Assembly: GCA_027596075.1 (NCBI GenBank)
Contig: JADGJC010000179.1
Span: 19,149-83,148 of the forward strand
Source: Rhizophlyctis rosea
Taxonomy: Eukaryota > Chytridiomycota > Chytridiomycetes > Rhizophlyctidales > Rhizophlyctidaceae
Reading direction: 5' to 3'
Length of the DNA stretch: 64,000 bases
Of this stretch, positions 1 through 64,000 are shown in pieces. Each line of letters begins with the position of its first letter. The first letter of the stretch is position 1. The translations under genes and the position numbers were made by a program. The notes beneath the pieces are model-generated. The model ran no database searches and was not told the DNA's origin. It saw nothing but the letters and a program-made list of their open reading frames with translations.

Positions 1-503
1 GTGGATACGCTGTAAGTGGATAATTCACTAATAGTGTGGGTGCCTGATGCTAATCCCTACTTCCAGTCTTGCTTCCTTGGTGCTCTCAAGTATGGCTCGT
101 TCCACATGGCCATGTGTTCTGGTGACATTTGGGCTGACTCTTCATCAGGGCTACCGCTGCAAACCAGAAGGTTACACTTCCTAACAACACCGATGTAAAT
201 GCTGCCGTTGAGCTCGGAAAGGTTTCTGATGGGTTCAAACTGAAAGTTGATTTGACGGTATGCTCGTTGTTTTCATTCCATCCTGCAGTTCAAATGCCTA
301 ATGGGCCAACCCTCTAGGTCAAGACACCCGGATTGGACAAATCCGTCGCGGAGAAGGTGGTCAAGGGTGCCCACGAGATGTGCCCTTACAGGTGTCACGC
401 TTTTGTTTGCATATTCCTTTTGGTGTTCAGAAGATTGACCCACATCTTTTGCAGCCGGGCGACGCGTGGGAACATTGATGTCTCACTCAAGACTGTTGTC
501 TAG
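1..503 (+). CDS. ohr: Organic hydroperoxide resistance protein (Ohr/OsmC family), 5' end outside window
   Basis: Thiol peroxidase that reduces organic hydroperoxides. Exons read as 1-11, 67-113, 149-257, 318-391 and 455-503, all joined by GT-AG introns that keep frame. The joined protein carries both Ohr active-site cysteines: one in GYASCFLGALKY (peroxidatic) and one in HEMCPYSRATRGNIDV (resolving), followed by a short tail and TAG at 501-503. The N-terminal third lies before base 1, so length and start are unknown. The 35-base intron at 114-148 is unusually short and is the least certain join. Ohr is mainly bacterial but occurs in several fungi. It ends 247 bases from the MAPKKK gene, which converges on it. 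Confidence 0.85.
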
Positions 504-750
504 ATTTTGTAAATATGACTACCTGCAAATATCAAGGAATACGATATGCATCTTGGCTATATGTGGAACCCATCTGACAGATGCAGCAATATGTTGCAAC
601 TGGACCCAATCACCCCTGAACGTTCTATTACATACAACTAAGGTACACATATAAACTTTTGCCCTATCGCAAATTCTAATGGTTGCCAAATACAATATCG
701 ATGACTCCTACGGCATCTACTCTGATTATTGTCATAGTCTACCTAACAAT

Positions 751-3700
751 TCAATCCTCATCATCATCCTCATCATCCTCACTATCCAGATCGTCATCCT
801 CATCTTCCTCACTGAATCCAAAATCATCCTCATCGTCTTCATCCGACGACGGTGGTGCCCGTGCCAGCGCTTCAGTGTACCAAGTTGGGAAATCAAACCC
901 ATATGGATCCGTATCGCAAACAAAAGGATCTACTGTGAGAAGGTCGGAAGCCGATGGCCGTAATGTTGAGTCCCTATCGCACGCAAAACATTGTCAGTAA
1001 CTTTTACACAGCACAGCTATCGCCGCACAAATTTGTCAGAGCAAACCTACACAGTGAAGCATTTTTGAAGAAACGCCAGCCCCTCAGCAGACATGTCGAT
1101 GTTTTCGGGTATTGGTGGTGCAGCGTTGTGTGAGAGTTTATACAAGACTTGGAAGTCGTCACGCAGTTCGTGCCAAGGCTTTTCTCCCCCCGTGGACATC
1201 TCCAGCACAACGCAGCCAAGGGACCTGGTGTTATTCATCAACGTTTAGAACGTGTCAGAGGATAATGCCCTCCCCATATCATCAAATGCCACGAAACAAA
1301 GCTAACGGCACCAACCATATATCTACATTCGCCGTGTACGGACTTCCAGTCCTCTCACTCTTCACCACCTCTGGCGCCATCCAACTGACGGTACCGCGCA
1401 TGGACATGCGTTGATCAGCTTTGGCCATCGGCCGCCCATTCACTGCCGAAAAAGCCTTGCTGTGTCGCGGGTGCTGTGATATTCTTCGTGACTCTCTTCG
1501 CGGGCTGATGTTTTTGGAGACACCAAAGTCGGAGATCTTGGCGATGCCTGTTGAGTCTAGGAGGACTTATTTGGTGATGTTAGGTACGTGTATAATGCTG
1601 ACATGTTTCAGATAGGGCGAAATAAAGCGAAACTCACTATTTGCAGCTTTGATGTCTCGATGTATGACACCCCTGATGGTTCGATTGATGTAAGCTATCT
1701 GTGGCGATTCTGAATTTTGTCGGTCCATGTCTTATACCTGTTGTGAAGATACTCAAGTCCCAGGAGAATCTGCGCCGCGAGGGTCTTAATCAAGGCCTCG
1801 TCGAAGGGTCCAGTTTTGGTAAGTACAGACGCTATGGACCCTCCAGCAACGTATTCAAGAAAGATGTTTGTGCACGTATCCGTGGCTTCGTAACCTGTAT
1901 GTAGCTTCAAGCATGAATGAACGGTAGAAAACGCAAAGAGCTCACTAGATCCACCGACCTAAATACGACACAATATGCTTATGTCTCAACATCTTCAACA
2001 ACGCCACCTCCCTCCTCAACGACTCGATCGCATTCACTGCCTTCTTCATACCAGGAGATGCCATCACAGGTCCAAGTCCGCTCTTAAGACTCATCGTCCT
2101 CCCAAACACACTCCCCTTGACCTGCTTTACCGCCATGAACTCCCATGTGGCGAGATTGAGCCCCAGATACACTTTCCCAAACGCGCCCTGTCCAATGAGC
2201 TCCCCTTGGTACCATGCCGTGGGCGCCGGCGCCGTTTCAGTTGAGGCGGTGGAGAAAGAGATGGAAGTTGGAGATGATGAGAGGATGGAGGGTGTTGGTG
2301 GGGTTGGTGCTGGGAGTGGAGAGGGTGTGGGCATGGTTTGTGGTGGAGATGCTGGGCTGTGGAGGAAAGGTTTTGGTGGAGAGTCGTAGCCGCTATCTGG
2401 AGTTGGTGTGACGGTGGGTGGAGTTTTGGCGCTTGGTGTTGGTGGTTGTAGGGGCGCAAGGTTCGAGGCTACTGTTAGGCGTTTTGTGAGTTCGCTGGAA
2501 GAGCGGTTTGCTGGGGGATCGAGGGAGAGACGGGCGGGGCGGTCAAGGGAGAGGCGGGCGGGTGGGTCGACGGAGATCCGGGTGAGAGGGGATTCAGTTG
2601 GTAAACGTGTTGGTGGAGGCAGCTGCGGTAGTGTCATGGAGGGTGGACCTGATGATTGCGGAAGAGGCACAATGGATTTTGTAGGGCTGGAAGATAAGGG
2701 ACTGGTACTTGCTGCTGCTGCTAATGGACTGAACTTTGCTAGTGGTGATCCAACTGCAGGTGCTCGGTTGGACAGGGACCATGCGGCGCTTGGTCGCCGT
2801 ATTGGCATTGAACCTTCTGCCGCAGTCTTCTGCAACACAACAGCCGCAACAACGATTTCCTTCAACGGTACTGCAGCTGGTAGTGTGTCTGATAATCTCT
2901 CTGAGAATGGCGAAATTGGTGACGTTGGAGTAGTGGGTGTGGTCGGAGTTGTAGGAGTTGACGGTTCTTCTTCCACCAGGGAGGAGCGTCCAGTTCGAGG
3001 ACTTGCCCCATCTGAATTCACGGAACTCCTCCCACCATTACGGATTGGACTTCGTGAAGCTCCGACCGCTGAAGGCCGTCCGGTCCGTGATTTTGCCCTA
3101 TATGCTTCTCGTGGCCGAAATGTCCGGGGAAGGCTTCCTTGCCACCCACCACCAGCAATCGACAATCTCTTAGCAGCTGTAGGTGTCTGAGCTACTGCTG
3201 TAAGATGTTGTTGACCTATGCTGAGTGAGGGACTCCCCACGGTCGGCGAAGTCAATCCATTCCCTTCAGCCAACAATCTCATCAAATCCTCTTTCTGTCC
3301 AGAATCCGCTCGCATTCTCATCTGTCCATGTCCATTCTCATCTCCCACAGACCCCATCTGGTACCGCCTCTGATTAACCGGTGAGCTCGTCTCCGCTGGA
3401 TAGTTTAATCGCACCGATGTTCCTTCAAGGCCATTACGTGTCGGACTGGGCAGTGCGGGTGTGACATTTATCTGTTCAATTCCTGGGAAGAACCGTTCAA
3501 GGTTTTGTACAATTTGAAGTGGAGCTGGTCGATATTCTGGTTGGATGATGGAACGAGGGCGGATGGAGCGTCGGGTTGGTGATTTATTGGGTGGTGGCAT
3601 GATTGTGATGATGGAGGCTGCTGTTGGGGATTTTTCGAGGAGCTCTAGCAACTGGGCGTCACTGCCAATTGGAGAAGCTGAGAAGAAATCAGTTTCGTTC

Positions 3701-5697
3701 CTATGGATGTTCAGCATACCAGGGACATCCACTACCTTTGGTTGCATCATCAGTGCCATTTGGCAATACTCCGAGCATCCATCCTGCGAGCTCTCCATAT
3801 CCCTTACCCCTCAACGCGTCCAAAATGCTCTCACGAAGTCCCAAATCTGACCGACGCTTAACACCAGGCAATGAAACCTGCCCCTCTGTATCAACATCAA
3901 CAGTTGCCGATTCATTCTTCGATACACGAATGCTAATCCTTAAGTTCCGCTTTGGTGATGAGCGATTTGATGAGGATGGTGAAGCAGCTCCATCTTGCTG
4001 CTCGGTGGATGATGTGTCGCTCTGGAAATAGCTTTGGTGGTAGGATCATAAAAAGAAACTTAAAAGAATGACTTACCGCATTGAAGACATCCTGATTAAA
4101 CCGATATAGGTTGCGCATATGGAAGACGGTGAGTCAAGGTTTAAGTCAAATTGTGTGTTAAACCAACACATACCTGCAGATTCTTCCGCCCACCCTTCTT
4201 TGGGAAGTTAAATGCACCCTTCCAACTCCCCTTGCCTGCTGCCACCAAAGTACTCATAGCGCTTTCTGACAAGGATCTCTGATGACCACGCCAATCCCGA
4301 GCACTTTCCTCTCCTACGTGCTTCCCAACATGCTTCTCCAATGGCGCAACCATATCCGCCTTTTCCCGTGCAGCTCCAACGGAACTATCTCGACTCGACT
4401 GGGTTGTGGAGTCCATCTTCTCATTTGATCCTTCGGGCGAAGGACCCAATTGTGCATAAAAATTGACCAGGTCGTGTTCGGATATTTGGGTGTCTTCCCA
4501 TGCATCGGATGCACTATGGTACTTTGGAAGACCCGGACGAGCCACTGTCAATCCTGCAGCGGTTGCCGGTGGGCCATGGGTGGTAGGTAGGGAGATGTTC
4601 AAATCTGATCCGCTTTTCTGGGCATGAGTGCTGCTTCCCCCTATGTGCCCGATATCGAACAGGGATTGCCAGGCCTTCTTTTTGGATGGTTTCATTCCAG
4701 CAGGATCAGGCAGACCATCATCTGTCGGACTCGTGAAGTTGTCACCGGGGAGGTTGAAGGGTTCCGAAATGTGCATGGCACCCTCGTGTTTCTTCTTTCC
4801 AATGTTGAGACCAAGCCGGACGGTAAGTTTGGGTCGAGCTGGTGGGGGACTGTGTCCAGGTTCTGGTTCTTGATCAAGTGGCAAGTAGTCTTCGGATATG
4901 GAACGGTGCTGTAGAGTAGGTGCTGCATTTGAAGGCGCAGGCAAAGGAGGCGTTGTCGGGCAGGGTTGGAACTCTCCACCGTGTGACAAATGACTGGTCA
5001 AACTGGCGGACTTGGATATCGCATTACGTGACGATGACGTTCTAGCCGCCGACTTTCTGGTGGTTGTACTGCTGGTGTTACTCAGAGCTTCTGCTGACCC
5101 AGTTGAGGACCCAGTTGCGGCGAGAGATCCGGTTGAAAGTGACATCTGTGATGGGGAGCGTGGAATCTGGGGACCGCTGATTGACATTGGCGGTGATGGT
5201 TTCGATTTGAACAGAGTTTCTGTGAGTCGGAGAACATTTTTGAAGGATGGCGACTTTCTGGCTGCGTTAGGACTCGAAGATCCAGGTGGAGTGAATTCGT
5301 TGAGGGTTCCATCGGGTGTTGTGGATGTCAGGGATCCAGCAAGTGATGAGGGAGATTTGCGTGCTAATCGTGGAGAATGCTTGGGACTTTTGGAGGACGA
5401 GTAGCCTGGCGGTGTCGAGCTTTGATCTATGCCTACCGATGGTTGGCTGATAAACTCGAATGATATGGAGCGATTGAGCACCAAGCTTGCATCCAATCCC
5501 CTTGGTTTGCTTCCGTCATGGAATCTATCGTAAGTCGATTCCATTTCCAACCTGGCTCTTTGAGAGAGTATACGTAAAGTACAAAATGCAGGAGTTCCCA
5601 AATTTTGAGATTTAGCAAGTATATGGGCCTGGTGGGGCTGAACTCTTCGATCATCGATGAGGGGGTATAGCGGAGTGCACCGATCATCATCCTCCAT
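751..5697 (-). CDS. BCK1: Bck1-type MAP kinase kinase kinase, 9 exons, 1454 aa
   Basis: Serine/threonine kinase expected at the top of the cell-wall-integrity MAPK cascade. Exons (minus): 5697-4174, 4091-4077, 4021-3808, 3731-1959, 1894-1738, 1672-1638, 1565-1316, 1224-1051, 973-751; lengths sum to 1455 codons in frame. About 1090 residues of Ser/Pro-rich, low-complexity regulatory region precede the kinase domain. The glycine loop is IGQGAFGKVYLG (about 1097), the ATP lysine is in MAVKQV (about 1120), followed by FLEYVAGGSIASVL, HRDIKAAN, ISDFGVSK, RGTVSWMAPE and WSLGCVVLEM. The C-terminus is a strongly acidic Asp/Glu tail. Length is close to yeast Bck1. ATG 5697 is chosen because the frame upstream has no other ATG. 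The second exon is only 15 bases, coding DVFNA. Confidence 0.9.
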
Positions 5698-6183
5698 GAT
5701 GACGCGATGGAGTTCACTCACAGCCTTGGTAAACAAGAAAATCAAATGTGCAATTCTTTTCCTATGCGGAAGGATACTTTTATGATTACCCCACTATGGG
5801 CCATGTCCAGCAGCAGCAGATAGTAGCCGTTTGCTTCATATTGGGAGATGTTAGGTGCAAGCACGAAGCGAGTTAAGTTTTTCCCCCTTGTTGGCCGGTA
5901 CTGTGCTTCATGCCGTAGCAAGCCTCATCAGCGCTCATCGCCTGGTTGCTCTATGGCATCATTAATATCATCACGACTATTCAACTCATACTTACAGCAG
6001 TCTGCGATCACTTGCTCTTGCTGGCCGACGGAGTGCACCCTGCACGCCCGGTGTAATGGACGGAGATACTCTCCGGTAGGCTGCCAACTCGGCGTTGGGC
6101 AGTGTTGGCATTGGGTGTGCAAGTGTTACACAGGTGCTGCACCAATGCCTCTGCAGAATTTCTGTTTGGGGAATCATCGAGTT

Positions 6184-6191
6184 TATAAAAG
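6184..6191 (+). promoter_or_regulatory. TATA box candidate (TATAAAAG) for the secreted esterase gene
   Basis: TATAAAAG stands 170 bases before ATG 6361 in the 663-base gap between the divergent MAPKKK and esterase genes. The rest of 5698-6360 shows no coding sequence I can support. The role as core promoter is inference from position and sequence only. Confidence 0.4.
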
Positions 6192-6360
6192 GACAGGGAG
6201 GACTTTGAAGGGAGCACTTCGAGAACGCTGATTAGCGGTTGATAGTGGTTAAGTTTGTTTGACTGGAGTTGCTCAGGTTGCGGTCTTGTGAACAACCTGA
6301 ACATTTGGACGGGGGCAATAAGTGACTGTTCACAAGCAAGTGCTGCTGTGCAGACTGCCA

Positions 6361-8040
6361 ATGACTTATCATAAGTCTGCGAAATGGACTCTCATCCGGT
6401 TTCTTCCCTTATTCTGCCTTGCGGTTCTGCCTTTTGTGACGGCGCAAAGCACGACAGCTGTAACGTTGACACCCTGCCCGACAGTGACTGCGTTGAGTCC
6501 TATAGATCTCGATAACCCTTCTGATATCATTGTTGCCATTGGCCAGTCGAACACGGTCGGGCGAGGCGAACCTCTTACCTCTGAAGATACCTCCTACCAA
6601 CATCCAAACCTTCTTCAATTGGGTCGCTACAACCTGTTCAATAACAACAAAAATGGTTCCTGCGCCATCGTTCCCGCTTTCGAACCCCTACATTTTCCAG
6701 ACCCGCAGCCCACCCGAAAGCAGAATGGGTTCGTCATGCACTTCAGCGGGCTCTACACTAGGAACATTGCATCTGCAGGACGGAAAGTCATTATCATGCC
6801 AGGTGCAATGGGCGGGACAGGCTTCTCCACATCTCCCTTCCAGTGGGGCATCGATAAATCTTTGTATGTGAATGCTCTTGCACGAACCAAATCCCTCCTT
6901 TCCTTGAACCCTTCCAACCGCGTTGTGGCCATCGTATGGCTGCAAGGCGAAAGCGACATCGGCTACCTCAATACCACCCAGTACGTCAACCTCGTCTCCG
7001 CCATGATTTCCGATCTCCGTGCACAAATATCCTCCATTCGCCCATCCAACGGAAATATTCCCTTTATCGCAGGCGAAATGGTTCAGTATCAGGGGTCAAG
7101 CAGCTCGGCCGGCTTGCAGATTCAGGAAGGCATCCGTGCATTATGGAAGTCCATCGAATACAGTGCCTACGTAACAAATCGCGCCTACAACGGAACGTAC
7201 CTCTTTTCTCCGGACAACCTTCACTACAGCGCCGACAGTTTCCACATCCTAGGTCAGAAATTCTTTGATACATATACAGCCATGGTGAATGGTACATGGA
7301 CTACTCCTCCTCCCGCACCTTCGACCACAATCACAACTGGATCCTCCCCTACTGGTATTAGTCACGCAGGCGGAAAATGTGGGACGGTGAACGGCATCCG
7401 ATTGTTCTGTGCTTCTGGGTTGTGTTGCTCAGCATCTTGGATTTGCGGATCAGGAAGTGTGTGTGGGGTGGGATGTCGGAGTGAATTGGGGACTTGTAAC
7501 ACGGCGACCAGCACACCAACCACTACCACGACGACCTCAAAAGCATCTACCGCATCCATCACAACCAGCACTTCGATTCCTCCTACCGGCATCAGCACCA
7601 ATGGTGGAAAGTGTGGCACGATAAATGGTGTCAGATATCTCTGTGGTGTGGACTTGTGCTGCTCGTCCGCATGGATATGTGGCACCGGAAGTGCATGTGG
7701 GACTGGCTGTCGAAGCGGGCTTGGCATGTGCAACAACTCAACCACGACCACCACATCAAAACCAGCAACGACAACATCTGCCTCTACATCCAAAACAACG
7801 ACAACAACAGCAACTACAACCGCCACCACGCCAGTATTCACCCGCCCAACCTTCCCAGCCGGAACAATCTTTGTCGCCGTGAACGGAAAATGTGGTCCAT
7901 CGAACAATAGCGCAGTATGCGCCAACAACTTATGTTGTGCGTATCCACTCAATACGGCCGACTACTATTGCGGGGCTACGGTGAATTATTGTGGTGCGGG
8001 GAGGTGTGATCAGGCTTTTGGAAGTTGCTGGAAGGCTTAG
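6361..8040 (+). CDS. Secreted SGNH-type carbohydrate esterase (sialate O-acetylesterase/CE6-like) with three CBM18 modules
   Basis: Single-exon, 559-residue secreted enzyme. A signal peptide (residues 1-28, hydrophobic core LIRFLPLFCLAVLPFV, likely cut after VTA) leads into a catalytic domain of the sialic-acid acetylesterase-like/CE6 fold: GQSN at 61-64 (nucleophile Ser63), WLQGESD at 193-199 and DNLH at 285-288 (Asp/His). It is followed by three cysteine-rich chitin-binding (CBM18, hevein-like) modules near 338-380, 414-459 and 508-559, with the CC-S and CG-x-GC spacing, separated by Thr/Ser-rich linkers. The likely job is deacetylation of chitin-associated or plant polysaccharide in the cell wall or outside the cell; the substrate is inference. 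ATG 6361 is preferred because the frame upstream reaches only a GTG at 6322 and the signal peptide fits this start. Confidence 0.88.
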   Translation: MTYHKSAKWTLIRFLPLFCLAVLPFVTAQSTTAVTLTPCPTVTALSPIDLDNPSDIIVAIGQSNTVGRGEPLTSEDTSYQHPNLLQLGRYNLFNNNKNGSCAIVPAFEPLHFPDPQPTRKQNGFVMHFSGLYTRNIASAGRKVIIMPGAMGGTGFSTSPFQWGIDKSLYVNALARTKSLLSLNPSNRVVAIVWLQGESDIGYLNTTQYVNLVSAMISDLRAQISSIRPSNGNIPFIAGEMVQYQGSSSSAGLQIQEGIRALWKSIEYSAYVTNRAYNGTYLFSPDNLHYSADSFHILGQKFFDTYTAMVNGTWTTPPPAPSTTITTGSSPTGISHAGGKCGTVNGIRLFCASGLCCSASWICGSGSVCGVGCRSELGTCNTATSTPTTTTTTSKASTASITTSTSIPPTGISTNGGKCGTINGVRYLCGVDLCCSSAWICGTGSACGTGCRSGLGMCNNSTTTTTSKPATTTSASTSKTTTTTATTTATTPVFTRPTFPAGTIFVAVNGKCGPSNNSAVCANNLCCAYPLNTADYYCGATVNYCGAGRCDQAFGSCWKA

Positions 8041-8337
8041 AATTGGATAAGTACTTTAGTCACTTAGATTTGCATAGTGAGCGGAATACGGTAGATTAGG
8101 CTAGCTAGGCGCCGATGGCACTTTCGAATTCAAGTTCAAGACGGTGTACAGGATGGTGCATGGTTGTAGATCATTTGTATATATAATCCCCGTTTAGAAA
8201 GTCTGCGCTGGTCCCATTCGTTATTTTGTGGAGGCTGCCACAAGAAGACTTCCAACGATTTCACTCACTGTTTGGACCTCCAAACGGACTTTCTTTTCTG
8301 ATTTTCAACTTCATATGTATTTTGCGCATCATCACGA

Positions 8338-8594
8338 CAGCTGACCGAATATCAAGTTTTGAACATATGCGCAAGCTTCGATCCCTCGGCCCCTTACCGG
8401 GACTTGCCATCCCTTGATACTCTCGGCTCCGATCGTGCATTTGTTTCACTACTGACATGAAGTTCAGCTGACCAACAAGACAAAAGCCGTGATACCCGGA
8501 TCGGAGCCAAGAGCATGATTGGCCCAATTGGAAATTGGCCCCACCCACCAACACGAGATCCAGCTGACCAACACCATACGAAATTCAGCTGACC
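8338..8594 (+). repeat. Cluster of four CAGCTGACC motifs
   Basis: The nonamer CAGCTGACC occurs at 8338, 8465, 8561 and 8586; the last three extend to CAGCTGACCAA. They lie in the noncoding stretch between the esterase 3' end and the tRNA gene. CAGCTG is also an E-box core. No gene is seen in 8041-8688. Function is unknown. Confidence 0.5.
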
Positions 8595-8688
8595 AATAAC
8601 ACAGACTCATACGGCATTGTCCAGACAGATCAAAATGAATCTGGCTGTACCTATTTGAAGGAAACTTAAATGCCCACGAAACTTAAAT

Positions 8689-8760
8689 GCCCACTCCCGG
8701 AGTTGAACCGGGGATCTTCTGTTTACAAGACAGACGCCTTAACCACTTGGCCAAGCGGGC
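8689..8760 (-). tRNA. tRNA-Thr (anticodon TGT)
   Basis: Reading the minus strand gives a 72-base cloverleaf. The acceptor arms GCCCGCT and AGTGGGC pair over 7 bp with one G-U. The A box is TGGCCAAGTGG, the anticodon loop CTTGTAA has anticodon TGT at 8727-8725, and the T arm CCCCGGTTCAACTCCGGG contains the B box. There is no intron. A 13-base piece of the 3' flank (ACTTAAATGCCCA) is duplicated just beyond the 3' end, at 8661-8695. Confidence 0.95.
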
Positions 8761-9420
8761 AACTCCAAAAGAATTGGAAGACATAAAAAATATGAAACAT
8801 GATAAACTTTAACCCAGATTCGGCTGGGCCAAACATGAACTGGAATTAGGACCCTTGCTGGCAGTCAGTGCTGCCCTTTTCCCTCAGCCCGTTTGATGGG
8901 AATAAGGAATATCATTCATTTCAACTGGGCCGACTATTGAAGTGTCGACAACTGACTGGTTGACACATGCGACATGTTGAATTTGAAAAATTATTTCCCA
9001 CACCATCACACCTCATCCGCATACTCGAAGACCACCACTTTGCCAAAAGGGTCTGTCATCCTACAAAGGGCCACTTTTACACCATAGGCTCTCAAGCTCG
9101 TTCCGAAATTCTGGAATGTGGGAGAGCACAAAAGAAGATTTCCGTTACTGATATTTGTTCCATATAACAAGTTGACTTCCGATATGCAAATAGGCTGTTG
9201 GATTTAAACGAGCAGTCACACGCTCTCACTATCTTGAAGTGGAATCTGCACCTCTTTCTTCTCCTTTATATGTAGGATCGGGAGTAAGATTTCCTATGCA
9301 TTCAGATTCCGGTTGATATGGGGAATGACTCAGGGATAGGTTACTTCTTCACAGTACCCAGTCGGGGTTCTGCTTGTATTTCTCTGTGGGTCCCTCTTCA
9401 TGGACATTGAAGCCCGTCAT

Positions 9421-9435
9421 CCCCCCCCCCCCCCC
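9421..9435. repeat. C15 homopolymer tract in a gene-free stretch
   Basis: Fifteen consecutive C bases. The surrounding 8761-9696 stretch holds no ORF with recognisable features; short open frames here lack composition or motifs of genes. Confidence 0.8.
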
Positions 9436-9696
9436 GCCGCGCGTCCCAAAAAAAGGTTTACTTCGAACTTCAACATTTCCGCCCTTGTTCCGCAAATCCT
9501 TGTCCCCGTGGACCTCCAATCAAAGCAGAAATACTGCAAGCATCTCACAGCAGCAACTTCGTATTCTTGGGCATACTTCAAGATTACACGTCTTGGGCAG
9601 TCAGATAGCTATGCCTGTGCTATTGAATCTCATGGTCAATTCCATATTTGCAAGATCATTTGCCCATCCGCTTTATGATTGAATAGAAACTTACCA

Positions 9697-10718
9697 TTAT
9701 GGGTTCTGGGCACTCGAATTGTGCCGTAAAATGTTGTAACAATGAGGGCAGCCTGTCGGGCGGCTTTGGATTCTATCGTCTTTCCCAAGGTGACCGATTA
9801 TATTATTTAACCTTTGCCCTCCATTCGTGGCCGTATTTACATTTGAAGTCAGATAAACCGACCACGGATCCAGCATAGGACACAATGGTGATGTTGTCCT
9901 GATGAACCCGGCCGATGCGTTCTTTGACCTCCTTCTCGGTAATTGCCCTTGGGTTGGGGCAATTCTGACCCCGAAAAGCGCCGTTCAGAAAGTTTTCAAT
10001 CACGATGGGCTGTAAAGGCAGATCGGGTCCATGACGGGTACATAGCGCGACTCCTTCCACCGGCAACACATATGTTGATGCTTGCTCTTGATGTCGAAAT
10101 CGCAAGTAGTTGGGTAGTTGGACTTGATGTTGGAAATTTCAGCGTGAAGGCGTTTGGTTGTCCATCGTGCTTTTTTGCCTTGTCCTGAGATGCTGTTGGT
10201 TTCGCGCTGACAGGTTGGACATGGATTGTAGCTGAAATATAGGAAGTCTGTTGCCCGGACAGAGAGAGTTGCATCTTCATGTCCTTCTCGACGGCATTGC
10301 AAATCTCGGGTAACCCAGTGCTTCCCTTCTTTTTGAACGACAGCATTGGTAAAATCCAATAAGTTGCGGTGGAATTTGGGTATGATGGGATTGGTGGGTC
10401 GGTTGCTATGAGCCTATCTATCTCAGCCTCTACCGTATGGAGGGGTGTGGAAGCCAAATAATCAATCCGTTTCCTACTCTGCCGAATCTCCGCCTTGGCT
10501 GTTTCGGACCTATAACGTTTGATATCTTGGATTTCTTCAGTGGAGAGGTTTGGGGTAGGCACTTTGTTGGACGCGTTGCGGACGCATCTCACGGTGCAGA
10601 CGAGGTTTCCAAGGGAGGGACGGTGAGACGCGATGCTATGGCGGGCAACGAAGGTGGGCGAAAGGACGCGGATTCCGGGATGCAAACTGGGCCGGCCAAA
10701 GTGGTGGGACCAATACAT
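9697..10718 (-). pseudogene. Treble-clef zinc-finger protein gene broken by frame changes
   Basis: Coding-like sequence moves through at least three frames. The 5' part starts at ATG 10718 and is rich in Lys/Arg and Ser. It then shifts near 10375 to a frame with LQCRREGHEDATLSV...NPCPTCQ, shifts again near 10110, and ends with FKCKYGHEWRAKV before a stop at 9803. If one A is removed in the AAA at about 9805-9810, the frame continues to GCPHC. C-x2-GHEW followed by GCPHC is the pattern of treble-clef zinc-ribbon domains of DUF4379 type found in bacteria, phages and large viruses. No GT-AG intron explains the shifts. It may be a decayed gene or contain sequencing errors; function cannot be assigned. 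Confidence 0.45.
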
Positions 10719-11286
10719 GTCGGGTTGGACACAGGGAGAAGCCGAAGAATTGTAAGAATAATCACCGTTGGATTGACAACAGGAAATTCTTGCTTAGACT
10801 TTTCGAATCCTTGACTTTTATTAGTGTAAGAGGAAGAGCCAATCAGTGCATTGACCTCGGCGGTACCAAAACTCTTGTGGCTACCCTGCATCACCAGAGA
10901 CTACGTCGTTCCAATTATGTTCGCCGACGCATAAGACTGCCACGATAGCCACAGGTGTTTGTTAGTATTGAACTGAGAGGCCCGATCACGGCAGTCTGTT
11001 CGTATGAGCTGACGGTTCGGTGGGAAATCTGAGGCGAGTATTCCATTGCATGTTCAGGATGTTCAAGCTTCGGTCGGTCATCCTCTACGTTGCTGCGCCA
11101 CTCCATACTTGACGTGTTCAGTCATGGCAAACACCACACCTCTGCCCAAAAATGAACCAAACCTACAAAACACAACCCAGACAAAATCACATACATTCGT
11201 CAAAAACACAAAGGAGAACACTAATATACAAGGCTCCCAACAACGTCACCCTTCCTACCCTAAAGGAACAAAAAAAACCCAATTAT

Positions 11287-14200
11287 TTACAATTCATCCC
11301 CCATCTCCCTCTCCACCTCCTCCACCTCATCCGTCATCAACTTAATCCTCGTCATAGCCTGCTTGGCCAACTCCAACTTGCCTGCCTTCTTGAACGTCAA
11401 TGCAGCACTCTTCGTTGACGTAATAGCTTCTTTGACTTTCTTGATGTAGTCTGTCATGTGTAATCAGCAGTATGAGTGACACTCTCCAGAACGCGTTCGA
11501 ACGAAAAACCGTCAAGACATGGATCCATCCACCGGCTAAAAGACTCACCAGACATAGTCAAACTCCCCGCCTGGACCAAAGTAACCAACAAGTTCATGCG
11601 GATTTGGTATTGCGTTTTGCGGTCCATTAGGTCGTCCACGCTTTTGCGCTCTTTCTGTGCCGCTGCGATCTGGGCAAGGATCTGGTTGTGCTCGTGTTCC
11701 AAGACTTGGTTGGATATGATGTAGTCCGGACTGATGGCGGATGGCGTAAGGAAAGTTCTCTGATTCCCATCGCATTGTGACGTTTGATCAAAGACGATCA
11801 CGTACCTGAGGAACCGCATCTCCAGTTCATCCGCATCCGCCGCACCGCCTGCACCAGCCGCCGCAGCCGTTGCACTAGCAGGTGATGTAGTAGGCTGTGT
11901 AGCACCAGCAGGTTTCGCCGCCTGCTGAGGTTGCGCAGCTGGCTTGGGTTGCTGTGGCGACGGCGTTTTCGCCGACGGTTGAGTTGGTGTTGTGACTGCT
12001 GTTGCAGGCGAAGCAGCAGCTTTTGCACCTGTGGCTACCTTCGGTGCAGCCGCCCTGGCTGGCTGTGGCGTCGTTGGTGCAGCTGCAGCCGCCGCGGCAG
12101 CAGTTGAAGTCCCTCCCGCCGCCCCACCCAAATCCAACACAACCCACTTTTCCTGCTTTTTGGTCACATCCCTCTTCAATAGTGGTGTTCTCAACTTGAT
12201 ATGTATTTCCAACTTGCCGCCCATTGATCGTCGTGGATTATTTGGGTCAACGAGCTGCGCGTTTCAGGTCATGAATCAGAATAATGGGTCATCCATTGAT
12301 GAATAATCAACCAAAAAATCGCCAAAAATGACCCACCTCCACAACCTCATGCACCTCACACTTGTTCAACAAAGCATCAATCTTGACAGTCGCTCTCCCC
12401 AAACTGACTTTCTTCCCCGCCAATCCAAACAACACCCCCCTATAATGGTACACATCAAACGTCGCCTTCTTCCTCTCAAGATACCTCTGAAACCCTTTCG
12501 TCCTCTCAATCTTAATCTTCTTCGTAAACCCATACTCTGTCACAACCAGAATCATCAATACACCCCTAATCACGCACCACCAAACACGCAAATCACTCAC
12601 CAGGATTAACCGTCTTCTTCACCACCGGTGTATCCCCCTTCCCCTCACCCCCCTCCTCCGGCCACCCAACATCAAAATTAACATAACTCTCAATATCCGC
12701 CCCAGCAACCTCCCTACTACTCAACCCATAAGCCCTCACAATCCCAACCTCCAACTCATCCACCGCCAACTCCGTATGCGCCTGTTCAACCTCATACTCG
12801 ACAACTTGATAAACAAACGCCGGCGGTCGCGCATTAGGCGTGGCTTTCAAACTCGCTAGAATGTCCAAATCGCTTTGCAAGTTTTTCTTCAGGCGGTGGA
12901 ACGTGACGGCCTTTTCTTTGGCGTTGGATTTGAAGTAGTGGGCGGAGACGGTGGTGCAGAGGGAGATTTGGTTGGTGAGTTTTGTTTCGAGGAGGGTGAA
13001 GATGTCGGAGGAGAGGGAGGCGACTTGGGGGGAGGTTGTGGGGGATGTGTCGATGGATTCGGCTTGAGCTACACCGAGGGGTTGGGATGTATTTGATGCG
13101 GATTGCTTTTGAGTGGTTGATTTGGTGGTGTTGACGCGTGGGGTTGACGTTCCTGATGATGACGGTGCGGGTGAAGGTTGTGGAGATGGGGCGTCGAATG
13201 GTGAGAATGGAATGGTGTAGTTATCGGGTAGCGTTTGTCCCGACGAGAGGGCGTCAATGGCTTCCTGCATGGTCTTACTAACAGAAAGCATCTCGCGCGC
13301 CTTGACTAGATCATTTGCATGCTTTGCTTGAACAGCTGCTTGCTTATACTCCAGTTGCCGGCGTTGCAGCTCTTCCAGCGTCACTTGTGGTGGTGATGCA
13401 TCTGGCGCGGCTTCTACTTGGATTGACGGCACATCGTCAAGATCTAGCACGGGCGCGGATTGCACAAGCGGTTGCGGTGTAACAACAGGAGAGGCTGGTC
13501 GCAGAGTGCTAGCTGCCGGCTCCTTTGGCCGCTCCACCTCATTATATACTTCCTTCTTTGGCGGCGGCGGAAGCTTGCGCTGTTCGATAGCCTCCGTGAC
13601 TTCCTGAAGCCGCGCTTCCAAAGCTTTTAGGTTCCGCACGCTTTCCAATGCCCCAGCCTTGTCGCCTGCTCGCTTTTTGTTTACTGCCCGAATCTTTTCC
13701 AGCTTGACATACTTGTCCAACACAGACGGGTCCTCCGCTTTGAGCTTATATTCTAGGGGAACCGTCTCGTCTTCGACAGGCGGTGTGACATCTTGCGTCA
13801 CGTCAGGAGGAGGCGGGCTTACTGTAGACTGTTTCGGAGCCGCCGCCGACGCTGGTGCATTGTGGACAGGAGAAACAAATGCTGCCGACAAGTCTTGCTC
13901 GCTTGTTTGTTTACTGACAGTTGGTGATTCCTCTTCTAAATGTTCGTGCTCCTCGTCAGACACATTTCCACCCACTTCTTTTAACATCGCCTATTCACGT
14001 GCATGTCGCCATTAATGACCTTCTGTGCAGACATGAACATGCTCAAGAGGTCCCTACCAGCAAAGCAGGATCTTTCAAATCCGCATCAGTCAATTCGACC
14101 TCCACATCCTCGTCCTTCCCAAAATCCAGCCCTCCAACCAGCGCTTCAACATCAAATTCATCCTGCGAAGGAGCTTGTGGAGCAGGTTGCCGTGCTGGCG

Positions 14201-14516
14201 GGGCAGCCTTTGTTGGTTTAGGCGCTGCCTTTGCTGGAGGTTTGGCGGCGGGTTTGGAAGCGCCGCCCATGGCTTGTGTCAGACCGTGGAGTTCAGCCTA
14301 CGTAACAGAATAGTTCCCAAGAAGCCTCTTAAGACGGTGGTCTGCTACAGCAGTCAGCATGGTTGTGGAAGTACCCACCAACAAAGCGGGGTCGTCCACA
14401 TCATCGTCATCGATGACCGGGTCCTCAAAGTTGAAGTCGAAAGGGTCCCTTCTTCTTTGTTTATCCGCGTTCGGTTCTGCCTTCTTTGGAGTGCTTTTCC
14501 CACCGAAACCCCACAT
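11287..14516 (-). CDS. CC2D1: Coiled-coil and C2 domain protein CC2D1 / Lethal giant discs homologue, 920 aa
   Basis: Endosomal adaptor that binds ESCRT-III (CHMP4/Shrub) through DM14 domains in animals. Exons (minus): 14516-14379, 14297-14058, 13990-12601, 12536-12337, 12254-11806, 11730-11549, 11450-11287; 921 codons in frame. The N-terminus is acidic with repeated DPALL motifs. DM14-like helices follow: VLDKYVKLEKIRAVNKKR with KALEARLQEV, then RRQLEYKQAAVQAKHANDLV with KAREML. A C2 domain spans the exons around 12800-12250 (SYVNFDVGWP, YGFTKKIKIERTKG, GGKLEIHIKLRTPL). An Ala/Pro/Gln-rich linker precedes a C-terminal helical part (YIISNQVLEHEHNQILAQI; ALTFKKAGKLELAKQAM). Domain order matches CC2D1A/B. 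ATG 14516 is the first in frame (MWGFGGKS). Confidence 0.88.
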
Positions 14517-14932
14517 TTCACTGGCAGCTGTGTGGGGCTATTACTGGAGTTCAGGGCAGATGATGGTGTGCGAAAGGAGCAGCTTGGCCACGGAACAGAC
14601 CTGCCACAGACCTGGTCTGAACCGAATCCTGCTGGTGGTGGTGCTCGCGGCTGTTCAGGTGGCGGGACTCTTAAAACTGTGCCGCTCAGGATCAAGCCAC
14701 AACGCGCTTTACGTAAAGAGTTGGCGCTCAAAGAACCATAAAGGGTGTGAATTTCCTGGCCTGTCCTTCTCACTCTCGTTCACCCACAGAATTCACATCG
14801 ATTCACCATTTCGACCGCGAACCTTCGGGGTTCTTCGCGATGCTTCAAAAGCTCATGTGCGGGGTATACCTCATGCGCATGTATGTATGTTGCTAATCAC
14901 GTTTTTATTTTACCGGTGCTTTGGGGGACAGT

Positions 14933-15159
14933 ATGGAGACACCCGAGTGCAAATGGTGAGTTTCCAGCACCCTAGTTCAATACAGCTGTATCTGCATCCA
15001 CAACGCAACATACTGAATCATTTCCTTCCGTCCAGCACTCATACGGGCTCCTCCGGAAAGGGAAGCTGTGGTTGCTGCCCATCGTGCCATGCGCCGCAGC
15101 CTGCGGGCTGTCCAGTCCATGCACCTGTTTGGGCAGGTCCGGTGCCGTGTGGAGACTGA
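14933..15159 (+). CDS. Small spliced cysteine-rich protein, metallothionein-like, 48 aa
   Basis: Two coding exons, 14933-14955 and 15036-15159, joined by an 80-base GT-AG intron with a TACTGAATC branch-like site. A further intron with GTATGT donor, GCTAATCAC branch site and GACAG acceptor ends one base before the ATG (14881-14931), so a 5' UTR intron is likely. The joined 48-residue peptide has eight cysteines, including METPECKC and GSCGCCPSC, giving C-x-C and C-x2-C pairs typical of metallothioneins. It lacks aromatic residues except one Trp. A role in Cu/Zn/Cd binding is inference from composition; it could also be another small Cys-rich peptide. Divergent from CC2D1 by about 420 bases. 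Confidence 0.5.
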
Positions 15160-15299
15160 GGGGCACCAGCAGTCTTCCTGATTTCACTCAACAAGAGTGG
15201 AATCGGCCACCTGTTCTAAAACTTTTTCGGGTGGTCTTCCTATTTGGGGTTTCATTGTTCTGCGGGGCACCAAGGACTCGGGCGGTTGCTTGGGTCTAG

Positions 15300-15905
15300 G
15301 GGGTGAAGCGGAAATGAACCAGCGGCAAAGGGGCTGCCAATTGGGTAAGCATCTTCGAAGTTCCTCTTCACGTATACATCTTTCCCCTCACTTTCATACT
15401 AATCATCGGCATCATCCAGCTTTAGGATAGGTGTGTTGCTAACCTCAATTTTTGAACGTCATCGCGGGCATTTGAAGCGTAATGAGGTAAGTTTCTCAGT
15501 TTGCCGATACTACCTCCTCGCCGCTCGCTCCCCACTTTCCCACGATTCTGTATAGATTCTCCAACGGAGTTCCAAGAAGTCTCATAGACACAGGGCCACG
15601 AGGAGGATAGCGGAGCTCTGATGTCCTGTCAAGTATGTCATATTAAAGGCCTTCTTCGTGTCCATCAATACTCACTGTCCTTATTCTCTTTGCAGTTACC
15701 ATACGGGGCGTGGAGACGGAGCAAACACCAGGTGAAGATAGTCAGTGGAGTTTGGCTGTGTCATGAGGTTGGTGTTACTCTTTCATACAATCGTCAGGTC
15801 TTTGCCAATTCTTCCATGCTGACTTTCGCTTCCTGTTTTCATAGTACCATTTGGCACAAGGGAGTTAGCTATCAACCTCTACCCCACCCGACCAAACGCT
15901 ATTGA
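15300..15905 (+). other. Possible multi-intron transcript of unclear coding capacity
   Basis: Several strong intron signatures line up on the plus strand: GTAAGCATC at about 15343 to CATCCAG at about 15419, GTAAGTTTC at about 15486 to TGTATAG at about 15555, GTATGTC at about 15631 to TTTGCAG at about 15697, and TTTTCATAG at about 15844. Joined exons give only short frames (for example a Lys/Arg-rich segment ending in TGA at 15618-15620). It may be a noncoding RNA, a 3' extension of the Cys-rich gene, or a decayed gene. No product can be named. 15906-16310 shows nothing. Confidence 0.25.
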
Positions 15906-16310
15906 GTTGCCTCTGGTGACTTGCGTCTTTGGTTGGCTGGGTTGCAGGTGTGATACTTGTTCCTTTGTTCTTCGTGCACTGATGCCTGCAGTACACACGC
16001 TTGGGTCGTATTTTGTATCACACAAAGCGCGCTATGCTTACTTGTGAAAATACAGGCAATAAGATCAACTTTGTTCAAGCTTTGGCATATGAAGGTACTG
16101 ACACATGACGGCCCCCAATCAACCTACAAGCTTCTTGCACATATGGTTTACGTGAGGAAATACGTGCAATATATTATCAGCAGACCGCAATTAAGTACGA
16201 AAGGAAATAAAGTAAGGTAAGGTAAAATAAAAAAGAAAACTATCTGACAGGGTATTCCTAATACATGTTATAAAGTACGTGAACTGCTATTTTCCCGTAA
16301 GGAGGGTATC

Positions 16311-16340
16311 GAAAGGAAAGAAAGGAAAGAAAGGAAAGAA
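16311..16340. repeat. GAAAG microsatellite
   Basis: Pure tandem copies of a GAAAG/AAGGA-type five-base unit in the 3' flank of the homeobox gene. Confidence 0.8.
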
Positions 16341-16433
16341 TAAACAAATGCAAAAACCATCGACAAAAACCATATCCCAAAGCCAAAGATTGTACAAAAC
16401 TCCGTTTCCCGTTAGCCAGACACCGTTGGCCTT

Positions 16434-18550
16434 TCACGGCCACTGCTGCCACTCCGCCGACCCCAACGCGACGTGGTTCTCGTCACTCTTCTCAGACCCA
16501 ATATCTTCATGCTGTTGCCGCTGCTGAGGAGACGTACCAGCAGAAGAAGGCACCTGATCCGCCCCCATCGCGTCCATCATCCCGAGTTCACCCACATCGC
16601 CAGCCCCAGTCATCATTCTCGCCGCAACGGGGTGGTGCTGGTGAAGGTGTTGACAGGGCGAGACTTTGACTTCTTTGTGGTTTTGTTGGATGGTGTACGT
16701 GTATTGGTGGTTGGGCACGTTGCTTCGGGGGCGGTAAGCGACTTCGGTCGGGACCTGCTGTTGTTGCTGTTGCTGTGGCTGACGGTGTTGTTGCTGGGAT
16801 TGCTGTTGTTGTTGCTGCGCCGACGATGAAGGAGAGACGGCGTGAGGGACGTGAGAGAGCATTTTGTCTTCTTCGGGGACTGACGCGGCGGAGGCTGGAG
16901 ACACTTCGTAGACTCCATCCGGCGCATGGTGCAAGGGAGGGGCATCCATGTCGTCTTCGTCGTCAATTTCGGATTTTGGGTCGGACGGGTGAGCCAGAGC
17001 CATGAGGTCGGGGGTTTTCGGTGCGATTGGTTGGACGGCGTCTCGAGGAGGCATGAATTCTTGTTGTTGCCATTCGGGAATGGAGTTCAGGGCGATGGCA
17101 TCGTTCGATCCAGTGTAGGCTCCAACAGATACCGCTCGCAGAGGTCTGTGCATTGCCCGCTGGACCTGTGTCATTTGGTGGGCGACTTGGCGTGCCTTTG
17201 CCTTCTGCCGTTGGTTCTGATAATCAATGTGAGTGTGCTGTCCGGCGGATTTCAACAAGACTCTCAAAAATACATACCTGGAACCAGATTTGGACACCAC
17301 GTGGAGTCATTCCCATCTCCAGAGCCAGGTACGCTCGCTGTTCCGTTGAAGGGAAAGCTGTGTAGGCCAGAACGCGTCGCAGGACGCGTGTTTGGACTGA
17401 TATGAAGAAGAGGATGCATTCAGGGAAAGTGTCGAACAAGTCACATGAAGTGATGCGTAAACTTACATGGTGTAGTCAAATGGCGAGCCTTCTTTTTCTT
17501 TCCAGTGGCATCCGTGGTCCACCTCACAGAAGGCGGTGGTGGTCTGGAGCTCTGGCCACAGAGTCTCCTCTCCTCATTCAGGATCTCGTCGATGGGTACA
17601 TGGATCTCCTTTTGCAGGGGTACAGGAAGGCCGGTGGTGGGTGAAGAGATGTCGTGGTCTTCTGGAGAGGTCGAACGCGCCGCTCTCTTGTTGGAGTGAA
17701 GCAACTCCATGACAGAGCTCATAGACTTCCTTCTCAGTCCAGGAACAGGCACCGGCGGCGGAGGCGACCGGTTGGTTTGTTGGTACTTGACGATGGGTAG
17801 CTCTGCTGCAATTGGTGACTGCGTGGTAGGGGTAGTTTCCGAACAAGTAGGAAGGATAGGAGGGGTACCAGGGTATGCGGCGGAAAGAGAAGTGAGGTCT
17901 GGGGACGGATAAGCTTGCACTGGCATCTTTGTTGACGCGATCGTGGATGAAGCGAGTGCGGCGATGCGAGCAAAGTCTGCTGCGGTGATTCGGCCAGCCA
18001 ACGAAGCTGCAAGAGCTTGTGACCTCACGCGGTATGCTTCCAGCTCGAGAGCTTGTCGTTGCACCAACATCTCCGAGCTGGTTAAGTCAAGAGATGAATG
18101 AGTTTGGTCGATCGGAAGATGCGTGGGAAAGGCGTGGGAAAGCAGCATCGCGTTTGTGAAGCGTGTCGAAGCAGAAGGCGGGGTCGTGGGACACGTGACC
18201 AGGTCATTTGCTGCTGACACCGTTGATGGATGAGTGACTTGACTGACTTGGGCGTGGGAATGACAGGCATTTGACGTGTCGATGGGATTGTGAAAGTGTA
18301 GTTGACATTGTTTGTGAAGGCGATCGTGGTAAAAGTCTGACAGGATGTCATCGGTGGATGGACGACTAATAGACGGTGAGGGGAAAGCGGTGGATAAAGG
18401 TGGTGTCGATGGTGTGATGGGGGTAGGGGGAAGGTGCGATGGACTTGAAGAGCCAGATGAGGCATTAGATACGCTCGACGATGCTATGGGCGTAGTAGAG
18501 TCTGCATTGTCTACCAAAAGGTATAGATTCGCTAATTCTGAGTCTGACAT
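16434..18550 (-). CDS. Homeobox transcription factor with glutamine-rich C-terminus, 661 aa
   Basis: DNA-binding regulator, nuclear by inference. Exons (minus): 18550-17467, 17396-17278, 17216-16434; 662 codons in frame. The homeodomain lies near residues 350-415, split by both introns: KKKKARHLTTP, then FQTRVLRRVLAYTAFPSTEQ, LALEMGMTPRGVQIWFQ, and NQRQKAKARQ in helix 3. The Trp-Phe-Gln-Asn core of the recognition helix is intact, with Gln at the position after Asn where Arg is common. The N-terminal 350 residues are Ser/Thr/Pro-rich. The C-terminus has two polyglutamine tracts and a His-rich stretch. Specific target genes cannot be inferred. ATG 18550 gives MSDSELANLY. Confidence 0.88.
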
Positions 18551-20425
18551 GTTGCCCTATACTCTATCTGCCTAAAACAAAATCTTGTGTTAACACGATG
18601 CCAAAAATCTATCCAAAACCTATGAAAAGTGCAATGTATGAAGGAAGGATGAAAACCAGATGAAGAGAAGGAGATGAAGGGCAGGTCCGCTTATTAGTGA
18701 AATCGAAAAGCTGATGTGAATGAGAAGAATGAGTAGGGGAAGACTATTTCATTTAGAAGGGACACCCATTAGCTAGCAGCCCACGCGTTCTAGTGGTCGG
18801 ACCATATGTGGCTCATCTATATAGCAACCAGTATAAGAATGGAGGACGATGGGAACTGTCAAAAGAGGGTTACTGCAGTGTCGATGGGAAAGATGGGGGT
18901 CCTAGGGACTCCAAAGAAGGGACATTTCCGATTATCAAAAGATGAAAAGAGGTGGCACCCACCAGGTTGCATACCTACCATCCAGATTGTCATCGTCCTC
19001 ACACTCCCACACACACTCACCCTATTCCCCCATCCCATCGCGACGCGCTAACAACATGCGAACGTGATGCACGCGCTGATTGATGCATGAAATCCCCTTG
19101 CCTCATTACAGAACACCTTACTTACACCACGGAAATCACGCGCTTCCAGAGTAAGATGAAATCGTTGGCGGAGCACCATCGAGCATGTAGCACACCCATC
19201 TTTCGGCATGTCCGGCTCCCTGCTGCAACCGCAGTCTAAACCGTCTAAGCTCGTGTATGTCATCGGCAATTCGATCTTGGTCTCAGCCCGTACTGCCCGT
19301 CCCGACTGAAAAGAAGTCGGAGAGACACCTTGGAATTTTCACTATAGCGGACCAGAACATGCATACTTTGCATATTCATTTCTGCCTAGTAAGTTAACGC
19401 GCTCAATGCGAAATTGGGGACCCTGATAGGTGGAATGGGGTCCTTGCCTGTGAGCTGCAACGTGTCCAACACACGCGAAATGAATTGTCCGACCAGTCAG
19501 ACGGGGTCCATGTGTAGATGTGTGATAACTGCGCCACCCGCAATTTGGCACAAATGAAAAGCACCATTCCTGCACTCAGGCAGTCGCCTTGCATGGGCGG
19601 GACTCTTTGAGGATGCAGCTGGACCATCTCTTGCAAACCATCCGTGCTTTTCATTTCCCAAACCACTTACATTGGGAAGATTGACTCACTGACCCTCTTC
19701 CCAATGTCGACTTTTACAGGCGAGGCTTCACGGGCTTACACTTTGGGTGCAAGCGCATCGCACAAAGGCCATGTGGGTGTGCCATCTTTCTGATCTTGAT
19801 GTGGGTATTTATAGTTTGACACCCATGAAAGAAAACACTTTGAGAGCTTGTTCTGCATCGGTTGGGTTTGCATGATGGGGGGAGCACATTCGGTTGGTAC
19901 AGGTGGCCCATAAGTGTTTTGACTTGATGAACAACACGATGTCCGCAAACCGTGCGCCAAGGCTCAATGTGACTTGAGAGTATGACGTATATGATACAAC
20001 GTAATGTATGCCGTTGCCTCGCGAAAGATGCACGTACTGGAGATCCATAGTTCCATCTTGGTCGCACCCCACAAACAGTGGCACTGTTCTGATGATTCGA
20101 CATATATAGCCCCCACCATCAAACAGGCATGTTTCATTGCTATGAAGATGTGACGAATGAATGGAGTCTATCTACAGTAGCAAACAGACAATGGAGAAAG
20201 TGTCAAAAAGAACGTGATGGAGAAATGCTCGCGGCTTGGGAAGGTGGGAGCAATGATGGTCAGGGTCCCACAATCAGGGTCCTAGTACAATATGGAATGA
20301 ATTATGAACGACGCGACCCTCACTGGCGTCATAGGCTACCCTGCCTTGTGCGCAGCCTTCCCGCCTTTCCCACGATCCCCCTGCGTTTTCCAACTCAGAC
20401 GACTTCCTCGGACCAACGACGCACA
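18551..20425. other. Intergenic stretch without a supported gene
   Basis: Contains the promoter of the homeobox gene and that of the TLDc gene. Open frames on both strands around 19340-20100 overlap each other and have no family motif, codon bias or splice structure I can support. Confidence 0.6.
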
Positions 20426-22045
20426 ATGGGCACTGCTGAAAGCAAGCACGCCGGAAACCTTCCTGGAACACTATCCGAGGCGGAGAAAGCCTCGATATCG
20501 GACGTATACAATAGTGTTGGACAACACGCTGGCCAGGGGAACACCTTAACCTTTGCAGCATTCTCAGCGTCAACATTTCCGACTCTACCACCCAACTTAG
20601 CTACGGCCTTCGTAGCTTATTGTTGCGTCAAATCATCCAAAACGTCCACCAAGATAGGCTTCCCCACTACTCCGCAAACACCAGTAACTCTCGCCGGGTT
20701 CGCTACCGCAATTCACATTCTTTGCACAGGGTCCGCGTACGACCGGCAGGAGTTTGTTACGGTTTACGAAAAAGTCGTCGAAAAGCCCCACACACAGTCA
20801 TTCATTAGGGATATTGCGCATGGCCTTCAATTCTATCAGCCATCCAATGCAAAACCTAGCGGCAACCCCGAATACGAACCATCCGCCCGGTTTGTCGACT
20901 TCCTACTATCAACTATCTCCACCTCAACTCAAACAGCCGACGATGTATTCTCTGACTCCTCAACAGCTCCACCACCCCAACCGCCCCCACTCTCTTCCTT
21001 TGCCACATTCTTTCCAACCAGCACCTACCTTCAGACTGTCTTCACCCTCCTCTTTACCGGCACTTTCCTACCTCCCTCTCCCCGCGCAACCAAACACCCT
21101 CTCCTAGCCCCACCAAAATCCACCCTCCTAACCAGGGAAGACATATACCTCCTGAACGAAGCTCTCCCATCAGAAGTCCGGCTAGATACTTGGACGGGGT
21201 TATTCTCAAGCGAGAGGGATGGCGGGTCATGGACCGTATTCCATAGCAGGGTGGAAGAAGCGGGTGCTACGGTTGTGGTTGTGAAAGATAAGACTGGAAA
21301 TGTGTTTGGTGGGTTTGCGGGGACTGAGTGGAGTGTCAAACCAAAGGTAATGCGGTGCTCTTGGCTGCTGTGACCAGTTTCAACAGTTTATATGTTTACA
21401 ATGTCCTTATGACCATGAATCTCCCAGTTCTACGGCGACTCTTCATCCTTCCTCTTTTCCCTGCAACCATCAATGCGCATATATCGTCCCACCGGCATCA
21501 ACCAAAACTATCAGTACTTCAATCACGGAATGCATACCCTTCCTAATGGAATTGGGTTTGGCGGGCAGGTAAGACAGCATTCGCACCTCTTATCCACATT
21601 CAGCACATTCCTCGATTTTGTCCTTAAAACGTGGTCGCCATCAATTTCTGTTCCAGCTAAATTACTTCGGCCTCTGGATAGACTCCTCATTCGAGAGGGG
21701 TCACTCACGAGGCAACCCTCGTTCCACAACATATGATAACCCTCAGTTGAGTGGGACGGAGGAGTTTGAGATTGATTTCGGTAGGTTACATGAGCGACCG
21801 AACTTATGGGATATCATCTTTTGAACAATCAAATCTTATGCGCGCCAAACACCTTATGCCTTTTAGTCGAAGCCTGGCTAATAAAACCCAAAGAAGTCGA
21901 CGACCGCTTGGTGGATACCAAAAACAAGGGGTCCATCCTTAGTAGTAACCCCGAGGCGGAGGCGATTTTGGAAATGAGTGGTAGGACGATGCATTCGAAG
22001 GCGTATCGGGAACCGGTTAGGGACGAGGAGTTGGAACAAGGGTGA
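20426..22045 (+). CDS. MEAK7: TLDc-domain protein, MEAK7 (mTOR-associated, eak-7) homologue, 454 aa
   Basis: Membrane-anchored TLDc protein of lysosomal nutrient signalling in animals. Exons 20426-21346, 21428-21568, 21657-21780, 21867-22045; 455 codons, close to the 456 residues of human MEAK7. The start MGTAESKH has Gly at position 2 and Ser near position 6, a candidate N-myristoylation site, as in animal MEAK7. The TLDc domain spans about 275-430: NVFGGFAGTEW, FYGDSSSFLFSL, NHGMHTLPNGIGFGGQ, NYFGLWIDSSFERGHSRG, FEIDFVEAWLI. The N-terminal half is EF-hand-like helical sequence without clear calcium loops. ATG 20426 is preferred over the longer frame because upstream residues do not resemble the family. 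Confidence 0.9.
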
Positions 22046-22516
22046 AGCGCGATAGTGTAGAGTAGGGTAGGTAGTGCGTTGTATTGTATTTGTAGATGAG
22101 GAATGATGAAATGTATATAGTGTTATTTTGATTGTAGATTTGCAGTACACCGGTTTGCGGTTCGCAACGGGGTTTGAAACGTTGCATCCGGACCGGACAG
22201 GATGGACTTTGCCTGGGCACTCATCCTCCTGGTGTTTTGATTGGACCTTGCCTTTTGATTGGAAAAGTGCTAAACGCGGACAAGAAAGGCACATAATCAT
22301 TCGGCTACAAGCGGGCCATTCCATTCAAATCGCCGTTTACTTGTCTGCATGTTTTTGATGGTCCTATTCAAGAAGTCCAACAAGTAGAGGCAGCATCCCA
22401 ATCACACATTTACAATGTGTGACCGACCTCTGCATGAGCGACATCACAATTTGGGGCCCCCCTATTGTGTAAGTCCGCTCCAGGCCTTCTCCCTCTCCCA
22501 CAATCCCCAAACCTCT

Positions 22517-24160
22517 TCACACAACATTACAAGCCCCACTAGGCTCCACCTTCCTCGAACCCCCCGAAACATACTGCCTGGCAATCCACGCAGTATGAGA
22601 ATACGTAGTGGACGGCGACCCGGTAAAGTCACTTGCAAATCCATTGGCTTCCAACGTGGAGCTGAGGACTCCCCAAGTTGCGGCTTTGGCAATGAGGTTG
22701 CCGTATCCGGATGAAGCGGACGTGGCGGAGGTGACGATGTTGGGTGTGCGGGAGGCGGTTACGTAGCTGTCAATTCCATGGGGGTTAATTTGTTGGAGAA
22801 GGAAGATGGAGTTGGGAATGATATGAATCAAACTTACTCCAAATACTGGTAAACCCCCAAACATCCTAACCCACTCCGTCTCCTCGCATCCTGTACAATC
22901 AAACTTGCCGCAATATGGTCTCCATGATCACCCGTATTGACATTCCGATTCTCGTCTTGAACATGGAGGGTGCCGTTCTTCACACCCTTCATCTCAGTTT
23001 TCAAGATCGCGCCAAGGGTGTCCAACAAGTCATTGTAGGATGTGTAGGTGGTGGATTTATCAACAGTGGTAATGTTCTTGATTTGAGCGGAGCGGAATTT
23101 AGCGAGGGATTGGTAGTTGTTTGAGGAGTAGCCTTATGAGTTGGAGTTTCCGTCTGGGAGGCGGAGGAAGTAGGAGTGGGTGTTTCGGTAGGTGTAGCGG
23201 GGGATTTTGTGGGTTGTGTACTGTTTGGGGTGGGGAGGGCGATGCTTTGAGTGAGATTTGTGGTCACGGGGAGATGAGAAGTGCACCCTTTGTGTACAAA
23301 CCGTGAAGTTGTCCGCTGAGACAGTGGTTGGCGCCAAGGAGGCGGCGGCTGTAACTGAGCTATCGACCCTGTTATGGTAATGCATTTCCAGGACGTCAAC
23401 ATCATATGGACATTCCCCAACATAATAGTGTGCAGTCAAACTTACGCAAACTGCGTGCTCGCAACAGAAGCTTTCTCTCTAGCTTGCCACCAGCCGTTGG
23501 TTTTCCCACTATCGCCGGCGGTCCTGTTTACGTCAAATGGCATCAATTTGCGGTAGGGAGCTGAAAAGAGTCAAGTGTACCTACAGTACGATCAGCACAA
23601 CCTTGGTTCCACTGGCATGGATGTCGTTGTAGACGTCGGGATTCATGAACAGCTGCCAGTCATCTTCGTGCGCACGGCTGAGAGTAGGGAAGAGATGTGG
23701 TAAGGTTAATGGTATTCATCTCAGCTCCTTCGTCCTTCAAATTCAAGCTCGACATCGAACAACGCGGTCGACACATGGAGTATGACGGGGTTGTAACAAC
23801 CCAAGTAATAATGGTTGATGACATGTAGATCTCTCAATTGGCATCATTTCATTTAGCATCCTCACAAAAGCATGAGCGATCGGTGAAAACATGAATTGTC
23901 ATTTTCACTCCCTCTGAGATCAGGCAGAACGATCCATTTTTGACCTCCTTTGCTCGAATAACAAGTAAACTCAAACACTAACTGTAGAAGTGCACTTTCG
24001 CATATGTCTGCGATTGGCATTTTGCGAGATCCACGGGGTGGCCAGCGATGAAAGGGGGGAAGCAGATGAGGAGTATGAGTATAAGGCTGAACAGGTAGGT
24101 CGTGATGGTAAAAGGCGTCGACCGCCTACCACCACTGTGTGCAAGTAATGAGCGAGCCAT
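22517..24160 (-). pseudogene. Secreted PIG-L/LmbE-like deacetylase gene with an in-frame TAA
   Basis: Member of the GlcNAc-PI de-N-acetylase-like family, extracellular form. Proposed exons (minus): 24160 to about 23996 (start MARSLLAHSGGRR, hydrophobic signal anchor about residues 20-38), 23677-23585, 23523-23446, 23368-22838, 22766-22517. Motifs in order: RAHEDDWQLFMNPD (metal site, normally AHPDD), LTAGDSGKTNGWW, YFLRLPDGNSNS, HGDHIAASL (metal site), C-terminal YVSGGSRKVEPSG. Phases agree at exons 2-5, but TAA at 23136-23134 interrupts the conserved LPDGN...GYSS segment and no intron can remove it without deleting conserved residues. The frame resumes directly after it. The link between exon 1 and exon 2 is uncertain. 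It may be a recent null allele, readthrough or a base error. Confidence 0.65.
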
Positions 24161-24796
24161 GTTCTATTTCTATGAGATATCGTCTATCACGATCTAGGAG
24201 GATGCCGCTAACTGCACAAGTTATCTGGTTGCGGGCCTTGTACAGAGGGCGACGGAAAGGTGGGGTTGTGACGGTCATTGTTCAATTTTATGTAGTATTG
24301 ACGTGAGCGGCGAAACAAGGGCGAGATCAAGGCCACGAAAGCCTCGACCGTTTTCAGAGAATATGGAACTCGCCAACTTTGACACTGCCATTGTTGGGGA
24401 AGTTTTGGCCCTTCCGCAATCGTTTTCACACTGAGTGGTCCGTTTGCGATTCCGTCGCCGTGGAGCAAATTGCAACATTGGTGTACAGGCGGCCCCGAAC
24501 TTCGAAGGGAAAGTGAAGTGGCTCTGCTTGTCATTTTCGTCTGCGGACCCGCCTGAGGAGCCAACCCGGAGCTATCGGAGGGTTGAAGGCCGAAGCGTGT
24601 GGCTTGGATCACTCAACCAGACATCACCGATGTGAAAAGTGTGGAAGCAGTACCTCCATCACTAATATCAGACCGGAAGGAAGCAAGATATATACCACCA
24701 ACTTTGTTGTTCCATACGGTAAGAAATCCCAAGATAGCACTCATGCACATCACAATTTTTCACTAGAGCAAACGCCATAAGCATCCTTTCTTCCAT
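24161..24796. other. Intergenic stretch, nothing recognised
   Basis: Between the PIG-L-like gene start and the F-box gene end, both on the minus strand. No open frame with gene-like features. Confidence 0.6.
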
Positions 24797-26395
24797 TCAG
24801 ATGAACAAACCTACGGTACTGCGCCCTTCCCAGTACCAGCGTCGCACCCCCGGTCTCCCCGTCCTCAAGCTCTTTTCATCCACCTCAAACTCCCTCACTT
24901 TCATGAACCACCCGCCTTGCGACATACTTCTCCCACCCGCCATCACAGGAGCCCGCAAAACCCTCCAGATCTTCCGAAACACATCAAAATAATAAACTCC
25001 CCCCTCCCTTCCTGAATTTGTTCCTACCAGCGTCCCGTCATTCAACATGCGCAGCGCAGTCACGCATGGTGGGATGGGAAATTGTCCAACTTCCTGCAAA
25101 TTCTTTAACCGGAAAATATGTAGTCGCATGTTCTTCTGGATGTGGCTGTGAGAACCATTGGTTGGTTTCGTACCGACGAGGAGGTGGCCCCGGGTGAGGA
25201 AAGCTTGTGTGAAGCGTCTTCCATTGAGTTGAAGTTCAGTGCTGGCGATGATGTCGAGGGGTTTTGATATGCGGGAGAGGGTGAAGAGTGGCTGCTCGTT
25301 GTTGCTGATTGGGTTGCGGTTGCCCCGTTTACATTGAACGAGCAAGCTTTCATTGTGAAGCCAGGGTTCTGATACGGGAGCGGAAGCATCGGTATAGGTG
25401 GGAGATATAATTTGGACAGTGTTGGTTTGGACGGTGGTGAGCCACTTTCTGTTGGGGATGATCGCGGTTGGGCCTACAATGCTTGCTGGGTGTGAGGGGT
25501 TGTGATGCTGATCCAGGCTTGGCCAGTCCCAGTCGGCTGGGTATGGTTCCGGTGGCACATCGGTGTGTGTGGCATGATCACTAGAGTGGGGGACGGTTTC
25601 GACAGTGATGGAGTAATCTGGCGGTTTTTGACAGAGGATGCGGCTTGTTAGACGGGTGTAGCATGCATGGAGAGGTAGATGAGGCAGAGTAATGCTTCTT
25701 GGGGGCAGGTCGGTGTGATGACGATCGAAGACCGGTAGTAAGATTGCATCAGAAAGCTTGCGAACAATTACACGTCCATCTGGAAAGGTAGCGACGACTT
25801 CATTTTGATCATCAATGATGTCTACCAAATCCGTTAAGACCTCTCTCCCGTTATGGACTCTGGTTCTGCTGATGGGTCCGGCTTTGGCTCGTTGCAGTGC
25901 CATTTTGTTGGTGTGAGCCTTGAACAGATTTGGCTGCCTCTCGACTGGAGAAAGTGACACCTCCTCGCCTTCCTCCTTCTCACTATCATCAAATAATTCA
26001 TCCCCGCTCAAAACTATTTCTTCCTCCTCCTTATCTTTCTCCTCCGTTACTCCCCACCCAACCTCCCACACGACTACATCCAGAGCAACTTCACGCCAAT
26101 TCTCTTTTCCGTATAGAATGGGCACACACCCTTCTGGAAAGAGATCTGTAACTTTGCACTTCCAGATGTCGTTTGTGTGAGACCGGCTTATGTTGCACCA
26201 GAGGTGGCATACACGTTCCAAGGTAAGTAGGGTTGGAATAGGGGCGTATGGGAAGATTGTGAGGAGAATTTCAGTGGTAGATAGAGCAACGGCGGAGGAA
26301 GTGAGGTGGGCTGACGACATTTGTGGTATTGTGTATCGTCTCCGTTGAGGATAGGCGAGTAGTTCTGCTTTTGGTTGAAATTTGGCACGTTGCAT
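24797..26395 (-). CDS. F-box protein with WD/propeller-like C-terminal part, 532 aa
   Basis: Substrate-recognition subunit candidate of an SCF ubiquitin ligase. Single exon from ATG 26395. The F-box is near residues 37-82: LSTTEILLTIFPYAPIPTLL, TLERVCHLWCNISRSH, DIWKCKV. An acidic linker (EEKDKEEEEIVLSGDE) follows. The rest, about 200-532, has scattered beta-rich segments such as GRVIVRKLSD, KWLTTVQTNTVQII and TALRMLNDGTLVGTNSG that suggest a degenerate propeller, but no clear WD signatures. It shares a 132-base intergenic region with the divergent cobalamin-binding-like gene. No specific orthologue recognised. Confidence 0.8.
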   Translation of the reverse strand: MQRAKFQPKAELLAYPQRRRYTIPQMSSAHLTSSAVALSTTEILLTIFPYAPIPTLLTLERVCHLWCNISRSHTNDIWKCKVTDLFPEGCVPILYGKENWREVALDVVVWEVGWGVTEEKDKEEEEIVLSGDELFDDSEKEEGEEVSLSPVERQPNLFKAHTNKMALQRAKAGPISRTRVHNGREVLTDLVDIIDDQNEVVATFPDGRVIVRKLSDAILLPVFDRHHTDLPPRSITLPHLPLHACYTRLTSRILCQKPPDYSITVETVPHSSDHATHTDVPPEPYPADWDWPSLDQHHNPSHPASIVGPTAIIPNRKWLTTVQTNTVQIISPTYTDASAPVSEPWLHNESLLVQCKRGNRNPISNNEQPLFTLSRISKPLDIIASTELQLNGRRFTQAFLTRGHLLVGTKPTNGSHSHIQKNMRLHIFRLKNLQEVGQFPIPPCVTALRMLNDGTLVGTNSGREGGVYYFDVFRKIWRVLRAPVMAGGRSMSQGGWFMKVREFEVDEKSLRTGRPGVRRWYWEGRSTVGLFI

Positions 26396-26527
26396 GAGAG
26401 AGGTGGAAGAATGGTGGTCTCCTGCTGCAGGTGGCTTTCAGCACACGAATCTTGAATTTTTGACCAGCAAACTCCTTCAGTTCGCTCCTTTTCTCCTCCC
26501 GTCGAGCTGAACAACAAATCTATAACT
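26396..26527. promoter_or_regulatory. Shared divergent promoter region, F-box gene and BtuF-like gene
   Basis: The two ATGs stand 132 bases apart on opposite strands, so both promoters and 5' UTRs must fit here. No TATA box is obvious. Confidence 0.5.
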
Positions 26528-27739
26528 ATGTCGCAACAATCACCCGAAGCTATAACCCGTGTGGTCTCCCTCCTCCCCTCCGCCACAGAAATGCTATGCA
26601 TAATTGGCGGAGAACACATGCTCATTGGGCGTAACCATGAGGTACGTCTCGTGCTCTCCAAGTTCCAAAACCGCAACGGCAAAGTCGGCAAACTTACACT
26701 CCTAAATTCAACCAGGACGACTACCCGCCAACAATTACCGACCGTCCCATTCTCACTGGCCAAAAGACAGTCTTTACCACAGCTGCAGATGTTGACCGCC
26801 AAGTCACTGAAGCTATGTCCCAAGGCCAGAGCCTGTACACACTTGACGAGAAACTCTTGAAAGAATTAGACCCACAAGTTATCCTGACTCAGGATATTTG
26901 TAAAGTCTGCGCTATAGATCTTGTGACAGGTACCTTGTACATCTGCCCTCGACCCTTACACCCAAACTCACGCACTCGCACTCAATATTATCCTGCTCAC
27001 CATCACCACAGTCGAACGCATAGCCTTGCAAATGAGCCCCACCCCCACCATTGTATCACTCAACCCACTCAATCTCGAAGACGTCCTCACAAACATTGCT
27101 CAAGTGGGGAAAGCTGTGAACATGGAAGAAGCTGCCGCCAAGACCATACAATCCCTGCAAGACCGCATTGCCAAAGCCACAGCACAGGGTAACGAATTCC
27201 TAGCTGCCAACGGTGGTGTCCGCAAAAATGTTGCATTCATCGAATGGTGTGATCCGGTTTACCCCGGTGGTCACTGGTGAGGAGTGAAAGTTTAATGTCT
27301 GCCTCTTTCCAACCGTTCTCAGTAGAATCCTAACCAAGTAAACAATCTCCCTCAATAAACAAACAAAACCAGGACACCCCAACTAATCCACCTAGCAGGC
27401 GGCTCCCACCCCATAGCCCCCTCCTCCGGCTCCGGCGCCGGCCCCTCAGTCCGCACACCCGCCCAACAACTCGTTGATCTAAAACCCGAACTCATCATTG
27501 TCTGTCCGTGTGGTCTCAACATGGCCGACACCCGTAAAGAAGTCACCCTAATCCAAGACAGAGACTGGTGGAAGAAAGTCACAAAAACCTGTGAACGGGT
27601 AGTATTGGTCGATGGAAACCAGATGTTTAATCGGCCTGGTCCAAGGCTGGTGGATTGTTTGGAGTTTTTGGTGGGGTGGATGTGGGGGAGGGAGGAGTTG
27701 ATTCCGAGGGATTTTCCGTATGAGGAGTGGAAGGTTTGA
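26528..27739 (+). CDS. BtuF-like helical-backbone metal/cobalamin receptor family protein, 319 aa
   Basis: Resembles bacterial ABC-transporter substrate-binding proteins for cobalamin or chelated iron, here without signal peptide or transmembrane segment, so probably cytosolic. Exons 26528-26641, 26716-26929, 27012-27276, 27373-27739; 320 codons. Family landmarks: RVVSLLPSATEMLCIIGGEH at the N-terminus, LDPQVILTQDICKVCA (residues about 90-105), FIEWCDPVYPGGHWTPQLI and HLAGG (about 190-210), LKPELIIVCPCGLNMADTR (about 235-255). Such proteins occur in many eukaryotes and are generally ascribed to bacterial ancestry. The ligand is not deducible. Confidence 0.85.
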
Positions 27740-27966
27740 TGGTGGTGAGGGGTTTGGGCTGGAATAGATTTGTGTAGTGTATATAAGACGACCGCCATGC
27801 AGATTTTTCAAATTGATAGACCTTGAATGGTATTTGTAAATACAATATATTACACCAGCGGCATAAGTGGCTATGATTGTACAGAAGGAAAAGAAAGAGT
27901 AATTTACACTACCATAACACTACGGTAGGATCTTTAAAGTGCGATTGGGCGACTGCATGACTACTT

Positions 27967-29209
27967 TCACTGGGTGTCAACAAACTTTGTGATTTCTGTA
28001 GTGATAGCAAAACCGCCGTTAGTCAAAGTTCCTGCCCAACAAACAAACGATAACGCAATACTCACTATCAATAACCCCCATATAAGCCCCATACGCCGGC
28101 GAATCCTGATACTGATCCAAAAAGCTCTCCCCCAAATCACAGCTCTTCCCAATCCTTGGATCCAACGGAATAGCACCCAAAAATGGCACCCCAACATCAT
28201 CGCACATCTTCTTCGCCCCGCCCGTCGTAGGCGCAAAGATGACACTCTCCTTCGTACACTTTGGACAGACGAAGCCCGACATATTTTCCACGACGCCGAT
28301 GATGGGGATGCCGACTTTTTTGCAGAAGTTGAGTTCTTTGCGGACGTCTTGGAGGGAGACTTCTTGGGGCGTTGTTATTACTACTGCGCCGGTGATTTGG
28401 GTTTCTTTTAGGTATTGGACTACGGAGAGGTGTTCGTCGGATGTTCCTGGGGGTGTGTCGACGAGGAGGTAGTCTAGGTCTCCCCAGTCTACGTCTTTGA
28501 GGAATTGTTTGATCATGCCTGGTGAAGAATGCAAATGGGAAATTAAAATCAATGCTTCTAGAGTCGACATCCAGCCCCAGAAAGGAAAGCCAAGAGAAAC
28601 ACACCATTCTTCTTAGCCCCTCTCCAAATGACCGCATCATCCTGATTCTGCAACATAAACCCAACCGACATGACCGCCAAATTGTCGTTGACATACACCG
28701 GGGCCCACCCGGTGCTGCTCTGACGAATTTGCTCTTCCTCCAAGCCCGTCATTTTGGGAAGAGAAGGTCCACAGATATCTACGTCCATGATTCCAACTTG
28801 AACGTTTTCGTCGAAGGAGAGAGCGAAGGCAAGGTTGGTCGTGAAAGTGCTTTTGCCGACACCGCCCTTGCCAGAGAGAACGAGGATTTTGTGTTTGACG
28901 TTGGAAAGACGGGATGTTATGATGGGTATTGCTGTGTGGAAAGACTGCGTGAATTTCGAGCTTGAGTAAAGACTCGCGGTCATACGTCCATACCTGGGTC
29001 AGGCCCCTTTGGTCCAGAAGCACAAACAGCCTGATTCGGACATCCTGCACAAGAGTCGGCTACAGAGTGGTGAGGACTTGCGTTAGTTTACGAAGAATAA
29101 GGAATGTGCTGAGGCGAGTTGATGTTTGTTTACCTTTCCCAGCCTGCTCGCTCTCAGTCCCTGGGCAGTGCTCAGGGGCATTAGCGGGAACGTCCTCCGC
29201 GGCGGGCAT
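27967..29209 (-). CDS. NBP35: Cytosolic Fe-S cluster assembly scaffold NBP35, 316 aa
   Basis: P-loop ATPase scaffold of the cytosolic iron-sulfur assembly (CIA) pathway, acting as a complex with Cfd1. Exons (minus): 29209-29134, 29059-28994, 28931-28605, 28518-28066, 27995-27967; 317 codons. The N-terminal ferredoxin-like cysteines Cys15, Cys29, Cys32 and Cys38 have the C-x13-C-x2-C-x5-C spacing that separates NBP35 from Cfd1. The P-loop GKGGVGKS is at 68-75. Later motifs are [25 protein letters not shown] and the bridging [12 protein letters not shown] with its C-x2-C pair. The last exon codes only nine residues. ATG 29209 is chosen because the upstream frame starts only at TTG. Confidence 0.93.
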
Positions 29210-30057
29210 AGTATTTGCGAGATGTACGGATATGGAAATTGGTCCAGACAAAGTTATTTGCTGTATCCACAGCTTCAAAGCAGGGCTGCTAAGAGTTTGT
29301 TATAAAATGTGGTGGTGGCAGTCGTAAATGGAGGGTTGAAAAGTAGGAGGAAGTTGACCTCAAATTTTAGGAGGGATTCGAAATGCAGGCCTTTGAAATG
29401 CCACATGATAACCCAAATGCGCCACGGGGGGGAAACATTACGAGGTGTTCGTGTAAGCAAGCTATTTTTGGCCCCAAGGGTCTTTCCAAGGGGTTTTCCT
29501 AACCGATATTTCCAGGAAGCCAGCCTTTTATCCTAATGCATGCTCAAGCATATATCAGCCGTTCTCACTTTAAACTGTATCGATGCAACAATTATACTAC
29601 ACATGGAGGAATCGACCAAAAATCTCACATTCTGAGATCTGCCAATTCATATCGGCCTGATGGGGAGTATGGCAGAAGTCGCCACCGATCATTGAATGCC
29701 AGAAACAACTATGACACATTCCAAAGGGATCGTAGGGGGTGAAGCTCCGATCTAGCACCCGAAAAAGGCCATGATCAATCCATCCTTAGATCCCGAAATC
29801 ACGGAAAGTGGGGACAGATTCAATATGCCGCCATCCAGCAGGTCCAAAACTGGCCTCCCAATGTGATGATGACGATCCGAACCAGTCATGAATTTTCTAT
29901 CAATGGGGGGTAACCGCAGGGCCTCTTGACCAGCAAGAGGTTCACAAACTTTGACCATTTCACCTTTTTATCATACGCAACTGCTTCCTTTTGTATTGAA
30001 TCGCACTTTCCACTGCCCCTTCCACCAACCTCAATACCAACACACTCATCAGCTCCC
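29210..30057. other. Intergenic region, nothing recognised
   Basis: Divergent spacer between NBP35 and the 7-TM gene. No ORF, RNA gene or repeat is supported. Confidence 0.6.
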
Positions 30058-31322
30058 ATGGCTCCATCCATCCTCTTTGCAGGTGTACAAACATCCCTAC
30101 AATCAAGCGTCAATGACCTCCTCCTATCCTTCCACATCCCCGGCTCATACGCAGCACCCGCCTCCGCACAATTCTCCGCCGGATTCGTAAACGCCCTCGA
30201 ACCCGCCATCGAACTTCAATTCGCCAACCTTTTCGTCCATGCCATGATCATCATTCTCGCTCTTGGTGGCTTGATAATGTGGTTGCTAGCTACGATCCGC
30301 ATCCAAAATATACGAACGGTATCAATGATCCTTGGGAGCTTGTCATTGCTTATTGTGGAGTGCCTGATGTCGGCATTTATCTTTGGGACGATAACGAACG
30401 TTCGATCGGGATTTGAAGCACTCTTAGTATTTTCTATCGCGGTCCCAACATTCTTGTGCATTAGTACAGTAGCGAGATCGCTCACCATCGTTACCCATCC
30501 GAAGAAGAAGATGGTGCTTTGGGGATTGATTGGTCTCTTGACGGTGTTGATCATCATTTTTATTGTAATGGCGGAACGGTCTGTCGAATTTTCCAACTAC
30601 AACATGTAAGTTACTGAGGCGTTGGACAGTCATGGCTTGTTTGGTTCAGTATCCAGAGGTTAACATGTTTTATTTAGACCCCCGTGGGTGCGATACATCA
30701 GTGTTGTGCTGCCCGTCATTCACATCACCTTCGCGTTTGGAATCTTTGGTCTGACGTTGCTGAAGCATGTGCATAAAATGGCAGGAATCAGTAACATCGG
30801 ATCAAGAACCACAAGGATGGTAAGAGACAGCATCCGTGTTGGTGTTCGATTATCTCACACAATCATCTGATTCATGAATTCTTACAATTATTGGACAGCT
30901 GGCGATAGCGAGCAACGTTTGCGCAATACTGACGACATTGATGTGGATTGGATACATGGTTATCCAAATCATTTCGGTACGGTCAAATGCAATTGTTGAA
31001 ATATAAAAAGCTGACAGAATCCTTACTTCACCTTTTGACACCCCTGCAGGCTACAAATACTACCCACTTCGTGTACGCAAACCTCTTCATTTCTATGATA
31101 CCCCTCATCGAATTTATCAACGACAATTCAATCTCTATCATTCGAGTGTTCTTCCCAAGCTGGGTGGCCCCAGTCACGAGGATTACTGGAGCCCAGTCAA
31201 TCTTTGCGGAGACCGGACCGACTGGTGCGGAGAGCGTTGTCCCGAGGACTGCAGATAGTATGATACTACATAAAAGCGTGGATGCAGATTTGCACGTAAA
31301 CAAGTCGAGTAATGCTGTATAG
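30058..31322 (+). CDS. Seven-transmembrane protein of unknown family, 346 aa
   Basis: Exons 30058-30605, 30678-30819, 30899-30976, 31050-31322; 347 codons in frame. After a roughly 60-residue N-terminal segment there are seven hydrophobic helices: MIIILALGGLIMWLLA, ILGSLSLLIVECLMSAFIFG, LLVFSIAVPTFLCIST, LWGLIGLLTVLIIIFIVMA, VVLPVIHITFAFGIFGLTLL, NVCAILTTLMWIGYMVIQII and ANLFISMIPLIEFI. The C-terminal tail is about 65 residues. The topology is that of GPCR-like receptors, but no DRY, NPxxY or other class signature is visible, so no family is assigned. ATG 30058 is preferred because the preceding frame is UTR-like and would mask the topology. Confidence 0.75.
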
Positions 31323-31879
31323 ATTAGCTTAGAAGAGGTGCGCTAGTAGCATGGAAGTGCGGAGCTTATACATAGTTGATTGGTTTGTGATGCTTATGTA
31401 GTCATAATGATGTGCGCCTCTGCATCTTCATTAAACTTGTGTAGGGAGGACGGTTTGTTTACATGTATGCAATGTGACATTTGTGTGAGATGCTGCTGGC
31501 AAGCGTTAAGACTGAGTCGACCTACTGTGCTAGCGCCCCCATATATCCATGACGGCTTCTATCGTTTAACTTCGTTTCCGTTGTAGTTGTAGGGAGAAAC
31601 CAGGAATCCTTCAGAATCAGGGTCCATTGCAAGTTTGCAGAAGTTTGTGCCACCAAAGGTACCCACGCCGCCACCATTGCTGCGCCACATCATGATTTCA
31701 AACTGGGGGACTGGGATTGCAACTTTTGCCATTTCAATTCCGCAGCTGCTCAAGTCACAAGTGGCTATTGTTATCCTCCTTCCTCTCTCTCCATCCTTTC
31801 CCACGGACAGGCAGCCGCTAGTCTCTAGCGTTACCTCCCCCTCACCACTACTCTTTTCGCATAGTCGAGCAACGTGCAA
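31323..31879. other. Intergenic region before NAR1
   Basis: Contains the 3' flank of the 7-TM gene and the upstream region of NAR1. No gene recognised; an open frame on the minus strand at 31559-31879 has no gene-like features. Confidence 0.5.
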
Positions 31880-33747
31880 ATGGCTTTCTCGGGAGCGGTC
31901 ATGCTGGGCGGAGACGCTTTGGACGACTTTATCACTCCCGGCGTCGCATGCATAAAGCCTGTGGAAAGCGGCGTGACAGGAAGTTCAAATGCCAACGTAA
32001 GTGTTGCATATCATGAGCAGTGCTCTTGAACGCGAACACAGTTTGCTCACTCCGTTTACCTGATGCAGAGTGAAATTCGGGTTGGAAACTCGGGGGACGT
32101 GTATGAAGTAACACACGACGGCGCGGAGCAGAAGTTGGCGAAGGCTTCTATCACTTTAAACGACTGTCTGGCTTGCAGGTAGCTTCCCGTAGTCTTACGC
32201 CTCGCCGGCTGGGGCAAAGTGCTTATATACCTTGTTTGCAGTGGTTGCATTACATCGGCCGAGAGTGTGTTAGTTACAATGCAAAGCCAACACGAACTGT
32301 ACAAAGTTCTGGAATCAAATCGGATGGCACAGGCGGTATGTTGATCATCATTACAGAAAGAATGATGGAGTAGTTAGTTCATTCATCTTACGGACATTGC
32401 AGGAGGGAAGAACCGCAGACTACCGAACCATAATCATATCCATATCCCCACAATCCCGCGCCTCCTTCGCAGCAAAGTACGGCCTAACACCCCTCCAAAT
32501 CCACAAACGTCTCCTCTACTTCTTCAAACAAACTATTGGCGCCCACTACGTCTTCGACACCGCATTCTCCCGCGACTTCTCACTCATTGAATCCGCCAAG
32601 GAGTTCGTCCGGCGATACCGCCAACATCAACAAAGCGGGGGCGTACTCCCAATGCTAGCATCTGCATGTCCCGGTTGGATTTGTTACGCAGAAAAAACCC
32701 ACGATCACATTATCCCCCACATCGATTCTACGAAATCACCACAACAAGTCATGGGATCGCTAGTGAAAGATTACTTTGGCTCTCACCTAGGCCTGACACC
32801 TGACAAAATCTACCACGTGGCCGTTATGCCCTGCTACGACAAGAAGCTCGAAGCATCTCGTAAAGATTTCTACAGCGACATATATTCCACTCGGGACGTA
32901 GACTGTGTCATTACCACCGGCGAAGTAGAAAAAATGTTTGGCGAACAGGGCGTACGGCTCCTCGAAGCTCCTGAACTCGACGTCGACTCTCTCTTCACAA
33001 AAGCCGTTGTCTCACCACTCCCCGATGGCACCGACGGCGCCATGCTCGCCGGAACGGAAGGCTCCTCTTCGGGCGGATACCTTTCCTACATCTTCCGCTA
33101 CGCCGCATGGGAACTCTTCGGCGTCCGTCTCACACTGGAAGACATCGAACTAGGCCGTAATGGCGTAGAACTAAGACAAGGCCGAAACAACGACTTCAAA
33201 GAAGTCATCCTCCACCATCCCACTAACGGTCCCGTCCTAAAATTCGCCGCGTCATACGGCTTCCGTAACATCCAAAACCTAGTACGGAAATACAATCCGA
33301 CGAAACCAGTAGTGTCGAGTCGACGACAGAGGGGCGGGACGGCGCAGTCGGAGTATCATTTTGTGGAGGTTATGGCGTGTCCTAGTGGGTGTATTAATGG
33401 TGGGGGGCAATTGAAGCCCGAGAGTGTTGGGGGTGTTGAGGGGATGGCGAGTCGGGACCATTTGGCGAGGGTTGAGGAGGCGTATCAGTGGGTTGGGCAG
33501 AAGGGTGGGGTGCAGTTTCCGGAGGCGAATCCGGCCATTGCGACGTTGTATAGGTGAGTTGGACGAGTTTGATGGGACCGTTCAGCGTGGGTGCGGGGAA
33601 GTTGCTCGGGCTCATATTGAACCTCGCGTTTTTGTTTACAGGGACTGGCTGGGCGGCGAGGATACACTCAAAGCGCAAGAAATGCTTCATACGCAGTATC
33701 ACGCGGTGGAGAAGAACAACACGAGCGGGTTGACTGTGAAGTGGTGA
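31880..33747 (+). CDS. NAR1: Cytosolic Fe-S assembly factor NAR1 (iron-only-hydrogenase-like), 525 aa
   Basis: CIA-pathway adaptor that passes clusters from the Nbp35-Cfd1 scaffold to the targeting complex. Exons 31880-31996, 32069-32178, 32242-32335, 32403-33553, 33642-33747; 526 codons. The N-terminal cluster ligands are Cys24, Cys72, Cys75 and Cys78 ([15 protein letters not shown]). The H-cluster-like ligands sit in [26 protein letters not shown] and [15 protein letters not shown]. The C-terminus ends in a Trp (LTVKW), as expected for CIA clients and adaptors that dock by a terminal aromatic residue. All four introns sit between or inside conserved blocks and preserve phase. Confidence 0.95.
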
Positions 33748-33991
33748 TCTATCGGCCCTTAGCTTCTTGCTCCGTCAGTCAAGCTTGCCCCCCGAAACAC
33801 ACCATCTTACACCATCATCACAACCTCCATCATTACAACCTCCTTCAATATCTGCCTTGCAAACAACCCAAACAAGTAGTGTAAATGCGTAAAGTAATCC
33901 TAGATTTGTTGTACATATGTTACAGAATATGATCTTTTGTTCTGGCTTCCGAGCTAATTTACATGGTGTTCGAGGAGACTTCGAATCACGT

Positions 33992-36971
33992 TCAGACGGA
34001 TATAGACGGAGGAGGGGCTTCGATAGTCAGCATGCCCTCTGATTGGAGGAGTAACATGAAATCGGTGTGACGTTGGCGGGTTTCGTGGGCTAGGAGGGCG
34101 GCCTTTTCTTTTTCTTCTGTGAGGGATTTCCTGTTGTGATGGGCAATGGGATGTTAGTTTCGCATGGCATATGGGGCATGTGATGCATTGTTGAAGCAAA
34201 TGGGGGCCATTTCTTACCTAAGATTATGCACCTCTACTCGATATTTATCGACCTTCTGTTTCCATTGGGTGATTTTTGCGCGGTATTGTTTGGAGTGCTG
34301 GTGGTTGGGGAGTAGGGGAATTAGGGGAAGGAGAGATCAGATGTGGCATTGATGGCAGCTGATTCCACAGAGGACAAGCAGATCAGAAATCCATACCTGT
34401 TCCAAAGTCCTCTCCAAATCCTCCATCCGTTCCAACAAACTGCCCCTCTCCCTCCTCGCATCATCCAGCCGCTGCTGCAAGGCGTACTTCTCTTTGGCCC
34501 AATTTGACTATAGACGGGATTATGGGTGATGAGAAAAAGTCTGTTCCTTGAACCCTACGAGAAAAATATTTGCTGCTGTTTGCAAAATGGGAAAAAACTA
34601 CTCACCCGATGCCTCTCCATATCATGCTGATACGCCACACGCTCCTTCTCCAGATGTTCCGTCAGTTGCGTCACTTGGCCTTGTGTTGATTGTAGAGATA
34701 GTTCGAGGGAAGAAATCTTCTGCCTTCATACAAACACATCAATCATCACGCTCCACCCGGCAATCCAACATCCCCCCAGTTCCATACCTCAACCCCATCT
34801 CAACCCCCTTCCCGGCCTCCACATCCCTACTTGCCTCCGCCAACCGACTCTCAGCATCCGCAACCCGCGCTCTCAATTCCTCCGTCTGTACAATTGCCTT
34901 CTCCCGCTCAGCTACTGCATTCTGGAGTTGGGCACTGAGGGACTCGTTGGTGGTGAAGAGAGTCTGGACTTCTTTCTTTAGCTGTGACATGTCTCGTAGA
35001 AGATCGGATTTATGGGATTCCATGGAGGAGGTTATGTCGATGTTTTCTTGTGTTAGAAGGGCGAGTTTTTTTTCTAGCTGTGTGGGATGTGAGATTTATT
35101 GGGAGTTGATTGGGTGGGAACAGGTGTGAAATGTTGCTTACAGCACACTTTTCGGCTTCGAGACGGCTGATCTTTTCCCATTCTTCTTCCCGGACTAGTT
35201 GCAACCGCTCAAGGCTTTCCTTCTCATGTGTGGAGAGTCTTTGGCGTAATTCGTGGACAGTTTCGTTGGAGGTTTTGAGAGAGCTGATGTAAAAGATTAT
35301 TAGGGCAAACTGATGGTCATAGTGATAATTTGTTCTCACCAACCTTTTGACTTCATTCAGCTTCTGTTTGACGTCATTCAAGGCATTTTGTGCTTCATTG
35401 CGCTCCTTGACAGCTGTCATTTTCAGGTCGCTGGATTCTACACTGCAAAGAAAGAATTTGATATGTCAGAGCTACCGATGTTGGGAAAGCACGAACTTCA
35501 TTGCATCCGAATACTGACTTGAACTTATGAATAGTCTCCTCCAATGTGTTTCGCGTTTTGTCCAGCTCTTTTGCCAACCGAGCATTTTCTTCAGTCAGTT
35601 GATCTTGTTGCCTGAGATAGACGACCATATGGTTCTCCAATGATGATAACTGTTTGACATATCAGATGATGGCACCTTCAAAGCCCCCAACATTTTGACG
35701 AGTACCTTTGCCTGAAGACCCTCCTTCTCCGCCGCGATCATCTTGGCATGAGCCACTTCGTCTGTCAGCTTACGTCTACTGTTCCGCTCCTGCTGTTCAT
35801 ACTCAATTCGTAGATTCTCCTTTTCTGCCCTGGAAAGATTGTTGATGATGAGTGCTCTGCGCCAGTGAAGGTCACATCTAACCACTCGCGTCCTAACCTA
35901 ATCTCTTCAAGCTCAGATAACAGATTCTTCAATTTCGTTTGCAGTTCGAGATTTTCGCGCTGTGCCGCGTGCAACCGTGTTATGTCCGACATGTTTTCTG
36001 TCAAGAAAATGATGATGGAAATGGTTCACAGAAGCCCTAATCGCACATGACCCGGGTGATGACTTCAGTGACCCAAAACGAACCTAGTGACTCTCTCACA
36101 GCATTCAACTTTGACTCATATGCTTTGATCTCCTCCTGATGTGCATGCTTGAGCTCCTCCTGCACCGTCTCGCTTTCCGTGCACTGGTTCAAGCAGAACT
36201 GTAATCAGTGGACCAGAACGCCAATAATGCACCGCACTATGGGAGAAGCAAATACCACTCGCTCGTAATCCGCCTTCACTAACTCGTGATCCCGTCTCAA
36301 CTTATAGTATGATTCTCGATACTTCTCTGTTTCCTACTAACCGATTGACATGTGAGCTTCTGTTGCAACAGTCAACAACGATTGATCTTCCAGTATCACA
36401 CCTTGCTCAACAGTGCCCACTTCTTCTGTTGTTGTTTCTCTAGTTCATCTGTAATCTTCAGACGTAGAAGCTCGATATCTCTGAAAGGCACAAACAATCA
36501 GTCCATATGCACCAAATGTTTTCCTGATCAATACTTACTTGGGTTTCGGCCCGGCATTTCGTAGTTCATCCACCTCTTTGGTTTTGGTGGCTATTTGCAG
36601 TTTGTATTGGGTCTCCTGTTCTGCGCATTGGTTTTCCAAAGCAGACTGTAGCGGTCGGAAAGTCAGTGATAGTTTACATCCATTGGGCATTTGGCGACTT
36701 TTAATCAAGCTTTGTGCGCCCACCTTCTCTTTCAAGGTCACCTCGAACTCCCTACTCATACCATCAAACCGATCCTGCAGACGGTCATGGCTCACTTTGA
36801 GCTGTGATGCAAAAATTATCAGTCGTCAGTCAATTGATGTTTTGACAGGGCAATGTTAATGACCTGGTCGAAGTTATCCTTGTAGGCTTCATTCTCGGAC
36901 TTTAGGGTTTCCACCAGGTCCAATGCGATCTTCAATTTGTCCAATACTATCTCCTCATCCCCATCGTTCAT
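33992..36971 (-). CDS. CEP83: Coiled-coil centriolar protein CEP83 (CCDC41) homologue, about 600 aa, many short exons
   Basis: Distal-appendage protein that docks basal bodies to the membrane before cilium formation. About 16 short exons lie between ATG 36971 (MNDGDEEIVLDKLKIAL) and TGA 33992. Nearly the whole product is coiled coil. Segments matching CEP83 in order: DIELLRLKITDELEKQ, ETEKYRESYYKLRRDHELVK, EIKAYESKLNAVRESL, LHAAQRENLELQTKLKNL, LKTSNETVHELRQRL, and near the C-terminus YRAKITQWKQKVDKYRVEV and ETRQRHTDFMLLLQSEG (the animal protein has QRRHNEFRSLI here). Individual exon ends were not all fixed. Its presence argues for a motile zoospore stage. Divergent from TFB4 across 290 bases. 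Confidence 0.8.
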
Positions 36972-37261
36972 TGTGCAGGAGGTAGGTGATGTGAAAACGG
37001 AGAAGACCGCGTAACGGAGAGGTCGCAATTGAAGAGGCACAGGAATAAATGAATGATGCAAGGTCTGCACAACCGCGTCTTGTTCAGGGAAAGGGCGACT
37101 TGTTGCTTATGCTATTGTGTGGCTGTCTGAGCCACACGCCACATTGACAGTGCCCTCGCTAGTGCCTTGCTGCTGCGGAATTGCGTGCTATCTTTAGACC
37201 TGCTGTACAGCAACAGCAATTCCCATCTTACAACCGACCAACGACTCTATTGATACGCAAA
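36972..37261. promoter_or_regulatory. Divergent promoter region between CEP83 and TFB4
   Basis: 290 bases separate the two ATGs on opposite strands. No TATA box is visible. Co-regulation is possible but not shown. Confidence 0.5.
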
Positions 37262-38603
37262 ATGAATGTGGAAGGTAGAGAAGACCGAAACATGGAAGCA
37301 CGCTCATATGTAACCTAAATCGTCGTCCTTTGTAGAGGACGTGAATCTGTTGGCGGTAATAATCGACTGCAACCCCTCTGCTTGGGCTAGAGCCGCCCAA
37401 GGTCCTGACCGACCCCTGCACTTCAACCGGGTGCTCGAACAACTGCTGGTATTCATCAATGCCCACCTCGCGCTGCGCTTTGACAACCAATTGGCCGTGA
37501 TAGCGAGTCATGTCGACGAGAGGTGGGCAGGTGACGGTGTCAAGCGCTTTGAGTTCAGGGAATAACCTTTTCCCACGCTAGTCGCTTCCTATACCCCATG
37601 GCCCCCGGTGAACCATTGCCGGAGAGTGCTGCCAAGAAGCCACCCAACGTCTATAAGCACTTCAAGGACGTTGACGATCAGGTGGTTGCCAAGCTGAAGA
37701 AACTGGTTTCTGAAGAGGAGGGCACGAGCTCAGGTTGGTTTGGGTGTCGGCCGTCCACCAATAGCCCTGCGCGATAACTCACGACAGCCAAATATCCAGC
37801 AACAACAAAAATGGCATCTTCCGTCTCTCTGGCGCTATCATGTCTGTATATGCATCCAATCGAAGTGCAGATATGGAATGTTGACTAACACCTTGCGAAC
37901 ATCAATCAGACATCAACAGATTTCAAAAGAACCACGAATCCATAACAGTCCAATCACGAGTCCTCATCCTATCAATATCTCCAGACGCACCATCTCAGTA
38001 CATCCCCCTGATGAACTGTATCTTCTCAGCACAGCGCATGGTGGGGCATAATATTGTCTCTACACATCGTCTCAAATAGTCCCGCCAATCATAACCATAT
38101 TGAACAGCAAGTCAGACTGGACGTCTGCCACTTCCCCTACATCGCCCGCAAAACCCAACAGAAGGAGTCCGGTTCGATATTCCTAAAACAAGCCTCTCAC
38201 ATCACTGGAGGGATTTACCTCGAACCTCCAGAGCCTGATAATCTCATTCAGTACCTCCTGGTGCGTGCCGCTCTCATCACAAATGGCTGTAATGGAACCG
38301 TGCTAACATTAAGGATGTTTGGCAGTACGCCTTCCTACCAGAACCAAAGATGAGAACGATGCTGAGTCTACCGTACAGTGAGCAAATCGATTATCGGTCG
38401 GCATGCTTTTGCCATAAGAGGGTTGTGGATGTTGGATTCGTGTGTTCTGTTTGTCTTTCGGGTACGTCCCATGTAATCTCAATTGTCAACCGCTACCCAC
38501 TTTCCCAACGATGCCTCATGCGACAATTCTACCAGTATTCTGTTCCGTGACACCCGAGTGTCCAACATGCAAGAGCAAATTCACTCCTGCGGTGGACAGA
38601 TGA
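37262..38603 (+). CDS. TFB4: TFIIH core subunit TFB4 / GTF2H3 (p34), 297 aa
   Basis: Subunit of the TFIIH core complex for transcription initiation and nucleotide excision repair. Exons 37262-37274, 37336-37522, 37582-37733, 37788-37841, 37910-38040, 38108-38260, 38326-38461, 38536-38603; 298 codons (human 308). The N-terminal vWA-like domain shows NLLAVIIDCNP, LLVFINAHLAL, NQLAVIASH and SRFLYP; then YIPLMNCIFSAQR, DVCHFPYIARK and ASHITGGIYL. The C-terminal zinc fingers are YRSACFCHKR, VGFVCSVCLSVFC and ECPTCKSKF. The first exon codes only four full codons. The terminal exon runs directly into repeat A. Confidence 0.93.
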
Positions 38604-38612
38604 GTCATGGCG

Positions 38613-38775
38613 GGTTGCTGTGATTGTACATATGATCTGTGTCGTTGCCATTCTTCAATAATTGAACATGGATGTAAATAGACGAATGAGCGAGTGGTAA
38701 TGGCCGGGGCCATTGCACATATTTCATAACATCGGAATTTGGAGGGAAGATTTCATCCTCCCATGGGCTGAACAT
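38613..38775 (+). repeat. Dispersed repeat A, copy 1
   Basis: Begins ten bases after the TFB4 stop with GGTTGCTGTGATTGTA and matches 41230-41390 over about 160 bases with scattered differences (shared ATGTAAATA, CACATATTT, GGAGG, TGAACAT/TGACCAAACAT landmarks). Not low-complexity. Confidence 0.7.
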
Positions 38776-38935
38776 GCCCCTCCGACTACTGTCGAAGGTA
38801 CGGTCGCCTCCATCGTATGCCGATGGAGCTCATGGTGCAGTTGTTTATCGCTCTCGGCTCCACATTGCTGGGCAGTGGGATCTCAGAAGCACTAATGCTT
38901 TGCTCCAGTGATGTGTCGCATTGATTCATTGATAT

Positions 38936-39003
38936 GTCTCTGGCAGGAGTTGAACCTGCACAACAAATGCGCCGAGGCGTCTTGTTGTCTGCACAGCAGA
39001 GAC
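38936..39003 (-). other. tRNA-like structure with perfect acceptor and T arms but no canonical D/anticodon arms
   Basis: On the minus strand GTCTCTG (39003-38997) pairs perfectly with CAGAGAC (38942-38936). Directly before the latter lies a perfect T arm, GCAGG-TTCAACT-CCTGC, containing a B box. The remaining 35-base middle folds instead as ACAACAA...TTGTTGT with an inner GCC/GGC. At 68 bases it could be a tRNA pseudogene or tRNA-derived element. Confidence 0.4.
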
Positions 39004-39982
39004 CAAAAAAAGGAGGAAGTGACGTCCCGCAAACAGGTGACGGAGGACCACCGCATCAAAGAGCATTGCGGCCAAACTTGTGTCCTCTTAAATGCTCTCC
39101 CGGAAACGAAGAGAGACTTGAGTAGTCGGCCAGAAGATCAAAGGCCTCATAGCAATCGAGCGACAAAACGTGCTATCATCTCTCATTGACCAATCCACGA
39201 AGCTTCGGCTGGCTCCAGACGGACCCCAACCAAGGTATACAAAGACATGCGGAGCTTTTCGCGTTAGAACCTAGTGGTTCAATCGCGGGGCAGATGCAAC
39301 TGTATTTGTCGTCGAAGCAGTGTTGCGCGAAGTCACCAACCAAGACTCCTCAAGACTCGGACTAGCCTTGAGGAAATGTGCATTGCGGCAACCACTTGAC
39401 TCGGGCTAACCAGGTTGAAGCGCAATGCGGAAGGTTGGAGGACTAGGCGATCTAGACTGGTAGGTTAGAAGACGTGACATCCCTCGACTTTTGCTGAGCT
39501 GTTCTCCCTCCACAAACTCCACTGTGCATTATGTCAAGCAAGCTCCCGGGTGTTTGTTGGGAGTAGCCGACACGTTCGGGTGATTCTGTTGTTGGTGGTG
39601 GGACGCCAGCGGAGGGGTTGGTTGCGGGAAGGAATGGATGACGGGTGCCGAGGAGGTTGGAGGGATTGGGTTGACGCAGAGCGGGGTCCGAGAAACGTAG
39701 GAGGTTTACGGGGAGGGAGTTCGGGGATGGGGAGTAGAAATTCCGCATGGAAAAGACACTGGATTAGGGAAAGCGGAGTTAGTCATACACGTAGAGATGG
39801 CAAATTGAGGGTTGCGTGTGATTAGTTACCTTGCGGGTCCCCGAGACGTGCCAGATGAAGCCTTCAAATCACCGACTCTCCACCACTATGCGAAATGAGG
39901 TCTTGGTCGAGGCAAGCCCAAACTCAGATAACCGCTTGCATTCAATTAACGCGGAAGTCAACCTCTCCGAACGGCAAAGTGA

Positions 39983-40335
39983 GACAGTCCGGTAATATCG
40001 TCAGATCAGTCCCATGCTAAGGCTACGGTACCACGAGGGTACACTAGTGTAGCTATTCTCCTCACAATGGAGGGTGTGCACTCTTGCCGCTCTTCAAAGC
40101 TGCTTCCCTTCTCATTTCGTGGTGGAGGTGTCTTGGTGTTTGTGAAGGAAAAAGAACCGAACTACAGAACTGGTGGGAGCTGCTCCCTACTCTTGGTACT
40201 GGGCGCAGAAGTACTCAGACTGCCAGGATGCAAGGCAACGCCGACAAGAGCCCCTCTGCTCACGCATGGGACGCCCTTTTGACAACAAGGTGGGGCAGTC
40301 CGGTAAAGCATCAAATCAGCCCCGTGCCACAACCA
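39983..40335 (+). repeat. Short imperfect direct repeat pair
   Basis: About 38 bases near 39983-40022 and again at 40298-40335 share GNCAGTCCGGTAA and AATCAG/GATCAG with CCC-TGC. The sequence between holds short open frames only. 39004-39982 and 40336-40940 show no supported gene. Confidence 0.4.
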
Positions 40336-40939
40336 CCGGGTAAACTCAGTAGTCGTCCTCAAAAAGAAGAAGCGCACATATTATATTGCCAGAAGATTGT
40401 ACACATACTCCAGCATAGATCCAGTTCTTATGCGTCACACAATTGATACCGAAAATGTTAGCACGTTCGTAAGTTTATGTTATTATGGAGTTGCGCGAGA
40501 GAGGTATTGGTGTTGAAGCTAGTGTCGAGTATGATATCCGTGAAGGTTGGCTCAGGGGTAAGTGAGGACGGGTTGAATGTCGGTCGCGAATAGGGGAGTC
40601 CAAGTTTCCGAGGGGTGACTTTGCAGTTGGAACCTCGAATTTCCTGAGCTTGCACTGTCGGATACCATCACCAACCCAAACCTTTCTGACTCAGCTCAGG
40701 CTAGCCTGTCAGAAAGAGCCATCAGTTTGCAACTGATGGATGCAACAACCGCTTTCATCCATTCGCTCGGACTAGCGGATGAAAATGGGAGCCTGGGGTC
40801 GGAGGATGGCGACGTCGTTGGGCGTCCCGACAAACAAGACCAACCGGGCATCATACAGAGTATGATGGATGGAGAGCCTGGGTTGTCTGGACGGCCAACG
40901 AGAGTCGTTAATAAGCATGAAGACAAGAAGTTGAATGAT

Positions 40940-41190
40940 AGAGATTGAAAATGGGAAGAGGCGACGAGATGGAGGTGACGATGGAAGTGAATGTGGGAAG
41001 AGAGAAGAGCAGGGAAAGAAGTGTTCGGCGTGGGTCTGGACTTTGAGATTGGATGAGCCTCATGTATGAGTCATGATGATGATGTGCTGGTACCAGCCCC
41101 CAGGCCCCAGGGCTCTCCGTTGTGACCCGATCTACTCAACTCCAGTAACTTCCAACTTCTTCCTCTTTTTTGCACGCTCTGAGCGTGTTC
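40940..41190 (+). repeat. Dispersed repeat B, copy 1
   Basis: Matches 43725-44030. The strongest block is GTATGAGTCATGATGATGAT followed by CCCCAGGGCTCTCC and TTGTGACCCGATCT, with further similarity (AGTGTT-GG-GTG upstream, GCAC--TCTGAGC downstream). Copies have diverged by substitutions and small indels. Confidence 0.7.
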
Positions 41191-41229
41191 TTAAGACTCT
41201 ACTGATCTGCTGTCAACAGACGATTGTAA

Positions 41230-41390
41230 TGGTTGCTGTGATTGTATATTTCAATTGTGCCACACCCATTGTTCAAGATTTGAATATGCATGTAAATAAA
41301 CGGATCAGCGGGTGGTGATCACACATATTTTACACCAGCAAATTGGGGAGTGATGGGGGGAGGTTACTCTTCATTGACCAAACATACTCC
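41230..41390 (+). repeat. Dispersed repeat A, copy 2
   Basis: Second copy of the sequence that follows TFB4; starts GGTTGCTGTGATTGTA and ends near ACCAAACAT. It directly follows repeat B copy 1, so A and B may be parts of one larger element. Confidence 0.7.
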
Positions 41391-41477
41391 ATTATTCTTG
41401 AAAGCACAGCAGACGCATTGCTCGTTAAGTTGTGTCCAAGTGTGGTCGGATTCCCGCCTGATTGGAATTAAATGAAT

Positions 41478-41557
41478 GACTCTGGAGGGGATTCGAACCC
41501 TCCTCGCAGTGGTGCATCTCCTGCACCACTGCGATCCCCCAAGGGACCGGAGCCAGC
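41478..41557 (-). other. tRNA-like element with a perfect 13-bp hairpin in place of the anticodon region
   Basis: Minus strand carries a B box (GGGTTCGAATCCCC) in a T-arm-like context with 3' acceptor CAGAGTC. The upstream partner GGCTCCG pairs only partly. Between them, 41504-41516 and 41522-41534 form a perfect 13-bp stem with a 5-base loop. This is not a functional cloverleaf. Confidence 0.35.
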
Positions 41558-41596
41558 TGGTTCTTCTTGACCAACAAGAGCTGTGTTGATATATCC

Positions 41597-41738
41597 GAGT
41601 GCGGCAGACGTGCATCGCTCCACTATTTTCCAAGTGCGGTAGACGTGCATCGCTCCATATTTCTCCCGTTGCGGCAGACGTGCATCGCTCCACTGATTGT
41701 CCGAGTGCGGTAGACGTGCATCGCTCCACAGTTTTCCA
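41597..41738 (+). repeat. Tandem array, four copies of a 35-36-base unit
   Basis: Four head-to-tail units share an invariant core that includes GACGTGCATCGCTCCA, preceded by GCGG(C/T)A; the variable part of 10-14 bases is pyrimidine-rich. A fifth, degenerate start (AATGCGGTCGCTCGATGG) follows. The minus strand reads as a short repeated open frame but no protein is supported. Repeats with diverged spacers could suggest an array, but four units and no associated genes give no CRISPR-like case. Confidence 0.75.
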
Positions 41739-42296
41739 AATGCGGTCGCTCGATGGATTCGTCGTACGGTTTTCGAAAAAAGAAGCAAAGACCAAGGATA
41801 AATAAAATCGATCCATCAGCAAACAAAACGAAGTAGGGCTTTCGACGGACGCCCAGATCGACGCACTGTGCTGTTCCGATCCCTGCTCCGACGCCCATGC
41901 TAACGCACTATCGATACCAAAAAGGATACCGAGGGAGTACGAGCACACTGTCACTGCAGGTGGAGCGGCAGAGTAGCATTCGAGATAGACAGCGCTCCCC
42001 TTCGGCCAATCGCCCCACCAAACTCACCATGGCATCAACCATATCACCCCACCATTCTTCAAAAATCGTTGAAAAGTGGCAGCCACATTCGTAAGTGTTT
42101 GTGTGTTAACAGTCATTTCATTGCCTTACTGTTGGAAAAGTTGACAGTCAATCCGGTACATCTTTTGAGATTTTCAATCACGAAAGTAAGTCGGTCTTTG
42201 ACAAATCTACCTTGGAAATGACGATAGCAAGATCTGGATCGCGCCACTCGATTCGGTTTGGGTGGTGAACGTGTATGCACCATCCCGTCGGTTTCG

Positions 42297-42306
42297 NNNN
42301 NNNNNN
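42297..42306. other. Assembly gap (10 N)
   Basis: Ten ambiguous bases. The flanks (41740-42900) contain no supported gene. Confidence 1.
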
Positions 42307-42759
42307 CGAGTAGCGGCAAATTCGCGGAAGGAGGTCGGATACAACTATCACCATCAGTAAAACCTGACATCCCCCCCCGTTGAACGGCTAAGAGAGTGCT
42401 CTCCCCACCAGGAACAAGGTACTCCTCCTCCCCTGAGCGGCTCAGAGAAGCACCTTGCCCCGCGAGCATGGTGAATCATTGGTCTTGAAACTTGATTGGT
42501 CAATTTGCGGGACGGTGGTGGAGGATCGTATGAGGAAAAGGATAGCGAGTTCGTAGGAAAACACTGTTACTGCCGGACGCCCCCCTCCATCCACAAAATG
42601 GACGGAGTTCCAACCGGACGGGGGAGACAATAACGACCGATCGCAAAGGTGCGGGTTCGCGAGGCAAAAAGCTCGACGGTCGGATATCGGGGGCCCAACT
42701 TCGAGACGGAAGCCGACTTGGGGGTGCCAGAATCTCGAAGTCTTGTGTGGAGCCGCATT

Positions 42760-42805
42760 GTTTCACCCGGGGCTCGAACCCAGTCAATGGCCGTTCCAAT
42801 GAAAC
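42760..42805 (-). other. Minimal tRNA-like element: acceptor stem plus T arm only
   Basis: Minus strand: GTTTCAT pairs with GTGAAAC (7 bp, one G-U) around a T arm CTGGG-TTCGAGC-CCCGG with B box. Only 15 bases replace the D and anticodon arms, total 46 bases. Most likely a tRNA pseudogene with internal deletion. Confidence 0.4.
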
Positions 42806-43724
42806 GTATGCGGTTGCTTGATAGTCAATTGCTCCCCTCTGTCTTTATAGGGGCTTGGGACCCTCCACCTTTCGATGAGCACTTTCGCCAATCACTGAAA
42901 GATGGGCGACATTAGAGCTCGAAGGTTGAAGGCACAGTTATTGTTGGCTCTGCTGTATCCCATTGAAGGAACTCGTGACCGACCGGCGCTCGTGTGGGTA
43001 ACCCGACGTTGCTTGCGCGAATCCCACTCGTGGGCTCTTGCAATCGCGCAGGGCCGGTGGTCGCTCTGTGTGAGAAGAGGAGGGGTGAAACGCACGAGAA
43101 GAGAAGGCGATGGGCACCAGGGATTGAAACGGTCTAACCTCAGACCGAAATACTGCTGGCATAGATACTCAAGGATCACAAAAAGGATCCGGAGTGGCAC
43201 AAGGCCCCGTACGACGCACTTCACGAAGGTTCCCCTGACACCCTACCTGGCGAAATCCCCACCCTCCATGTAATCCGCTCCAAAGAATGTCCGGAACGTA
43301 CCCTCAAGGATACTTCCGGGCCGGCGACCATATTGTTTCGGACCCAGGTGGTGTTCACCAACCGGGGCACCTGAAAGCAATATTGTCAACCGCGCCGTGG
43401 TTTATCCTCAACAGCCCGTACCGACATTCCCCCGCTCCCGCCCGTAGGGAGAAGTCGGTTCCACGTGTTGGTGTCAGTTGTCTTGTACCGTTTTAGGCGT
43501 TGTACTTGGCAGACGGGGCTACAGTAAGCTCGGAACGTGCCGGCGGTGGTATGTATGATACCCGCATTATGCCCCATGTGACTTTCGGCAAGCGTCAGCG
43601 CGCAACTGGAACCCCCTGCGATGGCCCAAGCACGTGGAGATCCGGAGGTGGTCAGAAAGACCTGATAGTGGGAGGTTGATCGACCGTTGTTGAAATCTTG
43701 TTGAGAGCTTGTCTGAAGAAGTTT

Positions 43725-44030
43725 TGTTGAGGGGTGAGAAAGAAGTGAGGGAACAGAAGTTGAAAGAGAAAAGAGAGACTGACCGTGTGATTGACGAGGG
43801 TTTATTTTTGAAGAGACTTGGCCGATGGACACGATGATGGAAATTGGATGTAGGAAGGGGAGAAAGGAGTGTTTGGGGGTGCCCGTCTTCCAGTCTTTGT
43901 GTCCAGGGAGTTTGACCTTCGTGTATGAGTCATGATGATGATGTTGAAGGGACCGGGCCCCAGGGCTCTCCATTGTGACCCGATCTCAATTTCTCTCTCT
44001 GTTTGCACTTATTCTGAGCATTTGTTCAAT
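43725..44030 (+). repeat. Dispersed repeat B, copy 2
   Basis: Second copy of repeat B; contains GTATGAGTCATGATGATGAT and CCCCAGGGCTCTCC. Overlaps the 3' end of the small minus-strand ORF at 43986-44201. 42900-43724 holds only overlapping open frames without family features. Confidence 0.7.
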
Positions 44031-44201
44031 CTTCGCGTTGGAAAGTTGTTGATTTCCTGCTGACACAGCAAAGTGGGAAATATCCTGCAACCCTTTACAA
44101 GCTATCATATAAGGAACAAGCAAGGGGTGAACCGCAGGTGGTAAATTTCCAAAACCATAGGTAAACGCGTCACTGAACTGCTTGTTGGCTTCGACTGTCA
44201 T
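43986..44201 (-). CDS. Small uncharacterised ORF, 71 aa
   Basis: Starts at ATG 44201 (MTVEANKQFSDAFTYG) and ends at TGA 43986. Composition is protein-like, with a moderately hydrophobic middle (VHPLLVPYMIACKGL). Its ATG is 57 bases from the divergent DCP1 start, leaving little room for two promoters, and its 3' end lies in repeat B. It may be an upstream fragment of a duplicated gene or spurious. Confidence 0.3.
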   Translation of the reverse strand: MTVEANKQFSDAFTYGFGNLPPAVHPLLVPYMIACKGLQDISHFAVSAGNQQLSNAKIEQMLRISANRERN

Positions 44202-44227
44202 CTTGAGGACCAAGACTAAACGCTCGC

Positions 44228-44235
44228 TTATAAAA
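44228..44235 (+). promoter_or_regulatory. TATA-like element upstream of DCP1
   Basis: CTTATAAAAC ends about 20 bases before ATG 44259. That is unusually close for a TATA box if the ATG is the true start, so transcription may begin almost at the ATG. Role inferred from sequence alone. Confidence 0.3.
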
Positions 44236-44258
44236 CAGTAAAGTTACCTGCCTCCACA

Positions 44259-45654
44259 ATGGACGCGGCAGCTCGCCAAGCCGTGAACCTTACCGTTCTT
44301 CGACGCCACGACCCAACAATTACTACCATATTGGACAGTTCGAGTCACGTCGTTGTGTATGACTTTGACAACAAGGGCCAAGCTTGGGTACGTGATGCTT
44401 TGCGGCCGCAGTTCGCGCACGCGAAGCTATATTATCAGTGAACTTATACATGCTTTCGCTTTTCTTCCTTTGATCTGCAGAAAAAGCTCGGAATAGAAGG
44501 AACAATTTTCATCTTCCAACGATCAATTGAACCGCAATATGGTATTTTTGTAATGAACAGACTTGGCGTGGAGAACTTTACGTCGCCGTTGAATCCGGAC
44601 ATGGAAGTGCAAATCATGGGAGATTATGTCATCTTTAGAAAAGAAGATGGTAAATTTCATATTCAACGTCTTACGTAACCATGACGAGCCTTACCATTGC
44701 ACTGTGCTGCCGAATGACGCTTACCCCGATTGACAAGAATAGATAGCGTGCAAGGACTGTGGATATATGAACCGGCAGATAGGATCCGATTGGCTCAATC
44801 CATGACAAAGTAAGGCTTTTGGTTGTGCTTGAAAAGATCCGCATCATGAGAGAACAGCCTCATCTAACGATCGGCCCACATATGAGCATAGTTACAGCCG
44901 CATAAGCCAATCTCTACCCCAATCACAACCAATACCCTCTGTTCTTCCCGGAGCGATACCACCTCAACAAATCCCACAACCCGCAGCAGCTGCGCAGCCA
45001 GTAGATATCATGGCTTTGTTCCAAAGAGCAACAGGAGCTGGACAGGACGTCAAGGGGCTCCCGGCTGGACACATGTATGGAAGTCCCGTCCATCACAATA
45101 ATGGCCCCGTTACCTACCATGTGAGTCGAAAACCGTAAGCGCTCCCTCTCCAGAAACGCGCACTCATGCACACCCCCTGCAGAGCAACCCTCACTCCCCC
45201 GCCCCACCCTTCCAATCTCAACCCATATACCCCACCTCCCAACCACCTCAACTCCACCCCGCCCAATCAACCGCCCCACCCTCAATACCCTTCTCCAGCG
45301 GCCTCTCCCCAGCCGAAGCAATCATGGTGGCCGTGGGAGCTCGAGCTCCACCAGCAGCGCCAAATATGGGTCCGTCAGCCGTGCCGCCTCAGCAGAGGCA
45401 GATCCAACAATGTCAAGATATCTGGCAGTGGCTGGAGGATTTGGCGCCTGTGTCTGGGAGGGGGACGTTGCCGGATGTGGAGTTTAGGAGACGGTTGGGG
45501 TTTCTTGTGCAGGTATGGTGCAAGAGGGGTGCCGGAGTTGGTTTTGAAATCGCCTGATGGTTTCCCAGCAATTCACTCACAACTTTTTCATTCGCAGGAT
45601 GACAATTTTGTAAATGCGATGTATCGAGCGTACCGGTGGGACCGGCCGCTGTGA
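44259..45654 (+). CDS. DCP1: mRNA decapping enzyme subunit DCP1, 326 aa
   Basis: Activator of the Dcp2 decapping enzyme in P-bodies. Exons 44259-44387, 44481-44649, 44743-44809, 44892-45120, 45183-45512, 45598-45654; 327 codons. The EVH1-like domain covers about residues 1-125: MDAAARQAVNLTVLRRHDP, SSHVVVYDFDNKGQAW, KLGIEGTIFIFQRS, YGIFVMNRLGVENF, GLWIYEPADRIRLAQSM. A Pro/Gln-rich linker follows. The C-terminal helices FRRRLGFLVQDDNFVNAMY resemble the DCP1 trimerisation segment of animals and plants, which budding yeast lacks. Start fits the family N-terminus. Confidence 0.92.
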
Positions 45655-47646
45655 TGGAATGTATTTAGACTAGCTTTCACCCTAATATGCATATTTTGTA
45701 TTTGGTTCTTTTTTCAATGTTTATACAATGCACTTTGGCGATCGCAATCTTACGAACTTGAGGTTATCTCGATTGTTGACTGATACAGAAGCGGTATCAG
45801 TTACATAAGTCGCGAGCATTGAGAGAAATGATGCATTCACCATCGGGATTCGGCAAAATTGGCGGAACTCGTAACTTGATTGCTAAACCTACGGAAAAGA
45901 TCAACCGTGAAACAAGTAGAAGCGGCATGAGACGAAAAAGCACCCAGCGGGATTGATAGAGCAGCCCCAAGTCTTTCAATGCTACATTGCACACCAAAGT
46001 CAAGAACTCTACCTCACGAAAAACGTGACGATTCCATCCATAAAGTCTGCAAAAGGGCAACAGTGGCAAATGGAGAAGTGTAGCTCAGGGCCCGTTATAG
46101 CGGTCGCTGTTGAAACAGCGCCTAGGGTCGGGTCTACAACATCCCACGGCAACGCGCTAGACTCGGCCTTCCCTTTACTGCTCTTCCCACTACCACGCTT
46201 ACCTGGAGGTCCCAATCCCCCTCATTCGTCTCTTCGATCACGGTCAAGATGTCATCGGTACAAATAAACCACCAGTTGCCGAAGCAACATCACTGTGGGT
46301 GGGTCTTCCCATCAATACTTGAATGTCGCACGATGGCGTGCTCTTGTCAATTCTTGTGACGTTGGCTGAGGTCGAAGACGAACTTGGAGTGTGAAGGTAT
46401 GTCGTTATCGCCGCAATGGCGCCGAAGCACCCATACAAGAAAAAAAGATACAAGGCGGTCAGTATGGTGAACAGAGAAGCGGGAGTCAGCAACTTGCCAA
46501 CCTCCCACAGAGGGTTGAAACTCCCAGTACCCCATACCCCACCAACCAAACCCAAGCAGGCGACATCATCCTCCGGGGCCAGCCCATCGTCTTACCAGCT
46601 TGGAAGCCAGTACCGTTCAGTCACAGAAAGGACCGATTCCTAACAGGCTCTCAAGCGAGGCTGTCGTATGCACGCCGTCTACGTTGCTGCCCAAGGATAC
46701 TTTGGGGTAAGAGGTGTGCTGACGGCGTGATAGAGTGCTGGCGTTGGAAATAATCGCTTGACGTGAATGTATGGCCCCGTCCGCGCAACCATGCTGCTTT
46801 TGAAACGTCAGTCCGGATGAGTACCGCACCTTATGGACAGGACGTTTATCATGATACCAAAGAACATCTACATCTATAACGACAACAGAAGCAAAAATTT
46901 TGCAGTACAAACACTGCCAACTACCTATACAAGCACTTCTGAGCATGCTTAAATACATTACTCAGGTCATGTTTATAATACAGACTCTGAGCCCGACTAA
47001 GTCGCCAGGTCTCAGAGCCGGCGTTCTGGACGCTTAAGCACGTTATCCCAGAACGTATGTACACATAACGGCTGTGTATAGTACAAACTCCCAAACCCAC
47101 CCACGGCAGGTGAAGGGCCGGTATTTTCAACGTCCTCCTTCAACACATGCATGCAAAAAGCAAAGCATCACCAGGGAGCTGCTTTCTCGAGGGAGTATAC
47201 GCAAGCCTGGAGTTCGAGGCCGTCTTGTAACGACATGAGATCATGCCGAACCTTGCATACTGTAGAGTATGTCTTCTGAACAGACGATGTTGAAGCTGTG
47301 AAGGTGATGTTGAAGGTGTGAAGGTGGGTTGGCGAGCCGGACCCTGCCAACCAATGATATCAGTTTTGTCTGCAGCATTGAGCAAACGAGTGTGGCGGAA
47401 TACTTATCTAATGGATTCGGCGCATGTGGCTATACCGGGAAGAAAGTTGATGGGAAACCAGAGAAAGATGCTTGTTCTCTGAGATAAGGATCGTCATTTA
47501 GCTACACCTATGGATATCGCTAGCTATCTTACCCACCCAACCTGCCGGCCCTGCCATGCCACAGCCATCTGACCCTGTCCTCCTGTCACCCAACCTTTCC
47601 CTCCCATCTCACCACTCCTTCCCACCAAATCCCACCACAACAAACA
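45655..47646. other. Region with unresolved spliced frames on the minus strand
   Basis: Between 46640 and 46080 the minus strand has fragments that look coding in different frames, including a hydrophobic segment LLTPASLFTILTALYLFFLY (46244-46555 frame) and a stretch near 46215-46290 reading WWFICTDDILTVIEET before a GTAAGC donor. I could not join them into one phase-consistent gene, and no family is recognised. The rest of the interval shows nothing. Confidence 0.25.
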
Positions 47647-48567
47647 ATGTCCTTCGCACCCTACCAACCACCCCCCGCCCCGCGCTCCGGCGGCTTCTCC
47701 TCCGGAGGCTACCAACAACTCCCCGGCAGCGGGCCCTCAGGCCCGGTCGGTGGGGGCCCATCCTCAGGCAGCGGACCGTCATTCAACAGCTCGGCATACG
47801 TCAACCCCGCCGCGGTGGAACAGGGCGGTGCTGAGAGGGTGAATAAGTACGAGACGCAGTTGCCGGTTAGGGTTGATATTGAGGCGGCGTTGTGTTATGT
47901 TTTGGGATGTGTTTCTGGTAAGGGATGCGGGATGAGTGGTTTGGGGCTGGGGCGGCGGGGTTGGGGATGGGTAGGTGGATGGCGGAGTTTACTGATATGT
48001 GCTTTTTGTGCGAGCAGCTGTTGTGTTTTTAATTTTTGAGACGAAGAACGACTATGTCCGGTATGTGTCACTCCCTTGTTGGGGGGGACGCGTTCCACCA
48101 AACCCTCGCGTATGTCTAACATCTATTTACCTCCACACCCCAGTTTCCACGCTTGGCAATCCGCTCTCACCTTTACGGCTCTATTTGTACGTCACATTGG
48201 GACACCCTAACTTCGCAAAACGCCAACCCTCCACTAACTCCGACCCCACTACACAGGGCCTCCACATCATCCTAAGCCTCATCTGGTCCGGTTTCTCCTG
48301 GCTATTCTTCATTGTCGAAATGGTTCTGATCGGATGGCTCGGGTACGTCCGATTCATTTCTCCTCCCAATGCCATACATGCCTGACCCAAATACCCTCAG
48401 GTACAACGCATACATCAACGGAGACAGTTTGGACCGATACGAAGTACCTTATGTCGGCCGCGTAAGTTGTATTGAGAATATCATCACTCATCCGCCTTAT
48501 CCTTCATGATAGCGTCCTCAAAACGTATTCGTTTCAGATTGCGGCCCGATGGGTCGACTCGGAGTAA
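47647..48567 (+). CDS. DUF4870/UPF0132-type small membrane protein, 177 aa
   Basis: Exons 47647-47917, 48018-48060, 48144-48186, 48257-48342, 48401-48461, 48538-48567; 178 codons. About 75 Gly/Ser/Pro-rich residues precede a compact membrane domain: IEAALCYVLGCVSGAAVVFL (TM1), FETKNDYVRFHAWQSALTF (conserved cytosolic motif), LHIILSLIWSGFSWLFFIVE and MVLIGWLGYNAY (TM2-3), then the conserved end RYEVPYVGRIAARWVD. The FHAWQS motif and short loop order are those of the DUF4870 (Tic20-like) family. Function in fungi is unknown. Six exons for so short a protein is typical of this window. Confidence 0.85.
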
Positions 48568-48865
48568 ATGGCGGTATCATCGCCAATTAACACACGCACA
48601 AAACCCGCTCACGCCACAATGTAACCACCCCAGCCCCCCAGCAGTCCTCCTCCCTCTCTTTGCTCTGTACCATAAGATCTGTCTCCTATTAGTGCGCAAG
48701 AAAAAGTATATATACATATTTTCTCTCCTCTTTTGATATGCAAAACTAGGCGCTTCCCCGTTTCTTCGGTCTTTTTGAAAAGGTGATTATGGGTATGGGT
48801 TTTGGTTGCAAGTTGCGTTGATGCGAGGAGAGATGGGATGCTATGTACGATGTAGAAAGGTGTGT

Positions 48866-50116
48866 TTATATCCGCAGATTCAGTATACTGCGGACGTCGT
48901 CTGTGAATCTTAGTGCGTCGAGGAAGGGCAGGAGGTCTAGGAGGGCTTCATCTTTTGGATCGGATATCCAGCCTTCGATTGGGATGCCGTTATCTTTCGA
49001 GGGGTTGATTGGGTTAGGCCGAGCAGCGTCCTGAGACAAGATGTAAGGGAAGACTAAACCGCAAGAAAGAGGGAGCGTACCAGGATTCTTCTGAAACGAC
49101 ACTGGCGAATTATCCACCAAACAAACATTCCGCAAATCCTTCTCGATGATTTGGAGGTCTTTTACGTATATTCCGCCGATTTGTGTACAGGCCTGTGGGG
49201 TATCGGACACATGATCAGATATATCATTTTCGCATTCTTAGCTGAATGTGCAGCAAGTGATTTCAAATAAACTATGTGGGATGTAGGATCCTACCTGTCT
49301 GAAATACCGTTGAGAGATCATGACGCGACCACAATCCAACCAATCGATTACAGGGTCTGCGTATTCGGGCATGGAGGCTGTGAAGATTACTACGTTGTAC
49401 CATTTTGATACCTGGGAGTTCAAGGTTTGCGTGAATGTTAGTTTCCGTTTGCAAATAGGTAAGGCCCCCCGCCAATGGCAAGTTTCGGCAACAATACATA
49501 CCGTCTTAAGGAACAAATCGCAATACGGCCGCTTATACACATAGTACAGACACACATGTTTCTCCACAAGAACTTCAATCATATGATCATGATTCCTAGA
49601 TCCCCGCGACGTCGAATGGATCAACGTCTCATCCAAGTCCAGCACTAAGGTCTTCCTCGCGGGAGGAGACGCAGCTGGACTTCGCTGCACTGCTCGTGCA
49701 ACCCGTTCCTTCCCCCACGGTCGTATCCGCGCGGCTGTGCGCGTGGTCTGCAACGCGGAGACGTCGGAAGCGTTCGAGTCGGAGTCTGTTACGCTTCCTG
49801 AGGAAGAGCCTGCTCCGCCGTCTGAGGAGGAGGAGAGGCCGGCTTGTTTTTCTTTTATTCTTCGGGAGCGGCGGAGGGGGGTTGTGGTGCCGTTTGGTGT
49901 GGGGGAGGAGGAAGGTTGGCGGGTGCATCTGGAGGTGCGAGTGGAGGATGGTTTGGTGGGTTTTTTGGGGAGGTGGGATTGGAGGGATTTCGGGGTGTAG
50001 TTTGAAGGGAGGAAGGAGAGGAACCAGACTATGTAGGTCCAGAAGGTTGCGGTGAGGGTGTCCATGAGGCAGGGGGAGGTCGGACGTGCTTCTCTGGATG
50101 GTTGGTGCAGACTCAT
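48866..50116 (-). CDS. NEM1: Nem1/CTDNEP1 (Dullard)-type nuclear-envelope phosphatase, 323 aa
   Basis: Catalytic subunit that with Spo7 dephosphorylates lipin/Pah1 at the nuclear envelope and ER. Exons (minus): 50116-49502, 49411-49295, 49192-49081, 48993-48866; 324 codons. A hydrophobic anchor spans about residues 22-38 (TATFWTYIVWFLSFL). A Ser/Arg-rich linker follows. The HAD/FCP-type phosphatase domain has KTLVLDLDETLIHS (DLDET at 160-164), KRPYCDLFLKTV, YNVVIFTASMPEYADPVID, RYFRQACTQIGGIYVKDL, NVCLVDNSPVSFQ and LLDLLPFLDAL. ATG 50116 is chosen because the longer frame begins only at TTG and reads through the 5' UTR. The last intron uses a GAAAG acceptor that is needed to keep the NPDNGIPI block. 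Confidence 0.92.
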
Positions 50117-50628
50117 GCTGGATTGTTTATTCAACGGTGTTTGGTGTTGAAGCCTGCGGCGCTTGGAGGCTATCGCGCAGTTGGGGCACCAGTCGGCGCC
50201 GACGGGACGGTTCTTCAAATGTATACTCGAAGGGAGGTCGCTTTCCAGCGTTGATACTAAATTGAAGGAGATCTGTTTCGGAACTGGCTGCAAATGAAGA
50301 GTGTAGGGTGGGAGGGTTTGTGGGAGCAAGAGGAGAGTGGTCAATGGTGGATGCAAGATGGGCTCCGGCCTTGCTGCGTGTGCAGGCGTGTCCGTTCACC
50401 CGTTCGGTCAAGCCCCCACCCAGTCAGCGCCACCACAAGCCAGGTCAATTGCAAATTAAGGGTCCTAAAAGGAAGACCATATTTAACACCAGAAAACAGA
50501 TGTATTCGAGCAGCGAGAAGCGGGTGCAGAATCTCAAGTCTGGACAATCAAGGGTCCGCTTGCACAAACTGATTGTTCATTCATTAGTCCTTCATTCCAG
50601 CATCCTCCCATGCTTTGAATGTAAACAA

Positions 50629-50645
50629 CCCCCCCCCCCCCCCCC
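50629..50645. repeat. C17 homopolymer tract
   Basis: Seventeen consecutive C bases followed by TCCCCC. 50117-50901 otherwise holds only the NEM1 promoter region and no supported gene. Confidence 0.8.
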
Positions 50646-50901
50646 TCCCCCATGAACGATCGCATTGTGACAGCTTTCAACAATTTGAATATAAGATTTC
50701 TCGGGAAATCATTGAATTGAGCCCAGACAGGTTACGTAGAAGGAGGCGAATGCTGTTTTCCGTCGCACGGCGTGAGCTGACTACAGAGCATCAGGTCGAA
50801 CAGCCAACCACCAATGGGAGTGCCCATGCCCACTCGTGCTTGGTGGCACAGTCATAATATCATGGCATGTCATCAACGCATCCACAATCAGGGCAAGGTA
50901 A

Positions 50902-50984
50902 GTCCCAATGGCTGAGTGGTTCGGCGTCGCAATCTGCATCCTCGTGGGTGTGGGTTCGGCTCCGGCCCAGCCCCTCATTTTTTT
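50902..50984 (+). other. tRNA-derived pol III element: A box, B box and T-run terminator without a cloverleaf
   Basis: A-box-like TGGCTGAGTGGT at 50909-50920, B-box-like GGGTTCGGCTCC at 50952-50963 (spacing as in tRNA genes) and a T7 run at 50978-50984. The acceptor ends do not pair and the T arm has a mismatch, so this is a degenerate tRNA or SINE-like head rather than a tRNA gene. Confidence 0.45.
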
Positions 50985-51162
50985 CAATTTTTTTTCAATG
51001 AATCTGTGAGCATCGAAAGAGTGAGTCCCTTCCGTTCAAATTGTCTGCTTGCTTTCAAATGTCAGTGTTTGTCGGTAACTTTCGAACTGCCGACATCCCT
51101 ATTGAAACGTGTAGGTGAGGTAGATCATCTGTTATCGTCGACTGAAGGGGCACTTATCAGAA

Positions 51163-51831
51163 TCAAATCATCCCGCACGAACATGTTTGGCCCAGATCGG
51201 AAGTGTTAAGGGCACACAGTTTAACGTCCGTTATGGCAACCATATCGCATCCAACAAGTTGCGGATCAAGATGTGCCGCGACGTCATTGCTTCTTCCAGC
51301 AATGGTTGTGCTGTACAACTGCACAGTACTGGCATCAAAATTAGTTTTGCATGGTTTACATGTCGCGGTCAATTTACTGAGAATATTGGTATCTGTTTTC
51401 CAAACAATCTCACTGCATTCGTCATCAGATTGGTGACAGTCTACCTGTACGTTGAAGTCATTCCCGGCAGGCATCAACAAGAAGCTATTTGGTATATCGT
51501 CGTGCAGAAGATTGCTGACATTGTGTTCTTATGGAGATTATGCTGGTGCTCTAGTTGCTCTAGTTGCTCTGGATCCCCCTCTGAGTCCTCTGCACTCTCT
51601 GCGGCTCTGCCCAGCTGCCTCTTCCCTTTGAGACCCTGGCGTGAAAAAGCCACAGGTCCGGAGTTCTGGACCTGAATCTGATTGCAATTTGCAAGTTGTT
51701 TGCAGATTGCTTGCATCCACCTTGCATCCAATTGGTGCTAAAAATGTTTGCAAACAGTGGATCCCTTGATGGCTATTGCATAGTGCCGGGAGACACACCT
51801 CCGCAAAGCTGACTTGCTGGATCACCGCCAT
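51163..51831 (-). CDS. Candidate cysteine-rich protein of unknown function, two exons
   Basis: ATG 51831 opens a frame (MAVIQQVSFAEVCLPALC) with regularly spaced cysteines to about 51674. A GTCCAG donor at about 51672 can join to an AAG acceptor at about 51527, giving a phase-consistent continuation HNVSNLLHDDIPNSFLLMPA and on to a Cys-containing C-terminus (ATCKPCKTNFD, VGCDMVAITDVKLC, QTCSCGMI) ending at TGA 51163. About 170 residues, at least 12 Cys. No signal peptide is clear, though an upstream exon could supply one. A long open frame on the opposite strand overlaps it. The donor is weak, so the model is tentative. Confidence 0.3.
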
Positions 51832-52072
51832 CTACCATCTCATCTGCCATCTGAAGCCCACCTTCCATAGATGCCTTCCTTATCTTTAGTCCTCAATCGT
51901 GCCTTTGAGTTTTGCTTCTCCTCGACTTGTGTGCACTTGACACATTGTGGTAAGGGAGCTTGGGCATCCCCACCAAGCTGCAACGCACCAATTACCCGAC
52001 GACAGTCTACCTGACACGACGTGACCATTGCTTTTCAATTCCCGCCCTCCAAAGTCGTAGAAACACAGAATA

Positions 52073-52475
52073 ATGTCGGGACCTAGCTGGACAAGAAGCC
52101 GGTCGAGTGGCCGAGCTGATAGCACGAATCGGACGGACCAGTATGTAATGCCCTTTCACGCCCACCAAACACATTCTGACTCGTCGATGATTTCACCAGC
52201 TCCAAAGCATCGAATCGCGCATAGATTATCAGAGGTCGCCTTTGAGGAAATCTGATGGGAGCGCGTGGACTGATCTGTGCGCATCGTTACTTCCAGAGAC
52301 CTAAACCTGTATGTTGATCACGTCCATGTTCCTCCGGGATCACCAGGAAACCTCTTCTAACCCAAACCTTCAGACTATACACAGAAAGTTTCAGATAAGC
52401 CGGTGCACCAAGTCACGAGGAGCACCGTAGAAGCCCAGCACGTCAAATCAATAATCGGCCGAATTTAAGGTCCGC
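52073..52475 (+). CDS. Candidate short spliced gene, Ser/Arg-rich, unknown
   Basis: ATG 52073 opens MSGPSWTRSRSSGRADS and reaches a GTATGT donor at 52142. Joined to an AAAG acceptor near 52206, the frame continues IDYQRSPLRKSDGSAWTD to TAA at about 52307. A further block at about 52376-52468 reads YTQKVSDKPVHQVTRSTVEA in another phase before a stop. I could not find a donor that links the two blocks. No family recognised. The remainder to 52993 shows nothing. Confidence 0.25.
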
Positions 52476-52993
52476 AAGAAAGCAGCGTCTTCTAAGCATG
52501 GCAGACAGAGGGTAGCTTCATTCGATGGATAACGCGCGCTCGCGCGTTCGTCGAGGAGATGAGGAGATGAGCATGGCGTTAATATGTGGGATTTAGGTAT
52601 ATTTACTTGCCTTGCGATGATTCGGGAGGATGTAAACAAACGGAATGTAAACAAACGGCGTGGTGGGAATGTGTGGTTGCCATGTAACCGAAAATAAGGC
52701 AGAGGATTTATCGGAGAGAGAATCGCCAAGTGTATGACTCACGCAAGCAGGGCTTATTTGAAGTGTGGCCCATGCGAAGATCTATTGTGGTTTGGTGATA
52801 GTCTGGGATGGACGGGGGTGGCAAAGTTGATTGACGAACGTGAATGACCTGCAGTTAAGCATATATGCCCCCTTCTCATCCCTCCCTCTTGTTCTTCCCT
52901 TCCGCACCAGTATTTTTGCGACTTTCTAGCAAAACTTACGCTGGTCATTCATACACCGGAAATTGTTACGTCTCCCTCACAACGATCAACACC

Positions 52994-55900
52994 ATGGGCT
53001 TCTTTGATTGGCCACGTGCGAAGCATATTGGGCCGTACGAGGTTACGCGCAAAGTCGGGGCAGGCGCATACGGAACGGTAACGTTTGCGTACGACCCTGA
53101 GAATTGGCGTAATGTGAGTAATGTGTGAGGGCCAGGGTTCCACACTCATAGGCCAGAGAATGGGGTCTTGAGGTCATCGCGCGCTACACGCATTGAATGG
53201 GGGTTTCAACATTACATCACGATTGGAAGATTGCAGTTTCTCACCTTCTTGCCGCTTTCATCCCAATAGGTCGCCATCAAGCAGTCTCGAAAATGCTGGT
53301 ACAGGAAAGACGTGGAGGACGCCGCCAAGAGCGAGATCGCTCTTTTGAAGGTAATAAGGCGATGCTTACGCAAGTTTTTGCTTACATATCGCCATTGCGA
53401 CCGTTGCTGATGCGAATTACATATCATGATCAGGCTCTTCCGCCGCACAGGTTCGTACTGAAATTCATTGACTCTTTCGAAACGAAAAGCAAAGTAAATA
53501 TGGTGACCGAGTTTTGTGAAGGTAAGGCAGTTGTCATAGTCGGATGGCTGTGTCAGCTCTCGGGACGAGCTGCAACTAAGAGAATGTCATATCAAAACAA
53601 AATCTTCAGGGGGCGATCTTGGTGACTTGATTGCGGAGAGGGGAAGTCTGCTGGAGCCCCAAGCTGCAAGGATGTTTGCGGAGATTTTGAAGGGTATGTC
53701 TCATATGAGCTCATGCGTCTTCTCTATCATCGCTAACAATGTTCCTATTCCAGGTGTGGAGCACTTGCACTCCCACGGCGTCGCCCACCGCGACATCAAG
53801 CCGCACAACATTCTTCTGGACCGTAAAGGGCATGTGAGGCTGGCGGATTTCGGTGCGTCTTGGCGGTGCGGGCCGCGCGGTTGGACGGACGAGCACTGTG
53901 GGACGACGCTGTACATGGCCCCCGAAATGCTCTTGCGCTGCGTAAGTGTTTTCTGATTAAGGGTTGGGCGATGTACATGTTAAGGAATGGTACTGAACTT
54001 CCGTATGGTGCTGCACAGACATATTATGTGATGCCGACGGACTTCTGGGCGTTGGGTGTTACTTTGGTAAGTTTCTCTCCTCTTACACCTGTTGCATATG
54101 TACTGTTGACGCTAACTCCTTCACCCATCCTAGTTCAAGATGGTGACGGGCACTTACCCATACCGGGACCCGGAAAACCCCAAGGAGGATTTTGAGCCGT
54201 TCTTCGATTACATTGAGCGATCGGAAGTTGTGTATCCGTCGACTTTGAGTCCGGATGCGGTGGATTTGATCAAGAAGCTCCTCGACAAGAGCCCACGGCA
54301 TCGTGCCACCATGGAGGTGGTCAAGAAACACCCGTAAGTTTTTCGATGTTTGTCAGGGTTCGACTTGAGTCTAATCATTGATTCTGTCCATTCCTGCGTC
54401 ACTCAGGTTTCTCAAGAAGCATTGGGCTTTGTTGGGATACGATCCTGAGGAGGACGCCTCGCCATCGTCGATTCCGTCGCCGGGTCCTACGCCGTCAGAA
54501 ACAACCTCCCAACAATCGTCGACCCAGTCGGAAGCCGACTCCAAAGTCGTCTGCAAGCTCTTCTGCAAGCACTGCAATGCGGTGGTGTGCACGCGTGGGA
54601 GAGAGTTTAAGATGTGGTCTGAGCCGGACGACGTGGTGTATTCCATGGAGTGGACGGATCCGGAAGAGGTGCCCACTGGGCTTGAGCTGAAGGATCGCCA
54701 TTACGTAAACTGCACGTGAGTAATGCGACATGATGTGCGCTCTTTGTGTGGAGGCGTGCTTTTATGGACGTGTCACTGAGTTTGTTATTTGCATTTGAAC
54801 TTTCCACAACAGATGTATGTGCTTCGAGGCAGCATGCTTTGGCTGTGGAGAGGTCATCGGGTTCAAAATGGCTGTACCGTGCGATGATTGCAGGGAAAAC
54901 TACGAGCAAGGTATGACTTCTACCTTACGCTTTTCGTGCTGTCTATCACTGATGTCTAACCATGTTTTTAATCATCAGGTCATATGTATATGTTCCTCTC
55001 CTGGGGTGTACGACCCGCCCGTCCCAAGCCGCAAGCCGCTCAATCCCAACAGCAGTCGCAACAACAACAACACGGTGTTCAGCGACAAGATTGTTCCGCT
55101 GGCAGCGAAACCCTCTGCTCGACCGCTTCTCCTTGTGCGGAACAGGAACACAACGATAAGACGTCGTTTTGTTCAAAGACAAAGTCCTCATCCTCCTCTG
55201 CAACCGCCACAACCCTCGTCCCTCAAGCGCAGCCTTCCAATGGTGATGCCGCTACCAAGACCCGGACGGACGACTCGGAATTGCGTGAAACCGAGTCCGC
55301 GGTGGAATGGAGTCCTTCGCAGAGTACTGCGACACAAGAATCTGGCGTCCCGCTATTCACTACCGCAGCTGAATTTGCGACAGCGTTGTCGAGCATCTTC
55401 GACATTGGCAATATTATCTCGCTTGATGCGGCGGATGCCAGCAACGAAGTGACGGGCGACGCCAGCGGGCTGCAAGCCTATTCGACAAAGTGTGATTGGG
55501 TGTACGTATGCTTGGAGGGCGTTGTGTGGATGTTTGGTGGTTTTGTGTATGAGGTGAGGTTTTACGGAGGTATGTACATTCATTTGTCTTTTGTTGTTAG
55601 TTATCTGATGATTAATGGTTCTTTCGCTTGCATTAGTGTCGTTCCGTCTCAACATCACGACCTTCGCCATGACGAAGCATGCATCTTACTCGTCCTCCAC
55701 CTCCTCCACCTCCTCGAACTCTCGTTGCGTCGTTATCACGACATCCACCATCACGAAGCAAGCATATCCTTCCTCCTCTTCGGATTCTCGTCCTGTCGGT
55801 ATCACGACATCCGCCATGACGAAGCAAGCATCTTCTTCCTCCTCTTCGGATTCTCGTCCTGTTGGTATCACAACCTTCGCCATGACGAAGCAAGCATCTT

Positions 55901-56472
55901 CCTCCTCCTCGAACTTCCGTCGCGTCGGTATCACGACTTCCAGCATGACGAAGCAAGCATCTTCCTCCTCCTCCGTGGAGTCTTGCCGCCTCCGACGTGA
56001 TCTTCTCCGCCGTGAAGGATCCTCATCCAGCACCACGGCTGCATCCGCTCGCGCATACCTAATACGTGCCGCCCTTCCACCCTACATCTTCCTCTTCGGC
56101 GGCGAAACAAGTATCATCCGCCGGCTCCTCCAACCGTCATTCGCCCCATACCCAACTGTCGCCACCTTGCCGCTCTACACGATCTCTTTCGGCGACGAGA
56201 TCCTCACCCCCACATCGCCGGTTCAGTCCGGGTCGGAGCACCCGCCGTCTGAGAAACCGTTGGATATCGATGTTGGCCGTGACGCCGCTGGGGCTCAATC
56301 AAAGAAGCGGTCGTTCTGGAAACATTACCAGGCGAAGGTCAAAGTCGCGGCTAGGAAGGTTGCGACCAAGGTTCTTGGGAGCGGGACCGGGAGGGCGGGG
56401 TTGAGGGCGTTGGGGAGGGGGGTTCGTCGGTTTGTTCAAAGGGAAACGTTTGGGGGGTGGGGGATAGATTAG
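52994..56472 (+). CDS. Protein kinase fused to a FAM72 domain, 880 aa, 11 exons
   Basis: Exons 52994-53113, 53270-53350, 53434-53521, 53610-53693, 53754-53941, 54019-54066, 54134-54333, 54407-54715, 54813-54910, 54979-55569, 55637-56472; 881 codons, every phase consistent. Kinase domain (about 12-275): [13 protein letters not shown] (Lys44), HRDIKPHN (Asp138), ADFGAS (Asp156), [25 protein letters not shown]72 domain (about 317-430): [16 protein letters not shown], then [22 protein letters not shown] and [11 protein letters not shown], matching the zinc-binding cysteine order and the GHFWMF end of animal FAM72. The C-terminal 450 residues are low-complexity with about five 20-residue repeats. 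FAM72A in mammals binds and antagonises the uracil glycosylase UNG2. A role of the fusion is unknown. Confidence 0.85.
55660..55985 (+). repeat. Coding minisatellite, about five 60-base units
   Basis: Inside the last exon of the kinase-FAM72 gene, units of about 57-66 bases code variations of [17 protein letters not shown]. Neighbouring units are nearly identical, indicating recent expansion. Confidence 0.75.
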
Positions 56473-56473
56473 T

Positions 56474-56695
56474 AAAAAGAAAAAAAACCAAAAAAAAGGA
56501 AAAAACGGAAAAAACACAAAAAAAGGTGAAAAAAGGAAAAACACAAAAAAAAGATAAAAAAGAAAAACACCATAAAAAAGAACCGTAATTAGGATAGCAG
56601 TAAAAAACAACGTAAAAGATGACGAAGTTTAAAAAAAAAAAAAAAAAAAACAATTCAAAAAAATAAAAAACAAAAAAAAATATACAGAATAGATT
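56474..56695. repeat. A-rich low-complexity tract
   Basis: Starts two bases after the kinase-FAM72 stop and is dominated by A runs of 4-21 bases broken by single G/C, including a long run near 56629-56650. It may hold the polyadenylation region. 56696-57374 has C/T-rich noncoding sequence and no supported gene. Confidence 0.8.
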
Positions 56696-57374
56696 AGACG
56701 GGCGCGAAACCTAATTTCTTTTGTACATATTTCCTTTTCCCCTTTTACCCCCTGACTTCCTTGTAATTCGTCTATCACTACTTTTCTACTTTCCCCTTTT
56801 TTCCTATTCTATTTTTTTTACCCTTTATATCCCCATGATCTCCTTGTATTTCGTCCACTAAGTTTTCTACTCCCCCCTTTTCTACTCTTCGTCAAATCTG
56901 ATTGTATTTTTTCTAATTATGCCCAAACCATAAACCCAAACATCTGATTGCGTGGTTGAGTTGTGTGAGGTTCTGATGTGTTGCTCGAATTGATCTGGTC
57001 ATAAGCGACCAGGAGGGGATGAATAACAGACTCCACATCTGGGTTGGAGGAGCGCCATGCTCTCCCCTTTGCAACACAACTTTGACTCCGTCCATGCTTT
57101 TGAGAAGGAGTACACTTACAATCAGGCGCAATCCTACTCCTCGCCATCGGTTCCTGCATGATAAATGGTCGCGAGGGACGCTGAAGACTATCAGAATGCC
57201 GGGAGGGCGTAACGCAGCTCCAAAGAGAAGTCACAATGATGTGATGCATCACTTGAACATTAACACACAGATAAGAAGGACTTCGATCATCATGGACAAA
57301 ACTCTTCAAAACATTACATTGAGGTACCAGATGAAATGTCCGCAAAGCTCGCACTATCATACACATTCATACCA

Positions 57375-58976
57375 CTACCCACATTCCAAAACCCCCATCT
57401 CCATCCCCCCAACCAAGAACCCCTCCTCCCTCTCACCCACCCCCACCCTCTCATCATCGCACTCCCTTCCCCCACCCCTCCCCAAAAGCCTCTCAATCTC
57501 CCTCTCATACGCCGCAACAACCCTCTCAACCTGCTTGTCCCTAAACCCCCTAACCTTCAACTTCTCAACCTCCCTCTGCGCCCCCTCCCACCGCCCTGTA
57601 AGATCTGCAATCCGCTCCATACACGCGGTGAGAATTGTTTCCATCTCTTTCTCACGCGCTAGAGCGATGGTTTTTATTTGCGAAGCCTCGGTTTTGTATT
57701 CGGAGAGGGTGGTGGAGGGGGAGTGGATTTGTGTTGTGTGGGTGGGTGAGAGGGGTGTGGTTTGGGCGGTGAGTGTGGATGGGTTTTGGGGTAGGGAGGT
57801 GTGGAGGGTTGTGATTTCACTTTCGAGGTTGGCGTTTTGAGTTTCGAGTGTGGCGAGGGCGGTGTGGGCTTGTTTTTGCTTGAGGTGGGATGTTGCGCCG
57901 TATTCGGCGTCGCAGAGTTTTGTTCCGAGGGTTCGAATCATTGTTTCGAGGTAGGTTATGTGTTCGTTGGAGGTGGCGAGGGAGGCGTCACATTGATGGG
58001 CTTCGGATTGGAGACAGGTTTGCAGGTATGTGTTTGTGGTGAGGAGGGTTTGGATGGTGGACGTCAAGTCGCTTCGTTCCGTTTCCCATTCGCGACGGGC
58101 GTTGTCGAATCGAAGCCATGACTGCCGTTCTTGGTCGCCCGCCTCTCTGTCCAACCGTTCCCTCGCCTCTCTATCCTTGACTTCACGCTCAAGTTTCACC
58201 AGAAGGGCTTGATACTCTGCCGTCAATTGTTGTTTCTCCTTCCGAGTCTTCACCAACTCCCGTTCAACCTTCTCTAACTGCTTCGCCCGATGTGCCGTCT
58301 CGCTCTTGGCGCGCTCCAACCTAGCCTCGAGTTCGGCAATCCTCGCAAGGTGCGTTTCCCGTTCACATGCATAGGAAGTAGCCGACTCGCCCATATCCTG
58401 AATAGCATTGTACGCTTCCCGCAGTTTCTCAAGCACAGTGGCACTCTCGCCCCTCTCAACGCCCGGTTGCTTCTCCGTGTGACTCGTACTGATTTGCGAT
58501 CCCTGACTTTGCGCCGCCCACTCCTGCTCGTCAACAGTCCGTTTCAGCTCCTCCAGCTTTACTTCATGCTTGCGGCCTATGACATCATCCAATGGTTTCA
58601 CCATTATGCCAGGTAGTCGGGGCCATGCTGTGATTTCTGCAGCTTTGGCAGCTTTCGGTCGTGTCGGGGCCGGGAATGGAACTTGTGAGACTCGAGTAGA
58701 GATCGGACGTCTGGCAGGAGAGGCGCAATACGCGTAAGGAGGGGGAAGAGGATTATCGGCGGGCGGAAGCGACGGATTGTAGCCCCATTTTTGAGGATCG
58801 AGCCCATGATAGAAGTCACAATCTTCGTCCGTGTTGGGGCAACGGCCGGTTGCCCAGCCAGCGCACTGCCGGGTTTGCCAGGATTTCAGATCCGACTTCT
58901 TATGTGCCTTGTTGCAGTCCCCGGTGCAGGTGCCGTCTCTGCACCAACTGTATGCGAAACGCTGTCGTTGGGACAT
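57375..58976 (-). CDS. Tandem CCCH-type zinc-finger protein with long coiled coil, 533 aa
   Basis: Single exon from ATG 58976 (MSQRQRFAYSWCRDG). Two adjacent CCCH fingers: CRDGTCTGDCNKAH (C-x4-C-x3-C-x3-H) and CAGWATGRCPNTDEDCDFYH (C-x7-C-x6-C-x3-H), about residues 12-56, which suggest RNA binding. A Pro-rich stretch to about 115 is followed by coiled coil over about 130-500 (LAELEARLERAKSETAHRA, KVERELVKTRKEKQQLTAEY), interrupted by a Thr-rich segment. The frame is open to ATG 59234, but those 86 extra residues are UTR-like. No orthologue recognised. It lies 290 bases downstream of the Fanzor gene on the same strand. Confidence 0.8.
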   Translation of the reverse strand: MSQRQRFAYSWCRDGTCTGDCNKAHKKSDLKSWQTRQCAGWATGRCPNTDEDCDFYHGLDPQKWGYNPSLPPADNPLPPPYAYCASPARRPISTRVSQVPFPAPTRPKAAKAAEITAWPRLPGIMVKPLDDVIGRKHEVKLEELKRTVDEQEWAAQSQGSQISTSHTEKQPGVERGESATVLEKLREAYNAIQDMGESATSYACERETHLARIAELEARLERAKSETAHRAKQLEKVERELVKTRKEKQQLTAEYQALLVKLEREVKDREARERLDREAGDQERQSWLRFDNARREWETERSDLTSTIQTLLTTNTYLQTCLQSEAHQCDASLATSNEHITYLETMIRTLGTKLCDAEYGATSHLKQKQAHTALATLETQNANLESEITTLHTSLPQNPSTLTAQTTPLSPTHTTQIHSPSTTLSEYKTEASQIKTIALAREKEMETILTACMERIADLTGRWEGAQREVEKLKVRGFRDKQVERVVAAYEREIERLLGRGGGRECDDERVGVGEREEGFLVGGMEMGVLECG

Positions 58977-59266
58977 TTCGAAGAGGGATGGAGTTGAGAT
59001 CAGCGTTGAAAGTGGATAAGATATGCAGGGTGTGAGGTGCGTGATAATTATGGTGGTAAGGAATTTGATGGAAAGACAAGTCAGTTTCTCCTCCCAAAGC
59101 TGCCACGAAGTGAGCATGACCACTGGTGGGGTATAGTAGTATTCGGCCAACATTGACTGTCGTTTAGTACAAATCAAGCCGGCTAAACCAACAGCGGCTG
59201 GAACCACCCAGCACAACCATGAGGGACGCGTCATGCCCCGGAAACAGCTACACTAGAAACTAGAAA
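58977..59266 (-). other. Fanzor 3' flank, candidate omega-RNA region
   Basis: In characterised Fanzor loci the guide (omega) RNA is transcribed from the 3' end of the nuclease gene and its flank. Here the minus-strand flank contains a GCTGG...CCAGC hairpin at 59212-59197, close to a GCCGGC-type inverted sequence. That a guide RNA is made here is inference. Confidence 0.3.
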
Positions 59267-61476
59267 CTAAACATCTACACCCCTGCAAAACAACAAAGGA
59301 CGCCCATATCCCAATAGCAGGGACCGGATAATCTTGATCATGTTGCAGGTGCTCAGCAAGTCTCGGTTCCAGAATCGGTATGTCCATTCGGGTTGTTCAT
59401 GACAATCGGGGTTGGCACAACCTGAGCAAAAGTTGTTGACGATGGGAGCTTGTAGTGATCAACGTGCAAAACGCCCTATCAACTTACCCAACAATCCGTG
59501 GACATCCTCTTGGTGACCCTCCTTCCTCCTCCACGGCCTTGAGCTTGGCCGCTTCCACAACTTCCCTTCGATCTTCTCCTCACACAGAGGACAGTAAGAA
59601 GACGTGCGAAACTCGTCAATCAGGAAACAAGGTATCCCGTTTCGGCGGAACAAGGTCCTCCATCCTTTTGTTTTGCTGGAAGTTTGGAACTTCGCCGTCC
59701 TCCCCGCATCACTCCAATCTCCCATCACGACCACAATGTTCTTCCCATAACGCTTCTTCATGTTGGCAAGCAACTTCGTCTCCGTGCGTTGAGTGTTGCG
59801 ATATGAGTTGAACGTCATCCTGCGGTGAATCTCGCGGTCGTAGAAATGTTGTCTCTGGGCTTCCGTTGCCGCCACGGTTGCCAGGTACCTGCAGTAACCC
59901 TGCAGGTCCATCGTTTTGTGCGTCGGGATGTTGGACTCTAACTTATCGATCCCACCCTGTTGCTTCAACCTTTCCCTCTTCTTCCTGAACTCCCTGCTGC
60001 CCGTCTCCACCGCCCTTTGATTGGAAGTGTAACGGAAGGTAAACTCCGTCAACGTGTCCTGGAAGTAGATCAGATCCCGCTTGTTCGGATCCCCTACCAC
60101 GACGTTCTCCGCCAATTGAAGTCGATCTATCTTATTCTCCACGTACTGTTCCCGTACTTCAGCCTGAAGTGTTGCTTTCGACTTTCGCCCCGCCTTCTGA
60201 CCCCTCTTGGCATCAGGGTGGCTGATACAGACCGTTAAGGAATGACCGTCTGTGCATACCGTCCCGTCAAATCTCATCCCGGCCCGAGGTTGGAACGCCT
60301 TCTTCTCCAACCGAAAAACACGACCCCACAGTTCGTCCTTCATGTCTTCCTGATACCCTTCAGCGTCTTTCCTTTTCAACCCCAAGACGTGTCTGTATAA
60401 GATCATGGTGTCAATTTGGACGTGAGATTGGACGAGGGTGGTTCGCAAAGGAAGAGCGGTGAACTGAGGAAATCCATGGTACTCGTAACGACGGGAGAGC
60501 CGACAGTAGGACGGGAGGAAGTAGATGGGATCAGAGACGACGAGGTATGCCAAGGGGTCCGACGATGGAAGGATGGGGAGGATATCGAAAATCTCGTCGA
60601 AGAGGTTGCGTTCGATGGGTGTTAAGCTCACCCATTCAGCGTTGGTGGGTTTAGCCTCCAATAAGAAAAAGCGTTTCAACCACCTGACGCGAGCGAAGAA
60701 CTGTTTCAACTCTTCTTTCCGTCCCGAAAGCTCCTTCTTTTTCGACTTCACCCCTGTATCAGAGCAGGGTTAGCTTGTTCACCAGCGTCTCAAAGAGGAC
60801 CAAACTTACCTATCCGGAGGTTGATGAAACGGAGCAACATCTGCATGTAGTGTTCCTGGACATTTGTTTTGACGTTGGCGAAAATGCTTTTGGCGAGGTA
60901 GTTGATGGGTTGTTGATCATGGTCCATTTTCATGGGTTGTAATTGACGGAGAGTCAGATAAGGTTGGAGGAACGGTGCGATCTCGTTTTTGATTGCCAGC
61001 TTGTCTCCAGTCCTGGGTTTCCAAATAGAACCCTTGTTCAGCATGTAGAGAATACCTTCAACATGGCATTCCGTGAGACTCGGGTAATCGGTAGTCGATA
61101 GGAACCAGAATTTGATGAATTCGGTGGTATATCTGGCGAGTCGATGTGGTTTGGAAATATAGTCCAACAGCCTTGCCTTGTAAAGAGCTGATGAAGGATG
61201 GTCGGTACGGAGGTAGGTTTTGAGTCGCGTTTTGTTGCAAGACCGCCGGGGTGGATCAAGCCTCCGTTGGTGTTTTCTGGTGCTCCGTAGTTGTTTGGCA
61301 TGGGTAGGTTGAGTTGTCGGTGGTGCTGATGTGGACGTCTCTTGTGGTGGTGTGGTTGGGGCAGATGTCTGTTGACTGGAAGAGCCCACTATCACATCGT
61401 CCTTAGCAGAAAGTTTTGGTTTGAAATAATCAGTTATTTTATGACTTTGAGTGTCAGGAGGCCTTTTGCGTTTCAT
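59267..61476 (-). CDS. Fanzor (eukaryotic TnpB-like RNA-guided endonuclease), 695 aa
   Basis: Exons (minus): 61476-60810, 60753-59488, 59421-59267; 696 codons, phases consistent, no internal stop. The N-terminus has a basic KRKRPP nuclear-localisation motif, KITDYFKP (residues 13-20, PIP-box-like) and a Thr/Pro-rich linker. The nuclease half has RuvC-I VVVGDPNKRDLIYF (Asp444), VVVMGDWSDAG at the usual RuvC-II region (568, no Glu), then FLIDEFRTSSYCPLC (Glu603 a candidate for the displaced catalytic Glu known in Fanzors; zinc Cys610, 613, 646, 651), and RuvC-III FWNRDLLSTCN (Asp665). The middle segments (YCRLSRRYEYHGFPQ, GMRFDGTVCTDGHSLT) are typical of Fanzor. All catalytic acids are present, so it may be active. 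Spizellomyces punctatus carries a characterised Fanzor. Confidence 0.93.
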
Positions 61477-61525
61477 GGCTGACCACCAGATGTGTGGTGG
61501 GAAGGGAAGAAGGGAAACCCAACGT

Positions 61526-61532
61526 CTTTATA
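61526..61532 (-). promoter_or_regulatory. TATA box candidate of the Fanzor gene
   Basis: Minus-strand TATAAAG lies 50 bases upstream of ATG 61476, in the palindrome CTTTATAAAG. A perfect hairpin CCGAACT-TGG-AGTTCGG lies further upstream at 61638-61654. Confidence 0.45.
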
Positions 61533-61889
61533 AAGAAATCTGAGTTGTGGATGTAATCAAACACACGTTGGTCACAAGTGATCGTTTCAATGATCTTTTC
61601 CTTTCACCTGGCTGGAATTGGTTTGACTCGGCTGAAACCGAACTTGGAGTTCGGACACTCTCTTTTGGCTGCGCACTATGTTCAGTTTGGTGTTGACCCA
61701 TAGCACGCTGACGTAACGCGACTGCGCAAACAAGCCACACCTGAGACACACTCAGGCTAATACCGGTGTGGAGTGCTATTACCTGATGCACACTGATGCA
61801 TACTGGAGCTATGGAGCCCCTACTGGAAGCAACCCGGTAGCAATACTAAAGCGAAGCACATAATGGCCTGCAACAAGAATACACTTACA

Positions 61890-62459
61890 CTTGCTGCTTG
61901 GGGGTCCACCCGTCCGGATAGGCGCTGGTGTAACTTACGGTGTCGCAAGACTCGTAAGCATTGCATCGCGCGGGTCCTTTCCTTGCACTGAATTATGCAC
62001 CTGTATGATGTCCCTCACTCCCTCAACAAGCGCTTTCGCAGCTTTCTCCGCATGCTTCACTTCTGCCTCTTCCCTCAACAATCTTACATCTGATCGAGAC
62101 TTTGTGGCTGCTCAAGCCGTTCTGTCTAAGTTGTTGTTTTTGACCGTCAAGTAATCCGCATGGTAGACTGCCCAAGCAAACCGCGTCCTCTGGATGAAAA
62201 TATGCACATAGCGCTCCATATCTCTGCAGAAAATGACCATTTGCGTATAAATGGCACCTCCTCCATCCATCACTTTTACGATCCAACGCTCTGCACGTGA
62301 TGAATTCCCTGGGGCTCCGAACTTGCCATGTGATGAGCCCATGTTCTTGGAGATGTTGCACATAACGGAATATTGAATTGTGACTGTCTGGCACCTCTCA
62401 AGTAGTGAAGGCTCATGGGCTGCAAGTATACTGTTGTATATCCTCCCAACTGTGTCCAT
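61890..62459 (-). CDS. Hypothetical spliced gene with an in-frame TGA, unknown function
   Basis: ATG 62459 opens MDTVGRIYNSILAAHEPSLL and runs through RFAWAVYHADYLTVKN to TGA 62114-62112. The same frame continues beyond it as RSDVRLLREEAEVKHAEKAA to a GTAAGT donor at 61938. A 45-base intron (weak GTCAAA donor to an ACAAAG acceptor) would remove the TGA and keep phase; otherwise it is a nonsense codon. Further exons would lie to the left. No domain is recognised; the C-terminal part is helical and charged. Confidence 0.35.
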
Positions 62460-63749
62460 TGGTCTTTAGTTGTCTGCGAAACGCGCGCAATTTCATATCA
62501 CTGACACTCAGCTCGTTCAAGCCATCCTCCATTCACAATGCTAATGAAAGCAATCCCGACTTTGTGAGACTTGATGCACACGCTTCCGTGCTTATTCTGA
62601 AGACATATGTTTACGCATTGGCATGAAATCCAAAAGACAAAAAGGTCCCTCAAACACCAAGCATTCCTGTGTCTGCAGTTTCGTCGCTGCACAGTGGTTG
62701 CAGCAATTTTAGGCCCACCCATGGCCTCTAAATTCGGCGTCAGAAAACAAACAACAAAGACCCGCAGCATCATACGAGGTTAAAGCCATGCTGGAGGCGC
62801 TTCTGTGGCGACGCAGTACTGTGCAGATTCCAATACCAAATGACGATCTAGACTTCGAAAGTTTGAACTCTCGATGGCAATGTGCTGCGGTAACGATCCA
62901 CCTCACGAACAAGACCCGACGCATAGCGGACGGACCAATTCAAGGATGATGATAATGAGCTTTTACATGGACCCCACAGACTGCAGTTCCTCGAACCCCC
63001 CACTTATCGCTGATAGGTGGGGTGTTGTGATCAACCACATTGGTAATGATCAGAACACCCTAACAAAACGCTGCTTGTCGTTGCCGAATGAAGTACGATC
63101 AATGAGCTTCGATTTAACGAGATCTTTCGTGCCGCTCTTCATTACTGCCCAACGCCAGGGGCCACCATCGTCACTATCGACACCAGAAAAGTCCGCTTAC
63201 GGCACAGAAGCGAAGCGCAGCAACGCCTTGCTTTGCCATCGTAACAACTTCTGGGGACTTCGAACATCAGAGGAAACATCCTACTAAGCTCCATCTTGAA
63301 AAGCTGAAATATTGATTGTTTCTCACCATTGTCCACGACGCACACTGGGCACAGCAGGGCTCCAAAAGATAGCTCTCGTGCACCTTACCGAGGTGCCCGA
63401 CATCGGTGGCAAGAGAGTGAAGAGGGGGTTCCTGATTGAAGGCTTGAGATGTGTCATGAAAGGCTAATTGGAAGTCCTATCAAAATGCGAAGATTGCGTC
63501 CTGGGGCATAATTCACTTCTTAGTTGCGTGTGAGATGTCCAAGTCCCATTATGTATTTGACCGCTAAAAGCGACGTGAGGTCATGTGCGGCGGGAGCTCA
63601 CAACTCCCATCCTAGCGTGGGGTGAGCTCATCGTCAGGACTCTCTGACCATTCAACACATATGTGAGTACGAGAGAAATCAAGCCTATTCAAGATCACTT
63701 CAAGCTGCAGACACCACAACTCTGCAAAGAAATTTATGATAATTATACT
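62460..63749. other. Intergenic stretch without a supported gene
   Basis: Open frames occur on both strands but overlap and lack motifs or splice structure. No RNA gene seen. Confidence 0.5.
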
Positions 63750-63889
63750 TTATTCTGGACCGAAAACAAAAAACAAAAACAAACTACTACTACTACACCC
63801 GACGAAACTAGTTAGGGAAAATCCGCCCACTATACATAGGCAAAAGAAAAAACCCCTAACGAAGAAACAACCGAACCAAACAGAAGAGA

Positions 63890-64000
63890 CGGCGAAGCCG
63901 CCGGCGACAAACCGTGCCCAAACAAAGGGCCCCCCGGCCGGGGCCCCCGGTCTCCCCGGGGCGCCGCCACGCAACACGTCCGCCGGCCCCCCGGGGGGGG
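63890..64000. other. GC-rich homopolymer-laden end of the sequence
   Basis: Composition changes sharply from A-rich (63750-63890) to runs such as GGGCCCCCCGG and a terminal G8. This does not resemble the rest of the window and may be a low-quality contig end or a repeat boundary. No gene is called. Confidence 0.6.

Follow-up and report, generated by a model that had tools for sequence, protein, structure and literature searches.

Fanzor proteins are RNA-steered cousins of the CRISPR cutting enzymes. The presence of such a gene in the chytrid Rhizophlyctis rosea (order Rhizophlyctidales) raises the question whether it encodes a complete nuclease with a guide RNA of its own, and whether it still belongs to a mobile element. 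The window analyzed here is a stretch of 64,000 nucleotides (C89:19149-83148) from an assembly of 44.1 Mb in 634 contigs. Its right end is the end of the contig, which leaves 2.5 kb of sequence upstream of the Fanzor gene on the minus strand. Our reading, to which we assign a probability of roughly 0.8, is that the window holds an intact Fanzor1 gene with its own omegaRNA, probably the remnant of a SPu-1-like element. The gene belongs to the clade of SpuFz1, that of the first Fanzor ever studied.

The gene and its relation to SpuFz1

The gene was rebuilt from three exons on the minus strand (61476-60810, 60753-59488 and 59421-59267), which join into a protein of 695 residues with zero internal stops. 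A sequence-only reading of this DNA had arrived at the same joins and the same protein length. We infer the splicing of these exons from the sequence, and the features listed below refer in part to a second intact copy on contig C152.

60810..61476, minus strand: exon 1, with the ATG at 61476; N-terminal tail and start of the WED/REC region
61420..61476, minus strand: residues 1-19, with a basic KRKRPP patch and a PIP-box-like KITDYF
60754..60809, minus strand: intron 1, 56 nt, GT-AG, phase 1; the C152 counterpart at the equal position has 66 nt
59488..60753, minus strand: exon 2, REC/WED and most of RuvC; zinc cysteines C610 and C613
60089..60091, minus strand: codon of the RuvC-I residue Asp444, aligned with SpuFz1 D383
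59612..59614, minus strand: codon of the RuvC-II residue Glu603, aligned with SpuFz1 E541
59422..59487, minus strand: intron 2, 66 nt, GT-AG; separates the two zinc-Cys pairs
59267..59421, minus strand: exon 3, with C646, C651 and Asp665 in FWNRDLL; stop TAG included
59360..59362, minus strand: codon of the RuvC-III residue Asp665, aligned with SpuFz1 D606

The window and C152 copies share the start ATG but are not clearly similar ahead of it. An alternative intron 2 of 39 nt, which would lead to 704 residues, was rejected by comparison with the C152 paralogue and SpuFz1. Two points favored the intron of 66 nt: the C152 intron at this place has the same length, and the alignment with SpuFz1 passes over the join without an insertion. 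The public model HDV00_003153 (509 residues) starts at residue 145 of the rebuilt protein, agrees with it through residue 645 and then reads eight residues of intron 2 up to a stop. It therefore lacks exon 3, and the zinc cysteines C646 and C651 as well as Asp665, the last of the catalytic triad, are missing with it. With the first 144 residues missing as well, a complete nuclease is hidden from annotation-based surveys.

The presence of two introns had been taken as a sign of long residence in this genome. This argument does not hold, since the C152 paralogue has introns at both of the same positions, and the introns thus give no date for the insertion in the window. Furthermore, of three metagenomic relatives with 81-87% identity, P0002 and P0003 have gene models in which an insert at the site of intron 2 is read as coding, and the model of P0004 stops shortly after that site. 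The introns therefore look as if they were ancestral in this clade.

Sequence comparison confirmed that the window gene is a Fanzor1 and a close relative of SpuFz1 from Spizellomyces punctatus. The two proteins are identical at 324 of 627 aligned residues (about 52%). In a search of PDB proteins the match to SpuFz1 covers residues 66-693 with an E value of 2.1e-203, which rules out chance. PpFz1 followed with 4.5e-46, and the sole further match up to E 1 was unrelated (E 0.89). A fold search, for which the low-confidence AlphaFold model of HDV00_003153 without exon 3 was the query (8 sequences, mean pLDDT 50.8; used for this fold check only), returned SpuFz, PpFz and GtFz in its first seven places. 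The Pfam family PF26935 was found on seven of eight database matches of the window protein. For PF07282 the window protein reached 13.7 bits as compared to a cut-off of 26.3. SpuFz1 itself gave no match up to E 0.1, and this model is thus no test of the SpuFz1 clade.

The active-site residues D383, N385, E541 and D606 of SpuFz1, the metal-binding residues being those given in PMC10432273, align with D444, N446, E603 and D665. Likewise, C610, C613, C646 and C651 align with the cysteines of the SpuFz1 CCCC zinc finger (TNB/NUC domain), and intron 2 lies between C610/C613 and C646/C651. The sequence-only reading was therefore correct in calling an RNA-guided nuclease gene of the Fanzor type, in the positions of the catalytic triad and the four cysteines, and in having the last intron divide the zinc-Cys pairs; identity, triad and zinc site hold against the SpuFz1 sequence and by fold. 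It had described Glu603 as displaced, which needs correction, as this residue aligns with the catalytic Glu541. It had also asked whether Asp444, Glu603 and Asp665 might fall apart in a structural alignment. In the comparison made here, a sequence alignment to the SpuFz1 metal-binding residues and not one based on a model of the spliced protein, all three come to lie on the catalytic set.

Catalytic set, zinc cysteines and main TAM contacts are identical to those of SpuFz1 (SPPG_07727, PDB 8GKH, 9CEU), while 16 of 48 SpuFz1 contacts differ in the window protein, including Y345 (R406) and R415 (E477). In contrast to SpuFz1, the R. rosea gene has two introns and an N-terminal tail that is longer by about 60 residues. 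PpFz1 of Parasitella parasitica (PDB 9CF0) shares the Fanzor1 fold, with the best homology in the C-terminal RuvC/TNB half. It is much more distant than SpuFz1 and carries a cyclophilin-binding FRI insertion (PMC11423790). TnpB proteins of IS200/IS605 and IS607 likewise combine RuvC with a CCCC zinc finger (PMC10432273, PMC10711439). With its gene model corrected, the window protein offers a diverged SpuFz1 homologue for structural comparison.

Related loci and selection on the protein

A protein search of the assembly revealed at least three loci of the clade, namely the window, the intact copy on C152 and a fragment on C21. Only the best candidates were scored in this search, so that all locus counts are lower bounds. 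The C152 copy encodes 709 residues and has two introns of 66 nt each at the positions of those in the window copy. The introns of the two copies look unrelated apart from the splice sites, and their leaders show no similarity above that of shuffled sequences (112 of 200 shuffles reach the observed score). The C21 fragment (4812-3883 of its extracted region) corresponds to residues 444-567 and is directly followed by a redoxin-like reading frame. With SpuFz1 as the query, the additional places, on C391 and C443, were both weak. The latter (C443:107695-107814) resembles the SpuFz1 C-terminus with 50% identity over 40 residues (E 0.013), and the RNA model finds no copy of the conserved 3' block described below beside this piece.

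The window and C152 proteins are identical at 525 of 690 aligned residues. The comparison of their coding sequences (Nei-Gojobori, 300 resamplings) gave a dN of 0.158 and a dS of 1.43, the latter being a rough figure because synonymous sites are near saturation, and a ratio of 0.111 (bootstrap 0.078-0.145). By part, the ratio amounts to 0.37 for the fast-evolving residues 1-75, 0.07 for residues 76-440, 0.11 for residues 441-695 and 0.23 for exon 3 alone. A dN/dS of 0.11 between intact copies shows that the protein has been under purifying selection. Judged from their sequences, the two copies separated long ago, and each has kept an open, conserved reading frame.

It might be argued that the gene is a recently dead relic, left intact by chance after expression and the left end of the element had been lost. 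In favor of this, no left inverted repeat is visible at the window copy, and only three loci of the clade were found (a lower bound), one of them a fragment. It is also the case that the dN/dS of 0.11 shows selection along the branches and not in the last short interval. On the other hand, reading frame and splice sites are intact in two copies at nearly saturated synonymous sites, and the 3' block is conserved too. We regard a dead relic as quite improbable.

Candidate omegaRNA, targets and element ends

In S. punctatus the omegaRNA of SpuFz1 is made at a place directly behind the gene, as described in PMC10432273, and the guide RNA of TnpB comes from the right end of its element (PMC10432273, PMC10711439). 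Directly behind the R. rosea gene there is likewise a conserved, RNA-like block, followed by a variable stretch.

59132..59214, minus strand: candidate omegaRNA scaffold, 83 nt, with TATA at its end; conserved at C152
59117..59131, minus strand: predicted guide, 15 nt, variable, directly after the conserved block, placed by analogy to the SpuFz1 layout (PMC10432273)

Between the window and C152 copies, identity behind the stop codon is 26 of 51 aligned bases up to the block, 71 of 80 within it and 20 of 57 beyond it. As a DNA match at C152 the block reaches 86% identity (E 7.7e-17), and a DNA search of the assembly for it returned no place besides these two. A shortened block piece of 52 nt, with both block ends preserved, lies about 0.5 kb past the C21 fragment and has the same orientation. 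Its covariance-model score is weak (E 0.95 over 121,550 bases). The exact 5' core of the block occurs only on C21 and C89 in the assembly, with the reservation that the pattern was written after the match and that C152 is lost by a one-base gap. With two mismatches allowed, two more places (C458 and C622) appear, as compared to one for the control. Since the DNA search overlooked the C21 piece, diverged ghosts may have been missed.

Given its position and the kind of end, both of which it shares with the SpuFz1 omegaRNA as far as the sequence tells, the 83-nt block is probably the omegaRNA scaffold, followed by the predicted guide. Alternatively, the block could be only a terminal inverted repeat or a 3' processing signal that gives rise to no guide RNA. 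RNA folding predicts two hairpins, and the z scores (-1.28 in the window, -0.96 at C152) are not clearly better than those of shuffled sequences, as such an alternative would allow. In the consensus, one of 20 pairs shows a two-sided change, with two sequences only to compare. Transposition would conserve the right end as well. It would however not explain the block by itself, because 83 nt are conserved here while the left end amounts to 9 nt at C152 and is unseen in the window, and SpuFz1 makes its omegaRNA at the same place. A signal without guide RNA thus seems unlikely to us. Rfam gave no match up to E 1 for positions 58000-62500. A protein search of IMG/VR returned no relative of the Fanzor. 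An exact IMG/VR match to a 19-mer of the block was set aside as a chance hit, no Fanzor being present in its 5,057 nt (best tblastn E 0.25). On the same strand of the window, a 625-residue open frame (57378-59252) runs through the 3' block; from about 58975 it is rich in Cys and His (MSQRQRFAYSWC...), has no Pfam match and is probably the next host gene.

The four letters ahead of the predicted guide are TATA at both C89 and C152. On C21 an ACTATA is present, where the block end is not placeable to the base. SpuFz1 needs CATA as TAM, and its cleavage is abolished by a change of any TAM base, according to the published description. The predicted guide differs between the window and C152 copies. 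A genome search for an exact CATA-plus-guide returned no site. With up to three mismatches, the window guide matches 16 places in the genome, one of which is the locus itself, and the C152 guide 12, again including itself, versus 13 for the control in each case. A present target above control is seen for neither guide.

These data bear on the possibility that the host has domesticated the nuclease and retains it, with one fixed guide, for a function in the cell. Low copy number, introns, an unseen left end and purifying selection would all be in line with this. However, the predicted guides of the two intact copies differ, and genomic targets do not exceed the control. Moreover, a tree from 359 ungapped columns does not pair the window and C152 copies with support as closest relatives (supports inside the clade of 61, 42 and 31), which is also in keeping with an old family made up of separate mobile lineages. 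We consider domestication unlikely.

The SPu-1 transposon, which carries SpuFz1, consists of a single ORF between terminal inverted repeats of 30-33 bp with CA before the left repeat, and 42 Fz loci and 134 ghosts are reported for S. punctatus (PMC10432273). The R. rosea loci resemble this layout in having, behind the gene, a conserved right end that gives way to variable flanking sequence. At C152, CA and then TATATAGTA are found 84 nt before the ATG, a 9-nt inverted match to the copy's own right end. This word appeared in 13 of 20000 leaders shuffled with composition preserved, and 166,804 nt of sequence from elsewhere do not contain it. The match came from a prefix test chosen after other tests, with 117 of 20000 random windows, a count that includes windows of the C152 locus itself. 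Unlike the single ORF of SPu-1, each intact R. rosea copy has two introns. Repeats of about 30 nt on both sides are found neither at the window copy within 2.5 kb upstream nor at C152, with its 9 nt. Against the 42 loci and 134 ghosts stand at least two intact copies and one fragment, with no ghost by DNA search.

At the window copy no left inverted repeat was detected, the longest exact match to the right-end prefix being 4 nt in the 400 nt upstream and 6 nt in 2.5 kb. A more distant left end is possible, as the contig ends there. Local alignment of right end and leader was no better than that of shuffled sequences (82 of 200 reach the score for the window, 39 of 200 for C152), and in inverted-repeat scans of the two loci, which gave 55 and 93 pairs, none of the 25 longest in either set links the right end to the leader. 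Right-end patterns with two mismatches occur at 1 and 3 more places on other contigs, with 1 and 2 for the controls. Pfam searches of 10 neighboring frames (six near the window gene, three near C152, one near C21) detected LisH/CTLH near C152 and redoxin near C21, and no transposase. The view that nothing here indicates decay thus stands for the gene, with its dN/dS of 0.11, and fails for the element, whose left inverted repeat was not found in the 2.5 kb upstream. The sequence-only reading had made no mention of the 3' block, the C152 copy or the N-terminal motif.

The SPu-1-type arrangement of CA and 9-nt match at C152 would also agree with an element that is still mobile, its ends too diverged to be seen and moved in trans by another transposase. 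This too appears unlikely, since neither further copies or ghosts were found by DNA nor, with up to two mismatches, an inverted copy of the right end on the contigs of the two copies, and the window leader is without an inverted match. We read both copies as derived from a SPu-1-like element with an eroded left end, which gene and RNA would have outlasted. At the window locus, what remains is probably a gene with its RNA that can no longer move and that selection has preserved, at least up to the recent past.

Proposed function and the N-terminal tail

By analogy to SpuFz1, the 695-residue protein would bind the scaffold of about 83 nt, transcribed directly behind the stop codon as its conservation suggests, by its WED, RuvC and zinc regions. 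The RNA would extend into the flanking 15 nt, which would serve as the guide. Double-stranded DNA with a CATA-like TAM beside a guide match would then be cut on both strands by the D444/E603/D665 RuvC site. The donor locus would be protected because TATA stands where CATA is needed, and should be spared.

Both R. rosea copies carry KRKRPP and KITD(Y/F)F in the N-terminal tail. The shorter tail of SpuFz1 has neither a PIP-like motif nor a basic patch. We take KRKRPP to resemble a nuclear localisation signal. Between the copies, 13 of residues 1-19 are identical as compared to 18 of the 56 residues 20-75 (Fisher p 0.007, with the split made post hoc). KITDYF and KITDFF are similar to the PIP box, Qxx[I/L/M]xxF[F/Y] (PMC5371812), with the difference that the canonical first Gln is absent and a Gln stands one place too early in both copies. 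When the protein was shuffled, 113 of 20000 versions contained a PIP-like word of this kind. No relatives of the tail turned up in the searches made with it, and the motif is seen in two sequences only. It is conceivable, though rather improbable, that this motif lets PCNA bring the nuclease to the replication fork, where an empty site, once cut, would be restored with the element-bearing sister as template. The POGO transposase, a PCNA interactor with a PIP box, and LINE-1 ORF2p, whose transposition needs a canonical PIP box (PMC5371812), are precedents for such a PCNA-linked Fanzor. In the open-licence literature searched, no paper on a Fanzor in Rhizophlyctis and none linking Fanzor with PCNA was found.

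The novelty of a Fanzor in this organism is modest, since Fanzors are expected in chytrids. The gene adds a member to the SpuFz1 clade, and its introns, few copies, eroded ends and conserved N-terminal motif merit closer attention. The biological role of Fanzor is stated to be unknown in PMC10432273, and in S. punctatus removal is hard because of the 42 loci and 134 ghosts. In R. rosea two intact close relatives were found, each with a candidate omegaRNA and a readable guide. Because these are the only two intact copies found, the removal of two genes would open role, target and need for mobility to testing, with the caveat that other, Fanzor2-like genes are also present in R. rosea. Eight further places in the genome exceed the PF07282 cut-off (C21:107214, C566:9640, C270:8512, C1:444614, C225:47180, C438:5960, C391:8559 and C224:202295). 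The closest PDB entry to the frame at C21:107214 is the mimivirus TnpB-like protein L79, and together with the PF07282 matches this similarity suggests the presence of Fanzor2-like genes.
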